NCBI RefSeq assembly: GCF_000025005.1
Contig: NC_013525.1
Span: 1,266,501-1,330,500, forward strand
DNA: 64,000 bases
Direction of reading: 5' to 3'
Source: Thermobaculum terrenum ATCC BAA-798
Lineage (GTDB): Bacteria > Chloroflexota > Chloroflexia > Thermobaculales > Thermobaculaceae
The translations under genes and the position numbers were made by a program. Every line of letters begins with the position of its first letter. Positions within the stretch are counted from its first letter, which is position 1. The notes beneath the pieces are model-generated. The model was not told the DNA's origin, did not search any database, and saw nothing but the letters and a program-made list of their open reading frames with translations. Shown here piece after piece: positions 1 through 64,000 of this stretch.

Positions 1-432
1 GAATGCCGCCAAAGTATTAAATAAGTTCGTTATACCTGGTGATACCGATCTCTGGATAGCATTCAAATCATTAGTGGCCCTTGCCATAAGGTCACCAGTG
101 TGCCAGGACTGGAAAAATTGTCTATCTTGGAACTGCAGGTGTCTAAATAGCTTGTTTCTGAGCTCGTACTCTATCTCTCTGGCAACCCTGCCACCGAAGT
201 ATCTCGTGCTGAATCTAAAGTAGCCTTCAACTGCCGCTGCCAACAGTAGTAGCAAGGCATACACCCCAATCATCCTAAGTGATCTACTACTCTGCACGTA
301 GTCTATAGACAGCCTTATGATATATGGCCCGAACAATGATGCTACGTTGGCAGCAATAGTGGATATGATGCTTATAATGAAGAATCGTTTGTATGGATAT
401 ATTAACCTTGCTAGCTTAGATATATAGTTCAC
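1..432 (-). CDS. ABC exporter, membrane domain (partial)
   Basis: This is the N-terminal part of an ABC half-transporter; the rest lies beyond the left edge. Translation from a GTG at 432, with AAGG about 8 bases upstream, gives a long hydrophobic region (two membrane helices in the first 80 residues). It continues into the intracellular coupling segment of ABC exporters (around residues 90-135: EYELRNKLFRHL, FFQSWHTGDLMARATND). That pattern matches type IV (MsbA/LmrA-like) exporters. The nucleotide-binding domain is not in view, so the substrate cannot be guessed. It follows the oligopeptidase gene by 19 bases and is probably cotranscribed with it. Confidence 0.85.
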   Translation of the reverse strand, partial: MNYISKLARLIYPYKRFFIISIISTIAANVASLFGPYIIRLSIDYVQSSRSLRMIGVYALLLLLAAAVEGYFRFSTRYFGGRVAREIEYELRNKLFRHLQFQDRQFFQSWHTGDLMARATNDLNAIQRSVSPGITNLFNTLAAF

Positions 433-451
433 TTCATTGCCTTGAATATAA

Positions 452-2233
452 CTAGGTTACTAGATCCTTGAATCTGGCTATGTCTTGCTTGATAACTTCC
501 AAGCTTGATCTCCAGAAGCTTTTATATCTTATATTTATGCCGAACTTTAATGCTAGGTCTGCGGCACTGAACATACCAGTTGATGATAAAAGCTCGTCGT
601 ACTTAGCTTTGAACTCTTCTGGAGATTCCTCATAAGCTGCATACAGGCCTAGCCCGAACAGTAAGCCAAACATATACGGGAAGTTATAGAAATCGGATCC
701 GTAGTAATGGGGTTTAGCTGCCCACATGTAGGGATGAAGCTTATCGCTATCTAGTGCGTCCCCATACGTAGCTTTTTGAGCCTCAGTCATGATGGACTTT
801 AAGTCTTCTATTGATAGCTCCGTATCTTTCCTCCTATCTATGACCTCTTTCTCGAAGAGGAATCTAGATGTTATATCTACGACTATCTGACAGCTATTTT
901 GTAGTGATCCCTCAAGAATGAGTATCTGTTCTTCCTTATCAGCATTCTCCAGGGCAGCTTTTTGTATTATTGTCTCACAAAATGTACTAGCGGTTTCAGC
1001 TAATGTCATTGGTGTTGACTTTTGTAAGTAAGTTCTATGGCTTTTATTGAGGTTATGATATGCGTGTCCAAGCTCATGGGCTAGAGTACTTACGCTATCA
1101 AAAGATGATTCATAGTTTGCAAGAATTCTCGATTCTTCCCCCTGTATGGAGATACAATATGCCCCTCCTACCTTGCCTACTCTTGGTTCTAGATCTATCC
1201 ACCTGCTATCAAAAGCTCTCTGTGCGAATTCTCCTAGCTTCTGTGAGAACTTGCGAAATTGCTCAACTATGAATTCTTTTGCGTCTTGTGGTGTCCAGCT
1301 GCGGCTTGATCTTCCTACTGGAGCAAATATGTCATACCAAGCTAATTTGTCGACTCCAATGATACTGGCTTTTGTCTGCAAGTATTCTCTGAAGCTTGGG
1401 AATGATTCTTGAGCAGCTTCCATCATAGCATTGAGTGTTTCAAAGTCTATTCTATTCCTGAACAATGCCTGATCTAGTGGAGAGCTCCACCCTCTTCTCT
1501 GTGATATTGTTAGGCTCTCTCCTTTGATGCTGTTTAGAGCAGATGCTATAGGTAGTGCCCACCGCTCCCAAGCTGAGATTTCCGCTTTATAAGCGTTTTC
1601 CCTTACTTTTCTATCACTGTGTAGTGCTAGATTTCTAACTGCGCTTATAGGTAACTCTTTTTCACCTTCTGGGAGAGATACAGTGGCAGTGATCTGAGAT
1701 GTGAGGTTGCTGTATAGCTTTTCCCATGCAGTGGATCCAGTTAGAGCAAGATCCGAGTATAAATCTTCTTGTTCTGGATGCATTAGGTGCTTGGCACGAA
1801 TCTGGGTTTCCCTAAGATAGAATTCGTGGTTTTTTGCTATCTCTGAGCGCTGGATGACTTCTTCTAGATTAAGTTTACCTATCCATGCGGTAATCCTTGA
1901 GTTGATTTGTTGTATTTGGGCGCCATACCTATCCAGCTCGCTTAGCTTCCTTTGTGCTTCTATATTGCGTGAGTCTGCTGTTACCATGCAATAGACATAG
2001 GAGTAGAGCTTATGATAGTTCTCGCCTAGTGTGTTAGAGGTCTCTATTATCTTATCTAGGACCTGTACCTGCTCTTCGTGAGAATCTATCTTTTCTATGT
2101 CTTCTAGTGTTTGTCTTAGGCTATCTATATGTGTTTTGACCGCCTTTAATGTGTCTCCATATTGTGCTGAGTTTAGAGAGGGGAATATGCTTTCTAGGTC
2201 CCAGCGCATATCCTTTACTTGTTTTTCCTGCAT
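452..2233 (-). CDS. pepF: Oligoendopeptidase F family (M3) metallopeptidase
   Basis: Cytoplasmic zinc endopeptidase of the thimet/PepF family that degrades short peptides. At 593 residues it has the usual length for the M3_fam_3 subgroup. The gluzincin motif HELGHAYH lies near residue 386, and the third zinc ligand is expected in the TLAETASTFCE segment about 25 residues later. No signal peptide is visible. The ATG at 2233 has GGGAG nine bases upstream. A possible minus-strand promoter (TTGCCA, 18-bp spacer, TATCCT) lies in the gap before it. The gene heads a likely two-gene unit with the ABC exporter downstream. The family call is strong; the physiological substrate is unknown. Confidence 0.95.
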   Translation of the reverse strand: MQEKQVKDMRWDLESIFPSLNSAQYGDTLKAVKTHIDSLRQTLEDIEKIDSHEEQVQVLDKIIETSNTLGENYHKLYSYVYCMVTADSRNIEAQRKLSELDRYGAQIQQINSRITAWIGKLNLEEVIQRSEIAKNHEFYLRETQIRAKHLMHPEQEDLYSDLALTGSTAWEKLYSNLTSQITATVSLPEGEKELPISAVRNLALHSDRKVRENAYKAEISAWERWALPIASALNSIKGESLTISQRRGWSSPLDQALFRNRIDFETLNAMMEAAQESFPSFREYLQTKASIIGVDKLAWYDIFAPVGRSSRSWTPQDAKEFIVEQFRKFSQKLGEFAQRAFDSRWIDLEPRVGKVGGAYCISIQGEESRILANYESSFDSVSTLAHELGHAYHNLNKSHRTYLQKSTPMTLAETASTFCETIIQKAALENADKEEQILILEGSLQNSCQIVVDITSRFLFEKEVIDRRKDTELSIEDLKSIMTEAQKATYGDALDSDKLHPYMWAAKPHYYGSDFYNFPYMFGLLFGLGLYAAYEESPEEFKAKYDELLSSTGMFSAADLALKFGINIRYKSFWRSSLEVIKQDIARFKDLVT

Positions 2234-2346
2234 ACTGCTTTTCTCCCTTTTCTTATCTCTCTCTGCTAGGATAGATCTTTTTCTTTGTTTGTGGCAATTT
2301 TTTATCTCATGGGATATGTAAACGAAGGCTGGGGCGATCGACCAGG

Positions 2347-2374
2347 TTGAAGTTTATGGTAGTAGGTTTATAAT
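2347..2374 (+). promoter_or_regulatory. Predicted sigma-70 promoter
   Basis: TTGAAG (2347-2352), a 16-bp spacer and a perfect TATAAT (2369-2374) stand about 30 bases before the start of the transglutaminase-like gene, so the 5' leader would be short. Confidence 0.6.
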
Positions 2375-2405
2375 TCGGTAAACACGCACAACTAGGAACC
2401 ATACC

Positions 2406-3083
2406 ATGATACCTGTTATATCTTACATTCACCGAAGGGTTATTGCTTTCTTTGCTTACTTCCTGTGGGTGCTGCTGGTACTATACCCAGATCCGATGAT
2501 GTTAATGAGATCTATCCCCAACGCCATGAATCCCGATATAGACACGCAAGCTGTGGCATCTATTGCTAAAGATCTTCCTGATGATCCCACTTTTATAGAA
2601 AAAAAGGTGAATACCGAATATGTGAAGTATGCCGTTCCTTGGGAACTATATGGAGTCCCTTGGTACTTCCCTACTACTGAAGAGGTATTGAGGCTTGGAA
2701 AAGGCGACTGTCAAGGGCGAATGCTGGTATTAGCTAGCATACTAAAGGCCAAGGGTATACCGTATAGCATAGAGGGCTCACTTGATCATATATGGGTGCA
2801 ATATCCCAAGAAGTTGCCTAATCCTCTAGAAAACGACTCGATAGTAATAGCCAGGAGAAACCTAGGCACTCTAAAAGTAGAAATGCCCAAGCGCTGGGAC
2901 TGGAAAGAGAGTTACAGGATAGAAAAAGAGTACTTCTGGGATCCAATGCCCACAAACAGAAAGATTATTCTGTTCGGTGGAATATTAGTTATAGCAGCAA
3001 GACGCTTATGGCTAATCGCCATCGAAAGACTATTAGAAAAGGTGAAAACAACAAAAGTCCGTGGGTGGGAAGTACGGTACTAA
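2406..3083 (+). CDS. Membrane-anchored transglutaminase-like protein
   Basis: A 225-residue protein with an N-terminal membrane helix (about 12-28), a small extracytoplasmic domain and a second hydrophobic segment near 186-206. The middle part resembles the transglutaminase/protease fold. A cysteine in GDCQGRMLVL (about residue 101) begins a helix, a histidine occurs in SLDHIWVQYP (about 128), and an aspartate in WDPMP (about 180) could complete a Cys-His-Asp triad. Members of this superfamily act as cysteine peptidases, amidases or transglutaminases; I cannot tell which. The ATG follows AGGAACC. The stop lies 2 bp from the convergent corA stop. Confidence 0.6.
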   Translation: MIPVISYIHRRVIAFFAYFLWVLLVLYPDPMMLMRSIPNAMNPDIDTQAVASIAKDLPDDPTFIEKKVNTEYVKYAVPWELYGVPWYFPTTEEVLRLGKGDCQGRMLVLASILKAKGIPYSIEGSLDHIWVQYPKKLPNPLENDSIVIARRNLGTLKVEMPKRWDWKESYRIEKEYFWDPMPTNRKIILFGGILVIAARRLWLIAIERLLEKVKTTKVRGWEVRY

Positions 3084-3085
3084 GA

Positions 3086-4120
3086 TTACCACAACCCTTT
3101 TCGCCTAAAAGCCAAGATCAGAGCTAGAACAGTAATTAGCATTAGAACTATTATCGCCAAGAATGAATATGGGTTATCTCCAAACTCGGGTTGAAAAGGC
3201 AGTGGTATGTTCATGCCCCAGATGCCGGATATGAGAGTAAGCGGCAACAGCAGGACGCTTATGATCGTCAATATACGAAGTGTTTCATTCGTCCTATAGC
3301 TATACAGGGTATTAAACGTATCATCAAATGTCTCTACTAACTCCCTAAACTCCCCCAGCATGTCCCATACTTTTTGAAAATGATCGAGTACATCACCCCA
3401 GTAAGGCTGCATACTCTCTGCCAGAACAGCAGCTCGCCCGTTTTCCAGTTGAGATATCACCAACATATCGGGACGAATGATCCTCCTAATGCTGATGATA
3501 TCATGCCTGTAGTCTGCAAGATCGCGCACTGCCCTTCTAGGGTCGCCCCGGAATATCCTTTCGTCAAGCAGGTCTAGTTTTTGATCTATTCGAGTCATCA
3601 TTGGGAATAAGTAGTTGGTGAGCCTGTCTATGATGTGATAGAGTAGCATTTCTGCACCTTGAGACATATAGTGTTCCCTGCTTTCTTCGTCCTCCTCTGC
3701 TCTGGCCCACATCGACAAAAGCGGCTTCAACTGACCATCGTGCACTGAAACCACATAGTCTTTACCCATAAAGAAATCAACTTCACTAGGTACTGCTACT
3801 CTCTCCGAGGGGTCATATATGGGGAAATGCAACACCAAGAAGATATAGGTAGTGTAGTCATCCAGTTTTGGCCTTTGAATTTTACTCATTACATCATCCA
3901 ATGCCAAAGGATGAAAGCCAAACTCTTGCTCAAGGTAAGTAATGTCTTCTAAGGTAGGTCTATGGATATCTATCCACCGCAAACCCTTGTATTTGATCTC
4001 CCTCCTTTTCTCACGTAAATCAAAGCCTATAGGTGGAGACGCAGTTTCACCACGCTTTGCTATATTTCTAAGCGGACCTGCAAAGCTTCTTATTCTGTCA
4101 GTTCTGCGGATGTTAGACAC
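3086..4120 (-). CDS. corA: CorA-type Mg2+/Co2+ transporter
   Basis: Divalent cation channel of the CorA family. At 344 residues it shows a large soluble N-terminal domain and two C-terminal membrane helices (about 283-303 and 317-336). The signature GMN sits at residues 302-304 at the end of the first helix, and the short C-terminal tail is basic (RRKG), as usual. Translation starts at GTG (4120) after a purine-rich AGGGGAC. The gene stands alone between the polysaccharide cluster and the convergent transglutaminase-like gene. No Mg2+-responsive leader was recognised upstream. Confidence 0.95.
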   Translation of the reverse strand: MSNIRRTDRIRSFAGPLRNIAKRGETASPPIGFDLREKRREIKYKGLRWIDIHRPTLEDITYLEQEFGFHPLALDDVMSKIQRPKLDDYTTYIFLVLHFPIYDPSERVAVPSEVDFFMGKDYVVSVHDGQLKPLLSMWARAEEDEESREHYMSQGAEMLLYHIIDRLTNYLFPMMTRIDQKLDLLDERIFRGDPRRAVRDLADYRHDIISIRRIIRPDMLVISQLENGRAAVLAESMQPYWGDVLDHFQKVWDMLGEFRELVETFDDTFNTLYSYRTNETLRILTIISVLLLPLTLISGIWGMNIPLPFQPEFGDNPYSFLAIIVLMLITVLALILAFRRKGLW

Positions 4121-4234
4121 CTAAAGTCCCCTAACAGCTGAGTAAAAAGTTCTGTAGCCAGATAAAGGGTACTACCTATAAAGGCAACAGGCAAGGTGAG
4201 GAATATATAAATAAGCCTTGTGGACAATAGAGAA

Positions 4235-4885
4235 CTAGGCTGGATTTAAAGTTTTAGCAGATATCCACACCGAATCCTTCTCGTAAAATCTCCAGGGCAA
4301 ATTCAGGCCATTACGTATACCAATCCTCGCACTACGCTCTATCTCTATTTGTTTCCTGTTTCGAGGTATAAGTATACAAAGCCTTGGAGTATCCAAGATA
4401 ACATTGCTTAAGGTCGAGTCTATCCCCATAGCTTGACAAAGCTTAGCAGGACCACTACAGAGATCTCTTAGGAAGCTTCTGCCACGCCTTCGCGTCATTA
4501 TGTCAACGCCTTGAATCGGCTGACCAGCCCTAACCAGTACCGCCCCAGCAACACCTTTCGGAGACGTTACTACGTTGAAGCAGTAATGCATACCATAAGT
4601 AAAGTAGACATAGGATCTCCCTGGACTATCCCACATAGGCGCATTTCTCTTAGTCAATCCCCTAAATGCATGGGATGCGGGATCGTCCTCTCCCCCATAC
4701 GCTTCTACCTCTACTATCCTTATTGCCGTGACTCCTTCGTGGTCTGTACTTACAAGGTATGAACCTATAAGGTCAATAGCTACCTTACATGGATTACGAG
4801 CATAGAAATCGTAATCAGGGAGGAAAGCATCTAAGAGAACGGAAATATCTTCCAGGGATATGGTAAGCACGCTCTTACCATTCAC
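4235..4885 (-). CDS. mpg: 3-methyladenine DNA glycosylase (AAG/MPG family)
   Basis: Base-excision repair enzyme that removes alkylated purines. It has 216 residues, as expected. Family motifs visible are RNPCKVAIDLIGSYLV, IVEVEAYGGEDDPASHA (containing the catalytic Glu of the EVEAY block) and YVYFTYGMHYCFNVV. It starts with GTG at 4885, eleven bases inside the end of the WecB-like gene, so translation is probably coupled to the end of the polysaccharide operon. There is no functional link to polysaccharide synthesis; it looks like a housekeeping rider on that transcript. Confidence 0.93.
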   Translation of the reverse strand: MNGKSVLTISLEDISVLLDAFLPDYDFYARNPCKVAIDLIGSYLVSTDHEGVTAIRIVEVEAYGGEDDPASHAFRGLTKRNAPMWDSPGRSYVYFTYGMHYCFNVVTSPKGVAGAVLVRAGQPIQGVDIMTRRRGRSFLRDLCSGPAKLCQAMGIDSTLSNVILDTPRLCILIPRNRKQIEIERSARIGIRNGLNLPWRFYEKDSVWISAKTLNPA

Positions 4886-5660
4886 ACGGATACTTCCTAA
4901 GTCCTAGAATCTGAAGAGATATGCTCCAGATAAAAAGTGGGTTATTTCTTAGATACCGCTTCCACAGCCTTCTAGGCTCGGTGACAAGCCTGAACAGCCA
5001 CTCCAGCCCCGCCTGCCTCATCCATTCTGGCGCTTGTGCCTTCAGACCAGCATGAAAGTCGAAAGCAGCCCCAACACCTATCAGAACAGGAGCATCGAGT
5101 TTATCGCGGTGGTCGTACATCCACATCTCTTGTTTAGGAGTGCTTAAGCCAACCCAAACTATATCGGGGTTAGCTGAATTTATAGTCTCAACTATCTTTT
5201 GGTCTTCATCTTCAGACAAAGGGCCAAAAGGAGGAGTGTAGCACCCCACTATTTGGGCTCCGGGGAACTTCTCCTGAAGGGACTTCGCTAGCTTTTCTGC
5301 AACACCCGGGCCTCCCCCGTATAGAAAGTGCTTGTAGCCCCTTTCTATTCCTTGAGAAAAAACGGCAAGCATAAGATCTGGACCGTATACTCTAGTTACC
5401 CATTTGTTACCCGCAAGTTTATTTAGCCACACTAGCGGCATGCCATCTGGAGTAACTAGCCCAGCATGGTTATGTATTTTTTTCAACCTGGGATTGATTT
5501 GGCTTTCCATAACGCCATGTACACCAGTAACACACACATACTGCCTGTCCCGGAGCCTTATCCATGTATCTATCCTGGATAAGGCTCCTTTCATATCTAT
5601 AGAACTTATACCTACCCCTAATATGTTAAGGCGTCCTTTATAGGTCGGAAGATTTCTCAA
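4875..5660 (-). CDS. WecB/TagA/CpsF family glycosyltransferase
   Basis: GT26 glycosyltransferase that usually adds ManNAc or a related hexosamine to an undecaprenyl-diphosphate-linked sugar at the inner face of the membrane. The 261 residues carry the family blocks TPDGMPLVWL, YGGGPGVAEKLAKSL, VWVGLSTPKQEMWM and GVGAAFDFHAG. The C-terminal part is basic and amphipathic, suited to membrane docking. The start appears to be TTG (5660) after AGGATC. It lies 10 bp after the epimerase gene and overlaps mpg by 11 bp. The exact donor sugar cannot be read from sequence. Confidence 0.92.
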   Translation of the reverse strand: MRNLPTYKGRLNILGVGISSIDMKGALSRIDTWIRLRDRQYVCVTGVHGVMESQINPRLKKIHNHAGLVTPDGMPLVWLNKLAGNKWVTRVYGPDLMLAVFSQGIERGYKHFLYGGGPGVAEKLAKSLQEKFPGAQIVGCYTPPFGPLSEDEDQKIVETINSANPDIVWVGLSTPKQEMWMYDHRDKLDAPVLIGVGAAFDFHAGLKAQAPEWMRQAGLEWLFRLVTEPRRLWKRYLRNNPLFIWSISLQILGLRKYPCEW

Positions 5661-5670
5661 CTTGCAGATC

Positions 5671-6666
5671 CTAAGAACTCACTGATACTTTGCTACTTTC
5701 TCTAGCAAGCTTCTGCCTGACTTGATCCTCAATCCACTCATAGGTACGCCTTAGCCCCTCTTCCAGAGATATCTGAGGCTCCCAGCCTAGAACTTGCCTT
5801 ATACGGGTATTGTCGGAGTTTCTACCTCTTACCCCTTGAGGACCAGGCACGTGCTTCTTGATCACCTTTATTCCAGCTATATCGGCTACTATGTCCACAA
5901 GCTGATTGATAGTCACTAACCTATCTGTGCCTAAATTGAGGGGGAGATGATAATCACTCATCATTATCTTTTGCATACCTACTATACAATCGTCTATATA
6001 GCAAAAGCTCCTGGTCTGTTCACCATCCCCCCATATCTCGACCTCAGGGTTACCAGTAAGCTTAGCTATAGCGACCTTTCTGCATATTGCTGCGGGGGCT
6101 TTCTCTCGGCCACCATCCCATGTCCCTAGAGGTCCGTATATGTTATGGAATCGCACTATCCTTGTGTTGAAGCCGTACTCGTCGTGGTAGTGTATGCACA
6201 AACGCTCCGATACTAACTTTTCCCAACCATAGGCATCTTGAGGATCCGCAGGATAAGCATCCTCCTCCTTCAAAGGAGCGATATTAGCTTCCTGCTGCCT
6301 ATACTCAGGATAAACACAAGCAGAGGATGTGAAGAGATATCTATCAACTCCATTTACCCTAGAAGCCTCTATCATGTGGGTGCTAATCAGGATGTTGTTA
6401 TGGAGAATCCTTGCATGGTTGGAGGAGATAAAACCCATCCCTCCCATATCCGCAGACAAGTTGTAGACATATTCTACATCCTTGGTAGCCGTAAGGCAGT
6501 TTTCCCAACGTCTTAGATCCAGGATTAAGAACTCATCTGCAGGCGATGGTTCATATTCTGGATGCTTTATATCTACTCCTCTAACCCAGTGGCCTTGCTC
6601 CTTGAGGCTTTTGACTAGATGGTGACCTATAAAGCCTCCAGCTCCGGTTACTAATATCTTGCTCAA
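5671..6666 (-). CDS. GDP-mannose 3,5-epimerase-like SDR enzyme
   Basis: Extended short-chain dehydrogenase/reductase of 331 residues. The Rossmann motif TGAGGFIGHH is near residues 7-16. The central part is strikingly like plant GDP-mannose 3,5-epimerase: ADMGGMGFI, the active-site segment SSACVYPEYRQ with its Cys, AYGWEK (Tyr-x3-Lys), RFHNIYGPLGTW, GGREKAPAA with the second acid/base Lys, and GPQGVRGRNSDN. All catalytic residues known for that family appear present. The predicted product is GDP-L-galactose or a related sugar for the polymer. It starts at TTG (6666) behind a strong AGGAGG. Bacterial homologues are known, but the exact product here is inferred. Confidence 0.88.
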   Translation of the reverse strand: MSKILVTGAGGFIGHHLVKSLKEQGHWVRGVDIKHPEYEPSPADEFLILDLRRWENCLTATKDVEYVYNLSADMGGMGFISSNHARILHNNILISTHMIEASRVNGVDRYLFTSSACVYPEYRQQEANIAPLKEEDAYPADPQDAYGWEKLVSERLCIHYHDEYGFNTRIVRFHNIYGPLGTWDGGREKAPAAICRKVAIAKLTGNPEVEIWGDGEQTRSFCYIDDCIVGMQKIMMSDYHLPLNLGTDRLVTINQLVDIVADIAGIKVIKKHVPGPQGVRGRNSDNTRIRQVLGWEPQISLEEGLRRTYEWIEDQVRQKLARESSKVSVSS

Positions 6667-6743
6667 GCGTCAACCTCCTAACAACTCATAGAAGCCAATA
6701 TATTTTACTTATCAAGAATAGTGCCCAAGTACATAATGAAGCT

Positions 6744-7919
6744 TTATTTCGATAAAACTTCACTATAGATATGCATCAGAGAATTATAGTTAGCATCGGC
6801 ATTATAATTATCTTCGTAAGTTCTCCTTGCATTGACGCTCATCTCTGCCAGTTTGTTAGGACGAGATACTAAATAATTTATACTCTCTGCTAAGGACTCA
6901 GGGTTCCCAGGGGGATATTTTATGCCCTGAATGTCGTCTTCAATTAGAGAATCAAGACTGCCAATCTTACTACCTACTACTGGCAATCCGCAAGCATAGG
7001 CCTCCACGATTACCATTGGGAAAGCTTCGTACCATACAGAAGGGACAATCAATAGGGTCGCCTCTCGCATTTGATGCCTTACTTCGTCCTGAGCCAATCT
7101 ACCCAAGTACTCAATGCGTCTATCATGCTGAGCTGCAGTTGCAACTTTCTCGATCAACGGGCCATCACCAACAATTCTTAACGGTAAGTTAAGGTCAAGA
7201 AGATGCCATGCTTCTAATAAGACCGATACTCCCTTCTCCTCAGATAATCTACCTACAAACAGAGCGTATCCACCTAGATGTGAGCCCTTACCCGGGTCAT
7301 CTAGCAAGAAGTTGGGTTTTACATACACCTTTTGGGGGGATAATCCGCCCTCGATCACCTTTAACCGTGCGAATTCGGTAAGTGCTATATAGGCATCCAC
7401 GTAGGTAGAAAAGGTGCGCAAACTTCTATGAAGGGTAAGCATTACCGCTACAGTCGTACTTCCCAGTCTACTCTGCCTGTAACACTTATGTAATACTCCA
7501 GGCCAGGGAACTGGTTTGTGCAGGCAGTCTTCGCAAACTCTATGATCCCTATAGAACTGTGCATTGAGGCAAAATAATCTATAGTTATGTAATGTTTGAA
7601 CTACTCGAGCACCCGCTCTCTTCGCTGCCCAGTAAGCTGCTGGAGAGACTCTAGTGAATGTGTTGTGAAAGTGCACTATATCGATGCTGTTCCTAGTTAC
7701 AGCTTCGTATACTAATCTATATCCCTTAGATGACCAAACTGTGTCACGTGCTATGGTCAAAGAATCCTTTATGGAGGGCTCATCTGGGATCTCATCGTTA
7801 GTTGCCTCTAGAGTAAAGACCTCATGCCCCCTACTTCGTAGCAGCTCGACTTCCGATCTAAATACCTGGTCCTCTCCACCAGGTTGCTTATAGTAGTTAT
7901 GTACTACCAAGATACGCAT
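6744..7919 (-). CDS. Glycosyltransferase family 4 protein
   Basis: A 391-residue GT-B retaining glycosyltransferase, probably working on the lipid-linked repeat unit. N-terminal domain: HNYYKQPGGEDQV near residues 7-19. C-terminal donor-binding domain: ALFVGRLSEEKGVSVLLEAW, RIVGDGP and the EX7E-type block PSVWYEAFPMVIVEAYACGLPVV. An internal cysteine cluster (CLNAQFYRDHRVCEDCLHK, plus CY after it, about 128-158) is found in many GT4 proteins and may bind metal. The ATG shares one base with the stop of the kinase-like gene (TAATG), so the two are translationally coupled. Confidence 0.92.
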   Translation of the reverse strand: MRILVVHNYYKQPGGEDQVFRSEVELLRSRGHEVFTLEATNDEIPDEPSIKDSLTIARDTVWSSKGYRLVYEAVTRNSIDIVHFHNTFTRVSPAAYWAAKRAGARVVQTLHNYRLFCLNAQFYRDHRVCEDCLHKPVPWPGVLHKCYRQSRLGSTTVAVMLTLHRSLRTFSTYVDAYIALTEFARLKVIEGGLSPQKVYVKPNFLLDDPGKGSHLGGYALFVGRLSEEKGVSVLLEAWHLLDLNLPLRIVGDGPLIEKVATAAQHDRRIEYLGRLAQDEVRHQMREATLLIVPSVWYEAFPMVIVEAYACGLPVVGSKIGSLDSLIEDDIQGIKYPPGNPESLAESINYLVSRPNKLAEMSVNARRTYEDNYNADANYNSLMHIYSEVLSK

Positions 7920-9307
7920 TATCTCGTAATTCCCGATCGAGCATCACTATAGAGGTGAGATGCTGCAAGCAAAGCTTGCAATCGACCTCGTTGTAGGGCA
8001 TCCAGGTCATAGCTATCTTGCCCTGATCTATCTTCAAACCACCTCAAAATTACGTCTACAAGATATGCCATATAAAGTCCTACTATCTGTCTGTAAGAAA
8101 GATCGGCGCCAATCAGCTTAGCCACACGTTGCCCCTCAGCAAGGCTCCGAGCAGCACTAGATTCTCCAGACATATTTTTTACTAATAAGTCTACTTGCAT
8201 GACAAAGTGAAATGCGTCAGCAAGTGGAAACTGAGAAATCTTTCCGCTTTCCCAATCAAGAAGAACTAATCGCTTTGGAGTGAGGTATACGTTCCACGGA
8301 GCAAAATCCCCATGGGACAGCTGGGTATGTATACCTTTCTGGAGAATCGCGTCTTCGATGTACACGATAGATTCAGCTAAAGCGGCATTAAATTCTTGAG
8401 GCAATGAGTCTCTGATATCATCGTGTCTGGACGCAAGCTCGTACACAAGATCATCCACTAAATGTTGTCCAGCAGAAGATTCATAAGTCTCCTTCAGGAA
8501 GTTTATGTGTAAAGGTAAGAGGGTATAGCCAGATGGCCTGAGGTTACCAATAGGCCTGGTTATTATGTAAGTAAATGCTTCACCCGCTTCATATCCCAGA
8601 ACAAAGGGTATCTCAAAAGACTCATATCCTCGACAACCAACATAATTCATCATATCGAACTCGTGTTGCAATGAAGCTATGGCTCTACCCGTGTCGCCAA
8701 GCTTAACAAAAACTATCGGGTATCCAGCTCCATCTGTTAGGCATGCCGTTACTTTCCTGGATGGCCCAGGTGTACCAGACGATAGTGTGATAAAGTGTTT
8801 GGCAGGATCGATTTCCACATATTTAGAAGCTATCTCGGTCAAGATTGGTACTTCGTCCTGAGCTATAAGCAGAGTGTCACCAAAGTGCTTAGACAATTTT
8901 GCGAGAGATAAAGACCTGCATACCCACTTATAGACCTTGCCTTTCAGAGCAAAGGGCTTGTATATATCCCATGCCCTGAAAGTGACTAGGGGATTATCGA
9001 GAGGAATATACCATCTGGCATCTCTAATATTTGGGAACACCCCATAGGTTCTAATAAATTTGAATCCCCGCCTACGAACATAATCCCAATCAGATCTATT
9101 CGGATTTAGGATCACTGCAGACCTTAAGACATCATTATGAGCATGACCATCGATACAGAGAGATGATTTACCAATTTTGATGACTGTATCACCGTCAGGA
9201 TGAATATCGGAAGAGAGAAACGGGTAAAGACCCATGGGGATATACACAGGAAGAAGCCTAATTTGTGGGTGCAATAGATACCTCCAGGAGGATGATCTAG
9301 CGTCCAC
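7919..9307 (-). CDS. Aminoglycoside-phosphotransferase-like kinase with N-terminal extension
   Basis: 462 residues. The C-terminal part, about 170-460, is a protein-kinase-like phosphotransferase (APH/choline kinase class): SHGDFAPWNVYL carries the catalytic Asp and the Asn, and LLDWESG carries the Mg2+-binding Asp. The first 160 residues have no recognised domain. In this cluster the likely substrate is a sugar, glycan lipid or capsule component rather than an antibiotic. It starts with GTG at 9307 behind AGGAGG and is coupled to the GT4 gene by TAATG. The kinase fold is clear; the substrate is unknown. Confidence 0.75.
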   Translation of the reverse strand: MDARSSSWRYLLHPQIRLLPVYIPMGLYPFLSSDIHPDGDTVIKIGKSSLCIDGHAHNDVLRSAVILNPNRSDWDYVRRRGFKFIRTYGVFPNIRDARWYIPLDNPLVTFRAWDIYKPFALKGKVYKWVCRSLSLAKLSKHFGDTLLIAQDEVPILTEIASKYVEIDPAKHFITLSSGTPGPSRKVTACLTDGAGYPIVFVKLGDTGRAIASLQHEFDMMNYVGCRGYESFEIPFVLGYEAGEAFTYIITRPIGNLRPSGYTLLPLHINFLKETYESSAGQHLVDDLVYELASRHDDIRDSLPQEFNAALAESIVYIEDAILQKGIHTQLSHGDFAPWNVYLTPKRLVLLDWESGKISQFPLADAFHFVMQVDLLVKNMSGESSAARSLAEGQRVAKLIGADLSYRQIVGLYMAYLVDVILRWFEDRSGQDSYDLDALQRGRLQALLAASHLYSDARSGITR

Positions 9308-9342
9308 AGAGATATACCTCCTGGATGATATGCTTTAGTAGG

Positions 9343-10080
9343 TTATGCAGGAACACAGACATATAGCAGATCTACCGATATAGACCTAAGTATATGTATG
9401 TCTCTCGCTATCGAATCTACCTTGAAAGCCATTGGAGCAAGCGGGGTTCGATATAAAGTCGGAGGTATTATTCCAAACCCATAGTACCTAACTATCTTGA
9501 AACCAGCTGCATGGAACATTCTAGTGATTTCAGGAGGAGACATCTCGTTATGAATTTCTCCTTTCACCCACTTCCTGTAGAGTAGCGCCAGATGTCTAGC
9601 AGACCAAGAATTACCATGTACATTGGCAACTAGAATACCATTGCGCGAGACAAGTTTTGATCGCAAAACCCTAAGGACATCGATCCTTGTTTGAGATTCA
9701 GCGTTGAGAAGGAATCGAAAGCAGGTAATGATATCAAATTGGTCGTCCACCAAATCTGGATTTTGTAGGATATCTCCAACTATAAGCTCTGATCTTTTAC
9801 ACTTGGAAGCAGCTATCTTAATCATCGAGGGCGATATATCCAGTCCTACACTCTCACTTACCAGCGGCTCAACTGTAGATAGGATTCTTCCGGTACCACA
9901 AGCAAAATCTAGCAATCTTGACTCTTTCCTAGTAGAGGCAAAATCCTCGATCAACCTTAGTACTATAGGCTTTTGTAAAGACCATATTTTTGCAGAATAG
10001 CTATTGGGCGAATACTCAACTTGTTCGTATTCCTTAACAGCCTCTTCAGTTTGAAACCTAGTAGCGTAGCCAGAAGACAT
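9343..10080 (-). CDS. Class I SAM-dependent methyltransferase
   Basis: 245 residues with the Rossmann methyltransferase motifs: motif I LLDFACGTGRIL (about 57-68), the acidic end of strand 2 in GLDISPSMI, motif II-like LIVGDIL, and FDIITCFRFLLNAE. It probably methylates a sugar or glycolipid in the polysaccharide pathway. The ATG at 10080 has AGAGGTAAG upstream, and the gene follows the ligase-like gene by 16 bp in the same direction. The acceptor cannot be assigned. Confidence 0.85.
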   Translation of the reverse strand: MSSGYATRFQTEEAVKEYEQVEYSPNSYSAKIWSLQKPIVLRLIEDFASTRKESRLLDFACGTGRILSTVEPLVSESVGLDISPSMIKIAASKCKRSELIVGDILQNPDLVDDQFDIITCFRFLLNAESQTRIDVLRVLRSKLVSRNGILVANVHGNSWSARHLALLYRKWVKGEIHNEMSPPEITRMFHAAGFKIVRYYGFGIIPPTLYRTPLAPMAFKVDSIARDIHILRSISVDLLYVCVPA

Positions 10081-10096
10081 AGATAACTTACCTCTT

Positions 10097-11446
10097 TTAG
10101 TCTTTGGTTAGGAAAAGAGCAACATACAAAATCCAATAGAAAGGATAATACCAAATAAGCGTGGATTCGGTTAGGTTAGCAAGAAATAGAAAGCATAAGT
10201 ACAACAAGGGCCAGAGACGATATATATGACCAATGTACCTAACTACAAAAAGTCTACGAACCGCAGTTAGAGAGATAATTGAATAGCTAATCAAAAAGAA
10301 TGCTAATCCAACTAAGCCTAAATCAATTAGTATTTCCAAAAAGCCGTTATGGGCATGGAAAGGGTACCAACCAATCTGATTCCATATAGCGCTAGAAGGC
10401 CATCTATTACCTAACCAGAAGCTACCGTAACCATATCCTAACCACAGCCTACTTTGTATCATCGGTATAAGCGCTTCCCACAAAGGGACTCTGCCAGTAA
10501 GGTTAGGAGATCTACCAAGTGCCGCGAACACAACATGTAGGTTGCCAGCCAGGAGTAAACCCATCCCTAGCACTAAAGCCGTAGCACTAGACCATATAGG
10601 AACTAATACTTGTTTGTTTTTGATTTGGAACATCAAAAGGATGAATAAGAATAGCATTGCAATAGTTATTACTTTCGAGACAGCAGAGTCAGATAACCAA
10701 ACCAATAGCGCTGAGGAAATCAACGCTATCGTTAGAGCAAGTCTCTTTCTCAAGGTTTCTGCTTGGCAGATTAATATAGCTCCTAGCACAGCAAACAATA
10801 CAACAAGTTTCCCAAATGTATTCTTATGATAAAACACGCCCCTCCAGTTTCCAGCATGATAACCAGTCATAATTCCGTACTCAGGGCTAATCAAAACAAA
10901 TACTACGCTACATGCTAAAGCTATCATCAAGGTGATGAATAGTAAATTTATCTGTTCTCTTTGATTAAATACGGATCCGATATATATACCTACTACAGTA
11001 GCCCCCAAAAGAATAATCAGCTTAGTCAGGGTAACAGAGGGATCAACTGCCCAAAGAAGAGATATACAACTCCAAATTAAGAACATCGATATCGGCCACA
11101 CATGCCGTATTTTTGAAAGGATCAATTTTACTCGGAGTATCATTAGGATCAAAGTTGCAACATAGGATACATAGAAGAAAGGAATCATGGAATACACAAT
11201 ACTTATGAAATCAGCGCTTGGATGCCTCATTGAATAAAACAGAGGTATAAAGGCTCCAGAAGTCACCAAATAGGTATAAATTACCAAACAGTATTCAACA
11301 AAAAATGGTTTATGAAATCTTTGATTCGAGTTAGCTATATCAACTTCCTCCCGAAGAGACCATAACACTTCCATTATAAAGCGATGGGCAGTTATCATAA
11401 AAAGTAAATATAATAACGAATTGAGCGGGAGTGAATGTCTGATCAA
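10097..11446 (-). CDS. O-antigen ligase/polymerase-like membrane protein (copy 1)
   Basis: About 449 residues with 10-12 predicted membrane helices. A large periplasmic loop carries the Wzy/WaaL hallmark FHAHNGFLEILIDLGLVGL near residue 365, preceded by GYGYGSFW. It probably polymerises repeat units or ligates the glycan to its acceptor. It is a diverged paralogue of 13705-15045: both share WRGVFYHKN/WQGIYLHKN, the same HAHNG block and the same topology. The longest reading frame overlaps the start of the divergent sulfotransferase gene by 12 bp. The internal ATG at 11398 (MITAHRF) is an alternative start that avoids this. Confidence 0.88.
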   Translation of the reverse strand: MIRHSLPLNSLLYLLFMITAHRFIMEVLWSLREEVDIANSNQRFHKPFFVEYCLVIYTYLVTSGAFIPLFYSMRHPSADFISIVYSMIPFFYVSYVATLILMILRVKLILSKIRHVWPISMFLIWSCISLLWAVDPSVTLTKLIILLGATVVGIYIGSVFNQREQINLLFITLMIALACSVVFVLISPEYGIMTGYHAGNWRGVFYHKNTFGKLVVLFAVLGAILICQAETLRKRLALTIALISSALLVWLSDSAVSKVITIAMLFLFILLMFQIKNKQVLVPIWSSATALVLGMGLLLAGNLHVVFAALGRSPNLTGRVPLWEALIPMIQSRLWLGYGYGSFWLGNRWPSSAIWNQIGWYPFHAHNGFLEILIDLGLVGLAFFLISYSIISLTAVRRLFVVRYIGHIYRLWPLLYLCFLFLANLTESTLIWYYPFYWILYVALFLTKD

Positions 11447-12412
11447 ATCAAAGTACTATACATTGCTGGATGGGGAAGAAGTGGCACGACCATCCTGGAC
11501 AACATACTAGGACAGTATAGTGGCTTACTCTCTACTGGGGAGATAAGATACATCTGGCAAAGAGGTCTCTTAGAGAACAGACTTTGTGGTTGTGGGACAC
11601 CTCTTCGAGAATGCACCTTCTGGCGAAACGTTTTAGATCCGGTAGTAGGTAATGATCAGGCCAAGATAGAGTATATGGCGTACTGGACCGAAAACGGGCT
11701 AAGATCCAGGCATATCCCTATGTTGGTACTTCCAGGAGCGGGTAATAGGCTTATATCAAGAATGGATACCTATAGGTATACGTTAGCTTCCTTGTACCAA
11801 GAAGTAAAAAAGAGGTCGGAATCACAAGTCATAGTGGACTCATCCAAGTTTCCTACATACGGCTACATCCTGGATAGCATCCCTAATATAGATCTCTATG
11901 TAGTTCATATGGTCAGAGACCCAAGGGCCGTAGCCTATTCGTGGATTAGAAAGAAAGAAATGAAAGACCGGGGAAGCAACAAATACATGAGAGGACATAG
12001 CCCTATAGAAAGCACTTTCTTTTGGCTTCTGTGGAACTCGACCATAGAGGCTCTTTGGAAGAAGAACGGTCCAGAGAAATATATCTTATTAAGATATGAA
12101 GATTTCGTACAAGACCCTAAGGGCACTACTGAGCATATACTTGACATGGTAGGAGTGAGCACTCAAGAGAACACACCTTTTGTAGACCAAAACACTGTTA
12201 AATTGTCTCCGACCCATACTGTGTCAGGTAATCCGAGCAGATTCAGCACTGGGGAGGTCGAGATAAAGCCCGATGATGAATGGAAAGAAAAACTAGACGC
12301 TAGATCTAAGCTACTGATTACATCCCTTGCTATGCCTATGATGCATCACTATGGATACCTAAACCTGGTAATCTTAGTGATTATGCTTGTATTAATGTAT
12401 GCGAGCGCATAG
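11435..12412 (+). CDS. Sulfotransferase family protein
   Basis: 325 residues. The PAPS-binding 5'-phosphosulfate loop is visible at the N-terminus (IAGWGRSGTTILDNIL, about 8-23), and the 3'-phosphate-binding segment is VVHMVRDPRAVAYSWIRKK (about 155-173). The CGCGTPLRECTFW block is typical of bacterial carbohydrate sulfotransferases. It would transfer sulfate from PAPS to the surface polymer. It is the only plus-strand gene inside the cluster. The ATG follows GGGAG. The C-terminus ends in an unusual hydrophobic tail of about 15 residues that overlaps the flippase gene by 32 bp. Confidence 0.88.
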   Translation: MSDQIKVLYIAGWGRSGTTILDNILGQYSGLLSTGEIRYIWQRGLLENRLCGCGTPLRECTFWRNVLDPVVGNDQAKIEYMAYWTENGLRSRHIPMLVLPGAGNRLISRMDTYRYTLASLYQEVKKRSESQVIVDSSKFPTYGYILDSIPNIDLYVVHMVRDPRAVAYSWIRKKEMKDRGSNKYMRGHSPIESTFFWLLWNSTIEALWKKNGPEKYILLRYEDFVQDPKGTTEHILDMVGVSTQENTPFVDQNTVKLSPTHTVSGNPSRFSTGEVEIKPDDEWKEKLDARSKLLITSLAMPMMHHYGYLNLVILVIMLVLMYASA

Positions 12413-13685
12413 CATTTACTAGCTTCCTGAACCAGAACAAGTCCACAAGAGAATAGCCTAGGTTCATTGCCAAGATTGCTCCATTTACCTTTAGGCTCAG
12501 GACCAGAAGAATCCCAGGGATCAGTGCCATGATGGTGGAAGAAACAAATATCGTAAAGAAGGACTTTGTCTCTCTAATAGCTCGCAATCCAGAAGATATT
12601 ATTCTGCCGATATAGGTAACAAAATAGTACAAGGCAAAAAGCGCGAGAGTTAGGCCATACTGTTCATACTTAGGTCCATATACAAGTCGAAGAATTTCAG
12701 TTGAGAATATAGCCACTAAGCTGCAGTACATGATTAGCAATGGTGATGTAGCGGCAAAAGACAACTTTATCTGACGTTTGAAGCCTGCAATACCTTGTGT
12801 ATCAAGTGCCCTGCTAAACCTGATAGGAAGTATAGTATCAAGAAATATGAGCGGGACATTTAATGGACCAAGTATGACCTGTACAGCCTTTATAACTCCT
12901 GCTGCAAAAGGCCCTACAAGCACAGCAGTTATGTAAACATATATCTGCACTGACATCCAGTAGCCAATTCTACCGGCTGCCACCCATTTACCGTAGTCCC
13001 ATATCTCCCTAACTATAGCAGAGCTTATTTCAGAACATATTGCATGCCGTATCTGCAAAGCTCCTAACACGGACGCAGCTGCAGACGTAACTGCCAGAGA
13101 GTACAAAGCTGTAACGCTGGTCAAGCTGCTTGTTAGCCACAGCAGCACCAACAATACAATCTGGCCCCCATAGCTCACAAAGTCATTAAGTAGTACCCCA
13201 CACAGCCTGTCTTCCGTATACAGTATGCGTCTTACAAATTCTTGCGCCTGCCAAGCCACTAAAGCGCAAATTGTAGATAATACTAGCGCATTTATTCCAG
13301 GAGAAAATATGCTAGATAAAGCTAAGGCTATGATACCTAGCAATACTGCAAGCAGTATAAAAGCAAGCTGAAAGACGGCAGTAGTAGTTGTATATATATT
13401 GTATTCTCTACCCTTCTTAGTGACAGCAAGCACATTATGAGCTTGAGTTATAAGACCAGTCTGAATGTTATTAGCTAAGAGTAAGGCAGTGTAAATAAGG
13501 GTAAATACTCCAAAGTCATGTGGATGCAGCTGCCTGGCCAGCAAGACCATTACAGTAAAATTGCCTGCAGATATCAAAGCTTGGTCGATAAGACCAAGCG
13601 CATTCTTCCCTAGAATATAACTTTTGTATATAGATAGCATCTTATGCCATAGATTTTTCTCTATAACCAAAGACATAGCCCTCAT
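12381..13685 (-). CDS. Polysaccharide flippase (Wzx/MATE-like)
   Basis: 434 residues and roughly 12 membrane helices, with the layout of the oligosaccharide/lipid flippase (MOP) superfamily. The N-terminal block GLIDQALISAGNFTVMVLLARQL is followed by helix pairs typical of Wzx proteins. It would move undecaprenyl-linked repeat units across the membrane for the ligase/polymerase proteins encoded beside it. The gene lies 19 bp after the second ligase gene. Its 3' end overlaps the convergent sulfotransferase gene by 32 bp. Confidence 0.87.
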   Translation of the reverse strand: MRAMSLVIEKNLWHKMLSIYKSYILGKNALGLIDQALISAGNFTVMVLLARQLHPHDFGVFTLIYTALLLANNIQTGLITQAHNVLAVTKKGREYNIYTTTTAVFQLAFILLAVLLGIIALALSSIFSPGINALVLSTICALVAWQAQEFVRRILYTEDRLCGVLLNDFVSYGGQIVLLVLLWLTSSLTSVTALYSLAVTSAAASVLGALQIRHAICSEISSAIVREIWDYGKWVAAGRIGYWMSVQIYVYITAVLVGPFAAGVIKAVQVILGPLNVPLIFLDTILPIRFSRALDTQGIAGFKRQIKLSFAATSPLLIMYCSLVAIFSTEILRLVYGPKYEQYGLTLALFALYYFVTYIGRIISSGLRAIRETKSFFTIFVSSTIMALIPGILLVLSLKVNGAILAMNLGYSLVDLFWFRKLVNAMRSHTLIQA

Positions 13686-13704
13686 CTTGAAAGCTTTTCA
13701 CTTA

Positions 13705-15045
13705 TTATCTTTCTACAGATGTTAGGCCGATGTATTGACCTAATCGATCATCCGCAAAATATCTTACGCGTTCAGGTCCTCGAATTATCAAACACGAGAA
13801 AACCGCGACTAGGAGAACGAAATTTATCTGTGCGGATCCTAGAGCAGCTGCTTCCGGTATTATCCAAAGAGTGTAAAAGATTACGTACATCAGAGGCCAC
13901 CGATCTTCCATACTATTCCCGGTTAGTGCTAGCCTTACAGCTCTTATGAAGGTTATTGCCCACACCGTACCTAGTAAAATCAGTCCTATCAATCCTAAGT
14001 CAAGCAGCACTTCTAGCACACCATTATGAGCATGGGTAGGTGCCCAATATACAGACCTTTGCACTACCTCAAGAGTAGCACTACCCTTACTCCAGAAAGC
14101 TTCAAATCCATAGCCGTTCCAAAACCTGTCTTGAACAAAATTCATTAAATAAGCCCATAAAGTAGTGCGACCTGTAAGTGTTCCGGTTCTTCCTACCAAT
14201 GCAGCAGCTTCAGAAGGATTAGCTAATACAGCTAAAATCAGCCCAGCAGCAGTTATGGAAGCAGAAATAAGCAAGGATTTGTAGAGTGCTCTATCCATGG
14301 ACAAGAAATCCAATCCTAATCTAGTCAGAATAACGGCTAGCGCAACGACTAGTCCAGAAGAGGAATCAGACTTGACAAGCAAGAAAGCACACAAAAGTAA
14401 GCCAGCTAGATAAAGCAGATCTCTTGCATTATAACGACCGATTCTAATGGCAAATAACATAACTCCAAGCGACATGACTCTCCCCAGCCTGTTCTTGTGT
14501 AGATATATGCCCTGCCAATCACCAGCGAAAGAGCCAGTTCCAATGGCGATATCTGGAAAGAACCTTACGGCGACTATGCTAAGAACAGCAGCACAGATGA
14601 CAACCACACACAAGATATTAATTTGCTGGCGGGGAGTGAAACGAGATCCCAGATAAATCCCAAACAGGGTAGTACCAGCCAGCCAGAGAGCAGCTGATTT
14701 TGTAGCTGAGGGTTGAATTGACCACTGGACGGACAAAAACGCTACGCCAACAAGGACTAACAGAGGTAGAGCTTTCCTCGTAACTCTCAATATCTGCTTG
14801 TAGTGTATTAGAGAAAAAAGAAGAACTAGCATGTAAGTGGCAAACAATAGATTATGACTAGGATCAGGCGCAGAACTACCACTACTAACGGTTTGGGCTA
14901 ATCCGGACCATCCTCTTAGCCTGGGATCTGTGACAATTAATAAACCTACTACTGATACTACAGATTCAATCCAGAACAAAAACCGCAAGTATTTGTGATC
15001 TTGCTGGCGGTTAGCGAGCTCTGTGGCATCTTGTGGTATAACCAT
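13705..15045 (-). CDS. O-antigen ligase/polymerase-like membrane protein (copy 2)
   Basis: 446 residues with about 11 membrane helices and the Wzy_C/WaaL signature THAHNGVLEVLLDLGLIGL around residue 335, preceded by NGYGFEAFW. It is a paralogue of the 10097-11446 protein and is equally likely to be the polymerase (Wzy) or the ligase; the pair could divide these roles. The start is ATG 15045. It sits 14 bp downstream of the Wzz-like gene and just upstream of the flippase gene, the standard arrangement of a Wzx/Wzy-dependent locus. Confidence 0.88.
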   Translation of the reverse strand: MVIPQDATELANRQQDHKYLRFLFWIESVVSVVGLLIVTDPRLRGWSGLAQTVSSGSSAPDPSHNLLFATYMLVLLFSLIHYKQILRVTRKALPLLVLVGVAFLSVQWSIQPSATKSAALWLAGTTLFGIYLGSRFTPRQQINILCVVVICAAVLSIVAVRFFPDIAIGTGSFAGDWQGIYLHKNRLGRVMSLGVMLFAIRIGRYNARDLLYLAGLLLCAFLLVKSDSSSGLVVALAVILTRLGLDFLSMDRALYKSLLISASITAAGLILAVLANPSEAAALVGRTGTLTGRTTLWAYLMNFVQDRFWNGYGFEAFWSKGSATLEVVQRSVYWAPTHAHNGVLEVLLDLGLIGLILLGTVWAITFIRAVRLALTGNSMEDRWPLMYVIFYTLWIIPEAAALGSAQINFVLLVAVFSCLIIRGPERVRYFADDRLGQYIGLTSVER

Positions 15046-15059
15046 GCATCACCAACATC

Positions 15060-16583
15060 TCACAAAAGTGTTTCCCTTACCAGTACGATACCAGCCACGT
15101 AACATCCCATTATGTCTAAGTACCTTGCGGTTTCTTCCAACTTAGATAAAAGAGTCTTGTTGCGCTGTGTAACTATTACACAACAGTCTACCTTATTACC
15201 AGCAAGAAGATCAGAGTTAGTGTTGTTTATTGGATCAGCAATATAAAGTAACGCAAAGCTGGCAACATCCTTAGTGTCACTTATCAGGTTGTGTAAAGCC
15301 AGGTCGGAAAAATCCCGAGAGTTGGAAGCAGGAGGTACAAGCATAAGGTCAAGATTTTCAATAGAGGATACAACCGCAGGGGAGGAATCTCCTACTCGAA
15401 GATGCTTATCATTATCCTGATCGAAGACCTTAGTTAGAGCGGGTTTCTTTGTTGCGCACTCTACTAATAGCACACGGCTGGCAGTATAGGACATAGCCTT
15501 AGCGATTGCTGCTGCGACTTTGACTTGTTGGTCTGTGTCTTCAGTAGTGGATACAGTACCTACACGATCCTCAGAGCCTAGTAAATCACGCCTGATCTTG
15601 GCAGCGATCAATCTAACACTCGGTGTCCTGGATAGACTTTCTACATCCAGCCTTCGGAACCTACTCAGTTTAACATCCCCCAAAACTTGAACTCCAAGGT
15701 ATTGCTCAACTTGAGACTTAGAGAATACTCTACGCCTGGCCCTTTCCTTGACTACAGACAGGACACTACCCAATCCCAGGCCAATAAGGAGCCCGGCGAG
15801 GGTGTTTAGAATCTTGGAGCTCCTTGAAGGAGAACCGGAGAGATGAGCAGGTATGATGGTAGTGATACCCAGATCTGGAGACAGAATTTGAACCTGTAAA
15901 TCACGCCTCTGCTGGAGCAATCCCTGATAAGTATTGTTGGCTTGAGCTAGCGCAAGTTGCGCCTGTCTAACTTCTTGCCTACCAGCTGGTGTGGAACTAT
16001 CAGCCGACCTAAGAGCCTCCCTATATACAGCTCTGGCATCATCTACCTGTGCAGAGGCCTGTGCTATCTCACGATTAAGCTGTTGCAGGTCAGACTGTAT
16101 ATCAGCCCGTAGTCTTTGGCTGTACCACGAGTAAAAACCCTGTATAAGCGCATTCAAAGCTTTGACACTAGTCTGTGGATCGTTAAAAGTTGCATTTATT
16201 TCTAATAGCTGAGTATTTATAGGATTCTTAGCATCAAAATGATCCTTGAGCGCCGATATCCTCCCTTTCCATCCTATCTCTTTGGCGACGTTAGAAAGCA
16301 CAGGTTGGGATGTAATGATCTCCTGATATGTGCCAATCATTGAGTTGGCGACTTGAAGGTAACGAGGATCTATCTGTCCCGGGGTCGAACTGGGGTTAAC
16401 CATCAGGACTGCACTTGCCGAATAAGAGGGATACTGATAAGTAGCCCAAGTATAGCCTGCAGCAGAAAGAAGCGCAGCTATAACAAGCAGTATCCACCAG
16501 TTCCTAATTAGCATCCACAAATACTCTCCCAGGCCAATCGCAGGTTCCTGTCTGGGAGATACCCATCTTGGAGATTCACTCAT
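15060..16583 (-). CDS. Wzz-like chain-length protein with degenerate tyrosine-kinase domain
   Basis: 507 residues. The N-terminal Wzz domain is flanked by membrane helices at about 28-48 and 253-275, with a periplasmic coiled-coil region between them. The cytoplasmic part (about 280-507) aligns by order of blocks with BY-kinases, but its nucleotide site is gone. The Walker A position reads STTEDTDQQVKVAAAIAKAM with no GxxGxGK(S/T). Walker A' is VLLVECATKKP instead of the usual VDxDxR type. Walker B reads FALLYIADP. There is no C-terminal tyrosine cluster. It probably regulates polymer length as a non-catalytic co-polymerase. Confidence 0.85.
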   Translation of the reverse strand: MSESPRWVSPRQEPAIGLGEYLWMLIRNWWILLVIAALLSAAGYTWATYQYPSYSASAVLMVNPSSTPGQIDPRYLQVANSMIGTYQEIITSQPVLSNVAKEIGWKGRISALKDHFDAKNPINTQLLEINATFNDPQTSVKALNALIQGFYSWYSQRLRADIQSDLQQLNREIAQASAQVDDARAVYREALRSADSSTPAGRQEVRQAQLALAQANNTYQGLLQQRRDLQVQILSPDLGITTIIPAHLSGSPSRSSKILNTLAGLLIGLGLGSVLSVVKERARRRVFSKSQVEQYLGVQVLGDVKLSRFRRLDVESLSRTPSVRLIAAKIRRDLLGSEDRVGTVSTTEDTDQQVKVAAAIAKAMSYTASRVLLVECATKKPALTKVFDQDNDKHLRVGDSSPAVVSSIENLDLMLVPPASNSRDFSDLALHNLISDTKDVASFALLYIADPINNTNSDLLAGNKVDCCVIVTQRNKTLLSKLEETARYLDIMGCYVAGIVLVRETLL

Positions 16584-16605
16584 AGCTTCACCCTTAGACT
16601 AAACT

Positions 16606-17343
16606 CTAAAAAGCGCCCTTACCTGAAAACACCACCAAAATAGTCCTTAGCAATATCTCAACGTCTAACTTTAGACTCTGATGAAGTACATAATAAATAT
16701 CAAGGTCAGTATTCTCATGCATGGGCAGCTCACTTCTACCCATAACTTGCCACCAACCAGTTATTCCAGGTTTTACTAAATGCCTAGAGTGTTGCCAATC
16801 TTGATAACGCTCAACTATCTCTGGTAGTTCCGGCCTAGGGCCAACCAAGCTCATATCGCCCTTTAAGACATTGAGCAATTGAGGGATTTCATCCAAGCTG
16901 GTTTTTCTTAGTATGCGCCCAACTTTGGTAACCCTTGGATCGTCCCTCATCTTGTGAGGCATAGAATCAGGGTCATATCCAACATCGGACCACTTTTCAG
17001 GTTGGAGCATTGTCCGGAACTTGTATATCTTGATTACTGATCCTCCTCTTCCTACCCTATCTTGTGACAGTATGATTGGCCTTCCACTGTCAAGATAAAT
17101 TGCAAGTCCTATCAATAACAAGAGTGGACTAAGCAATATTAGAAACACTAATGCAACACTTCGATCTAATAACGGTTTGAATAAAGTGGTGTAAATAACC
17201 CTAGTGGTATACCTATTGCTAATACCATAATGCCTAATGAAGCCGAACAGGCCTCTCGGCCCTTCAAGATTCGCAATCTCTATCACTATAGGAGGTAAAG
17301 TATATTCTTCTCTAACCAACTTGTCAGATGTTCTTTCAAGCAT
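16606..17343 (-). CDS. Initiating sugar-1-phosphate transferase (PglC/WbaP family)
   Basis: 245 residues. It transfers a sugar phosphate from a UDP-sugar to undecaprenyl phosphate, the first step of repeat-unit assembly. Seen: a basic N-terminal segment, one hydrophobic helix (about 63-84), IYKFRTML, then KTSLDEIPQLLNVLKGDMSLVGPRPELPE and GITGWWQVMGRSE, all typical of the bacterial sugar transferase family. It lacks the extra N-terminal helices and CoA-binding-like domain of WbaP, so it is the short form with a 60-residue extension. It is the first gene of the minus-strand cluster, next to the divergent control region. Confidence 0.93.
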   Translation of the reverse strand: MLERTSDKLVREEYTLPPIVIEIANLEGPRGLFGFIRHYGISNRYTTRVIYTTLFKPLLDRSVALVFLILLSPLLLLIGLAIYLDSGRPIILSQDRVGRGGSVIKIYKFRTMLQPEKWSDVGYDPDSMPHKMRDDPRVTKVGRILRKTSLDEIPQLLNVLKGDMSLVGPRPELPEIVERYQDWQHSRHLVKPGITGWWQVMGRSELPMHENTDLDIYYVLHQSLKLDVEILLRTILVVFSGKGAF

Positions 17344-17532
17344 CGAACCTCTTACCTAGGCATGAGCGTAGGTTAATTATTGGACCTAATTAGTAATTAT
17401 CAAAAGTTAATAATTTCAAAGTTTATTGTTTATCATAATACAGAATTTAGTAATGCGATCGGTAATAGGGTATCATATCTCGAACGTTGATCGGGCTTTA
17501 TAAGTTTTGGAAGGCAGATCCGGGAGCAGTCT
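17344..17532. promoter_or_regulatory. AT-rich divergent control region of the polysaccharide locus
   Basis: This 189-bp gap separates the first gene of the minus-strand polysaccharide cluster from the plus-strand UDP-glucuronate decarboxylase gene. It is much richer in A and T than its surroundings. Repeated TAATTA/TTAATAAT-type elements lie around 17370-17415. Promoters for both directions are expected here. Candidate -10-like boxes exist, but no pair matches consensus well enough to fix. Confidence 0.5.
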
Positions 17533-18501
17533 ATGCGCATTCTAGTTGCTGGCGGAGCTGGCTTTGTTGGCTCTAATCTATGTGAGAGGCTAGTTGATCA
17601 AGGACACGAGGTACTGTGCATAGATAACCTTAGCACAGGTCGGATACGGAACCTAGCTAACTTACTAACACACTCCAGGTTTTGTTTTATAGAACACGAT
17701 GTTATAAAAGGTGTTCCAGACACGAAGTATCCAGTTGACCGCATATACCACCTAGCTAGTCCTGCCAGTCCTCCAGGATATCAATCTCGCCAGATAGAGA
17801 CGCTTAGAGTGAATAGTGAGGGCACTCTTCACCTTCTCGAGCTTGCCGAAAAACACGGCGCCCGTTTACTTTACGCTTCAACTTCGGAGGTTTATGGGGA
17901 CCCGCTAGAGCACCCCCAGAGTGAGGAATATAGAGGGAACGTAAGCAGCACAGGCCCAAGATCCATGTACGACGAAGGCAAGAGGTATGGAGAAGCCCTG
18001 TGCATGGCCTTTTACAGGGTAAGGCAGGTGGATGTGCGCATAGTGAGAATATTCAATACCTATGGCCCCAAATCAGATCCCTACGATGGGAGAATAGTTC
18101 CTAGCTTTATCACCCAAGCTCTATTGAACAGGCCTATCACAGTCTATGGCGACGGAAGGCAAACTAGAGCCTTGTGCTATATTGATGACACAATCGAAGG
18201 CATGATACGCATGATGGAGTCTGAAAAAACATCTGGAGAAGTGGTTAACCTGGGAAATCCAGATGAACATTCAGTGCTGGATTATGCAAGGCTGATAATA
18301 GAGCTAACTGGGAGCTCTTCAGAGATACACTTCCAGGGACCTGTAGTGGGAGACGACCCTCACAGAAGGTGTCCTGATATATCTAAAGCCAAGCGTTTGT
18401 TAGATTGGGCACCATGCATTCCGTTATCGGAAGGACTCCCACGTACCATAGAATACTTTCGTACCGAGCTTGCAGAGCTTGGAGTCCTAGCCGCTACTTA
18501 G
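17533..18501 (+). CDS. UDP-glucuronate decarboxylase (UDP-xylose synthase)
   Basis: 322-residue extended SDR enzyme converting UDP-glucuronate to UDP-xylose. NAD-binding GGAGFVGSNL lies at residues 6-15. The UXS-specific blocks are HLASPASPPGYQ, STSEVYGDPLEHPQ, GPRSMYDEGKRYGEAL (Tyr-x3-Lys) and RIFNTYGPKSDPYDGR. It is divergent from the polysaccharide operon across the shared 189-bp control region, so it probably supplies xylose-type residues to that polymer. The ATG has GGGAG upstream. The acyl-CoA-dehydrogenase-like gene follows 24 bp later, possibly cotranscribed. Confidence 0.93.
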   Translation: MRILVAGGAGFVGSNLCERLVDQGHEVLCIDNLSTGRIRNLANLLTHSRFCFIEHDVIKGVPDTKYPVDRIYHLASPASPPGYQSRQIETLRVNSEGTLHLLELAEKHGARLLYASTSEVYGDPLEHPQSEEYRGNVSSTGPRSMYDEGKRYGEALCMAFYRVRQVDVRIVRIFNTYGPKSDPYDGRIVPSFITQALLNRPITVYGDGRQTRALCYIDDTIEGMIRMMESEKTSGEVVNLGNPDEHSVLDYARLIIELTGSSSEIHFQGPVVGDDPHRRCPDISKAKRLLDWAPCIPLSEGLPRTIEYFRTELAELGVLAAT

Positions 18502-18525
18502 CTGATAGAAGGTTGGAGATTAGGC

Positions 18526-19698
18526 ATGATAAATCAGCAAACTGAAACACTATCTTCTGTTGATAAGCTTCTAAACGTAGCGAGTCAGATCCGTACACAA
18601 ATTGCATCTAAGGCAGCTACACATGATGAAGAAGCCTCTTTCCCATTCAAGAACTTTCAAGTTATCAGGGATAAGGGTTTTCATAAACTCACAGTGCCTC
18701 AAGAATACGGCGGCCTAGGGTTTGACATAGAGCAGCTTGTGGCTATTCAACAAGAGATAGCTAAGGGAGATGCCAGTACCGCTCTGGTACTCGGTATGCA
18801 CTTGTCCCTAATTGGTAGGCAGGCTGAGAGCAGAGATTGGGAAGAAAGTTTTTTTGAATTCATCTGCAGGGAAATAGTTGAAAAAGGAGCAATAATCAAC
18901 TCGGCGGCGACCGAACCACAGATGGGTTCTCCAAGCCGCGGAGGTTTACCTCAAACAAGGGCAGAGAAGAAGAACGATGGATGGGTTCTCAGTGGCAGGA
19001 AGAGTTTTGTTACTGGAGCGCCTATCCTAGATTACTTTATAGTGCTAGCAGCCATAGATGATCGAAGAGCTAGTTTCTTGGTCCCTAGAGATTCCGATGG
19101 ATTGTCTATAGAGGAGACTTGGAATACATTAGGTATGAGAGCGTCGGGTTCACACGATCTCTTATTGGAAGAGGTGTTTGTCCCAGATGAATTTCTGATA
19201 ATTCCTAAAGAAAGCCAAGCCCCTGCAAATAGTGGAAGAGTGTGGTCCGCACTGACCCTTTCCGCTATATACCTAGGCATAGCTAAAGCAGCTCAAGAGT
19301 TTATAGTCGACTTTTGTAAAAACAGGATCCCAAGTGCTTTGGGCAAGCCCATAGCAGAATTGGAACACGTGCAACATGCCTTAGGAGAGATTGCAGCAGA
19401 TATTCGCATTGCTGAGATAACGCTAGAAACGACAGCAAAACGCTGGACTCAGAATATCCCGATCAGAGACAAAATATCAGGGGATGTAGCCTTGACCAAA
19501 TACACCTGTACCAACTGTGCCGTAAAGGTAACGGATAAGGCTATGAGAATTGCTGGTGGTAGTGCATTATCTAAGAAGCTGCCTCTAGAGAGGTATTTTA
19601 GGGATGCCAGAGCTGGCCTATATAACCCCCCAGCAGATCATGAAACCCTTAGAATGCTTGGCATGGAATCGTTAGGTCTAGCAATAAGGCTTACCTAG
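18526..19698 (+). CDS. Acyl-CoA dehydrogenase-fold flavoprotein
   Basis: 390 residues covering the three acyl-CoA dehydrogenase domains: an N-terminal helical part (VPQEYGGLGFDIEQL), a beta domain (LSGRKSFVTGAP, NTLGMRASGSHD) and a C-terminal helical part. The usual catalytic Glu segment (YEG type) appears as LYNPPADHE. The base may therefore be missing, and the enzyme could be a flavin monooxygenase-like relative (DszC type) rather than a true dehydrogenase. The substrate is unknown. Its TAG stop shares the four bases CTAG with the convergent SIR2-like gene. Confidence 0.85.
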   Translation: MINQQTETLSSVDKLLNVASQIRTQIASKAATHDEEASFPFKNFQVIRDKGFHKLTVPQEYGGLGFDIEQLVAIQQEIAKGDASTALVLGMHLSLIGRQAESRDWEESFFEFICREIVEKGAIINSAATEPQMGSPSRGGLPQTRAEKKNDGWVLSGRKSFVTGAPILDYFIVLAAIDDRRASFLVPRDSDGLSIEETWNTLGMRASGSHDLLLEEVFVPDEFLIIPKESQAPANSGRVWSALTLSAIYLGIAKAAQEFIVDFCKNRIPSALGKPIAELEHVQHALGEIAADIRIAEITLETTAKRWTQNIPIRDKISGDVALTKYTCTNCAVKVTDKAMRIAGGSALSKKLPLERYFRDARAGLYNPPADHETLRMLGMESLGLAIRLT

Positions 19699-20732
19699 CT
19701 ACCTCGTTCCCTGCGAACCTCCAAATACTCAGCAAAACTCATAGGGTACTCGGAGATAAGATGAGGTCCGAGCAGATCTTTGTACCTATCGATAGTCTCA
19801 GGGCGAGAATCAACTACCTCTATACCACCTTTGCTAATACGCTTATTAAGACACATAGCATGGCGTAAAAGATAGATTATCTCCAGGTCTGCATCAGGCA
19901 TAGAATACCCAATAATTGCTATTCCATCGGCCATACGGATAGCGTTATGAGCTAGTTTCCATACATTCTGCAGACTACGAATCATATTTATCTGTACCAA
20001 GCTTGGCGGGATCATGACCGCATGTAGATCACTACCATCTCTGGGGCAAGTTCTAGCATTTGGTGAATGGATAGGTTTATCATCTTGAAGGCTCCTATCT
20101 AGTACGTAGATCTCATCGCACTCCGGACAATACCTCCAATTAAAGGACCCGTGAAGCTTTATTACCGAATAACCACTGGGTGGAATATTGCCCTCCAATC
20201 CATACCAGAAATCCTTGCCAGCTTCTTTTATCGCTCTCTCCAGCAGCAGATCGTAGTTAGTGGTTATAAAAATAGCATCTTCCTCCACAATATCTACAAA
20301 CCTCGTAAATGGATTGTCATATCTCGTGGAGAAATCGTAAGTGGGTTTACCTTCTTGATCGTAGATAACTCGACATCCTGCAACCACGTGCTGAATTAGG
20401 TTGATTAGCGCTTCAGATATATCAAAGTCTTTCGGAACTAACTTAGACTTTCTGCTGATAGCTATATCTGCCAGCCCCCAAATTATGTCTAAAGGAGGCA
20501 AGTGAGAAGTATCGAGCTTACCACCATGAAAGACTCTTCCGATCCAATCATATACGCTTGATATTAATTCTAGATCTTGGTCAGAAAGTGCACTTAAGTA
20601 GCTTGAGCTCTCGACAATCTGTCGAGAGCTCAAGCCTTCTAATATTTGCAAGCCAGCAGCTAAGATTTGATTTGATAAGGGCACTCCTGCTTCATGCGAT
20701 GCGCCTGCTCCCAAAAAATAAACCTTAGCCAA
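19695..20732 (-). CDS. SIR2-like domain protein
   Basis: Sirtuin-fold protein of about 345 residues, in the SIR2_2 class common in bacteria. Seen: the NAD-binding FLGAGASHEAG at the N-terminus, FITTNYDLLLERA, and KLHGSFNW with the catalytic-type His (about residue 194). A Cys-rich insertion follows (YCPECDE and RTCPRDG), and near the C-terminus come IIGYSMPDADLEI and VVDSRPE. Such proteins deacylate lysine or hydrolyse NAD+; many sit in phage-defence systems. The start is uncertain. A TTG at 20732, just after the stop of the 108-aa gene, has AGGAT upstream; an upstream TTG at 20792 would overlap that gene by 50 bp. It is coupled to the 108-aa gene and metK. Confidence 0.82.
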   Translation of the reverse strand: MAKVYFLGAGASHEAGVPLSNQILAAGLQILEGLSSRQIVESSSYLSALSDQDLELISSVYDWIGRVFHGGKLDTSHLPPLDIIWGLADIAISRKSKLVPKDFDISEALINLIQHVVAGCRVIYDQEGKPTYDFSTRYDNPFTRFVDIVEEDAIFITTNYDLLLERAIKEAGKDFWYGLEGNIPPSGYSVIKLHGSFNWRYCPECDEIYVLDRSLQDDKPIHSPNARTCPRDGSDLHAVMIPPSLVQINMIRSLQNVWKLAHNAIRMADGIAIIGYSMPDADLEIIYLLRHAMCLNKRISKGGIEVVDSRPETIDRYKDLLGPHLISEYPMSFAEYLEVRRERGS

Positions 20733-20742
20733 TTTGATAATC

Positions 20743-21069
20743 CTAGATCCTAGGTGGTTTTCCTTGAGCCCAGGGTCCAGTCTGAGGCCCAAACATATTC
20801 TCTCGTAGTTCAGCCTTTAGAACTTCTATCTTTCGAAGTACGTACTCGTTAGCCTCAGCAGCAGGCATATTCGAAACCAACACATCGGCAGCTATACCCG
20901 AGAGTTTCATAAGGAAATCCGTGTTCTTCTTTTGATCATAAGAAAGATGAGTTATATCTGCTGCTGCCAATAGCAGACGAGCCACGTCCGGATACCTCTC
21001 AGCTAGAAGCCGTCCAACTTCCTCTTCTTCTGGAGTCAATGGCTCATCTTCAGATATGAATCTTCTCAT
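20743..21069 (-). CDS. Hypothetical helical protein of 108 residues
   Basis: No family recognised. The N-terminal 20 residues are acidic (EDEPLTPEEEE). The rest is predicted almost entirely helical, ending in a Gly/Pro-rich tail (FGPQTGPWAQGKPPRI). There is no membrane segment or signal peptide. It lies 27 bp after metK and about 10 bp before the more likely SIR2 start, all in the same direction, so it is probably cotranscribed with both. It may be a small partner or regulator of the SIR2-like protein, but nothing in the sequence proves this. Confidence 0.7.
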   Translation of the reverse strand: MRRFISEDEPLTPEEEEVGRLLAERYPDVARLLLAAADITHLSYDQKKNTDFLMKLSGIAADVLVSNMPAAEANEYVLRKIEVLKAELRENMFGPQTGPWAQGKPPRI

Positions 21070-21096
21070 AGCGCAAAACCGTACTACCTACAAAAA

Positions 21097-22341
21097 CTAA
21101 TTACGTACACCTTGTTCAACCAATTCTATACCAGCAGCCCTTCTCAAGGCATCAGCCTTATCAGTTTGCTCCCATGGTGCATCTATATCTGATCTTCCGA
21201 AATGCCCATAAGTAGCCGTTGGCTTATAAATAGGCCTCTGGAGTCTAAGATTATCCAATATAGCCTTGGGCCTGAGATCGAAATGCTCCCTGATAAGCTG
21301 CTCTATCTTGGCATCTGTAATGCCAGGGGCACAAGTACCAAAGGTCTCAACCATGATAGATATTGGGTGAGCCACTCCAATAGCGTAGCTAACCTGAAGT
21401 TCGCACCTACGCGCAAGTCCAGCAGCTACTATATTCTTAGCTATATATCTAGCCATATAGGATGCAGACCTATCTACCTTGGTGGGATCTTTGCCAGAGA
21501 AAGCACCACCTCCGTGTCTCGCCATACCACCATAGGTATCAACTATTATCTTTCTCCCCGTAAGCCCAGCATCTGCTTTCGGGCCACCAGATACGAACCT
21601 TCCTGTAGGATTCACATACAACTTGAGGTCCTTATCTATTAGCTCAGAAGGAATTACCGCTTCAACTACGTGCTCCCTCACATCCTTGCGTATCTGCTCG
21701 AGGGTAACGTCAGGATCATGCTGAATAGAAACAACAACTGTATCAACCCTCACTGGCCTGCCCTTACTATACTCTACTGTTACCTGAGATTTACCATCCG
21801 GCCTGAAATAGGGCACTATGCCCGACTTGCGAACATAGTCCAAGCGCTTTGTAAGAGCGTGTGCCAGATATATAGGCATGGGCATGAGCTCAGGAGTCTC
21901 GTCACAAGCAAAGCCTATCATCATGCCCTGATCACCGGCGCCTAACTGGTCATAAGGGTCAACGTCATGAGATGTCTTCACCTCGAGCGAGGAATCTACT
22001 CCAATAGCAATATCAGAGCTCTGCTCTTTGATGGAAGTCACAACTCCACAAGTCTCGTAGTCAAAGCCGTACTCGGAGGATGTGTAGCCTATCTCCTTCA
22101 CGGTATCTCTAACTATAGAGGGTATATCCACATAACCCTCACGCAGAGTGATCTCACCAAAAACCATCACCAAACCAGTCGTCACGGCTGCTTCGCAGGC
22201 TACCCGTGCATTAGGATCAATTGCAAGGAAAGCATCCAGTACAGCATCAGAAATCTGGTCACAGATTTTATCTGGATGCCCTTGTGTCACGGATTCGCTA
22301 GTAAATAATAGTCTTTCGGCCTCCATGAAGTTGTCAGCCAC
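21097..22341 (-). CDS. metK: S-adenosylmethionine synthetase
   Basis: Makes SAM from methionine and ATP. 414 residues, slightly longer than the usual 385-400. Motifs: [21 protein letters not shown] at the N-terminus, [12 protein letters not shown] (the ATP loop) and [17 protein letters not shown] (the P-loop-like phosphate binder), all intact. It starts with GTG at 22341 behind AGGAGGT, spacing 8. It is divergent from the SAM-riboswitch operon. The riboswitch reads in the opposite direction, so it does not control metK directly. Confidence 0.97.
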
Positions 22342-22426
22342 TAAGGTACCTCCTATTCTTGGTAGAACCCATCAGGGAAGTTTAATTCTTACTTATTAGC
22401 TTATAATATCACACGGGTAATATGAC

Positions 22427-22456
22427 TTGACATGTAAGGGGTCCAACACATATTCT
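22427..22456 (+). promoter_or_regulatory. Predicted promoter of the SAM-riboswitch transcript
   Basis: TTGACA (22427-22432), an 18-bp spacer and TATTCT (22451-22456) lie about 30 bases before the first helix of the riboswitch. Confidence 0.55.
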
Positions 22457-22484
22457 TATTCCAATAAAAGAATATATAAGCAAC

Positions 22485-22582
22485 CTTATCAAGAGAGGTG
22501 GAGGGAGACGGCCCTGTGAAGCCCGGCAACCAGCGCCCAGGAGCGCCAGGTGCCAATTCCGGCGACCAAGTCGCAAGATAAG
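22485..22582 (+). ncRNA. SAM-I (S-box) riboswitch
   Basis: Conserved S-box core in order: P1 left strand CTTATC (22485-22490), AAGAGAGGTGGAGGGA, GAAGCCCGGCAACC, GGTGCCAATTCC and P1 right strand GATAAG (22577-22582). The two P1 strands are perfectly complementary. AAGGG at 22580-22584 can instead pair with CCCTT in the left arm of the following hairpin. That gives the mutually exclusive folds needed for SAM-induced termination. It controls the yitJ-like and metE genes downstream. Confidence 0.95.
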
Positions 22583-22595
22583 GGACAACCATTAC

Positions 22596-22623
22596 AGGCC
22601 CCTTGTCATTGCGCAAGGGGCCT
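22596..22623 (+). terminator. Riboswitch expression-platform hairpin
   Basis: Perfect 10-bp GC-rich stem AGGCCCCTTG / CAAGGGGCCT with an 8-base loop, directly after the SAM aptamer. The sequence after it is only moderately U-containing (GTTGCTGTCTCC), so it is not a textbook intrinsic terminator. The ribosome binding site of the next gene lies outside the stem. Confidence 0.8.
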
Positions 22624-22666
22624 GTTGCTGTCTCCTGATAACATAGAGAGGGTAAGATAAAGAATC

Positions 22667-24556
22667 ATGAAAGATCCTTTTGTAGAGCGACTAGAAAAAG
22701 GTCCAATACTTTCGGATGGAGCTATCGGTACGCAGCTCTACGAGAGGGGTGTACCTTACGGTAAATCCTTTGATGAACTCAATATAGTGGATCCAAGCCT
22801 TGTTAGTGGTGTACATATAGATTATCTAAGGGCTGGAGCAGAGATCATAACCACTAACACCTTTGGAGCTAATAGAATCAGGCTAAAGGAATTCGGGCTA
22901 GAGAAAAAAGTCAGGGATATAAACCTAAGAGGAGTAAAGATAGCTAGAGAGGCCCGTGAGATAGTCGGAGTACCAGCATTCATTGCGGGTTCGGTGGGCC
23001 CAATAGGCAGGCCCGCAACCGAATACAATTCTCTGACAGACAGGGTAATTGGCGATACTTTCCGTGAGCAGATAGAGGCACTCCTTGAAGGGGGTGCTGA
23101 TGTCATAATGTTCGAGACCTTCTCAGAGCTTGAAGAGCTATTGATTGCAATAGAAGTTGCAAAGGAAGTATGTGAGCTACCAATCATAGCTCAGATGTCT
23201 TTTGGTGAAGACGAACTCACTCACGGCGGTGATACCCCCGAGGATTTCGTCAGGGCGTTGAAAGATTCAGATGTAGATGTAATTGGTGTCAACTGCTCAG
23301 TCGGGCCACAAGGCACGCTAGACGTTGTAATGAGATTAATCGCTGCAGGAGCACATAGAGTATCAGCTCAGCCTAATGCTGGGTTACCATCTCGTAGAGG
23401 TCAACACTTCGTATACATAAGTACTCCAGAATATTTTGCGGAATATGCAAAGAAATTTGTTTCAGCTGGTGCGGTAATCGTAGGTGGTTGCTGTGGTACT
23501 ACGCCTGCGCATATATCTGCCATGGCTGCAGCAATCAAGGATGGTAATCGTGCTACTACAGTCACCGTTAACATTGAACAGAAGTCCCCGCATATAACTG
23601 CAATACCCTCTGGAGAGCCGGAACCTACCAAGCTTGCACAGGCAATCAAGAGGGGTGAGTTCATAGTTAGCGTTGAGGTAGATCCTCCAAAGGGGTTAAG
23701 TGCTCGCAAAACTCTTGAAGGGGCGAAAATGTTGGCCGAGAAGGGGGTCAAGTGGATCAATATTGGCGACAGCCCGATGGCGAGGGTCAGAATGAGTTGT
23801 ATAGCACTAGCCAAGCTTATTCAAGAAACCACTCCCATCGAGGCGATAATACATTTCACTACCCGAGACAGGAACGTCATGGCCATACAGAGCGATCTCA
23901 TAGGCGCTCATGCTATGGGCATAAGGAATGTCATAGCCCTTACAGGTGACCCCCCTAGTCTCGGCGACTATCCAGATGCAACAGGTGTTTGGGACATAGA
24001 TTCTGTTGGATTAATTAAAGCTCTTTCTAGAATGAACGAAGGATTTGATCTGGCAGGCAAGCAGATAGGAGCTAAAGCTGGCTTCTGTATAGCAGCTGCA
24101 GTTGATCCGACAGCCAAGGACATCGAGTTCCAAATCGATAGGATGTGGCAAAAGATAGAGGCTGGTGCTCACCTCATTATGAGCCAACCTCTATATGATG
24201 TAGAGGATCTTCAAAAGTTCCTTGATAGAGTGGGTAATATCCCGGTTCCTTTCATACTTGGTGTGCTACCATTGCAAAGCTATAAGCACGCGGAGTTTAT
24301 GCATAACGAGGTACCGGGAATATATGTACCTGAGCATATACTTGATGCTATGAGGCGTGCCGGCTCCAATGGGCTACAGGAGGGAGTACGTCTCGCACAG
24401 GAGTTGGTTCATCAGGCACAGCATCTCGTACAAGGCATTTACCTCATGCCATCTTTTGGTAGATACGATGTATGTGCACAGGTCTTTGAAGCGCTGGATA
24501 TAGACAAGCGTCCAACTGCTAGCAATAGTTCTGAAGCTCAAGCAGCAAATAAGTGA
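22667..24556 (+). CDS. yitJ: Bifunctional homocysteine S-methyltransferase / 5,10-methylenetetrahydrofolate reductase
   Basis: 629 residues with two enzymes in one chain, like Bacillus YitJ. Residues 1-290 form the Zn-dependent homocysteine methyltransferase barrel: LSDGAIGTQLYERG, TNTFGANR, IGVNCSVGPQG and GGCCGTTPAHI carry the thiol-binding Cys residues. Residues 315-610 form the FAD-dependent methylene-THF reductase: SVEVDPPKG, NVIALTGDPP and MSQPLYDVE. It lacks a cobalamin domain, so it is not a full MetH. The ATG has GAGAGGG about 15 bases upstream. It is the first gene under the SAM riboswitch; metE follows after 16 bp. Confidence 0.95.
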   Translation: MKDPFVERLEKGPILSDGAIGTQLYERGVPYGKSFDELNIVDPSLVSGVHIDYLRAGAEIITTNTFGANRIRLKEFGLEKKVRDINLRGVKIAREAREIVGVPAFIAGSVGPIGRPATEYNSLTDRVIGDTFREQIEALLEGGADVIMFETFSELEELLIAIEVAKEVCELPIIAQMSFGEDELTHGGDTPEDFVRALKDSDVDVIGVNCSVGPQGTLDVVMRLIAAGAHRVSAQPNAGLPSRRGQHFVYISTPEYFAEYAKKFVSAGAVIVGGCCGTTPAHISAMAAAIKDGNRATTVTVNIEQKSPHITAIPSGEPEPTKLAQAIKRGEFIVSVEVDPPKGLSARKTLEGAKMLAEKGVKWINIGDSPMARVRMSCIALAKLIQETTPIEAIIHFTTRDRNVMAIQSDLIGAHAMGIRNVIALTGDPPSLGDYPDATGVWDIDSVGLIKALSRMNEGFDLAGKQIGAKAGFCIAAAVDPTAKDIEFQIDRMWQKIEAGAHLIMSQPLYDVEDLQKFLDRVGNIPVPFILGVLPLQSYKHAEFMHNEVPGIYVPEHILDAMRRAGSNGLQEGVRLAQELVHQAQHLVQGIYLMPSFGRYDVCAQVFEALDIDKRPTASNSSEAQAANK

Positions 24557-24572
24557 AATAGAGGAGTAAAGC

Positions 24573-26876
24573 ATGGCTCTAGCTACGATACACGGTTATC
24601 CAAGGATTGGTAAGAACAGAGAGTTAAAGAAGGCACTGGAATCTTATTGGGCTGGCAAGATATCCAAAGAAGATCTGTTGAAAACAGCCAAGGAGATTCA
24701 AGTAAATAACTGGCAGACTCAGAAGTCTGTAGGTATAGACCTGATACCTTCCGGAGATTTCTCCCTCTACGACCATGTACTCGATACTACAGCTCTGCTT
24801 GGGACTATTCCTCCCAGATTTAGACATGATACCCAAAGCGTCGATTTAGATACCTACTTTGCTATGGCTAGGGGTAGATCTGGGGACAAAGCTGCAAATG
24901 CTATGGATATGACCAAGTGGTTCGACACTAATTACCATTACATAGTCCCTGAACTTTATCCCGATCAGGAATTCAAATTATCATCCAGTAAGTTTTATGA
25001 CGACTTCCAGCTTGCCAAGGATATAGGTATCAGCACAAAACCTGTGTTAGTTGGCCCAGCAACATATCTGCTACTGAGCAGGTCTGAAGGAGGACATTTT
25101 AATCCCTTACTCACTCTTTCTGACAAGATAACGCCTATCTACATAGAAGTTATCAACCAGCTGGCAAATCTTGGAGCAGAGTGGATTCAACTCGATGAGC
25201 CTGTACTCGTAGAGGACCGTACCCAGGAAGAGCTAGATGCGATACGCAGGATATATGACCGAATAGCTTCGAATACAAGCATCCAAATAATACTTTCTAC
25301 ATACTTCGGTCATTTAGGTGATTCCTATCAGCAAGTAGTAAATCTACCAGTTAGCGCAATCGGGCTGGATTTGGTCAGGGGTCATCAGAATCTTGAATAT
25401 ATTCGCAAGTTGGGATTTCCCCAGGATAAGTATCTCGTTGCTGGGGTGGTGGATGGCAGAAATGTTTGGACTACGGACCTGCATGCAAAATTAGAGCAGC
25501 TTGAATTCCTCGCTACCGAGGTTGGAAGTGACAAGCTTATGGTGTCTTCCAGCTGCTCGCTCCTACATGTACCTATCGACGTCAATTTGGAGACTCACAT
25601 CGACGATGAACTCAAATCCTGGCTTGCTTTTGCTGAGCAGAAGCTCGAAGAGATAGTGCTTCTACGAGATGGAATCAACCTTGGTAGAGATGCTATAAAG
25701 GACAAGCTAGAGGCAAATGCTGAGGTCATCCAAAAGAGGAATGCATCCATAAGAAGATTCAATCCAGAGGTGAGAGAGAAGATCACATCTATAAAGGAAT
25801 CTGATTACACTCGATATCCTGATTATAAATCCAGGATAGAAACGCAGAGAAACACTTTACCGCTACCATTACTACCCACTACGACCATAGGCTCGTTCCC
25901 TCAAATTCCTGAACTAAGACAGATAAGGAGAAAATTCGAGAACGGTGATATCTCTCAACAGGAGTATGAGGGATATCTCGAGAACAAGATCAGGGAGCTC
26001 ATAGAGCTGCAGGAAGATCTGGGCCTAGATGTATTCGTACATGGAGAGTACGAGAGAAACGATATGGTCCAGTACTTCGGAGAGCAGCTTGATGGTTTTG
26101 CTTTTACACGTCACGGATGGGTACAGAGCTACGGGTCAAGGTACGTTAGGCCTCCTATTATCTATGGGGATGTCAACAGGCCAGCACCCATGACGGTAAG
26201 ATGGATAACATTCGCCCAATCTCTGACGGAAAAGCCTGTCAAAGGTATGCTTACCGGACCTGTCACAATTCTCAACTGGTCCTTCGTACGCGATGATCAG
26301 CCAAGATCCGAAACCTGCCTGCAGATAGCTAGAGCTATCAGAGAGGAAGTACTGGATCTGGAATCAGCAGGTATCAAGATCATTCAGATAGACGAACCAG
26401 CGATTAGAGAGGGGCTACCACTCAGGAAGTCGGAATGGAAAGAATATCTAGATTGGGCAGTCAAATGCTTTAGATATTCATCTTCCGGGGTGAGGCCGGA
26501 GACTCAGATTCACACTCATATGTGTTACAGCGAATTCGGAGACATAATAGAAGCCATATCCGATATGGACGCTGACGTGCTCTACATAGAGAACGCCCGC
26601 TCAGATCTGGAAATGCTGGAGGTGTTCAGGCAGCACGGTTACGATAAAGGTGTTGGGCCAGGGGTATATGACGTGCACTCCCCCAGAGTGCCAACAGTTG
26701 AAGAGATGGCAGACAACATCAGGGCAACCCTTACTGTCCTTAGACCCGAGCAGGTCTGGGTCAACCCAGACTGTGGTTTGAAGACTAGGAGGCCGGAAGA
26801 AGCAACACCTTCATTAAGAAATATGGTGCAAGCAGCCAACCAAGTAAGAGAAGAAATGCTGAGCCGCATCTCCTAG
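24573..26876 (+). CDS. metE: Cobalamin-independent methionine synthase
   Basis: Transfers the methyl group of methyl-THF-glutamate to homocysteine. 767 residues, full length, with both barrels. N-terminal folate-side barrel: TIHGYPRIGKNRELKKALE. C-terminal catalytic barrel: TTTIGSFPQ, HTHMCYSEF (zinc His and Cys) and NPDCGLKTRR (zinc Cys). GAGGAG lies 7 bases before the ATG. It shares the SAM-riboswitch leader with the yitJ-like gene, which could provide the methyl-THF it uses. Its TAG stop is exactly the loop of a perfect 13-bp hairpin (26861-26889). Confidence 0.97.
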   Translation: MALATIHGYPRIGKNRELKKALESYWAGKISKEDLLKTAKEIQVNNWQTQKSVGIDLIPSGDFSLYDHVLDTTALLGTIPPRFRHDTQSVDLDTYFAMARGRSGDKAANAMDMTKWFDTNYHYIVPELYPDQEFKLSSSKFYDDFQLAKDIGISTKPVLVGPATYLLLSRSEGGHFNPLLTLSDKITPIYIEVINQLANLGAEWIQLDEPVLVEDRTQEELDAIRRIYDRIASNTSIQIILSTYFGHLGDSYQQVVNLPVSAIGLDLVRGHQNLEYIRKLGFPQDKYLVAGVVDGRNVWTTDLHAKLEQLEFLATEVGSDKLMVSSSCSLLHVPIDVNLETHIDDELKSWLAFAEQKLEEIVLLRDGINLGRDAIKDKLEANAEVIQKRNASIRRFNPEVREKITSIKESDYTRYPDYKSRIETQRNTLPLPLLPTTTIGSFPQIPELRQIRRKFENGDISQQEYEGYLENKIRELIELQEDLGLDVFVHGEYERNDMVQYFGEQLDGFAFTRHGWVQSYGSRYVRPPIIYGDVNRPAPMTVRWITFAQSLTEKPVKGMLTGPVTILNWSFVRDDQPRSETCLQIARAIREEVLDLESAGIKIIQIDEPAIREGLPLRKSEWKEYLDWAVKCFRYSSSGVRPETQIHTHMCYSEFGDIIEAISDMDADVLYIENARSDLEMLEVFRQHGYDKGVGPGVYDVHSPRVPTVEEMADNIRATLTVLRPEQVWVNPDCGLKTRRPEEATPSLRNMVQAANQVREEMLSRIS

Positions 26877-26889
26877 GGAGATGCGGCTC
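26861..26889. terminator. metE: Perfect hairpin enclosing the metE stop codon
   Basis: GAGCCGCATCTCC (26861-26873) is the exact reverse complement of GGAGATGCGGCTC (26877-26889). The three unpaired bases between them are the metE stop codon TAG. It lies between the converging metE and citrate synthase genes and could end both transcripts, although no long U-tract follows on either strand. Confidence 0.7.
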
Positions 26890-26929
26890 CCAATATCACA
26901 TTATCTTTGGCTGTAGCGTATTCCTGATG

Positions 26930-28117
26930 TTACCGCATCTCTAGAGGCACGTACTTCAAATCCCTGGGACCAATATACTCAGATTCTGGCCTTATCAGAC
27001 GCCCAGAGGATTTCTGCTCGAGGATATGAGCAGTCCAACCAGCGGTTCTACCTATCGCAAAGGTAGGAGTAAACAAGTCCTTGGTTAGGCCAAGCTCTCT
27101 TAGTAGGAGGGCAGTGTAAAACTCCACATTGGTGTTCAGGTTCCGACCCGGCTTATATTCAGCCAAGATGCGTACCCCTACTCTCTCAACTTCTCTGGCT
27201 AGAGCCAGTGCCTCCTTTTCTCCAGTTTCATCAGCTAGAGCCTCTGCAGCTCTATAGAGCACTTCAGCTCTTGGATCCCTGACTTTATAGATTCTATGCC
27301 CAAACCCCATGAGGCGCTTGCCTTGAGAGATAGCTTCTCTCATCCAAGACTCAGCCCTATCCGGGGTGCCTATGGCCTCTATCATCTCTAGTGCTCCCTC
27401 CGGAGCACCACCATGTAATGGACCCTTCAAAGCACCTATCGCTCCAGTTATAGCAGAAACCATATCTGACTGTGTGGAAGCTATCACCCTGGCAGTAAAT
27501 GTAGAAGCGTTCATGCCATGATCTGCCACTGTAACCAGGTAGGTATTTAATGCTCTGACCTCAGCCGGATCAGGCTCGCTACCCTTGAGTTGATAAAGAA
27601 AGTTGGCGGCTATTCCCCAGTCATCCTTCGGCTCAGGGACTGACAAGCCGCTCCTTAACCGGTGATAGGTCGCCACTATTACTGGCACTCTTGCCGTGAG
27701 CGTTATAGCTCTATGGAGGTTATTTTCACGTGAGTCATCTTCTATGTTCGGATCATCAGCTGTAAGAGATGCAACTGCGAAGCGAAGAGCATCCATAGGA
27801 TGCATACGTTTAGCAGCAAAGTTCAATGCTGCGATAGTTTCCTCTGGAAGTCTTCTGGCTACTGCAAGGTTTGAGTGTAATTCCTCCAGTTCAGGCTTCT
27901 TAGGAAGTCTGCCATGCCAAAGCAGGAAGGCTACTTCCTCAAAAATTGCCTTAGTCGCTATCTCCTCTACATCATACCCCCTGATACATAGCTTTCCATG
28001 TAATCCATCCACATCGCTAAGCTCGGTCTGCGCCACTACGATGCCTTCCAAGCCACTAGCAACAGCATGATGGCTACGGTCAGAGGCATCGCTATTAGTA
28101 GCACCGCTATTTGACAT
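26930..28117 (-). CDS. gltA: Citrate synthase (or 2-methylcitrate synthase)
   Basis: Condenses acetyl-CoA (or propionyl-CoA) with oxaloacetate. About 395 residues, the short dimeric type found in Gram-positives and thermophiles. Catalytic blocks: DHGMNASTFTAR, GPLHGGAPEGALEM, MGFGHRIYKVRDPRA (active His) and NVEFYTALLLRELG. The N-terminus carries about 25 extra, low-complexity Ser/Asp/Asn-rich residues. The ATG at 28117 has GGGAGG upstream. It is divergent from the nucleotidyltransferase gene. Citrate versus methylcitrate activity cannot be separated by eye; a prp cluster is absent, which favours citrate synthase. Confidence 0.92.
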   Translation of the reverse strand: MSNSGATNSDASDRSHHAVASGLEGIVVAQTELSDVDGLHGKLCIRGYDVEEIATKAIFEEVAFLLWHGRLPKKPELEELHSNLAVARRLPEETIAALNFAAKRMHPMDALRFAVASLTADDPNIEDDSRENNLHRAITLTARVPVIVATYHRLRSGLSVPEPKDDWGIAANFLYQLKGSEPDPAEVRALNTYLVTVADHGMNASTFTARVIASTQSDMVSAITGAIGALKGPLHGGAPEGALEMIEAIGTPDRAESWMREAISQGKRLMGFGHRIYKVRDPRAEVLYRAAEALADETGEKEALALAREVERVGVRILAEYKPGRNLNTNVEFYTALLLRELGLTKDLFTPTFAIGRTAGWTAHILEQKSSGRLIRPESEYIGPRDLKYVPLEMR

Positions 28118-28219
28118 CAAGAACCTCCCGCATCTTTGTCTTTGATAGATATTCCGGCACGATTTATGCTCTTCAAGATGATACTATATTTTCCTTGGTT
28201 ATATAGGCAGCATTTACCT

Positions 28220-29014
28220 ATGAGCACACCCAAAACTCACACTATAAGCAAACAAGAATTACAATCTACCTCTCACCAAAAAGCTATTTCATTTAGTGAG
28301 CGTGAGCAAGAAGTATACCGTAAAGCGGTAAGTGCCCTAACCAGGTCCAGCTTACCTTTTGCTCTTGGAGGGGCAATAGCGCTAAACGCTTACACTGGCC
28401 TCTGGAGAGGAACAAAGGATATAGATATTTTTATATCTCACAGAGATGTAGAGCAAGCTACTAAGGCTCTTGAAGAGGCAGGATTTACCATCAAAGTAGA
28501 ATTTACGCATTGGCTAATAAAAGCCTATATAGATGATTTATTCATAGATCTGATATTTGGCAACGACAACGGGGAGCTAGTAATCGAAAGGGAGCACATA
28601 AAGGGAGGCTCCTGTATTGATTTTCTAGGGTACAAGGTTAGCATACTTTCACCTGAGGAGATTATCGCTTCCAAGTGTTTCGTGGCAGTAAGACACAGAT
28701 TCGATGGGCATGATATTGCTCATATAATACTTGCTCTTCAGGGAAATATTGACTGGAACAAGGTTATAGACAGGCTTGGAAGGCATAGAGCACTGCTATT
28801 ATGGCATCTAATCTTATTCTCTTACGTATATCCAGGCTACCGACATCTAATTCCAAAGGATATTATGTGGAGTCTGATTCAGGAGCTATTCGAGACTCAA
28901 GATGAAAGTAAAGCATGTAACGGTGTATTTATAGACCCTTTCTCTTACAACGTGGACGTAGAAAGTTGGGGCCTTATCGACTGCAGAAAAATAAAAATAG
29001 CAAGGAATATATAG
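28220..29014 (+). CDS. Nucleotidyltransferase-fold protein
   Basis: About 264 residues with a minimal pol-beta-type nucleotidyltransferase domain: FALGGAIALNAYTG, then GTKDIDIFI with the paired metal-binding Asp residues, then LFIDLIFG with the third acidic residue. The pattern resembles stand-alone nucleotidyltransferases (some are toxins, some modify antibiotics or tRNA). No antitoxin-like gene adjoins it. The start is uncertain. The ATG at 28220 is chosen because the family-like part begins soon after; the open frame extends upstream to 28136, where ATGs lack a binding site. Confidence 0.75.
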   Translation: MSTPKTHTISKQELQSTSHQKAISFSEREQEVYRKAVSALTRSSLPFALGGAIALNAYTGLWRGTKDIDIFISHRDVEQATKALEEAGFTIKVEFTHWLIKAYIDDLFIDLIFGNDNGELVIEREHIKGGSCIDFLGYKVSILSPEEIIASKCFVAVRHRFDGHDIAHIILALQGNIDWNKVIDRLGRHRALLLWHLILFSYVYPGYRHLIPKDIMWSLIQELFETQDESKACNGVFIDPFSYNVDVESWGLIDCRKIKIARNI

Positions 29015-29038
29015 TCCGATGCACCAAGAGGAATGCAT

Positions 29039-30496
29039 CTATGTAGAAGAGCTATAAGCTGGTTCTGGTGACAGCTTGCTGTATGGATACCCTACGGCAT
29101 CAAAGCAGCCGTAGCAGTGTGTTGCATGGAATAAGGACAAAGCCTCCTGACCTAACTTATCGGTTATAACTTCGGCCAGACCTTGCAAGCTGAGATATCC
29201 TAACGAATCAACCCCTATGTAATCGGCAATCTCCTGCACAGTAGAATGCGCAGCTATCAGATCTTCATCCGACTTTATGTCGATCCCGTAGTAACATGGA
29301 TGCTTGAGTGGAGGAGACGTTATCCGTAAGTGAACTTCCTTTGCGCCATATCTTCTTAGGGCACTTACTGCCCGCTTCATGGTATTGCCTCTGACGATGG
29401 AGTCATCCACAATAACTATCTTTTTGTCCTCTACATTTGGCTTCACTATAGAAAATTTCAGATCTACTTCCAAACGCCTTAGCCTTTGATCAGGTTTTAT
29501 AAATGACCTCTCAGCGTAGCGGCTCTTGATGAATACTTCCTCGTAGGGAAGACCGCATTCACTGGCGTATGCAATAGCTGCGGGAATAGCCGAATCTGGG
29601 ACTCCGCCCACCAGGTCAGCATCAAATACAGGGTGCTCCTGAGCCAACTTCCTGCCAAGGGCTTGCCGAACTGAATATACATATTTGCCTTCTATGGTAG
29701 TAGCGGCTCCAGCAAAATAAATGTACTCAAAAACACAGAATGCATGGCGATCACTTGAAGCTATTATCTTACTCCTGACGCCATCACGTCCTATCTCTAC
29801 CAATTCCCCGGGGAGAACATCGCGTATATATTCGCCTCCCAACTTCTCTATCGCAGCGCTCTCAGAAGCCAGTATCCAAGCATCACCTATCTTGCCGAAG
29901 GCAAGAGGCCTCATGCCAAGAGGATCGCGTAGAGCATAAAGTTTACCGTCATAAAGCATTACAAAGCTGTATGCGCCTCTCAGCATAGGCACCACACTAC
30001 ATAGCTTCTCTGCTAGACTACTACCTGGCGCCCGAATTATGAGACGTGCAACTACTTCGCTATCAGTGTTAGAGACGAATGTCTCGTCAGGCATTAAAGC
30101 CTTGAGTTCCTCAGAATTTGAGATATTACCGTTATGAGCTAGCGCCATCTGCAGAGGATGCTGCCCCACAAGAAAAGGACCAGCGTTTTCGACACAGCTG
30201 GATCCTGTAGTGGAGTATCTTACATGGCCAATACCTGTTTTGCCCTGGATGGGAGGGGGGCCGTCCCTAAATACCTCCCTTACCTTACCCATCCCTATAT
30301 GGGTATGTATGGAGTTCCCATCATATACTGCTATCCCTGCGCTCTCTTGTCCTCGGTGCTGAAGCTCTGTCAAACCAAGTACTAAGTAGTTAGCTGTATC
30401 GAACACCTCCCGAGGCTGCCATATCCCTATTACTCCACACTCTTCATGGAGCGCATCCATCTGGAGTAAGTTATAATCAACAGGTTTACAGAGCAT
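29039..30496 (-). CDS. purF: Amidophosphoribosyltransferase
   Basis: First committed step of purine synthesis (PRPP + glutamine to phosphoribosylamine). The N-terminal glutaminase domain begins at the catalytic Cys in HEECGVIGIW, after a short propeptide. The PRPP loop is IVIVDDSIVRGNTMKR, and a C-terminal cluster (THCYGCFDAVGYP) together with the Cys at HPCYYGI suggests the Fe-S type of PurF. The start is not certain. The ATG at 30496 follows TAGGATT; a TTG at 30535 and an ATG at 30460 are alternatives. It is a stand-alone purine gene in this window. Confidence 0.95.
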   Translation of the reverse strand: MLCKPVDYNLLQMDALHEECGVIGIWQPREVFDTANYLVLGLTELQHRGQESAGIAVYDGNSIHTHIGMGKVREVFRDGPPPIQGKTGIGHVRYSTTGSSCVENAGPFLVGQHPLQMALAHNGNISNSEELKALMPDETFVSNTDSEVVARLIIRAPGSSLAEKLCSVVPMLRGAYSFVMLYDGKLYALRDPLGMRPLAFGKIGDAWILASESAAIEKLGGEYIRDVLPGELVEIGRDGVRSKIIASSDRHAFCVFEYIYFAGAATTIEGKYVYSVRQALGRKLAQEHPVFDADLVGGVPDSAIPAAIAYASECGLPYEEVFIKSRYAERSFIKPDQRLRRLEVDLKFSIVKPNVEDKKIVIVDDSIVRGNTMKRAVSALRRYGAKEVHLRITSPPLKHPCYYGIDIKSDEDLIAAHSTVQEIADYIGVDSLGYLSLQGLAEVITDKLGQEALSLFHATHCYGCFDAVGYPYSKLSPEPAYSSST

Positions 30497-30569
30497 TGCA
30501 ATCCTATAATAGAGTTTCCTAACGTAGTATTGCAATGTTATGGCCTTAGTCTCTGGCGAGGAGAACTAA

Positions 30570-31058
30570 ATGTCGTTCTTGTTTCACGAGATAACTTGGC
30601 AATATTTTTTGTTGACTTTCTTTTCCTGCCTAGGGATTTTACAGCTGGCAGCAGTAAGGGCAGGCAGGAAGTATCTCCAGCTATTCGGTAGTAAACCAGC
30701 TAACATATTCGTAGGACTTGCGTGTGTATTAATTTCTTATGTGCTTTTCTTCACACAAGCCAGTTACGCCATCAAAAGCATAAAAGGCATAGTATTGCAT
30801 CCAAAATTCTATCCTCCCATGTCGCCTTTCTATCAATGCCCTTGGCCAAGGTTAGAGGGAGCACAACTATTCGGTGTGTTTTTATTCTCCGCTTTACTGT
30901 CCGTGATTTTTTGTTTATTTATTAATCTGATCAGGCACAGCAACAAAGAACAAATCCTATCCTTAGCCTCTTCACGAATTTCACAAGCCTATGAGGAGAT
31001 TAAACTTGCTATAAGTCCCAGAACTTACAAGAAAGAGAGCAATTACAGAGGTAGCTAA
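30570..31058 (+). CDS. Hypothetical membrane protein
   Basis: 162 residues, no family recognised. Three hydrophobic segments (about 11-28, 46-68 and 101-125) are separated by a loop with HPKFYPPMSPFYQCPWPR. The C-terminus is charged and cytoplasmic-looking. GAGGAG precedes the ATG. Its stop overlaps the start of the PAP2 gene (TAATG), so the two are translationally coupled and may work together on lipid phosphates. It is divergent from purF. Confidence 0.75.
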   Translation: MSFLFHEITWQYFLLTFFSCLGILQLAAVRAGRKYLQLFGSKPANIFVGLACVLISYVLFFTQASYAIKSIKGIVLHPKFYPPMSPFYQCPWPRLEGAQLFGVFLFSALLSVIFCLFINLIRHSNKEQILSLASSRISQAYEEIKLAISPRTYKKESNYRGS

Positions 31059-31636
31059 TGAACTCCATAGACACTCAACTCTTGCTCAAACTAAACAGTA
31101 TGGTGGGTAAGAACCCAGTAGTTGATGTATTGGTTCAGCTTTTGGTAAACGAATACTTCGTTCCCGTTAGCCTATCACTGGTGCTTCTATTTATGTGGTT
31201 TGGGGCTAAGGAATTAGAAAACCTTAGATGGAAATTAGGCGCAATCAATGCTGCGATCGGAGTTGGGATTGCTAACATTATAGTGGCTACTAGCAACATA
31301 TTCTATTTCAGAGATCGACCTTTCATGCATCTGGATGTCAACCTTTTGTTTTATAGGCCCACTGATTCGTCTTTCCCCAGCAACGCAGCCGCAGTGGCAA
31401 TGGCACTAGCTATAGGTATATCCTTACATGATAAGAGGCTTGCACCTTTGGTGTTGCCTCTGGCAGCTTCAATAGGTATAGCTCGTGTTATGGCGGGAGT
31501 TCACTACCCCAGTGACGTCTTAGCTGGGTGGATTGTAGGCGCATTAGCAGCTTTCATAGCCCTTCTTATAACTAATTTTCTGCGCCCATTTATAGAGAGA
31601 TTGATCTTAGCTGCCAAGAACTTAGGTCTAGCGTAA
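31058..31636 (+). CDS. PAP2-family phosphatase (undecaprenyl-diphosphatase-like)
   Basis: 192-residue integral membrane protein with about five helices. PAP2 motif C1 is YFRDRPF, lacking the usual Lys at the start of KX6RP. C2 reads SFPSNAAAVAMA, where the normal PS(G/N)H His is Ala. C3 is intact: ARVMAGVHYPSDV with the nucleophile His and Asp. Family members dephosphorylate undecaprenyl diphosphate or other lipid phosphates. The C2 change could weaken activity or indicate another role. It is coupled to the upstream membrane protein gene and ends 3 bp from the convergent lipoprotein gene. Confidence 0.85.
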   Translation: MNSIDTQLLLKLNSMVGKNPVVDVLVQLLVNEYFVPVSLSLVLLFMWFGAKELENLRWKLGAINAAIGVGIANIIVATSNIFYFRDRPFMHLDVNLLFYRPTDSSFPSNAAAVAMALAIGISLHDKRLAPLVLPLAASIGIARVMAGVHYPSDVLAGWIVGALAAFIALLITNFLRPFIERLILAAKNLGLA

Positions 31637-31639
31637 GTG

Positions 31640-32722
31640 CTAATCAGCATACCCTGTTAGTTCCACATATCCTTTACCAATTGTTGATCCTGTACCTGAT
31701 ATTTCAAAGACTCCTACAGCACCTTCCCAATATGTTACCCCGGTAGTTTGCTCAGTATTCAGTTCTTGGTTTTTTATTAGTGGTTTTATCCTTATTTGCC
31801 TGTTATCTCCTGGGATATGTATTTGCCAGCCCGAAGGATACTTTGCCCCTGTAAGTGAACTAGTCCAATAATCAGTAACTCGTATGGAAAAATCACTAGA
31901 TTTTAGTTCACGCTTTCTGCCAAGTTTATCGATAAAGGTGCCAAATTGGCCCAGCCATCTGCCCCTATTATCACGCAGAACAAAGATCATATATTCAGTA
32001 TCATTGTCTAATTGAAGGCTAAACCAATCCCATCCCCCTCCTAGATTCGTAAGGAAGTTGCCCCACTGATGATCCATCCATGCTCGCCCATTTACGGCAT
32101 ACTTTACTCCACGATCTATTAGGATTCCTCTAACTAGTAGCTTGGTATAGCTGTAATAATACGAATCTCCAGCAGGGCCAAAAGATATTACTCCATCGTC
32201 CCCATGGAGTACAGGAGGCTTTTGAGTGCTAAGGTTTAAATCTATAGAATAGCCTTTCATGTCTGCTCGGATCTTATAATTCCCACCAAGGCCTTCCAGA
32301 GTCCAGGAACCTAAGGCTAAGTTCAACCTATGGGTTGTGTTAGTATTTCCTCCAAATTGCTTACGCTGATCATAACTAAAGGATCTTCGATTCAAGTCGG
32401 TGATAGCAAAGTGGGCTAGATATATCTTGGGAAAACTCTTTCGATCCACCTGAAATATGACGAACTCAAAGCCATACTGTCTATGGCCATCTTGGCTTGT
32501 CAAATGTCCTGTATAATACCACCACTCAGTTAGGTAATCATGAGGAAGATCATCCTTTGGCAAAGTCAGCCTAGGTAAGGAATCGGGAACTGGAGTAGTG
32601 TTTATGCTATCCAGGTTGTATCCTTGAATTTGTCCCTCCGGTGCTGTCTGTAATCCGGCTGAGCATGCTGGCATAAGGAATATAAGTACACAAATAATAA
32701 AAAGATACCTACATTTCAGCAT
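31640..32722 (-). CDS. CrtC/AttH-like lipocalin-fold lipoprotein
   Basis: About 360 residues. An N-terminal signal with a lipobox ending PAC (Cys near residue 20 from the chosen ATG at 32722) predicts a surface lipoprotein. The mature part has the hydroxyneurosporene synthase/AttH fold markers: LTEWWYYTGHL, GFEFVIFQV, GRAWMDHQWGNF and GGWDWFSLQLD. Family members include carotenoid 1,2-hydratase and secreted proteins of unknown chemistry; no carotenoid genes are nearby. It overlaps the end of the MMPL transporter gene by 14 bp, so the two form an operon. Confidence 0.85.
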   Translation of the reverse strand: MLKCRYLFIICVLIFLMPACSAGLQTAPEGQIQGYNLDSINTTPVPDSLPRLTLPKDDLPHDYLTEWWYYTGHLTSQDGHRQYGFEFVIFQVDRKSFPKIYLAHFAITDLNRRSFSYDQRKQFGGNTNTTHRLNLALGSWTLEGLGGNYKIRADMKGYSIDLNLSTQKPPVLHGDDGVISFGPAGDSYYYSYTKLLVRGILIDRGVKYAVNGRAWMDHQWGNFLTNLGGGWDWFSLQLDNDTEYMIFVLRDNRGRWLGQFGTFIDKLGRKRELKSSDFSIRVTDYWTSSLTGAKYPSGWQIHIPGDNRQIRIKPLIKNQELNTEQTTGVTYWEGAVGVFEISGTGSTIGKGYVELTGYAD

Positions 32723-34919
32723 CAATACTATGCTCCCTCTGTGAGACCGCACTTAATCTAGGCATCCACCAGTTCCAATCACCCAAGAGTCTCATCAGTG
32801 CCGGCACAAGGATCATCCGTACAAGAGTCGCATCTATCAAAACCGCCAGAGCAGTACCCAAACCCAAGGCTTTTGTAAGGATAATCTCAGCTGATATAAA
32901 AGACAGCCCCACTACTACCACTATAAGAGCAGCTGATGTAACTACTCTTGCACTTCTTGCAAGGCCAGATATCACAGCTTGCTTGTTATCTTTATGCTTA
33001 TCCCATTCTTCTTTGATACGACTTAGTAATAGCACCTCATAATCCATGGACAAACCAAATAAGATGCAAAACATGAGGATAGGCAGCGTGGATTCAACAT
33101 ATCCTTGCGGGTCGAACCTAAACAACCTGCTTAGGTGCCCTTCCTGGAAGATCCATACAAGTGCCCCAAAACTTGCACATATAGACAACAGATTCATAGT
33201 TATCGCTTTCAGGGGAAGTAGCAGTGATCTAAGGAGATACAGAAGCACTATATAAGTGCTAGCAATAACAAAAAAGAACACAGGGGGAAATTCCCTCCAA
33301 AGCTCGGAAGATATATCCATTACCTGAGCTGTAGGGCCCCCCACCAATAGCTTATAACCCGCAGGTAGTTGTGTATTTCGCAACTTAGTAACAATATCCT
33401 TAGATTTAGGATCATTCCATCCATACTCAGTAAATATTTGCATGTAAGTCTTGTTCCCGGAGAGAAAGGATCGAAGGAAAGTATCCGCAAATGGATCCCT
33501 TATGTTACGAGCATTAGCATAGATAAGCTTGTATTGCTCTAAGCTTAACCTTGGATCAATATCAACTATACTGAATACTCTTGTCACTCCCGCTTCCTGT
33601 TGAACAGCACGCGAGAGCCTAAAAAGTAAATCCAGGGAACTGGGTGAAGTAAGGGGTTTATTCGCTTCCACTACAACTGTAATTGGTGCAGAACTACCTG
33701 GGCCAAAGCTTTCGTTAACTAGGTCGAATACTCTCCGAGACTCATATTGAGTGGGTAATATGCTAGGATCAGGTGAGCTAAAGCGTGCGTTCAAAAAAGG
33801 TAACCCCATCGACACAAGCACAGGCATTACTAGGAATACTACTAGTAGTGGTTTGCTCATCATTTTCTCAGCTAGGGATCGCCAGAAGATATAACTGCCT
33901 GCTATAGATCTTGAAAGGGTACCTCTAACAACAAACCTGCTTAGAATAGCTATCAAGGCGGGAAGTAGAATAATGGATGCCAATATCGATAAGGTGACTA
34001 CGGCAGTTGCAGCTATGCCAACCGATCTTAGAAACATGAACTTAAACAGTATCAGGCCTGTTAGCCCAAGTCCTACTGTGAGCCCAGAGAAGAACGCTGC
34101 TTTGCCAGCTGTAGTCACAGCTATAGCGACAGATTGTTCTACGTCTTCTGAGTTTTCGTACTCCTCTCTAAACCTAGTAACAATAAACAACGAATAATCT
34201 ACGGCCAATCCCAAACCTAGTATGGTGACAGCATTAACTGCCAACAAAGATATATCAGTGTGGTCTGCCACTTGGCTGAGAAGACCAAGAGCTATAAACA
34301 CTGATACACCCCCTACTATGAGGGGTAGAGCTGCAGCAACGATCGATCCGAAAACCCAATAGAGAACTATTGCACCTATGGGTATAGCTAATAGCTCTGC
34401 GCGACGAAGATCCTTCTGGCTAGCGCGTTCTATATCAGCATAGAATATAGGAGCACCACCTATTTGTACCTCTAGAGAGGTTGGTCGGATACTGTCTCTA
34501 ATTTCATCAATAACCTTGTAACTTTCTTCAGCAGGTATACTTAATCCCACTACTTCTATGGCAGTATGTCTATCTGGCGATACTTGTTGCGGCGATATAT
34601 CGTGAAAAAGTATCTCGGTTACATAAGGTAGCTTAGATACCTTGCTAAGAGACCTTTTTACTTCCGAAACGAACTGAGGAGAATCTGCAGTTAGGTCTGG
34701 GCTGTAAAATACAATCGCTAGAGCAGTAGGTGATTGCTTAAAATCCTCCTGAAGTATCTTCTCAACCTGTACTGACTCGAGATTATCGGTAGTGAAACCG
34801 CCAAGTTTGAGTTTATCATGCAAAGTAACAGCAGATGGGAGAGAAATAACAACGAGCAACAGCCAGAGCAAACAAACTATGTACCTGTAACGCAGGATCC
34901 TTTCGATTACAACGCTCAT
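32709..34919 (-). CDS. MMPL/RND-type membrane transporter
   Basis: About 736 residues with the duplicated RND plan. There is one helix near the N-terminus, a large external loop (to about 170), six helices, a second helix-loop (to about 520) and five more helices. GLAVDYSLFIVTRFREEYE and its second-half equivalent FGLSMDYEVLLLSRIKEEW are the conserved Asp-Tyr motifs of the MMPL family, which exports lipids or hydrophobic compounds. The start is set at the ATG 34919 (MSVVIERIL), the usual N-terminus for these proteins; an ATG at 34934 is possible. The downstream lipoprotein may receive or modify its cargo. Confidence 0.93.
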   Translation of the reverse strand: MSVVIERILRYRYIVCLLWLLLVVISLPSAVTLHDKLKLGGFTTDNLESVQVEKILQEDFKQSPTALAIVFYSPDLTADSPQFVSEVKRSLSKVSKLPYVTEILFHDISPQQVSPDRHTAIEVVGLSIPAEESYKVIDEIRDSIRPTSLEVQIGGAPIFYADIERASQKDLRRAELLAIPIGAIVLYWVFGSIVAAALPLIVGGVSVFIALGLLSQVADHTDISLLAVNAVTILGLGLAVDYSLFIVTRFREEYENSEDVEQSVAIAVTTAGKAAFFSGLTVGLGLTGLILFKFMFLRSVGIAATAVVTLSILASIILLPALIAILSRFVVRGTLSRSIAGSYIFWRSLAEKMMSKPLLVVFLVMPVLVSMGLPFLNARFSSPDPSILPTQYESRRVFDLVNESFGPGSSAPITVVVEANKPLTSPSSLDLLFRLSRAVQQEAGVTRVFSIVDIDPRLSLEQYKLIYANARNIRDPFADTFLRSFLSGNKTYMQIFTEYGWNDPKSKDIVTKLRNTQLPAGYKLLVGGPTAQVMDISSELWREFPPVFFFVIASTYIVLLYLLRSLLLPLKAITMNLLSICASFGALVWIFQEGHLSRLFRFDPQGYVESTLPILMFCILFGLSMDYEVLLLSRIKEEWDKHKDNKQAVISGLARSARVVTSAALIVVVVGLSFISAEIILTKALGLGTALAVLIDATLVRMILVPALMRLLGDWNWWMPRLSAVSQREHSIDAEM

Positions 34920-35027
34920 TATGTGATCGCCCATATTTGAGGATAACACTTAGAAGAGTTTTGCAAAACTTTACTTGGCTTATTTCTTGCTGAAATGCTT
35001 GGCAAGTCCCCCTGAGGAGGCCCAATT

Positions 35028-35897
35028 ATGTTCAAGAAATTAGTTGATGCAATAGACCGGCAAGCCTGGCTGGATAGCTTAGGAGACGCCATACAGCAAT
35101 CCATAGGTAAAGCCTTCCAGAGCTCAGGCAGGATAGGAAAGGAAACTCAAAATCTACTAAACGGCACATGGCTAGGCCATGCTCTACATCCAGCCCTATC
35201 AGATGTACCCATTGGTGCTTGGACAACTTCTATCTTCCTCGACATGGTTGAAAATGGAGACCATTCCCTAGCAAAAGCTTCTGATAGGGCGATCTTACTT
35301 GGTCTGTTGGCAAGCGTTCCAGCCTCTCTTAGCGGGCTAACCGACTGGCAGCATCTAATAGATAAGCCTAAGAGAGTAGGACTAATGCATGGTCTGTTGA
35401 ACCTATCTAGCACAGCCCTTTACTCTCTATCTCTGGTGCTTAGATCTCAAGGACACAGAGGTGCAGGCAAACTACTATCTACTGTGGGATATGCAACTGT
35501 CATTGCCTCCTCCTACCTGGGAGGAGAATTAGTAATGGAATATCATTCTGGAGTCAATTGGGTAGGCACCTTAGAAGAGCCAAAAGATTTCAAGCCCGTC
35601 ATAGAAGAATCCAAGCTGGAAGATAATACTCCTGTGTGTGTTACCGTAGATAGCGTGCCATTGATGCTAGTCAGATGGCAGGGAAACATTTATGCACTAG
35701 CTAACACCTGCCCGCACTTAGGGGGTCCTTTATGTGAAGGGGAGTTCGATTCTGGGATAATCACCTGTCCTTGGCATGGCTCTAAATTTGATGTTACTGA
35801 TGGAAGCATAATAGACGGGCCTACAGCTTACCCCGCCAAGAGATTTCAAACTAGGATCAGTAACGGTCAGGTAGAAGTGAGGCTTGCTGAGATCTAA
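35028..35897 (+). CDS. Rieske [2Fe-2S] protein with N-terminal membrane domain
   Basis: 289 residues. Positions 50-180 form a DUF2231-like membrane domain (GHALHPALSDVPIGAWTTS and four hydrophobic helices). Positions 190-289 form a Rieske ferredoxin domain with the complete cluster ligands: Cys-x-His at 228-230 (NTCPHLGGPL) and Cys-x2-His at 247-250 (TCPWHGSKFD). This suggests a membrane-attached electron-transfer protein. The partner is not encoded nearby. AGGAGG precedes the ATG. It is divergent from the MMPL operon. Confidence 0.92.
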   Translation: MFKKLVDAIDRQAWLDSLGDAIQQSIGKAFQSSGRIGKETQNLLNGTWLGHALHPALSDVPIGAWTTSIFLDMVENGDHSLAKASDRAILLGLLASVPASLSGLTDWQHLIDKPKRVGLMHGLLNLSSTALYSLSLVLRSQGHRGAGKLLSTVGYATVIASSYLGGELVMEYHSGVNWVGTLEEPKDFKPVIEESKLEDNTPVCVTVDSVPLMLVRWQGNIYALANTCPHLGGPLCEGEFDSGIITCPWHGSKFDVTDGSIIDGPTAYPAKRFQTRISNGQVEVRLAEI

Positions 35898-35946
35898 AGC
35901 GTGTGCGTTTTAGCTCATATCCTAGGACTCCCAGCAGTACCTTATG

Positions 35947-36891
35947 TTAGCTAATAATCTCACTTATCGCTAAGGAGGCGGCACCGATGAGCGCCGCCTC
36001 GCCTGGGTCTGTTGCCACTCTTATCTCCAGGTTATTTAGAAATGAGAGCTTAGCATGAGCTCTAACTGTCCTAAGCAGAGGATTAAGTATCAAGTCTCCA
36101 GAACGCATGACTCCTCCCCCAAGGACAAACAGGTTTACATCAAGTAGAGAGGCGGCACTAGCTATTGCTCTTCCCGTAGCTGTGCCTGCTCGTTCAAATA
36201 TTTTTCTAGCGTCCTCGTCACCTTGCAAAGCTTTACGGGCTACTACCTCAGAAGTGATTTGAGAGGTATCCTGAGATGAGCCTGGGTGTAAAGCTGCAAC
36301 GTAAAGCTTAGCTATAGAGGGACCGGAAGCTATGGCCTCAAGGCAACCTCTACCACCGCAAGCACATTGAGGCCCATCTTGTTCGACAACCATATGGCCT
36401 ATATGTCCAGCATTGTAAGATTTACCATGCAGAAGCTTACCTAAAGCTATAATCCCTCCTCCAACTCCAGTAGAAAGAATTATGCCCATCATGTAGCTAC
36501 TGCCTTTGCCCTCACCGAACATATACTGGCCTAAGGCGAAAGCTTTAGCGTCATTATCCATATAGATCGGTAAGCCCAGTACAGACTGTAGACGAGACTT
36601 TAGGGGGAAATCACGCCAACCCGGGATGTTAAGGGTAGAGACGACCCCTTCTGGTAATATCATTGGCCCACCCACTCCGACACCGACAGAAATTACATCT
36701 ATATCATCAGATGTGGCTGCCAGGCAAGCGCGGGACAGTGCTACAAGCTGATTAAAGACGCTAACGCCGTCATTAGGATTATGGGTAGGCTGAACGTATT
36801 TCTGGATGATAGTACCTTTCAAAGTAACCACAGCGGAAGCTAGCTTGCTTCCGCCAATGTCAAGAGCGAGGACTGCTCTCGTCTTACCCAA
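35947..36891 (-). CDS. ROK family sugar kinase (glucokinase-like)
   Basis: 314 residues. ATP/sugar-binding motifs: ALDIGGSKLASAVV at the N-terminus, MDNDAKAFALGQY with the catalytic Asp, LSTGVGGGIIALG, and the ROK zinc motif CACGGRGCLEAIASG. It has no helix-turn-helix extension, so it is an enzyme, not a ROK repressor. Glucose is the commonest substrate; N-acetylmannosamine or fructose are alternatives. It starts with TTG at 36891 behind AGGGGGA. It lies 9 bp after a small membrane protein gene in the same direction. Confidence 0.92.
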   Translation of the reverse strand: MGKTRAVLALDIGGSKLASAVVTLKGTIIQKYVQPTHNPNDGVSVFNQLVALSRACLAATSDDIDVISVGVGVGGPMILPEGVVSTLNIPGWRDFPLKSRLQSVLGLPIYMDNDAKAFALGQYMFGEGKGSSYMMGIILSTGVGGGIIALGKLLHGKSYNAGHIGHMVVEQDGPQCACGGRGCLEAIASGPSIAKLYVAALHPGSSQDTSQITSEVVARKALQGDEDARKIFERAGTATGRAIASAASLLDVNLFVLGGGVMRSGDLILNPLLRTVRAHAKLSFLNNLEIRVATDPGEAALIGAASLAISEIIS

Positions 36892-36900
36892 AATATCCCC

Positions 36901-37101
36901 CTATGATAAAAACTTACCCAGCAGGAGTAGGATATCATATCCCCAGTGAGTTAATAGAGTGAGAAATATCGTGGAGCAGATTAGCACCAGCAATGTCAGC
37001 ACAAGCCACAGAACTTTTGTAGATTTCTTTGTTGCTGGCAGTGAGTACTGTCTGGTATATCCTCTAGCAGTAAGAGTATCTGCATAGTATTTAGCACTCA
37101 T
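36901..37101 (-). CDS. Small single-pass membrane protein
   Basis: 66 residues from the ATG at 37101, which has a perfect AGGAGG seven bases upstream; longer readings lack support. The N-terminal 30 residues are polar and basic (ADTLTARGYTRQYSLPATKKSTK). They are followed by one long or two short hydrophobic segments (about 31-52 and 56-64). No family recognised. It lies between the hydrolase and ROK kinase genes in the same direction. Confidence 0.65.
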   Translation of the reverse strand: MSAKYYADTLTARGYTRQYSLPATKKSTKVLWLVLTLLVLICSTIFLTLLTHWGYDILLLLGKFLS

Positions 37102-37208
37102 ACTAATCCTCCTAATAAATTCACGAGTCGACAAGAGGATAAAACGGCAAGGATAAACAAGAAGGAAAATCCAGCACCTCACAGGTAATAAATCTGCAAA
37201 AACAGAAA

Positions 37209-38051
37209 CTAGGTTAAGATATCTGTCTCTTGCAAAAAATCGGATATGGCATCGGCAACTTCCATACTCTTAGAGAGCATCAAGAAATGCCCACCTTCAT
37301 CAATAAGCTTTAACTTTGAGTTGGGAAACAAAGCTTTCAGTTTGTAGGCATCTGTAGCAGGAAAATAAGGGTCATCCGCCGCCCAAAGGATCAATACAGG
37401 CAAATTCAATTTCCAGACCAACCTTCTAGCAATCAGGCATCTTATTGGGTCTATGCCCCTAATGGACTTAACTATGTGTTGCCAAGGAAGTAGCCTGGAG
37501 TAATTACTTATGACGTCCCTAATTACTAGTTCATCGGTCTGAACTGGATAGATAGACCGGATATATTTTCGAAGCAAGGACATATACCTAGGGTTACTTA
37601 TGAAATGAGGATATAATTCCCCTACTATCGGCCATGCAAGAAGTCCTAGAGATGCCAGGATATCAAGATGCAGGAACGCGGTAGTATCCATTAGTATCAA
37701 GCCTGATAGCCGCCTTCGTTTCCAAGCAGCATAGGTTAAGGCGTATAGAGCTCCCAGGTCGTGTCCTACTAAGACGACACTCTCAGATGCAAATATTTGA
37801 AGATAACGATCGATAAAATAATGATAGGAAGACAATGTAGGTGGGTTAATAGGGTCCGATCTGCCAATCCCTGGGAGATCGGGAGCCTTAGAAGGATATT
37901 GGCCCCCGATCTCTGACATAATCGGGTGCCAAATATAAGAAGTAGCTGGGATACCATGGAGAAAGACTAGACTTGCTTTCTTCTCAGGGTTAGTTTCTAA
38001 GGATCGCACCCATATATCATGGATATATCTTTCCGTCCAAATTGGTTCCAC
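37209..38051 (-). CDS. Alpha/beta hydrolase (epoxide hydrolase/dehalogenase-like)
   Basis: 280 residues. The oxyanion loop is FLHGIPATSYIW. The nucleophile elbow is VLVGHDLGALYAL, where Asp replaces the usual Ser, as in haloalkane dehalogenases and epoxide hydrolases. The remaining acid and base appear as WAADDPYFP and DEGGHFLML. No signal peptide. It starts at GTG 38051, eight bases after the stop of the gene upstream. The Asp nucleophile narrows the chemistry, but the substrate is unknown. Confidence 0.88.
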   Translation of the reverse strand: MEPIWTERYIHDIWVRSLETNPEKKASLVFLHGIPATSYIWHPIMSEIGGQYPSKAPDLPGIGRSDPINPPTLSSYHYFIDRYLQIFASESVVLVGHDLGALYALTYAAWKRRRLSGLILMDTTAFLHLDILASLGLLAWPIVGELYPHFISNPRYMSLLRKYIRSIYPVQTDELVIRDVISNYSRLLPWQHIVKSIRGIDPIRCLIARRLVWKLNLPVLILWAADDPYFPATDAYKLKALFPNSKLKLIDEGGHFLMLSKSMEVADAISDFLQETDILT

Positions 38052-38059
38052 AGTTATCT

Positions 38060-39106
38060 CTACTCTATTTCACTCAACTTGTATTGATGCCAGGGCAGAT
38101 CATCAAACAACGCCATGGCACCTTCGATATTGCTCTCTGCACCTGAATTTTTACTGACTACTTTGTTATCGATCCCATCGTACACCATGCCAAGGTTACG
38201 ATCATACACCGGTGATTTGGCAGGATTATCACCATAGAACCAGGATTTAGCCTTTGTATATAGAGTGCTAAACTCTTCGTCAGCCGTATGTTCGTATGCA
38301 AGTTGGAAGTTAAGCACAGCAGAGCTAACCTCGTAAGGAATAGTGGTAGTTTTATCAAAGCCGCTTCTTACCATCGGAGCCAAATATGATCTCAAGCTGT
38401 AATTGGCAAGATCTAACCACTCCGCATTAGCGGTGTGTTGACAAGCCTTGAAAAGTACTCCTGGCTGAATGTAACCCCACAAGTGGGGATAAACGTCATG
38501 CTCACTTATGAGCAGTAGTCCATGATTATGATGAGAAGCGATCTCCTCACATATAGACAGAGCAACCCCAAGAAAGTCTTGATTGTGAGTGTGATCATAT
38601 AATTCTAAGAGAGCATAGGCGACCAGAGCATTTACATCCATAAACTTATGAGATTGGCTTAGGTATAGCTCAACACCGCGCCTTAGACGATCCAGAGAGT
38701 CCATGTCTTCAAACACGATGTAATGCCAGGCTAAGGCCCATAAACCTCGAGCTAACCAAGGTTGACCACCAGGATAACTTGTGGGCCCATGATAATTCTT
38801 CTTTCCATCCCAATCGAGTATGAAGTTCACGAAACTACCATCATCTTCTTGCATAAACTTGACGAATTCGATCAATCCATGAGCCCAATCTCTAGCCCAA
38901 GGTAGTCCAAATCTCTTATAAGCTCTAAGTAGTAGAACTGCTAATCTGGCAGCATCATCTACACAAGCAACCCCTTCATAGCCGCTTTCATCCGCCCTTT
39001 CTAATACCCACGCTCTGCCTTTTCTCTCTGCATATACAGCAGGAGCACACATGCTTACTTCGTCCAAGCTAAGGGCATAAGTAAGCCTCCAGAGCTGTCT
39101 TATCAT
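38060..39106 (-). CDS. Predicted alpha/alpha-toroid protein of unknown function
   Basis: 348 residues from the ATG at 39106 (AGGAGG upstream). It has repeated helical hairpins rich in Trp, Tyr and His: GVACVDDAARLAVLLLRAY, GSFVNFILDWDGKKNYHG, GGQPWLARGLWALAW and DVNALVAYALLELY. This repeat style is that of six-hairpin carbohydrate-active enzymes (lyases and glycoside hydrolases). I do not recognise a specific family or confirm catalytic residues. No signal peptide. It is cotranscribed with the hydrolase gene downstream. Confidence 0.7.
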   Translation of the reverse strand: MIRQLWRLTYALSLDEVSMCAPAVYAERKGRAWVLERADESGYEGVACVDDAARLAVLLLRAYKRFGLPWARDWAHGLIEFVKFMQEDDGSFVNFILDWDGKKNYHGPTSYPGGQPWLARGLWALAWHYIVFEDMDSLDRLRRGVELYLSQSHKFMDVNALVAYALLELYDHTHNQDFLGVALSICEEIASHHNHGLLLISEHDVYPHLWGYIQPGVLFKACQHTANAEWLDLANYSLRSYLAPMVRSGFDKTTTIPYEVSSAVLNFQLAYEHTADEEFSTLYTKAKSWFYGDNPAKSPVYDRNLGMVYDGIDNKVVSKNSGAESNIEGAMALFDDLPWHQYKLSEIE

Positions 39107-39130
39107 CAATACCTCCTGTTATATAGGTAC

Positions 39131-39139
39131 TGTTATACT
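39131..39139 (+). promoter_or_regulatory. Extended -10 element
   Basis: TGTTATACT (TG-n-TATACT) about 25 bases before the ABC exporter start. No good -35 box is seen, as expected for an extended -10 promoter. Confidence 0.5.
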
Positions 39140-39164
39140 TAGAAGAAAGAATTAGAAAGAGAAG

Positions 39165-40955
39165 TTGAAGTTGAGTCAGGTCATTCAAGAAGAGGAAATA
39201 GTTGCCAAACAGTATGATCTGAATTTAATTAGGAGGCTGCTTACCTACGTTGTTCCCTACAAGGGGTTAGTTATCTTAGGCGTATTTCTACTTATTAGTA
39301 CCTCCCTAACAGATCTAGCAGGTCCCTATATTATCAAAATAGCTATTGACAACTATATAGCTCGAGGCAATTTTAGAGGGCTCCTTTTCATATCCGTTGT
39401 TTACTTTATCATAAATTTGCTTAGCTTCTTGTTTCGCTACCTTCAGAGCTATGCAACAGGTGTCCTCGGGCAAAAGATAATGTATGACCTGAGGATGGAG
39501 CTATTCAGTAAAATCCAAAGCTTGTCATTGTCTTTCTTCGATAGGACACCAGTAGGCAGGATCGTAACAAGGGTTACCAATGATGTAGACTCCCTCAACG
39601 AGCTTCTGACATCTGGTATGGTCACGATTATCGGCGACACATTTACATTGCTAGGGATCACGGTCCTTATATTTTGGCTTAACTGGAAGCTAGCAATAGT
39701 AACTATGCTAGTTGTCCCCGTACTAGTGGTAATCACTAATTTTCTTCAGAAGAGAATGCGTGCAGCCTTCAGGGCATTAAGAGTCAGGCTATCACGTATC
39801 AACGCATTCATATCTGAAAATGTTAGTGGTATGCATATAGTTCAACTATTCAATCGAGAGGATAAGAACTTTCAACAGTTTAATGACCTTAATCAGGACT
39901 ATAAGAAATCAGCACTGCGCTCACTCTTCTATTTTGCCCTTTTTGGACCATTGCTCTCACTAATTACAGCTTCGGCCACTGCGTTAGTTATATGGTTCGG
40001 AGGAAGGAGCGTAATAGCAGAAACCCTTACCATAGGGTCCCTAGTGGCATTCCTCCAGTATGTAGATAGATTCTTCTTACCCATTAGAGACCTGTCGGAA
40101 AAATATAATGCCTTGCAAAGTGCCATGGCTGCCTGCGAACGTATCTTCCAGCTGCTAGATGAGCAGCCAGCAATTAAGGATGCTTCCGATGCCAAACCAT
40201 TGCAGCATATTCGAGGAGAGATTGAGTTTAAGAATGTGTGGTTTGCCTATAACGATGAAGAGTGGGTTCTTAAGGACGTGAGTTTCAAAGTATCGCCGGG
40301 AGAAAGTGTTGCTCTAGTTGGTGCCACTGGAGCAGGCAAGACTAGCATAATAAGCTTGTTATGTAGATTCTACGACATACAGAAAGGGCAGATACTTATA
40401 GATGGTATTGATATCAAAGAGATCTCAATCAAAGATCTCAGAAGACACATAGGGTTAGTTTTACAGGATCCATTTCTGTTTACGGGGACTATAGCTAGTA
40501 ATATACGCCTGCATGAGTCCAGTATTAGTGATCAGCAGGTCGAGGAAGCTGCCAGGTATGTAAATGCTCACACATTTATAGAAAAGCTGCCCCTGAAGTA
40601 TAACGAACCTGTTCTCGAGAGGGGGGCGGGACTCTCTCACGGGCAAAGGCAGCTTATATCGTTTGCTAGGGCTATAGCCTTCAATCCAGAGTTGCTGCTG
40701 ATATTAGATGAAGCAACTTCAAGCATAGATACTGAGACGGAGGCGCTTATCCAAGAAGCTCTTGCTAAGATCATGAAGGGTAGGACGAGCATAGTAATAG
40801 CTCATAGGTTATCAACTGTACAGAATGTAGATCGCATTATAGTAATGCACAAAGGTCGAATAGTCGAGCAGGGCAATCATCAGGAGTTACTTGCCCAAAG
40901 AGGTTATTACTATAGACTCTACGAACTCCAGTACCGTTCAGAGGCTATAGCTTAG
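39165..40955 (+). CDS. ABC exporter, fused membrane and ATPase domains
   Basis: 596-residue half-transporter. Six membrane helices span residues 30-310, with coupling segment FFDRTPVGRIVTRVTNDVD. The ATPase domain has Walker A GATGAGKTS (about 387), Q-loop LVLQDPFLFTG, signature LSHGQRQLI (Ser-His variant of LSGGQ), Walker B LLLILDEATS and the AHRLS switch His. The degenerate signature Gly may slow one site but is seen in other members. It probably acts as a homodimer exporting lipids or drugs. It appears to start at TTG 39165 after AGAGAAG. No partner gene adjoins it. Confidence 0.94.
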   Translation: MKLSQVIQEEEIVAKQYDLNLIRRLLTYVVPYKGLVILGVFLLISTSLTDLAGPYIIKIAIDNYIARGNFRGLLFISVVYFIINLLSFLFRYLQSYATGVLGQKIMYDLRMELFSKIQSLSLSFFDRTPVGRIVTRVTNDVDSLNELLTSGMVTIIGDTFTLLGITVLIFWLNWKLAIVTMLVVPVLVVITNFLQKRMRAAFRALRVRLSRINAFISENVSGMHIVQLFNREDKNFQQFNDLNQDYKKSALRSLFYFALFGPLLSLITASATALVIWFGGRSVIAETLTIGSLVAFLQYVDRFFLPIRDLSEKYNALQSAMAACERIFQLLDEQPAIKDASDAKPLQHIRGEIEFKNVWFAYNDEEWVLKDVSFKVSPGESVALVGATGAGKTSIISLLCRFYDIQKGQILIDGIDIKEISIKDLRRHIGLVLQDPFLFTGTIASNIRLHESSISDQQVEEAARYVNAHTFIEKLPLKYNEPVLERGAGLSHGQRQLISFARAIAFNPELLLILDEATSSIDTETEALIQEALAKIMKGRTSIVIAHRLSTVQNVDRIIVMHKGRIVEQGNHQELLAQRGYYYRLYELQYRSEAIA

Positions 40956-41045
40956 GACTCTTGGCATCGTACTTGATGTCCATCTATACCTAGACAAACC
41001 TTGCAATAGTTCTTAGTAACTGAAGAATTTAAAGTCCCTCAGTTG

Positions 41046-41051
41046 TATAAT
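41046..41051 (+). promoter_or_regulatory. moaA: Perfect -10 box close to the moaA start
   Basis: TATAAT ends 12 bases before the moaA ATG at 41064. Transcription would then begin at, or only a few bases before, the start codon. No convincing -35 box is present. Confidence 0.45.
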
Positions 41052-41063
41052 GAGCATAAAGAT

Positions 41064-42071
41064 ATGAGTTTCAATCATCATCCTCAAAAATTCATAGATA
41101 GCTTTGGTAGACATATAGAAGACCTGCGAATATCCGTCATAGATAAATGCAACTTCAGGTGTACTTATTGCATGCCAGCAGAGGGTTTGCCGTGGTTGAA
41201 GAAATCTGAGCTGCTGACCTTCGATGAGATAGAGCGCCTCGTAAGAATATCTGTAGAGAGAGGAATTAAGTCTGTACGTGTCACAGGGGGCGAGCCCACG
41301 GTGAGGGCTGGCCTACCGGAGCTTATACATCGCTTGGTGAACATCCCAGGCCTAGAAGACGTATCTTTGACAACGAACGGTTTCCTTCTTAGAAAGATGG
41401 CGAAAGACCTGGCAGAAGCAGGTCTCACTCGCATAAATGTAAGTTTGGACACTCTGGTAAGGGAGAAGTTCCAGCACATAACGAGGCGGGACCACCTTTC
41501 TGAGGTGCTGGCAGGGCTGGAAGAACTTGAGAAGTATCCTAGCATAAGACCAATCAAGATCAACACAGTAGCTATAAGAGGATTCACAGAGCCAGAAGTA
41601 CTCGATTTCGCTCGACTTGCTAGAAGAAAGCCATATGTAGTCCGATTTATTGAGTTTATGCCTTTGGACGCGGATCAAACCTGGTCCCCGGACAAGATCC
41701 TGACCGGCAGAGAGATATTTGAGATGATTAATGCCGTCTATCCCCTGGTACCAGTTGACACGGACCCATCCTCCACCAGCAGGGTATACAGGTTTGCTGA
41801 CGGTAAAGGGGAGATAGGATTTATAAATCCAGTCTCTGAGCCTTTCTGCTCTACATGTAACAGAATTAGGATAACTGCAGATGGTCAACTGAGGACTTGT
41901 CTGTTTTCTACCTGGGAGACGGATCTACGTACCCCATTAAGATCAGGCATGTCAGATGATCAGATAGGGGAAATAATGCTGCAAGCTATCAAGAAGAAAG
42001 AAATGAAGCATAAGATAAATGAGCCAGGCTTCGTGAGGGCTAGCAGGACTATGAGCCAAATAGGTGGTTAG
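41064..42071 (+). CDS. moaA: GTP 3',8-cyclase (molybdenum cofactor synthesis)
   Basis: Radical-SAM enzyme, first step of molybdopterin synthesis. About 335 residues. The N-terminal cluster motif is CNFRCTYCMPAEGL; the C-terminal second-cluster ligands are PFCSTCNRIRITADGQLRTC, both complete. TGGEPTVRAGL and the ISVLDT-type strand motif are present. The chain ends near Gly-Gly (MSQIGG), the conserved MoaA tail. The ATG at 41064 is preferred over a TTG at 41043. No other mo-cofactor gene is in view. Its stop shares the bases TTAG with the convergent Nudix gene. Confidence 0.96.
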   Translation: MSFNHHPQKFIDSFGRHIEDLRISVIDKCNFRCTYCMPAEGLPWLKKSELLTFDEIERLVRISVERGIKSVRVTGGEPTVRAGLPELIHRLVNIPGLEDVSLTTNGFLLRKMAKDLAEAGLTRINVSLDTLVREKFQHITRRDHLSEVLAGLEELEKYPSIRPIKINTVAIRGFTEPEVLDFARLARRKPYVVRFIEFMPLDADQTWSPDKILTGREIFEMINAVYPLVPVDTDPSSTSRVYRFADGKGEIGFINPVSEPFCSTCNRIRITADGQLRTCLFSTWETDLRTPLRSGMSDDQIGEIMLQAIKKKEMKHKINEPGFVRASRTMSQIGG

Positions 42072-42517
42072 GATATCGCCTTTAATTGAGATTTGTATCT
42101 CAGTAGCAGTTTGTGAATTACCTCTGATAATCCCTCAGTAGTTTGAATGCCGTTAAGATCCTCTAATCCGTACCATCCAACATCTAGTGCATCATCCCTC
42201 GCAATTGGTTCTCCACCAGCCCACAACGCCAGAAAGTCTACAATAACGTAATGATAAGATATCTCACCATCCGGAGTGTGATAAATGCGCTCAACTACTT
42301 CGTACAGATCTAGAGGGATGCAGTCAATAGAGCATTCTTCTCTAATTTCCCTCCTGACGGCTTCCTGTAGCTTTTCACCCAACCTAACTTTGCCCCCAGG
42401 CACACTCCATAGCCCCTGGTTAGGTGGATTACCCCTACGAATCAAAAGTATCCGGTCATCCTTAAGTACGATAGCCCCTATAGCTACGACGGGGCCTCTC
42501 GATTCCATATGCTGCAT
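42068..42517 (-). CDS. Nudix hydrolase
   Basis: 149 residues with a Nudix box GGKVRLGEKLQEAVRREIRE followed by ECSID. The conserved Gly near the end of the box is replaced by Ser. The first part (PVVAIGAIVLKDDRILLIRRG) and SVPGGK suit ADP-sugar or nucleotide pyrophosphatases of the MutT/ADPRase type. The substrate is undetermined. It starts at ATG 42517 or 42508. It follows the peptide deformylase gene by 6 bp in the same direction. Confidence 0.9.
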   Translation of the reverse strand: MQHMESRGPVVAIGAIVLKDDRILLIRRGNPPNQGLWSVPGGKVRLGEKLQEAVRREIREECSIDCIPLDLYEVVERIYHTPDGEISYHYVIVDFLALWAGGEPIARDDALDVGWYGLEDLNGIQTTEGLSEVIHKLLLRYKSQLKAIS

Positions 42518-42523
42518 AGAAAA

Positions 42524-43135
42524 CTATCGCCTGCTAACTAATAATTCATCCGGTAGATCTATCTTCTTGCTTCTAGGTAGAGGAAAGCGAGACTTCTTCT
42601 GCTTTTGGCGCTCGTCTCTAAAGGTACTCCAATCAACTATCCTCTCGGTAAACAAGATACCATCGAGGTGGTCCACCTCATGTTGTATGCACTGGCTAAG
42701 AAGTTGTTCTTCAGCTAGAAGCTTATGTTCCTTGCCATTCAGGTCTTTGTAACGTACCTCTACCCACGGGGCTCTGGGAACTTCAGCATACCTACCTGGA
42801 AGACTAAGGCAACCCTCCTGCATAGGAATCCTATCATGTGACACCTTTGTAATCTCAGGATTTATCATTACATACAACTTAGGTGGAGATACCTCAATCT
42901 GGTTACCATCTTCATCTTGCTCGTATTTCCCCGGCATCTCCATCACTACGACCCTGCGTAGATCACCAACTTGAACTGCGGAAAGTCCCACCCCATCGGC
43001 CTCGCGCATTGTCTCAATCATGTCCTCAACAAGCTTCCTCAGCTCGCTATCAAATTTAGTTACAGGCGAGGACCTCTTCCGAAGGACGCTTAGATCATCG
43101 GGATTTTCCATTTGTAATATTCTTCGTACAGCCAT
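42524..43135 (-). CDS. def: Peptide deformylase
   Basis: Removes the formyl group from nascent proteins. About 203 residues from the ATG at 43135 (AAGGAG upstream). The three family motifs are intact: GVGLSAVQVG, QEGCLSLPG (metal Cys) and QHEVDHLDG (metal His pair and catalytic Glu). A C-terminal extension of about 40 basic residues (RQKQKKSRFPLPRSKK) goes beyond most bacterial enzymes and could aid ribosome binding. It lies between the cyclase and Nudix genes. Confidence 0.96.
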   Translation of the reverse strand: MAVRRILQMENPDDLSVLRKRSSPVTKFDSELRKLVEDMIETMREADGVGLSAVQVGDLRRVVVMEMPGKYEQDEDGNQIEVSPPKLYVMINPEITKVSHDRIPMQEGCLSLPGRYAEVPRAPWVEVRYKDLNGKEHKLLAEEQLLSQCIQHEVDHLDGILFTERIVDWSTFRDERQKQKKSRFPLPRSKKIDLPDELLVSRR

Positions 43136-43164
43136 TGATACACACTCCTTACACGACAATTCTA

Positions 43165-43797
43165 TCACTTGTCAGATATGAGTATCACTCTCGCAGGTGC
43201 CCCATCTGCCCCTGATAGCTTTAATGGCAGACACACTAAGTTATATTCCCCGGGAGAAATATTACGTAAATCCAAGTTTTCGATAATAACTATACCGTTC
43301 CCTAAAAGCAGCCTATGTATTGGATTTTCCTGGTTTGTGGGCGGCTCTACAGACATATAATCCATACCAACTAGCTGAATCCCCTTTCTAACTAGTAATT
43401 CAGCCGCCTCCGGTTCAAGACACACATACTCGTTGACAAAATCATGGGTTGGATTTTCCCATAAGGTAGAATTTGTGGTTTTGAACAAAACCCGTGTTAT
43501 ATGAGAAGGTAATTCTGGTATATCACCTGCAGATATATGACCATTACCTATCTTATCTATTACAAGGCACGGACCACACAGTACGCTTAGCGGAATACGA
43601 TCAACGCTTCTAGCCCTGGCAAAAAAATGCAGGGGCGCGTCCACATGAGTGCCCGTATGAGTCACCATTCTAATTAGGCTGACATTGGCCTTGTCACCAC
43701 TATCTATGTCAGACGTGCGTTTAATTGTTGGACCTTCTTCACCAGGCCATACCGGAAGTCCATCTTGTATAGGCACAGTAACATCATAGATTGTCAT
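43165..43797 (-). CDS. Cyclase family protein (kynurenine formamidase-like)
   Basis: About 210 residues. The metal-binding signature HTGTHVDAPLHF lies around residue 47, with a second half DYMSVEPP and a conserved HRLLL. The family includes arylformamidase/kynurenine formamidase and other metal-dependent cyclic-amide hydrolases. No tryptophan-degradation genes are nearby, so the specific reaction is unknown. The ATG at 43797 has GGAGG five bases upstream; the longer reading from 43812 is less likely. Confidence 0.88.
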   Translation of the reverse strand: MTIYDVTVPIQDGLPVWPGEEGPTIKRTSDIDSGDKANVSLIRMVTHTGTHVDAPLHFFARARSVDRIPLSVLCGPCLVIDKIGNGHISAGDIPELPSHITRVLFKTTNSTLWENPTHDFVNEYVCLEPEAAELLVRKGIQLVGMDYMSVEPPTNQENPIHRLLLGNGIVIIENLDLRNISPGEYNLVCLPLKLSGADGAPARVILISDK

Positions 43798-43861
43798 AGC
43801 GCCTCCAAACATGCCGAAAGTGCTGCATGATACCTAGAATAGTACTAGTTGTACGTAAGTG

Positions 43862-43867
43862 TATAAT
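43862..43867 (+). promoter_or_regulatory. Perfect -10 box before the cysteinyl-ligase gene
   Basis: TATAAT 62 bases before the ATG at 43930. The -35 region is poor. It leaves a short leader with no recognisable T-box. Confidence 0.45.
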
Positions 43868-43929
43868 AGGTCCGCAGGTTGTTAATCACAACACCCATCC
43901 GCCAAGAGAGGAGGATTTTATCTTACTGT

Positions 43930-45108
43930 ATGAAACTTTATGACACACTCACAAATCAGATCAAACCCTTAGCTGGCGAAGATGGTAGGGTGTCCGTCTA
44001 CGTCTGTGGTATTACACCATATGACACTACTCACTTAGGACATGCATTTCTGTATGTAACTTTTGATGTATTGATAAGATATCTGGAATCTACAGGATAC
44101 CAAGTCATCTATACCCAAAACGTAACAGACATAGACGACGATATACTAAGAAAAGCTAAAGAACTTAATATGTTCTATCTTGACCTCGCAGAAAGAGAAA
44201 CTAACAGATTTCTCTCTGACCTTAGGGCTTTGAATGTTAGGATGCCTGATCATTATCCTCATGCCACCCAAGAAATAGATGGTATGGTGGAGATAGTTTC
44301 AAAGCTAATAGATAAGGGGCATGCTTACGTCAGGGACGGCAACGTATACTTCGATATAGACACGTATGAAGGCTTTGGTCAGCTGAGTAAGCTGAGCCGA
44401 GAAGAGATGATAGCTATAGCTCGCGAACGGGGCGGAAATCCAGAGGATCCTCTGCGAGATGATCCTCTGGACTTTTTACTCTGGCAAAGGAGCGCGGAAG
44501 GTGAGCCTGCCTGGGATAGCCCATGGAGCAAGGGGAGACCAGGATGGCATATCGAGTGTTCAACTATGTCCCTAAAGTATTTAGGAGCTTCTCTAACTAT
44601 TCATGGAGGTGGGGCTGACCTTATATTCCCTCATCACGAGTGTGAGAGAGCACAATCCGAGTGCTACACCGGAATCTCACCTTTTGTAAAGCATTGGATG
44701 CATGTGGGCATGCTGAGATATCAAGGTGAAAAGATGAGCAAGAGCCTGGGCAATCTAGTGCTTGTAGATAGGCTTTTACAGAATTATTCTCCCGATGCTG
44801 TGAGGCTAGTACTAATATCTCACCATTATCAAGAAAGCTGGGAATACCAGGACAGCATGATTGAAGAAGCAGAAAAGCTTGCACAAAAGATTAGGATAGC
44901 CGCAAGCCTAGCACCAGCACATGATGCAGAGTTTCAAGATACATATGAGTTTGATCTCTTCAGGCAAGCAATGGAAGATAACTTGAACACCCCTAGGGCA
45001 GTAGAGCTCCTAAGAAGTTTATCGGAAGAGATCATTCAGAACGACGACAACAACAAAGCATGTGTGCTTAGGCAAATAGCCACAACTTTGGGACTCACAC
45101 TGCGTTAG
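43930..45108 (+). CDS. MshC-like short cysteinyl ligase (CysRS homologue without anticodon domain)
   Basis: 392 residues, far shorter than cysteinyl-tRNA synthetase (about 460) but close to MshC (about 410), the mycothiol cysteine ligase. It contains the catalytic class-I fold: CGITPYDTTHLGHAF (Cys26; CysRS normally has CGPTVYD and HIGNAR), WHIECS (Cys210), LIFPHHECE (His235, Glu239) and KMSKSLGNLVLVD. All four zinc ligands are kept. The IT-P-YD, LGHAF, DLIFPHHE and GNLVLV wording is MshC-like. It lacks the C-terminal tRNA-binding part. It probably activates cysteine and joins it to a small amine, unless it serves as the tRNA synthetase. Confidence 0.78.
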   Translation: MKLYDTLTNQIKPLAGEDGRVSVYVCGITPYDTTHLGHAFLYVTFDVLIRYLESTGYQVIYTQNVTDIDDDILRKAKELNMFYLDLAERETNRFLSDLRALNVRMPDHYPHATQEIDGMVEIVSKLIDKGHAYVRDGNVYFDIDTYEGFGQLSKLSREEMIAIARERGGNPEDPLRDDPLDFLLWQRSAEGEPAWDSPWSKGRPGWHIECSTMSLKYLGASLTIHGGGADLIFPHHECERAQSECYTGISPFVKHWMHVGMLRYQGEKMSKSLGNLVLVDRLLQNYSPDAVRLVLISHHYQESWEYQDSMIEEAEKLAQKIRIAASLAPAHDAEFQDTYEFDLFRQAMEDNLNTPRAVELLRSLSEEIIQNDDNNKACVLRQIATTLGLTLR

Positions 45109-45122
45109 CTAAATAAAAAAGT

Positions 45123-45170
45123 CTGGTCGGAGCCTAGCAAAAGTTACATGTTTTCTAAGGCTCCGACCAG
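45123..45170. terminator. Bidirectional intrinsic terminator
   Basis: Perfect 13-bp stem CTGGTCGGAGCCT / AGGCTCCGACCAG with a 22-base loop. It has TTATTCTAT after it on the plus strand and a run of six T (from AAAAAA before it) on the minus strand. It serves the converging cysteinyl-ligase and transpeptidase genes. Confidence 0.85.
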
Positions 45171-45175
45171 TTATT

Positions 45176-47029
45176 CTATAACAGCCTTCTGAGGATTAAC
45201 CCAACAACCAAAGCTATCAACAGCCCTCCAGTGGCTACAGCGGGCATGACTGGTAACCCAGACCCCGAAGATACTGTAGACGATGCCGGATCCGACCCAC
45301 TATCGCTTGATTGTGGCGTTGGGATTACCTTAGAGGAATTACCATCCTGAGCCTCTGTACCGGCAGCAGAGCTGTTTCCACTCGACTTGCCATCATCAGG
45401 TATGATCTGTGTGGGTTCAGGCGAAGGCTTAGGACTCTCAGCGCTATTATTATCAGCGACATTATTATCTTTGCTTGGTCCTTTATTCGATGAAGAAGGG
45501 TTACCAGCAATATTCTTTGAACTAGAGGACTCGCTGACATTGGTCAACCTGATTATGGATCCATGACTACCCACAGCCCAAACAGTACCACTAGGTAAAG
45601 CATCCAGCTCATAGAACTTTTCATTCAGTGGTAGCTTTACCTTGTACCAGGATTTACCATCCCAGTGCAAGGCTACTCCTTTCTCGTCACCTACAGCCCA
45701 ACCGTTATTGGAGCTCAGCATAACCACATCACTAAGTCTGTCTTTGGTAGGACTCGAAACTTGCTTCCACTGAAGTCCATTCCAATGGATTATCGTTCCA
45801 CCGGAGCCCACCGCCCATGCATCGTCATCACTTAGAGTATCGACTCCATAAAACAGCTCCTTCACGGGCACATCAACGGCTTTCCAATCCCCATTGACAA
45901 CACGTGCCACCATTGGAATTGTCTCTTTTGTAACCGTATCCCATCCTCCCCCAACTGCCCAGCCATTACCATTCGGGAGAATAGACACTGCCCTCAAAGT
46001 CTTCATGACGTCAGGCTCTACATCTACCTTCCATCCACGACCATTCCAGTGGAATATCTCTCCACCCCCTCCTACCATCCATGCATTATCTGGAGATATT
46101 ATGTCCACATCGCTCATGTATGGTACCCTGGGAATTGGTCTATCTACCTTGGTCCATTTAGTGCCGTCATAGTGAAAACCACCCATATAGTTTTGTCCTA
46201 CGGCCCATCCTTCATTAGGATTGTACATGTAGATGCTGTGTATCCAATAAGGTATGGTCTGTTCCAATGTCCACTTACTACCATCCCACTTCCATATATG
46301 GCTTCTCCAGCCGTACTTGTTAGTGCGAGGATTATAATAAGCATCTCCTGACACGGCCCAACCTAGATCATCGGATAGCATATCTATTGCGTAGAACTGC
46401 TCATTGGTAGGACTTTCCACAGTTTCCCAAGTTTTACCATTTACCACAGTCACTTTAGCCGGTTCGGGTGGTTTTACATCCTTGAAAGCCTCGGAAGCAT
46501 CATCTACTATCCAGACCCTAGTCTTTCCAGGTATTACGTAATTCTTATAAAGATCCTGAATGTCGTTGGGTGGACCTGCAATACAACCGTGAGTACTCTC
46601 TCCACCAGGGACACCAAATCGCCATATCTTTAGCGTATAACCCTTGTAGGTGTGTATACCTATCCCGCCTCTATTTGGTATGGCTAACCTCATGAAATAA
46701 GGGGTGAGCACAACATCCCCTGTGTCAGAGAAATCATAACCACCTTGATTAGGTCTGTTAGATTTCTCTATAACCTTGAAATATCCACTGGGCGTTTCCA
46801 GACCCTTCTGTGTCCAAAGAGCTCCGGTAGCGACAGGGATTTCCTTTATGACATCCGACCAAAGCGGAGACTCAGGATTGCCTCTGGCTAGGTAGAGCCT
46901 TTGCCTATTCTTGACTATTACCAAGTAATATTCGTCCCCTGAAGCTTGGGAGGTATTTATGTAAGAAAGAATTAGTCCTGCGGATATAAGAAACGCAAGT
47001 ATTACCCTAATAGTCCGAATGAACATCAT
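45176..47029 (-). CDS. L,D-transpeptidase fused to a predicted seven-bladed propeller
   Basis: About 617 residues. Signal peptide at 1-30. YkuD domain from about 33 to 175 with GIHTYKG and STHGCIAGPP (catalytic Cys near 149), an enzyme fold that cross-links peptidoglycan. It is followed by seven repeats of about 40 residues with the core (D/N)(D/G)xWAVGxxGxIxHWNGxxW. Then comes a Ser/Pro/Asn-rich linker of about 85 residues, and a C-terminal membrane helix with basic end (RRLL). The strand VNGKTWETVESP before the repeats would close the propeller. The start is set at the ATG 47029 close to GGGGGG. Confidence 0.85.
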   Translation of the reverse strand: MMFIRTIRVILAFLISAGLILSYINTSQASGDEYYLVIVKNRQRLYLARGNPESPLWSDVIKEIPVATGALWTQKGLETPSGYFKVIEKSNRPNQGGYDFSDTGDVVLTPYFMRLAIPNRGGIGIHTYKGYTLKIWRFGVPGGESTHGCIAGPPNDIQDLYKNYVIPGKTRVWIVDDASEAFKDVKPPEPAKVTVVNGKTWETVESPTNEQFYAIDMLSDDLGWAVSGDAYYNPRTNKYGWRSHIWKWDGSKWTLEQTIPYWIHSIYMYNPNEGWAVGQNYMGGFHYDGTKWTKVDRPIPRVPYMSDVDIISPDNAWMVGGGGEIFHWNGRGWKVDVEPDVMKTLRAVSILPNGNGWAVGGGWDTVTKETIPMVARVVNGDWKAVDVPVKELFYGVDTLSDDDAWAVGSGGTIIHWNGLQWKQVSSPTKDRLSDVVMLSSNNGWAVGDEKGVALHWDGKSWYKVKLPLNEKFYELDALPSGTVWAVGSHGSIIRLTNVSESSSSKNIAGNPSSSNKGPSKDNNVADNNSAESPKPSPEPTQIIPDDGKSSGNSSAAGTEAQDGNSSKVIPTPQSSDSGSDPASSTVSSGSGLPVMPAVATGGLLIALVVGLILRRLL

Positions 47030-47139
47030 CCCCCCTAACAACACTTAACCTAACGCCACATTCACCTCACAATTAGACAGTGTATCAGACTGTGGGTAGA
47101 TTATCATAAGCTATATGATGTTAATGACTCACTCAATAA

Positions 47140-47811
47140 CTAATCAGAGAAAGATGCACTTAAGTTACGAGCGATCCATGATTTCAAATCAGCTGCTTCT
47201 TCGTCTGATACATAGTGAGCTATGGGATACTCTTTGTAGGTAACGTCTGCACCATGCTCTTTAAGAACTATCGATGCTTGTCTTCCCAAATCTATGGGGA
47301 TAACATCGTCGTACAGACCATGGGCAACAAAGCAATGTTTGCTAGCAAGTGAAGAATCTCCCATGTCATGTCCTGGTGTGACTACGTAACCGCTTAGCAT
47401 AATTGCTCCTGCAGCAACACTTGGTTCCTGAAGCAGGATAGACCCAGCCATAACAGCTCCTTGGCTAAAACCAAGCAGGTAGATCTTACTTGGGTCTATG
47501 GGATACGATTGAGGTAATTGAGTTAGGAACTCCCTGAGCAGCCCTATAGACCTCATGAACGTCGTCTTTTCAGGAGTACCAACACTTATGAATTCATACC
47601 AATGATAGCCAAAGCCAAGTTCAAACGGAGCCCTGACAGAAATGTAAAATAGATCTTCTCCGAGCTCATGTGCCAGGCTAACCAGGTCTTCCTCATTGCT
47701 ACCTCTACCGTGAAGCATAACAACACAGGGGTTTGGCCCTGAAGTACGTTTAGCTGGTCTTATTACTATATGGTGCAAAGCAAGGCTAGCAGCTTCATAA
47801 GACTGACTCAT
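47140..47811 (-). CDS. Predicted carboxylesterase (phospholipase/carboxylesterase family)
   Basis: 223-residue serine hydrolase. HGRGSNEEDL forms the oxyanion loop, LLGFSQGAVMAG the nucleophile elbow, HGLYDDVIP the Asp region and YPIAHYVSDEE the catalytic His. The arrangement matches the YpfH/Est family of short-chain esterases. No signal peptide. The ATG at 47811 follows AAGGAG. It lies 13 bp after terC in the same direction; the functional link is unclear. Confidence 0.9.
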   Translation of the reverse strand: MSQSYEAASLALHHIVIRPAKRTSGPNPCVVMLHGRGSNEEDLVSLAHELGEDLFYISVRAPFELGFGYHWYEFISVGTPEKTTFMRSIGLLREFLTQLPQSYPIDPSKIYLLGFSQGAVMAGSILLQEPSVAAGAIMLSGYVVTPGHDMGDSSLASKHCFVAHGLYDDVIPIDLGRQASIVLKEHGADVTYKEYPIAHYVSDEEAADLKSWIARNLSASFSD

Positions 47812-47824
47812 ACTTAAGTACTCC

Positions 47825-48574
47825 TTAGTGTTTTACGCTGACGTGAGAATCAGCAGGTGGTTTGCCAGGCGAAGGGTCTTCCTCGTCGTGCTGTTGAGAC
47901 TTGTGAGAATATAGCGTCGGGATATGGCCTCTCGAAATTGAGATAAGCACTACGAAAAGTATTACAGCGAAGGGAAATAGCTTGGATATATGAGGTATAC
48001 CCCCTAGCAAATCATGCACTATGGGATCCTCTATAATCATCTGACCAGCAGTATAAGCAAGAATAACTGCCCCAAGCCAGACAAGCCATGGAAACCTGTC
48101 TACAAGTAGAGCAACCAAGCCAGCTCCCGTCATAAGTATGGGGATGCTCAGTGCGAGCCCAAAGATCAATAGCCCAATATGGCCATGAGATACTCCCCCT
48201 ACAGCCAGTATGTTGTCCAGGCTCATTATCAGATCAGCTAGAATGATTATCCTCATGGCATCCAAGATTCCTCGGGCTGCCTCTACTTCGCCAACACCTT
48301 CGGACTCAGGAGACAAGAGATTAAAAGCTATCCATACAAGGATAGCACCGCCTACAGCCATCAGAAGACGAATATTGAGCAATACGGCGGCCAAGGCAGT
48401 AAATGTCATCCTAAGTACTATGGCAGCAGCTCCCCCAAGAACTATAGCTCTTCTTCTTTGCTTACCGTGGAGCTTTCGAGCAGCCATTCCAATGACAACT
48501 GCATTGTCTCCACTCAAAACCAAATCGATGACAACTATCCCTAATACCCTTCCTAACAGCTCAAGTAAATCCAT
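47825..48574 (-). CDS. TerC family membrane protein
   Basis: 249 residues with about seven helices. Two inverted-repeat halves carry the family's acidic residues, DLVLSGDNAVVIGMAAR and ADLIMSLDNILAVGGVSHGH. TerC proteins (for example YkoY, MeeF/YceF) export manganese or help metallate exported proteins. The C-terminus is a His/Pro-rich soluble tail (HKSQQHDEEDPSPG). The ATG at 48574 is the likely start. The short upstream gap does not show a clear yybP-ykoY Mn riboswitch. Confidence 0.92.
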   Translation of the reverse strand: MDLLELLGRVLGIVVIDLVLSGDNAVVIGMAARKLHGKQRRRAIVLGGAAAIVLRMTFTALAAVLLNIRLLMAVGGAILVWIAFNLLSPESEGVGEVEAARGILDAMRIIILADLIMSLDNILAVGGVSHGHIGLLIFGLALSIPILMTGAGLVALLVDRFPWLVWLGAVILAYTAGQMIIEDPIVHDLLGGIPHISKLFPFAVILFVVLISISRGHIPTLYSHKSQQHDEEDPSPGKPPADSHVSVKH

Positions 48575-48667
48575 TTAGCACAACTCCAGATATAACAAGT
48601 CACAACCTATTGTAATCCCCTAACCCGTAGAAGAACCATCACTCCTCTATGTTATGTAAAAACAACG

Positions 48668-49642
48668 CTATGCTTGGTACATCATGAACTCATCGTGTAC
48701 CTCTAACTTGGTTCCTAACTCAGCAGATAGCTCTAACATCCTTTGCATTATCTGTTGGCACTCCTGGCCCCTAGCCCTCTGCACACGTGCAAAAGAAAGC
48801 TTAACTGGATAAAGGGTCAGGGATGAAAAGCTATAGCCATCAAACGAGCATTCGAATACAAAAGACCAATCATTGTGAAGAACGGGATCAACAGCATAAT
48901 CATCAATAAAATCTCCTGTATCGTAGAGTATTGGCTTATGTTGATATATCTCTATACCTTGAAATATGTGAGCACTGTGGCCATAGAAAACATCAGCGCC
49001 CAATTCGATGACGCGGCGAGCAAACTGTTTAAATAGAGGTGAAGGACGCAATCTCATGTTGGGGCCCCAGTGGTCTGAGAATATCACTATATCAGCTCCT
49101 AGGTCTCGTGTCTGCTGGATGGTCCTCTCTACCTCAGTTAGAACAGATGGATCCAGAGATACTTCCAGATAGTTCGTTCCGGGTTTGTTTTCACCAGCAG
49201 CAAACGGGGGTTCGTTATCAGTGAAAGCTACTACACCTACTGTGAAGTTACCAGCCTTTACTAGGCAAGGCTTAGAAGCTTCATAAATATCTTTCCCAGC
49301 ACCTACAGGACAAATACCGGCTCTAAGTAGATAATCGCGCGTATCAAGTAAGCCCTGTTCACAGAAATCTAGAGTATGGTTGTTAGCTAGAGAACATATA
49401 TCTATGCGAGCAGCTTTCAGGATCTCTACGGCTCTAGGCTCAGCTCTGAAGTGGAATACCTTGGGAGTCTTCGTCCATGGAGTATTGTAATCAGTAATAG
49501 CACACTCAAGGTTGATAATACGCAGGTCTGCCAAACTCAACAACTCAAGAGTATCACCCCAGTGATCCTGAGGAGACATGTGTTTGGAAGCTTCATTCAC
49601 CCCTCTTCCAAGCATTACATCTCCGAGAAAGCAAATCTTCAT
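48668..49642 (-). CDS. CapA-like metallophosphatase-fold protein
   Basis: 324 residues from ATG 49642 (AGAGGG upstream). The N-terminus FLGDVMLGRGVNE and NLECAI supply the metal-binding residues of the CapA fold. LANNHTLDFCEQGLLDTRDYL, DHWGPNM and YGHSAHIFQG are the classic blocks of PgsA/CapA proteins. Most relatives are membrane-bound and take part in poly-gamma-glutamate or capsule formation; this one lacks a membrane anchor and a signal peptide, so a cytoplasmic phosphatase role is also possible. No pgsBC genes are nearby. Confidence 0.9.
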   Translation of the reverse strand: MKICFLGDVMLGRGVNEASKHMSPQDHWGDTLELLSLADLRIINLECAITDYNTPWTKTPKVFHFRAEPRAVEILKAARIDICSLANNHTLDFCEQGLLDTRDYLLRAGICPVGAGKDIYEASKPCLVKAGNFTVGVVAFTDNEPPFAAGENKPGTNYLEVSLDPSVLTEVERTIQQTRDLGADIVIFSDHWGPNMRLRPSPLFKQFARRVIELGADVFYGHSAHIFQGIEIYQHKPILYDTGDFIDDYAVDPVLHNDWSFVFECSFDGYSFSSLTLYPVKLSFARVQRARGQECQQIMQRMLELSAELGTKLEVHDEFMMYQA

Positions 49643-49750
49643 CGCTTGCCCTCTGCCTCCTAATCTCCTAACCACTTAGGCAGCAAACTCTATTCCTAGG
49701 AGATATTTTGGGGCTTGGCAAGAAGCGCTTACTTGTAGTAAATTGTAGGT

Positions 49751-50137
49751 ATGCATCCAATACAAATAATCCTAATCATACTCACTATCATCTCGATCGG
49801 GTTGCTCCTGGCCAGTGTGATTGGACTAAGGTTTGTAGACAGGTCCCTGCGCGCCTACCTATACTGGGCAGGTATATCAGCTCTAATGGGCCTAATAGCA
49901 CCCATAACCGCCATGATAAGGGGACTAGGTTTTGTACCTATGTTGGACGAGGGAGACTTCATTCCATTCGTCTATTTCGCAGGGCTATTTTTCCTCCCTG
50001 CAGCGTTCGTCCTCTTAATCATGGCTTGGCATGAAAATAATAGCCTAAGAACACCGCAGGAAATACCTGGACTCAGAACTAGGACAATCACTGGCGAGGA
50101 TAGGCACTACGGTCGAGAAATTCGACCTGGGTCCTAA
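49751..50137 (+). CDS. Hypothetical small membrane protein
   Basis: 128 residues, no family recognised. Three hydrophobic segments (about 4-25, 38-58 and 73-92) are followed by a charged tail of about 35 residues (RTRTITGEDRHYGREIRPGS). The ATG at 49751 has GTAGGT upstream. It is divergent from the CapA gene and is followed by a strong terminator. Confidence 0.65.
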   Translation: MHPIQIILIILTIISIGLLLASVIGLRFVDRSLRAYLYWAGISALMGLIAPITAMIRGLGFVPMLDEGDFIPFVYFAGLFFLPAAFVLLIMAWHENNSLRTPQEIPGLRTRTITGEDRHYGREIRPGS

Positions 50138-50149
50138 TTATTAGGACTT

Positions 50150-50182
50150 ATCTCCCTTGAGAGTAAAAATCTCAAGGGAGAT
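50150..50182. terminator. Bidirectional hairpin terminator
   Basis: Perfect 13-bp stem ATCTCCCTTGAGA / TCTCAAGGGAGAT, loop GTAAAAA, followed by ATTGTCTCTTT on the plus strand. It lies between the small membrane protein gene and the converging PLP-lyase gene. Confidence 0.8.
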
Positions 50183-50191
50183 ATTGTCTCT

Positions 50192-51403
50192 TTAGATAGC
50201 ATCAAGTGCATTAGCGATATCCGTCAATATATCATCTGTATCTTCTATACCGGCAGATATCCTCACTAACCCTGGAGTTATACCAGCAGCACGCCTGCTA
50301 TCTTCGTTCATGGTAAGGTGAGAGCTAGTAGCAGGATGAAGGACTAAGGTAAAGACATCACCAAGGCTAGTCGCAGGCAGACATATCTTCAGAGCACGCA
50401 TAAACCTATAAGCAGCCTCGACTGTGTCGTCTTTGAGGCTGAAGGACAACATAGCTCCGTATGTTCCATGGAACATATCAGAAGCGAGATCATGCTGTGG
50501 ATGAGACTCAAGACCAGGGTAATTTACTGCAGATACTGCCGGATGGTCCTTTAGAAGTCGACTTATAGCCTGAGCATTTTCACATTGTTTTGCAAATCGC
50601 AGGCCTAGCGTCCTCATACCTCGCAGAGTAAGCCAAGCCTCAAAAGGTCCCATTACACCTCCACTATAGATGGCTACAGATTGCATCCGGCCACACACAT
50701 CCCAAGCCCCCGCAGCACATCCTCCCACTACATCCCCATGACCACTAATATACTTGGTTGTAGAGTTCAGCGATATATCCGCTCCCATCTCGAGAGGTCT
50801 GGCCATAAGGGGAGTGCAGAAGGTATTATCCACAACGAGAAAAGACCTCACAGCATGGGCTATATCCGCTATAGCCCTGATATCCACTATCCGCAACAAA
50901 GGATTAGATACAGTTTCACAGAACACTACTAGCGGCTTCTGGGAGGTAATCACGCGTTCAGCATTCTCCAAATCAGTCAGATCTGTATAAATTACCTCAA
51001 CACCCAAAGGTCTAATAACCTCATTCAGCAGGGAAACAGTGACGCCATACAGATCCTTACTAGCGACAATCTTAGTTCCAGGAGATACCCCAAGTGCAAT
51101 CAGCGAAGCATGGATAGCAGCCATACCACTAGCAAAGACTACTGCATCTGTAGCTGCCTCTATATCAGCTATAGCTTTTCTTAGTTCAGATACCGTAGGG
51201 TTGCCATTACGGCTGTATACGTACCCCTCCTTTTCGCCAAGCAAGATAGATTTGAGATCTGCAGGGTCCTCAGAAACGTAGGTAACGCTAGAATAGATAG
51301 GCGGGACTACGGGCTTGACCTCACCCACCCGAGAGCTGCACGTACTCGAGTGGACCAGCTGAGTGTTAAATCCTAAAGGCTTACCGTCGGGTCTACTTAC
51401 CAT
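50192..51403 (-). CDS. Cys/Met-metabolism PLP enzyme (cystathionine gamma-synthase/lyase type)
   Basis: 403 residues. PLP-binding motifs: PPIYSSVTYV, SGMAAIHASL, VVDNTFCTPL and NSTTKYISGHGDVVGG with the Schiff-base Lys. Members interconvert cysteine, homocysteine and cystathionine, or release methanethiol; the subtype cannot be chosen by eye. It overlaps the M42 peptidase gene end (ATGGTAA), with GAGGTG as binding site inside that gene. Transsulfuration fits the methionine genes at 21-27 kb, but no SAM riboswitch was found here. Confidence 0.92.
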   Translation of the reverse strand: MVSRPDGKPLGFNTQLVHSSTCSSRVGEVKPVVPPIYSSVTYVSEDPADLKSILLGEKEGYVYSRNGNPTVSELRKAIADIEAATDAVVFASGMAAIHASLIALGVSPGTKIVASKDLYGVTVSLLNEVIRPLGVEVIYTDLTDLENAERVITSQKPLVVFCETVSNPLLRIVDIRAIADIAHAVRSFLVVDNTFCTPLMARPLEMGADISLNSTTKYISGHGDVVGGCAAGAWDVCGRMQSVAIYSGGVMGPFEAWLTLRGMRTLGLRFAKQCENAQAISRLLKDHPAVSAVNYPGLESHPQHDLASDMFHGTYGAMLSFSLKDDTVEAAYRFMRALKICLPATSLGDVFTLVLHPATSSHLTMNEDSRRAAGITPGLVRISAGIEDTDDILTDIANALDAI

Positions 51404-52431
51404 GACAAATTCACCTCATGAGCATGCTCCATGAATTTCGACAAGAGATCGATAGTGGCTTCGAGATCCGATATCCTGGCAGACTCATTAACAGTATGTA
51501 TGTATCTTACCGGAATGGAGAGGGTTATCACTGGCACCCCAGCACGCGCTTGCTGGATAGCTCCAGCGTCCGTTCCTCCCCTAGGTAAAATTTCCATTTG
51601 ATATGGAATATTGTACTTCTCCGCTACAGATCTGAACTGTGAAACTAGCCTAGGATCTGAAATCGAATCAGCGTCCATTATGCTAATAGCGGCTCCTTTG
51701 CCTAAAGATGTAACTTGCTGAGTTTTATCCATCCCAGGTATGTCTCCAGCTATAGTTACATCAATAGCAACGCCTATGCTTGGATTTATGCCATAAGCAC
51801 TAGTACGGGCTCCCCGAAGCCCAACCTCTTCCTGTACCGATGCCACAGCATACACCTTGACGTTGGGAGAAGCCCTCTTGAGAGCCTCTAGCATTATGTA
51901 AACCCCAATACGGTCATCCAGGTATGCGCTAGCAAATGACCATTCATTGACGACTACTTCTCGACAAAGTGAAATAGGATCTCCTACCTGCACATTCGCT
52001 TTGACTTGGTCAGGCGGCATCATAAGATCTATAAAGAGCTCTTCGATCTTTACGGCTTTGTCTCGATCTTCTGGTCTACTGAGATGTATAGGCTTAGAAG
52101 AAGGAGATATCAACCCCACGTAATCATCCTTCCCATGGACTATTACCCTCTGCATCACGAGAGTCCTAGGATCGAATCCTCCCACCGACACAAAGCGTAT
52201 AAAGCCGTCATCATCAATGTGGCTGACAAGAAATCCTATAGTATCCATGTGGGCAGAAAGCATTACACTGGGTTCTTCTCCGTGCTTTACCCCTATAACA
52301 TTGCCCATGGCGTCGACGCTAACTTCGTCGACGAGAGGAGAGAGTTGATCTATGACATACTTTCTTATCCTTTCCTCTCTACCGGATACACCAGGAGTGG
52401 TAAGCAGATCACGCAAAAGAGACTCGTTCAT
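51397..52431 (-). CDS. M42 family metallo-aminopeptidase
   Basis: About 344 residues. Zinc ligands and catalytic residues of the tetrahedral (TET) aminopeptidases: LSAHMDTIGF, SAYLDDRIGV, VQEEVGLRG (catalytic Glu pair), GVAIDVTIAGD and RYIHTVNES. These form large dodecameric complexes that trim peptides after proteasome or Lon digestion. The ATG at 52431 has GGAGG close upstream. It lies in a run of three minus-strand genes with the PLP lyase and amidohydrolase. Confidence 0.93.
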   Translation of the reverse strand: MNESLLRDLLTTPGVSGREERIRKYVIDQLSPLVDEVSVDAMGNVIGVKHGEEPSVMLSAHMDTIGFLVSHIDDDGFIRFVSVGGFDPRTLVMQRVIVHGKDDYVGLISPSSKPIHLSRPEDRDKAVKIEELFIDLMMPPDQVKANVQVGDPISLCREVVVNEWSFASAYLDDRIGVYIMLEALKRASPNVKVYAVASVQEEVGLRGARTSAYGINPSIGVAIDVTIAGDIPGMDKTQQVTSLGKGAAISIMDADSISDPRLVSQFRSVAEKYNIPYQMEILPRGGTDAGAIQQARAGVPVITLSIPVRYIHTVNESARISDLEATIDLLSKFMEHAHEVNLSW

Positions 52432-52445
52432 CAAAAACCTCCAAC

Positions 52446-54035
52446 TTAAGATGTATAGACTTCCTCCCCACCCACGTAGGTAGCGAGTACCTCCGTCTCC
52501 AGCAAAGCTTCGGGATCACAATGTAACGGATCACACGACACTACTGCAAAATCTGCAAGCATACCAACATCAATGACGCCCTTTATAGATTCCTCCCCAG
52601 AAGCGTAAGCAGCGCCGAGTGTATAGGCACGTAGAGCATCATAAGCCGATATCCTTTCCTCAGGATACCAACCATTTGGAGAATACTCATGCCTGCGCCT
52701 TGTAACGGCTGCATATATTCCAATAAAAGGATCTAGCGTCTCTACAGGGCAATCCGAGCCAAAGGCTAAGCTTGTTCCCTGAGCCAATAGACTATTCCAC
52801 GCATAGGAATACCTCCCCCTGTCACCCAGCAGCTTGTCTACAGCCATCATATCAGAGATACAGTGAATGGGCTGCATAGAAGCTATTATCCCTAGCTGTG
52901 CAAGTCTAGGTAAGTCACTGGGATGGAGGTGCTGTACATGCTCTATCCTATTTCTGAAGCTTCTGAAATTCGTGTTAATTTCAAGATTGTATTCGAATGC
53001 ATCTAGGACATTCCGATTAGCTCTATCTCCAATGGCATGTATGGCGCAAGCGATACCGTTATTGTTAGCCTTATATATACCTTCCTTCAGTTCCTCAAGA
53101 CTCATTACTTCAATTCCAGTATTGCTGGGATCGTCTAGATAAGGCTCGAGCATCGCAGCAGTACGAGAGCCTAAAGCACCATCGGAGAAGAATTTGACAG
53201 GTCCTATCCTGAACCATTCATCACCTTGCCCAGTTCTAAGACCTTGCTCTATAGCAGTTTCTAAGTGATAAGCTGGTATAGTTTTATATACTCTAAACTC
53301 AATCCGCCTGTTGGAGGATAGCTGCTTATAAGCCTCTATAGCATCCACACCGTCAAAATCGTGTATAGAAGTGATCCCTCTGGATAACAGCTTGTAAGAG
53401 GCTTTCACTATAAGCTCAGGCAGCTCCCGAGAGTAATCCGGTAGAAGGTGATCTATCAGGTCTTGAGCATTCTCTAAAAGCCAACCAGTAGGTTCGCCTG
53501 ATGCATCCCTAACTATTTCACCCCCCTGAGGCGCAGAAGTATCTCTAGATATTCCTGCACGCTCTAACACAAGAGTATTGACCCATACAGAGTGGAAATC
53601 CCTACTAAAGAGTGCTACTAAGTGGTCAGGAGCTACATTATCAAGATCTTGCTTAGTGGGTGGTCTATTGACATCATGCCAGTTATTTATTGTCCAACCA
53701 CTCCCAAGCAACCAAGAACCTGCTGGGAGAGATGAAGCTCTCTGTGCTACCTTATGTAGAGTATATTGTAGCGAATTAACTTCAGAAAGATCAAGCCAGT
53801 CCTGTTTTTTCGAGAATTCAGCAAAATGAATGTGACTATCCGTTAGGCCAGGTATTACGTAGTATCCAAATAGATCGATCCTCTGGAAACCATTACCAAG
53901 TATGCTCTCACAATCATCTCGAGAGCCCAGAGCTACTATCCTGCCATCCTGAACAGCTAAAGCCTCAACAACTTCCTCTTGGGATCTGAGTGTTAGGAAG
54001 CGAGCATTGTAGAAGAGCTTCTTACTCATACACAT
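52446..54035 (-). CDS. Amidohydrolase (YtcJ-like)
   Basis: 529 residues. Metal-dependent amidohydrolase superfamily member: VIPGLTDSHIHFAEF with the HxH metal pair, AIHAIGDRANR, RIEHVQHLHP and FGSDCPVETLDPF with the last metal Asp. Close relatives act on N-acyl compounds or have unknown substrates. The N-terminus has the small beta-sandwich segment typical of the family. It starts at ATG 54035 or six bases later. It is the first gene of the three-gene minus-strand run. Confidence 0.93.
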   Translation of the reverse strand: MCMSKKLFYNARFLTLRSQEEVVEALAVQDGRIVALGSRDDCESILGNGFQRIDLFGYYVIPGLTDSHIHFAEFSKKQDWLDLSEVNSLQYTLHKVAQRASSLPAGSWLLGSGWTINNWHDVNRPPTKQDLDNVAPDHLVALFSRDFHSVWVNTLVLERAGISRDTSAPQGGEIVRDASGEPTGWLLENAQDLIDHLLPDYSRELPELIVKASYKLLSRGITSIHDFDGVDAIEAYKQLSSNRRIEFRVYKTIPAYHLETAIEQGLRTGQGDEWFRIGPVKFFSDGALGSRTAAMLEPYLDDPSNTGIEVMSLEELKEGIYKANNNGIACAIHAIGDRANRNVLDAFEYNLEINTNFRSFRNRIEHVQHLHPSDLPRLAQLGIIASMQPIHCISDMMAVDKLLGDRGRYSYAWNSLLAQGTSLAFGSDCPVETLDPFIGIYAAVTRRRHEYSPNGWYPEERISAYDALRAYTLGAAYASGEESIKGVIDVGMLADFAVVSCDPLHCDPEALLETEVLATYVGGEEVYTS

Positions 54036-54188
54036 ACCTCAAATTAAATCACCTAGGCATTCTATATCCCCGTTTATCGCAGTGTAAAGCGATCAATGTC
54101 TGAGATATTTAGGTAAAATTATGAACAGTAAACGTCATGCAAGTTTCGTAATAATATAACCCATGCTTACCAACGATATATATAAAAC

Positions 54189-54217
54189 TTGACAAAAATT
54201 ATTAGATTTAGTAGGAT
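54189..54217 (+). promoter_or_regulatory. hspR: Predicted promoter of the hspR-clpB operon
   Basis: TTGACA (54189-54194), a 17-bp spacer and TAGGAT (54212-54217). The hspR ATG lies five bases further on, so a leaderless or very short-leader transcript is predicted. No full HAIR operator (CTTGAGT-N7-ACTCAAG) was found around it. Confidence 0.6.
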
Positions 54218-54222
54218 GAGGT

Positions 54223-54528
54223 ATGAGAAAGGATAGCAATCAGAACTATCACGAGGACAGAAAATTCCCAAAGTACTCCATAAGTGTAGTTTCCATCATG
54301 ACAGGAGTACCTACACATACTTTGAGGCAATACGAGGAATACGGGTTAATTAGTCCAGCTAGGACTGAGGGGCAGACCAGAAGGTACTCTGACGAAGATG
54401 TGGAACTGATTATAGAGATAGCCCTGTTAGCCAAAAAGGGCATTAACTATGCCGGTATTAAGGAGGTATTGAGATTACGCAAGTCCTGGCCACTCTCGCA
54501 TCGTGTGCCAGGTGAAGAGGAAGAATAA
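54223..54528 (+). CDS. hspR: MerR-family heat-shock repressor HspR
   Basis: 101 residues with one MerR-type DNA-binding domain: SIMTGVPTHTLRQYEEYGLI, then RTEGQTRRYSDEDVELI and a short helix ending around residue 87. The lack of an effector domain and the pairing with clpB fit HspR, which represses heat-shock genes together with DnaK. It lies 24 bp upstream of clpB in the same direction. No dnaK adjoins it, unlike many actinobacterial operons. Autoregulation is expected from the family, but no operator was recognised. Confidence 0.88.
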   Translation: MRKDSNQNYHEDRKFPKYSISVVSIMTGVPTHTLRQYEEYGLISPARTEGQTRRYSDEDVELIIEIALLAKKGINYAGIKEVLRLRKSWPLSHRVPGEEEE

Positions 54529-54552
54529 GAGTAATCCACTGAGGTGAAAGAG

Positions 54553-57156
54553 ATGAATGTAGAAGGTTGGACTGAAAAAGCCAGAGAGGCGCTTATCCAG
54601 GCTCAAAGAGAGGCTGAAAACAGGAGCCATAGCCAGATACAACCTGAACACCTGCTTTATGCTTTGCTCACTCAGGAAAATGGCATCGTACCTGCCGTAA
54701 TAAGGTCTGCTGGTTCTTCACCTGAGGATGTGGTACGAGTGCTTGAGGCCGAACTTAGTAGGCTACCTCGAGTGAGCGGTACGGGTGTGCAGGTTTATCT
54801 TTCACCTGTGCTATCAAGGATCATATCCAACGCTGAGCGAGAAGCTCAGCAGATGCAGGATGAGTATCTGAGCACAGAGCATCTGTTGCTGGCTCTGTGT
54901 GAAGACATGGGCACGGCAGGGAGAATACTAAGAAGCAGGGGCCTTGACAGGAACACTGTACTGCAAGCGCTGTCCAAGGTTAGGGGTAGCCAGAAGGTTA
55001 CAGATCCTAACCCCGAGGAGAAATACCAGGCTCTTGAGAAGTACGGACGCGACCTCACGGCTTTGGCTGAGCAAGGCAAGCTAGACCCAGTGATAGGTCG
55101 AGACGAAGAGATTCGGCGCGTTATTCAGGTGCTATCCAGACGCACGAAAAACAACCCAGTACTTATAGGCGAGCCTGGGGTAGGCAAGACAGCCATAGTC
55201 GAGGGATTAGCCCAGAGAATAGTACGTGGAGATGTGCCAGAGAGTCTCAAAAACTGCCGAATAATCCAGCTGGATCTAGCTGGCATGGTGGCAGGCACAA
55301 AGTTTCGTGGTGAATTTGAGGAAAGACTGAAGGCTGTGCTTAAAGAGGTAACCAGCAGCGAAGGCAAAATCATCCTGTTTATAGATGAGCTACATACTGT
55401 GGTGGGTGCAGGTGCTGCTGAGGGCGCCATAGATGCAGGGAACATACTCAAGCCCATGCTAGCTAGGGGCGAGATCAGAGTTATAGGTGCCACTACTCTG
55501 GATGAGTACCGCAAGTACATAGAGAAGGACGCTGCCCTGGAGAGAAGGTTCCAGCCGGTTTATGTTGACGAGCCCTCTGTTGAGGATACTATTAGCATCC
55601 TCCGAGGACTAAGAGAGAGGTATGAAGTTCACCACGGTGTGAGGATCAGAGACAGCGCTTTGGTAGCAGCAGCTGTACTCTCCCATAGATATATATCGGA
55701 TCGCTTCCTCCCAGACAAAGCTATAGATCTAGTGGATGAAGCGGCCTCTAAGATAAGGATGGAGATAGACTCCATGCCGGTGGAGCTCGATGAGCTTGAG
55801 CGTCGGATCTTGCAGCTAGAGATAGAGCGGGAGGCTCTCAAGAAGGAGACGGATGAAGCTTCCAAAGAGAGGCTAGCTAATCTTGAGAAGGAATTGGCTG
55901 ATCTAAAGGAAAAGAGAGAAGCCCTGCGCATGCAATGGGAAAGGGAGAAGTCCCTGCTACAGGAAATAAACTCCGTAAAGGAGAGTATAGATAGAGTCAA
56001 GCATGAGATAGAACAGGCAGAGAGAAATTACGACTATAACCGTGCTGCTCAGCTCAAATACTCTGACCTGACTAATCTGGAGAGGAGGCTCAAAGAGTTA
56101 GAGGAGCAACTTGCAAGGACCTCCGAAAACCGAATGGTGCAAGAGGAGGTGACTGAAGAGGATATAGCAGAAGTAGTTAGCCGCTGGACAGGTATACCCG
56201 TTAGCAAGCTACTATCCGGCGAGGTGGAGAAGCTCATCCACATGGAAGAGTATCTCAGACAAAGAGTCGTCGGGCAGGATGAGGCTATATCCGCAGTGGC
56301 TAACGCCATACGAGCCGCGAGAGCCGGGTTGCAGGACCCCAATCGCCCTATAGGCTCCTTCCTATTCCTGGGACCTACAGGAGTAGGTAAGACCGAAACT
56401 GCCAGAGCTCTAGCTGAGTTTCTGTTCGACGACGAGCGGGCGATGGTCCGAATAGATATGAGTGAGTACGGAGAGAAGCATTCAGTAGCTAGATTGATAG
56501 GAGCTCCACCAGGATATGTTGGTTACGAAGAGGCTGGGCAGTTGACCGAAGCAGTGAGAAGAAGACCTTACAGCGTGATACTATTCGATGAGGTGGAGAA
56601 GGCACATCCTGAAGTCCTGAACATACTTCTGCAAGTACTGGACGATGGTAGACTCACTGATGGGCAAGGGAGAACTGTAGACTTCAGAAACACCATAATA
56701 ATCATGACCTCGAACCTTGGTAGCCAATGGATCATGGAACCCGGCTTGAGCTGGGATGAGGTTAGAAGCAGAGTAATGGACGCGGTAAGAGCACACTTCA
56801 GGCCAGAGTTGATCAATAGAATAGATGAGATAGTCATATTCAAGCCTCTAGGAGTCGAGCAGATCGAGCAGATAGTAGAGCTGCAGCTGAATAGCCTGAG
56901 AGAGAGGCTTAGAGACAGACATATGTCTATAGAGCTAACACCAAGTGCTAAGGAACATCTAGCGCTAGCTGGATATGACCCGGTGTATGGCGCACGACCC
57001 CTAAAGAGGGTTATACAGAAGGAAGTCGTTCAGCCACTGGCCATGCGGATCTTGCAGGGCGAGTTCAAAGATGGAGATACTATCATAGTAGATTATGTGA
57101 ACGGGCAGATTCAGTTCAGAGCAAAAGCTAGAGAGCCAGAAGCAGCCGAAGTATAG
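54553..57156 (+). CDS. clpB: ClpB disaggregase
   Basis: Hexameric AAA+ chaperone that rescues aggregated proteins with DnaK. 867 residues from the ATG (GAGGTG upstream). It has a double Clp-N domain (about 1-145), AAA-1 with Walker [10 protein letters not shown] at about 206 and [14 protein letters not shown], a long coiled-coil middle domain (about 400-530, extremely Glu/Lys-rich), AAA-2 with GPTGVGKTE at about 607, and a C-terminal domain. The coiled-coil region separates ClpB from ClpC/ClpA. A GTG at 54544 is a less likely start. Confidence 0.97.
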
Positions 57157-57184
57157 ACAAGTATAAAAATCCTATATTTTGGGT

Positions 57185-57220
57185 TGTGCCCGTTACTGCA
57201 TATTTGCAGTAACGGGCACA
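57185..57220. terminator. Bidirectional intrinsic terminator with MFS stop codon in stem
   Basis: Perfect 16-bp stem with a four-base loop (TATT), arms 57185-57200 and 57205-57220, followed by TATTTTTCTC on the plus strand. The minus-strand stop codon of the MFS gene (57193-57195) lies inside the stem, so this gene's last codons are part of the terminator. Confidence 0.88.
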
Positions 57221-58491
57221 TATTTTTCTCCCATCCAAGCTCTTATACCATCATCTACCTTACGCAGGATCAGGTAGCTAATCAAGACCATTATCAGTAA
57301 GCTAGCGACTGCCAATGGCCTCCCCAGTCCTAAGGTATCTACTATTAGTCCCCAAAGCAATGGTCCAACTATGGCTGAAAAACGACCTGCCATACTATAC
57401 AGCCCGTAAAGCTGCCCCAGGTAGTCACGCGGCGATAGCCTTATCATCAGAGGCCGATCAGAACTCCATGTCCCCCCTAAGGCTATCCCTGCTAGACAAC
57501 CTATTACCCAAAAGAATTGCGAGCTCAAGTGTAAGGCTGGAACAGCTATGCCCGAAGCAAGCACTATCATCCAAAGGATCAGGACCATGTCTAATGTCCT
57601 TTTGGGGCCCACACGATCAACTACTACACCCCAGACAATGCCCCCAAATATCGCAGCTATGATGCTGACAAATGCTATCTTCTCAGCATCCGTCCTGCTT
57701 AGTCCGATCTCCTCAGTCATATAGATAGCCATAACTAATATGAGCGTATTAGCCGCATCTGTATAAAAAACCCTGCCTAAGAGGAATCTGCCAAGTCCCT
57801 CGCAACGCCTCATAATCCCCCATGTATTTCTAAGATTGCGCAGTACTTCTGCTGCAGCAGCAGCTGGGGACACTACGAATACATGCCTTTCTTTCTCTCT
57901 TACCAGGAAAAAACAAGGCAAAGAAAACAATAAGAAGGATAAAGCTATACCCTTGAAGACCAAACTGTACCTATCAGTTGATGTGCTGTCGCCTAGTACT
58001 AAGCTACCAATTAGTAGACCAACTAGAGATCCACAGTACCCTAATCCAACACCGATGCCTCCAATGAGTCCTCGGTTTTTCTCGGTGCTAACATCTGCTA
58101 ACAAGGCATCGTAGAATATCAGCCCTACCTGGTAGAAGTAGTTAGCAATGGCAACTAGTACTAGGGATAGCAGGAGTCCACCACTTCCCAGGAAAAATGT
58201 AAGTCCTATACATATCAAGGTAGTAATTACGAGGAAGGGTATTCTACGAGGAGCTTGGTCTGATATGGCACCGAGAACTGGAGCCGTAATGAATACCAGC
58301 AAGTAAGACACGGCTAGAGCGTTGGTAAAAATTTGGTCCGATCCTCCAACAGCCTTGAGCCACAGAGGAAAATAAAAACTGAGTACAGCAAAGCTGAATA
58401 TAGTATTTGCAAGATCATAGAGCACCCAACTTGCAGGGCTAAGCAGGGACTTGATCGAATATGGAATCCCTCTTACAGGGTTGGTAGGCAT
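57193..58491 (-). CDS. Major facilitator superfamily transporter (UMF1 type)
   Basis: 432 residues with 12 predicted helices. The Atg22-like/UMF1 family opening WVLYDLANTIFSFAVLSFYFP is clear. The A-like motif of MFS appears between helices 2 and 3 (GAISDQAPRRIPF) and again in the second half (GVVVDRVGPKRTLD). The substrate is unknown; amino-acid or lysosome-type export roles are known only for distant relatives. It starts at ATG 58491. It is convergent with clpB across the shared terminator. Confidence 0.9.
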   Translation of the reverse strand: MPTNPVRGIPYSIKSLLSPASWVLYDLANTIFSFAVLSFYFPLWLKAVGGSDQIFTNALAVSYLLVFITAPVLGAISDQAPRRIPFLVITTLICIGLTFFLGSGGLLLSLVLVAIANYFYQVGLIFYDALLADVSTEKNRGLIGGIGVGLGYCGSLVGLLIGSLVLGDSTSTDRYSLVFKGIALSFLLFSLPCFFLVREKERHVFVVSPAAAAAEVLRNLRNTWGIMRRCEGLGRFLLGRVFYTDAANTLILVMAIYMTEEIGLSRTDAEKIAFVSIIAAIFGGIVWGVVVDRVGPKRTLDMVLILWMIVLASGIAVPALHLSSQFFWVIGCLAGIALGGTWSSDRPLMIRLSPRDYLGQLYGLYSMAGRFSAIVGPLLWGLIVDTLGLGRPLAVASLLIMVLISYLILRKVDDGIRAWMGEKYVPVTANMQ

Positions 58492-58531
58492 GCATTTTCC
58501 TCAACTTTTTAGCCTTATGATCAGCTAAAAG

Positions 58532-59158
58532 CTACTGAAATGCAACTCTCCTCTTCCTACGTCCGAAGAGCTTTCCCCCTGTCCACCCCAGTACGAATCC
58601 AGCTACTATAGAGACAATCAAGAAAGCAACATAGAGTACTAAACCGTTCGGGATAAAATCTCTTGCTGTTGGGTAAATATCGTAGCGCAACTTAGAGTAG
58701 ATGCTTGGGAAGAAATTATACGATACTACTAAGAGTAAAAAGCTAACTATTCCAAATACTAAGCTAGCTAACGCCCCAGCATTCGCAGCTAGAGCTCCAA
58801 TGCGAGAAGCCAACGCACCGCATACTATAAGCCCAACTGCAATCACTGCTAAGGCGATTTCAGCATATAGATAGTAGTTATTAGGATCTACATAGGACAC
58901 AGCTGTCTGAATTATGAAAAAGATTAGTCCGAAGATAGTACCTATAGGCAAGCTACTAGCAGGTCGGGTAGTAGGTGTAGCAGAGCGTGTGCGTGCTGAC
59001 GAACCAGCTCGAGAACCTCTTAGTATCCTCCTAACTTCGTCGCTCGTGATCTTGATATTCTCCCCTTGGAGGTAAATGGCTATTTGACTGGGAGTCCAAC
59101 CAGGATGCTTAGATGCAAGCTCACGAACCCTGGTCTCAACGTCGACCCGCTTACTCAT
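58532..59158 (-). CDS. Membrane protein with N-terminal helix-turn-helix-like segment
   Basis: 208 residues from the ATG at 59158 (AGGAGTG upstream). Residues 1-45 (VRELASKHPGWTPSQIAIYL, then ITSDEVRRILRG) look like a small winged or tri-helical DNA/RNA-binding fold. After a Ser/Arg/Thr-rich stretch come four membrane helices (about 68-88, 95-115, 123-145 and 170-195) and a basic tail (GRRKRRVAFQ). No family recognised. It could be a membrane-tethered regulator. It is divergent from the inositol monophosphatase gene. Confidence 0.65.
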   Translation of the reverse strand: MSKRVDVETRVRELASKHPGWTPSQIAIYLQGENIKITSDEVRRILRGSRAGSSARTRSATPTTRPASSLPIGTIFGLIFFIIQTAVSYVDPNNYYLYAEIALAVIAVGLIVCGALASRIGALAANAGALASLVFGIVSFLLLVVSYNFFPSIYSKLRYDIYPTARDFIPNGLVLYVAFLIVSIVAGFVLGWTGGKLFGRRKRRVAFQ

Positions 59159-59314
59159 GGAAGGCTTCACTCCTGAAACATCTTGTTTCTAGCTAGATCA
59201 ATCATATATGCAGTAACGTGTATCCGCAAATACAACACCAGGGAATCGCAAGCCCAATTGATTGTACTAAAATGCCTAAGGAAACCAATCATCTGATCAA
59301 TTGGAGAAAAGAGA

Positions 59315-60085
59315 GTGCAAAAAGAGCTGGAAGTAGCTATTGAGGCCGCTTACAAGGCCGGAAAAGTCCTGAGAAGTATGTTTGAGAAAGGTGTACAAGT
59401 TCATTATAAAGGTCGAGTGGATTTAGTAACAACCGCGGATTTTGAATCTGAAAAGACGATTATAGAAACCATACACAAAGCATTTCCCAATCATGGTATA
59501 TATGCTGAAGAGAGTGGCATCAAGGAGGGCACTCAGCCTCTCAGATGGATAATCGACCCCTTGGATGGCACTACAAACTTCGCGCACAACTTTCCTCTAT
59601 TTGCAGTGTCTATAGCCCTTGAGCATGAGGAAGAGATGATACTCGGAGTGGTTTACAACCCCATATCGGATGAGATGTTCACGGCAGCCAGGGGCGAAGG
59701 ATCTCGAAAGAACGACAAACCTATACAAGTCTCAGATACTGAGGATTTGATACATTCCCTTGTGGTCACAGGATTTCCATATGACAGGTCCGAGGTCTCG
59801 AGCATCATAGAGCTGTGGACTTACTTCACATTGCATGCTCAAGGAGTGCGAAGGCTAGGATCTGCCTCGCTAGACCTGTGCTATGTAGCAACAGGGCAGA
59901 TGGATGCCTACTACGAGAGATATGTTTTTCCTTGGGATATAGCCGCAGGAGCTATCATAGTTCAGGAGGCTGGAGGTAAGGTAACTGACTTCTATGGTGG
60001 TAAGTTCACTAGCTATAAGAACGAAATAGTTGCCTCTAACGGCAAACTACATGAGGCTATGATAAATGTTACCAGTAGAGTCTAG
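59315..60085 (+). CDS. suhB: Inositol-1-monophosphatase family protein
   Basis: 256 residues. Mg2+-dependent phosphatase motifs are intact: YAEESGI, IDPLDGTTNFAHNFP and PWDIAAGAIIVQEAGG. It can act on inositol phosphate, fructose bisphosphate or PAP; the family also includes SuhB. It starts at GTG 59315 with GGAGAAAAG upstream. Inositol phosphatase activity would also suit a mycothiol-like pathway, but that is speculation. It lies just upstream of the TPP riboswitch, which has its own promoter. Confidence 0.9.
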   Translation: MQKELEVAIEAAYKAGKVLRSMFEKGVQVHYKGRVDLVTTADFESEKTIIETIHKAFPNHGIYAEESGIKEGTQPLRWIIDPLDGTTNFAHNFPLFAVSIALEHEEEMILGVVYNPISDEMFTAARGEGSRKNDKPIQVSDTEDLIHSLVVTGFPYDRSEVSSIIELWTYFTLHAQGVRRLGSASLDLCYVATGQMDAYYERYVFPWDIAAGAIIVQEAGGKVTDFYGGKFTSYKNEIVASNGKLHEAMINVTSRV

Positions 60086-60101
60086 ATTGCCAACTTCTAG
60101 A

Positions 60102-60130
60102 TTGACAAAGGTTATCAGCGTTGCTATAGT
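60102..60130 (+). promoter_or_regulatory. Predicted promoter of the thiamine operon
   Basis: TTGACA (60102-60107), a 17-bp spacer and TATAGT (60125-60130), the best sigma-70-type match in the window. It is placed about 20 bases before the TPP aptamer. Confidence 0.75.
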
Positions 60131-60149
60131 CTGGTGGCAAGTGAATATT

Positions 60150-60256
60150 GAGGATACGGGAGCTCGGGTCAGCCGGGCTGAGAGGGTGGACAATCCCCAG
60201 GGAGCTCCACCGACCGTTGGAACCTGAACCGGGTAATGCTGGCGCAGGGAATCATA
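60150..60256 (+). ncRNA. TPP (THI-box) riboswitch
   Basis: Conserved TPP aptamer blocks in order: CGGGAGCTCGGG, GGCTGAGAGGG, a P3 extension GGTGGA...TCCACC, then GAACCTGAACCGGGTAATGCTGGCGCAGGGAA. These match the two arms that hold the pyrimidine and diphosphate of TPP. It precedes the ABC transporter genes and is followed by a terminator, so TPP would switch the operon off. Confidence 0.96.
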
Positions 60257-60268
60257 CAGATCTCTTTG

Positions 60269-60298
60269 GCCGTCGGCTTCTACCCGACGGCTTTTTTT
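60269..60298 (+). terminator. Riboswitch-controlled intrinsic terminator
   Basis: GCCGTCGG (60269-60276), loop CTTCTAC, CCGACGGC (60284-60291), then seven T. A textbook terminator directly after the TPP aptamer and about 20 bases before the first gene. Confidence 0.95.
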
Positions 60299-60317
60299 GT
60301 TTGGGAGTGATCAGGAC

Positions 60318-61106
60318 ATGTCAACAGAGGATAATATCGCTATCGAAATAATTGGGGTATCCAAAGTATTTGGCGAGGGCGCTACGGCTACAAAAGCCTT
60401 GGATAGCGTCTATCTTACAGTATATGATCGAGAATTTGTATCCCTAATAGGCCCTAGTGGCTGTGGCAAAACAACATTACTGAACATCGTAGCAGGGGTG
60501 GAAGAGCCGACACAGGGTAGGGTTCTCGTCGGTAGTTCGTCCCATAGACTAGGGCATGTTAGTTATATGCCCCAGAAGGACTTGTTATTACCGTGGCGTA
60601 CTGCTCTCGACAACTCAATACTAGGATTAGAACTCAAGGGTGTTGATAAGAAAACTGCCAGGCGTAGAGCCCAAGAACTATTTCGACTAGCGGGACTAGA
60701 GGGCTTTGAGGACGTACTTCCTTCCAAACTATCTGGAGGCATGCGCCAGAGAGTAGCCTTTATCAGAACTATTTGCTGTGAAGGTCGGGCTATGCTGCTG
60801 GATGAACCCTTTGCCTCCCTGGATGCACTAACCAGAGTAGATATGCAGAACTGGCTAATGCGAGTATGGGATGAAATCAAGATACCTACACTACTGGTTA
60901 CACATGATATCGAAGAGGCCATATGGCTTTCCGACCGAGTTGTAGTATTTACCCCAAGACCTGGGCGAATTTTGGAAGTGTTAGATGTCCCTTTCGGCCG
61001 TCCCCGAACCTTGGAAATGAAGCTCACTGAAGAATTTTTGGCAATAAAACGGGAGATTATGGAGAGCTTAGGTGAAGGAAGTAAAGTCAAAGCACAAGTC
61101 AACTAG
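60318..61106 (+). CDS. thiZ: Thiamine-precursor ABC transporter, ATPase (ThiZ-like)
   Basis: About 262 residues. Nitrate/taurine/pyrimidine-type ABC ATPase: Walker A GPSGCGKTT, Q-loop YMPQKDLLLPW, signature KLSGGMRQRV, Walker B MLLDEPFASLD and H-loop VTHDIEEA. Directly under the TPP riboswitch, so it should power uptake of the thiamine pyrimidine precursor. The ATG at 60318 is chosen; the frame is open from 60297 inside the terminator. It overlaps the permease gene by 35 bp. Confidence 0.92.
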   Translation: MSTEDNIAIEIIGVSKVFGEGATATKALDSVYLTVYDREFVSLIGPSGCGKTTLLNIVAGVEEPTQGRVLVGSSSHRLGHVSYMPQKDLLLPWRTALDNSILGLELKGVDKKTARRRAQELFRLAGLEGFEDVLPSKLSGGMRQRVAFIRTICCEGRAMLLDEPFASLDALTRVDMQNWLMRVWDEIKIPTLLVTHDIEEAIWLSDRVVVFTPRPGRILEVLDVPFGRPRTLEMKLTEEFLAIKREIMESLGEGSKVKAQVN

Positions 61107-61851
61107 TGAATTGTTGCTTCCAATACTATTCATAATACTAATGCTCCTCGTCTGGGAAGTTTACGTTAGAGCTGCAGGAGTTGACCAAACAGTATTGCCA
61201 TCTCCTTCAAGAATAGTTGCCGCCCTATGGTATGCAAGAAGCGATCTGCTGAACAATACCCTCTATACGTTGCTAGAAACCGCCATAGGCTTGACCATCT
61301 CGATCATAGTAGGATCGTTCCTAGCCATCTTGATAGATATATCTAAACTCGTAGATCGAACTCTGTATCCAGTACTGGTAGTGTCCCAGACCATCCCAAT
61401 GGTTGCTCTTGCTCCATTACTTGTACTATGGTTCGGCTTTGGACTGGCTCCGAAAGTCATAGTCGTAGTGCTGGTGACATTCTTTCCGATAGTAGTCGCC
61501 ATGGTAGATGGGCTTCGCAGTACTGACCGTGAGCTTATAAAGCTGCTGAAGACTATGGGTGCTAATAGGCTACAAACATTGACCAAGGTTCAGTTACCTG
61601 CTTCCCTCCCCTACCTGTTTTCAGGGATAAAAGTCGGCGTCACTTACGGAGTGATAGGAGCGATATTTGGAGAATACGTTGGAGCTTACCAAGGGTTGGG
61701 CATACTCATACAAACAGCCAAGAACTCCTTTAGAACAGATCTAGTCTTCGCTGCGATATGTGTTACTGCATTGCTTAGCATAGGACTATTCTGGCTGACG
61801 AATCTAGTCGAGCGCAAACTAATACCGTGGCATGCAAAAGCTACTTCATAG
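61072..61851 (+). CDS. thiX: Thiamine-precursor ABC transporter, permease (ThiX-like)
   Basis: 259-residue inner-membrane protein with six helices and the BPD_transp_1 coupling motif (TMGANRLQTLTKVQLPASLPYLFSG region, about residues 163-187). It starts at GTG 61072 inside the ATPase gene; GAGAGC precedes it. It overlaps the binding-protein gene region, so the three proteins are made together as one transporter. Confidence 0.92.
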   Translation: MKEVKSKHKSTSELLLPILFIILMLLVWEVYVRAAGVDQTVLPSPSRIVAALWYARSDLLNNTLYTLLETAIGLTISIIVGSFLAILIDISKLVDRTLYPVLVVSQTIPMVALAPLLVLWFGFGLAPKVIVVVLVTFFPIVVAMVDGLRSTDRELIKLLKTMGANRLQTLTKVQLPASLPYLFSGIKVGVTYGVIGAIFGEYVGAYQGLGILIQTAKNSFRTDLVFAAICVTALLSIGLFWLTNLVERKLIPWHAKATS

Positions 61852-61859
61852 GAGGTTGT

Positions 61860-62942
61860 ATGTTCAGTAAGAGTAAAACATATCTTATCCTAATTGTCTT
61901 GATGTTACTCACAGTGTCATGCGGTAGTCAGGCCACTCAAGCAACTCCGAGTGTCGTAAGAAGCGTATTCACAACAACGCCAAGCTCAAGCGAAGGAAGC
62001 AATAAGAAATTACAGACCGTAACACTGGCACTCGATTGGACACCAAATACAAACCACACAGGCATATATGTGGCTTTGCAGAAGGGGTGGTACAGAGAAA
62101 ACGGGATCAATCTCAAGATACTCCCTTACTCCGAAACAGATACTAATCAGTTAGTTTCTCAAGGGAAAGCAGATTTCGGTATCAGTTTCGAAGAAGGGGT
62201 AGTAACTTCCAGAGCAGCAGGATTAGACGTTATATCTGTCGCTGCGATTATCCAACATAACACTTCTGCCTTAGTTACTTTGAAAGAATCTGGTATTAAC
62301 AGGCCAAGAATGCTCGACGGTAAAAGATATGCGGGCTTTGGCTCTCCTTTTGAAAAGCCAGTTATATCAGAAGTAATAAAGTGTGATGGTGGAAAGGGAG
62401 ATTTCAAGACGGTAACCACCAATGTGTTTGGATACGAGGCTCTAAAAGCTAAGAGAGCTGACTTCGTATGGATATTCATGGGATGGGAGGGCATTCAGGC
62501 AAAGAGAGAAGGGCTTAAACTAAACGTATTCTACATTAAGGACTATTGTGTACCCGACTACTATACACCAGTTATAATTACCAGCCGAAAGTTCTTGGAC
62601 AGATCTCACGACTTAGCTAAGAGATTCATGGAGGCTACGGCCAGAGGCTATGAATATGCTATAAAGCACCCTGATGATTCTGCAAAGATACTGATACAAG
62701 CAGCACCCAAGGGTACGTTCCCAGACCCAGGACTGGTTGTAGAAAGTCAGAGATGGCTGAGTCCCAGATACAAAGCGGAAAAGAAGCATTGGGGTGTACA
62801 GGATCTGAGAGTATGGACAAACTACCCACGCTTCATGTACAAAACGGGCAATCTACTAGGTCCTGACAATAAACCGCTCAAGCAAGAGCCTGACTACAAA
62901 TCCTACTTCACGAACGAGCTGTTACCTTATGGTAATAGCTAG
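61860..62942 (+). CDS. thiY: Pyrimidine-precursor binding lipoprotein (ThiY/NMT1-like)
   Basis: 360 residues from the ATG at 61860 (AGGAGG upstream). Lipobox LTVSC near residue 20, then a Thr/Ser-rich linker. The NMT1/THI5-like fold follows: VTLALDWTPNTNHTGIYVALQKGWY and VSQGKADFGISFEEGV. In ThiXYZ systems this protein captures N-formyl-4-amino-5-aminomethyl-2-methylpyrimidine, a degradation product of thiamine. Under the TPP riboswitch that role is a good inference. A longer frame from 61827 lacks a proper signal peptide. Confidence 0.92.
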   Translation: MFSKSKTYLILIVLMLLTVSCGSQATQATPSVVRSVFTTTPSSSEGSNKKLQTVTLALDWTPNTNHTGIYVALQKGWYRENGINLKILPYSETDTNQLVSQGKADFGISFEEGVVTSRAAGLDVISVAAIIQHNTSALVTLKESGINRPRMLDGKRYAGFGSPFEKPVISEVIKCDGGKGDFKTVTTNVFGYEALKAKRADFVWIFMGWEGIQAKREGLKLNVFYIKDYCVPDYYTPVIITSRKFLDRSHDLAKRFMEATARGYEYAIKHPDDSAKILIQAAPKGTFPDPGLVVESQRWLSPRYKAEKKHWGVQDLRVWTNYPRFMYKTGNLLGPDNKPLKQEPDYKSYFTNELLPYGNS

Positions 62943-63090
62943 GATCCTCAGATCTTGCTATAGCTAGGGTTTATATATAGCTTCGTTACTAGAGACTAGT
63001 TTTATGCTATATTGCTGGCAGCATTAGTGCTGTACTTAGTATAGTTTTTATTCCGCGCCAGGTGTTACTTGTTTACTGGAGGTGAAGTTA

Positions 63091-63744
63091 ATGCCTACCA
63101 AGGCACTAAATTTTAGCCTTTACGTGATAACAGACCCTGATCTATCAGGGGGCAGAATGCACACGGAGGTAGCAAAGCTCGCGTTAGAGGGTGGAGCTAA
63201 TGTTATCGAATTTAGAGACAAAAGAGCTACTGTTCGAAGGCAATATGAAGTCGCTAAACAGCTGAGGGAACTTACTAAGCAATATAACGCATACCTGATA
63301 ATAAATGACCGCCCAGATATAGCCATGGCTGTAGAAGCAGATGGAGTTCACCTGGGTCCAGAAGACTTGCCTATAGAGGTCGTAAGAAAGCTGGTAGGTG
63401 ATACCATGCTAATAGCAGCCAGTGCTTACGATCCCCAGGAAGCTCTAGAAGCCCAAGAAGCAGGTGCTGACTTTATAGTCGCTAGACCTTTATTCAGGAC
63501 AAGGTGGGCAATCGATAAGGGCCCATCTATGGGAATAGATGGCCTTCGACGGCTCACACAGACGGTAAATATTCCGGTTGTACCTGTCGGTGGTATAAGG
63601 GTGGATAACCTAAAGGATGTTATGTCTACTGGAGTCCTATGCCCTGGAGTTACAACGGCTATAGTAGGGGCAGATGACCCAAAGAGCGCTGCGCAAGAGA
63701 TAAGAAAACTTGTCGACTCTCTAAGAGTAGCTGCCTCTAGCTAG
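63091..63744 (+). CDS. thiE: Thiamine-phosphate synthase
   Basis: Joins HMP-diphosphate and thiazole phosphate. 217 residues from the ATG at 63091 (GGAGGTG upstream). Barrel motifs: YVITDPDLSGG, VIEFRDKRATVRRQ (pyrophosphate-binding Arg/Lys), LIINDRPDIAMAVEADGVHLGPEDLP and VPVGGIRVDNL. The thiazole-side loop reads ARPLFRTRWAIDKGPS, somewhat unlike the usual GPIFPT(K)TK. It lies 148 bp after thiY, probably within the same TPP-controlled transcript. Its stop lies in a 34-bp palindrome. Confidence 0.9.
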   Translation: MPTKALNFSLYVITDPDLSGGRMHTEVAKLALEGGANVIEFRDKRATVRRQYEVAKQLRELTKQYNAYLIINDRPDIAMAVEADGVHLGPEDLPIEVVRKLVGDTMLIAASAYDPQEALEAQEAGADFIVARPLFRTRWAIDKGPSMGIDGLRRLTQTVNIPVVPVGGIRVDNLKDVMSTGVLCPGVTTAIVGADDPKSAAQEIRKLVDSLRVAASS

Positions 63745-63757
63745 AGGCAGCTACTCT
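63724..63757. terminator. thiE: 34-bp perfect palindrome at the thiE stop
   Basis: Positions 63724-63740 are the exact reverse complement of 63741-63757, with no unpaired centre. The thiE stop TAG (63742-63744) is just right of the centre. A run of T begins about 14 bases later (CTTAATCTTTTTTG). It can act as a two-way terminator for thiE and the converging aconitase gene. Confidence 0.75.
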
Positions 63758-63764
63758 ATGTGAC

Positions 63765-64000
63765 TTAATCTTTTTTGATCAAGGATCTTAGGACATACTG
63801 CAACACTCCCCCGTGCTTGTAGTATTCAAGCTCTTTCGGAGTATCAATTCGCGCCAGGGCCTCAAATTCCACTTGGGATCCATCTTCACGCACAGCTACA
63901 ACTGATACCTTGGATCTCGGTTTCTCTATATGTGTTATTCCAGATATATGATAGAGCTCTTTGCCACTCAATCCTAGGCTCTGGGCATTTTGTCCATTTA
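63765..64000 (-). CDS. acnA: Aconitate hydratase, C-terminal end (partial)
   Basis: Only the last 78 residues are present; the gene continues past the right edge. The C-terminus FEALARIDTPKELEYYKHGGVLQYVLR is the conserved swivel-domain end of AcnA/IRP-type aconitases, and NAQSLGLSGKELYHI precedes it. It makes isocitrate in the TCA cycle, partnering functionally with the citrate synthase gene at 26930. It is convergent with thiE. Confidence 0.93.
   Translation of the reverse strand, partial: NGQNAQSLGLSGKELYHISGITHIEKPRSKVSVVAVREDGSQVEFEALARIDTPKELEYYKHGGVLQYVLRSLIKKD

Follow-up and report, generated by a model that had tools for sequence, protein, structure and literature searches.

Does the gene at 43930..45108 (+ strand) of the window, by which we mean the whole 64,000-nucleotide stretch of Thermobaculum terrenum ATCC BAA-798 DNA analysed here, encode an MshC-type cysteine ligase or a minimal CysRS? 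The original prediction, made from the letters alone, proposed an MshC-like ligase in a probably non-actinobacterial genome. It kept the minimal CysRS as the alternative, should the protein fall inside CysRS and its gene be the only cysS of the genome. The host, a heat-loving bacterium, indeed lies far outside the Actinomycetota: the genome belongs to the Chloroflexota, and the nearest named relative (59-60% identity) is a 'Thermobaculum sp.' MAG. In a survey of finished genomes, complete mshA-D sets were found solely in Actinobacteria, and mshD in just 27% of the mshC-bearing genomes (PMC6282198). Our literature search, with subscription journals mostly outside it, found no paper reporting mycothiol in Chloroflexota in its title or abstract.

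The window gene encodes a short class I ligase

The open reading frame spans 43879-45108 (+). The ATG at 43930 and the stop codon at 45106-45108, which is included in the gene coordinates, delimit a protein of 392 aa; starting instead from the TTG at 43879, it would be 409 aa long. It is a class I ligase that retains the Zn-binding, HIGH and KMSKS residues. Performing a Pfam search, we found a CysRS catalytic domain (373 bits) and no full tRNA anticodon domain, as DALR_2 scored under its threshold (20.1 < 22) and nothing matched beyond it. The organism's own cysS carries a full DALR domain (67 bits). Hence, the protein was rightly described as lacking the anticodon domain, and its length fits MshC (about 390-415 aa, no anticodon domain).

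The NCBIfam profiles TIGR00435 (cysS) and TIGR03447 (MshC) gave 409 and 397 bits, respectively, both far above chance. Since the protein misses the curated TIGR03447 cut-off (396.6 < 485.1 bits), we call it an MshC-clade ligase and do not formally assign it as MshC. AlphaFold predicts the structure with high confidence (pLDDT 93.7). Its fold (TM 0.89-0.92 to Mycobacterium smegmatis MshC, 3c8z/8hfm) is about equally close to MshC and CysRS structures; thus, the fold alone cannot separate the two. The slight lead of the cysS profile and the near-equal fold similarity speak for a shortened CysRS paralogue that still charges tRNA-Cys. We regard such a paralogue as very unlikely, given the missing anticodon-binding region and the insertion, tree position and separate cysS described below.

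The ligase groups with MshC in its insertion and phylogeny

The motifs quoted in the original prediction were all found, and KMSKS too. CGITPYD (44005..44025, +) contains the Zn ligand C26 and T29, and in MshC this loop closes on the Cys-adenylate (PMC9736012). HLGH, the class I HIGH motif, is at 44032..44043 (+). The second Zn ligand, C210, is encoded at 44557..44559 (+), and the third, H235, belongs to the FPHHE (44626..44640, +) of DLIFPHHE. The KMSKS loop (44731..44745, +) precedes GNLVLV (44749..44766, +), whose L276 is kept in MshC-type proteins, while most CysRS have F, I or V. In the alignment, the Zn ligands C43, C231 and H256 of M. smegmatis MshC (PMC9736012) match C26, C210 and H235, confirming that all zinc ligands are kept, and T46/T83 match T29/T66.

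The M. smegmatis enzyme is 43% identical to the window protein and of similar length, and the two share the Zn ligands, the GITPY loop, the ERGG insertion and KMSKS...GNLV. Bacterial CysRS has the catalytic fold and the Zn/HIGH/KMSKS machinery in common with it at about 40% identity. Unlike CysRS, the window protein has no anticodon-binding region, bears the MshC insertion and comes from a genome with a separate cysS. The insertion reads ERGGNP here (44425..44442, +; alignment column 168). As 'ERGxxP' it is common to all MshC-type proteins compared and absent from 42/43 CysRS; column 168 is G in 40/40 actinobacterial and Chloroflexota MshC-type rows, and all CysRS but one of the 43 have a gap there. 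Among single MshC-type positions, three columns are shared with MshC and two with CysRS instead. Our case for an MshC-type protein is built on the insertion and the clade.

We built a tree of 84 rows (18 Chloroflexota MshC-like proteins, 22 actinobacterial MshC, 1 Levybacteria protein and 43 CysRS) with IQ-TREE under LG+C20; its bootstrap had not fully settled. One branch separated the 41 MshC-type proteins, among them the window protein, its Chloroflexia relatives and actinobacterial MshC, from the 43 CysRS (bootstrap 100 / SH-aLRT 100), and this split was recovered in 200/200 bootstrap trees. Both other CysRS-like proteins of T. terrenum fell on the CysRS side. The window protein is thus no member of CysRS by either its clade or its C-terminal region, and its grouping with actinobacterial MshC upholds the proposal of an MshC-like ligase.

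The tree draws actinobacterial MshC nested beside Thermobaculaceae (93/92). A separate Chloroflexota clade was not rejected against that nesting (AU p 0.06), and an origin of actinobacterial MshC inside Chloroflexota is not established by it. The Levybacteria row is an MshC-clade ligase (L064:1432-2661) from a contig of the candidate phylum Candidatus Levybacteria, with 50-51% identity to the window protein.

T. terrenum has a separate cysS

The T. terrenum genome consists of two contigs of 2,026,947 and 1,074,634 bp. A canonical cysS encoding 468 aa is located at C1:1966 kb; therefore, the window ligase is not the sole cysS. The suggested check for a second full-length cysS thus came out positive, and the minimal-CysRS case fails on both counts, tree position and copy number. 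A third CysRS-like gene (L029:8835-11192 on C2) encodes a 785-aa CysRS-GT2 glycosyltransferase fusion with a His-rich tail. The fusion gene adjoins a sulfatase-like gene and hemE/hemH-like genes. Four further class genomes (G002, G008, G012 and G017) contain CysRS-type frames of 820-912 aa.

The ligase is a class-wide trait of Chloroflexia

The short ligase was found in 55/61 genomes of the class and in all 53 well-assembled ones (at least 90% complete, at most 5% contaminated). The set contains what we take to be the class members Chloroflexus aurantiacus J-10-fl, C. aggregans, Sphaerobacter thermophilus and Herpetosiphon aurantiacus. In every ligase-bearing genome (55/55), the ligase is accompanied by one or more other CysRS-type matches, giving at least two matching loci each, which also weighs against a shortened CysRS, as a canonical cysS is present in the relatives too. 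The ligase is therefore a class-wide trait of Chloroflexia and no isolated oddity. An MshC-type ligase beside an ordinary CysRS in nearly all Chloroflexia suggests a mycothiol-like protective thiol.

Inspecting the surroundings of the ligase and MshA-type genes in about 20 genomes, we found no conserved pathway cluster. The lack of linked pathway genes is what one would expect of a dispensable relic, or of a moonlighting paralogue serving no dedicated thiol pathway. We consider this hardly credible, in view of the intact catalytic residues and of the ligase in 53/53 well-assembled genomes.

An MshA-type enzyme accompanies the ligase

Of the mycothiol genes to be looked for (mshA, mshB and mshD), the first has a candidate counterpart. 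An MshA-type GT4 of T. terrenum lies at C1:925731-927077, and its best PDB match is Corynebacterium glutamicum MshA (286 bits). It shares GGMN, T134, R154, S317 and E316/E324 with that protein (3c48; site numbers follow C. glutamicum MshA), and differs from it in having R, not K, at 78, as does Nonomuraea MshA. The MshA-type rows compared have GGMN (one exception, GGLT), T134 and S317, the same as actinobacterial MshA; at these positions, GGQN, S/A and P are found in sucrose-phosphate synthase and other GT4 relatives. Some of the compared sites bind inositol phosphate. On the tree, the MshA-type protein falls on the side of actinobacterial MshA (support 98). The curated cut-off of TIGR03449 was passed by no MshA-like protein of the class genomes; the T. 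terrenum enzyme reached 391 bits (cut-off 462.5), with MshA-type residues and an MshA-side tree position.

MshA-type GT4 enzymes occur in 57/61 class genomes, and in 53/55 of those with the ligase. They are found in many Chloroflexota without the ligase too. Across the phylum, counting by hand, 46/48 ligase-bearing genomes (545 bits or more) have an MshA-type gene, versus 91/153 others (Fisher p 3e-7); as this count is uncorrected for relatedness, we do not use it as proof. Inositol-1-phosphate synthase (Ino1) is present in 53/61 class genomes and in 49/55 with the ligase; in T. terrenum it scored 138 bits at C1:423100. Ino1 often lies beside a GT2, which indicates that it has other uses.

A second MshA-like GT4 of T. 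terrenum (L026:9196-10503) was rejected as MshA, being of the GGQN type and grouping with other GT4. Its neighbourhood looks heptose/lipopolysaccharide-type, with an isomerase, a bifunctional kinase and three GT9-like genes.

The search for MshB, MshD and mycoredoxin

For the MshB step, T. terrenum has two PIG-L deacetylases, which scored 46 bits each against MshB (cut-off 224) and better against BshB1; they could perform this step. MshD was not found in T. terrenum (best match 28 bits, cut-off 163). Along with its host and its sub-cut-off score, the genome without MshD sets the window protein apart from M. smegmatis MshC. The proposed search of the genome thus yielded an MshA-type enzyme, deacetylases nearer BshB than MshB, and no MshD.

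These results bear on an MshC-type ligase with a different acceptor, which would join cysteine to another amino-sugar or amine and so make a thiol or metabolite outside the mycothiol core. The missing MshD and the BshB-like deacetylases are in keeping with it. So are two related genomes, G038 and G060, in which the ligase is present and neither MshA nor Ino1 was found, and four ligase genomes without a detected Ino1 (G006, G010, G040 and G043). Against it stand the MshA-type enzyme with MshA acceptor residues in nearly all ligase-bearing genomes and the lack of BshC throughout the class, and we judge a different acceptor to be unlikely. The bacillithiol pathway (BshA/BshB/BshC) would likewise yield a cysteinyl-glucosamine thiol, and the PIG-L proteins score best with its BshB1. 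However, BshC was found in 0/61 Chloroflexia genomes while the control genomes were positive, and the cysteine-adding enzyme here is CysRS-like, not BshC-like.

Ten Chloroflexaceae have a mycoredoxin that scores above the curated cut-off; of the 14 control genomes, C. glutamicum alone has one. The ten presumably include the genomes of C. aurantiacus and C. aggregans. The mycoredoxin-like protein of T. terrenum stayed under the cut-off (62 < 89.5 bits). A gene for a glutaredoxin of the mycoredoxin family (TIGR02200; L282:7823-8090; L278-L281) is separated from Ino1 by about 11 kb in T. terrenum, and by about 5 kb in four Chloroflexaceae. MDMPI_N/DinB transferases were found in 39/61 class genomes; they are little informative, as they also occur in Bacillus subtilis and Deinobacterium.

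A proposed route to a mycothiol-type thiol

Taken together, we favour as the likely explanation that the window gene product is an MshC-clade ATP:cysteine ligase, Zn-dependent and independent of tRNA, whose acceptor would most likely be glucosaminyl-inositol (GlcN-Ins) and whose product, Cys-GlcN-Ins, would act as a protective thiol; activity, acceptor and thiol are here deduced from sequence. By homology with MshC (residue roles, PMC9736012), Zn2+ would bind the cysteine thiol. ATP would then adenylate the cysteine carboxylate as the KMSKS loop closes. Residue conservation lends good support to this adenylation half. The amine of the amino-sugar would attack the Cys-adenylate to form an amide. 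The MshA-type glycosyltransferase (C1:925731-927077) would make the putative acceptor GlcN-Ins together with a phosphatase and a PIG-L deacetylase. Cys-GlcN-Ins, the product, might be the cell's small protective thiol, and either stay free of an MshD-type acetyl group or receive some other modification. Besides the ligase data, the MshA-type partner, Ino1, the lack of BshC, the mycoredoxins of Chloroflexaceae and the thiols of C. aurantiacus speak for this route. Against it speak the missed TIGR03447 and TIGR03449 cut-offs, the missing MshD, the lack of a gene cluster, the MshA-type genes of Chloroflexota that have no ligase, the other uses of Ino1, the ligase genomes in which MshA or Ino1 was not found, and the sub-cut-off mycoredoxin-like protein of T. 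terrenum.

On the best reading of the gene content, then, the thiol of Chloroflexia would be of the mycothiol type, either Cys-GlcN-Ins or a compound derived from it. According to a commentary citing Fahey and colleagues, Chloroflexus aurantiacus was found to contain novel thiols (PMC6336425). The Chloroflexia thiol may be identical with the unidentified Chloroflexus compound, and the Chloroflexus genomes fit. A bolder proposal is that an MshD-less thiol of the mycothiol type (Cys-GlcN-Ins or a novel derivative of it) is the C. aurantiacus compound, and that the mycothiol route is either older than Chloroflexota and Actinomycetota or was shared between the two; we see the chances of this as evenly balanced. 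The class-wide ligase and MshA-type enzyme predict a redox thiol for a whole bacterial class and offer a checkable chemical identity for the thiol seen in C. aurantiacus. They also bear on the origin of the mycothiol pathway and on the selectivity of MshC inhibitors.

Neighbours of the ligase gene

Beside the ligase gene, at 45176-47811 of the window, are genes for an abhydrolase and for an L,D-transpeptidase (YkuD) that carries a YCF48-like repeat region, and likewise in a relative (L182:4728-7453). This order is conserved within the family, and a functional link is not evident. In G053, a small protein that looks DinB-like by eye is encoded three genes from the ligase (L199, 5393-5912); the DinB fold includes thiol S-transferases.
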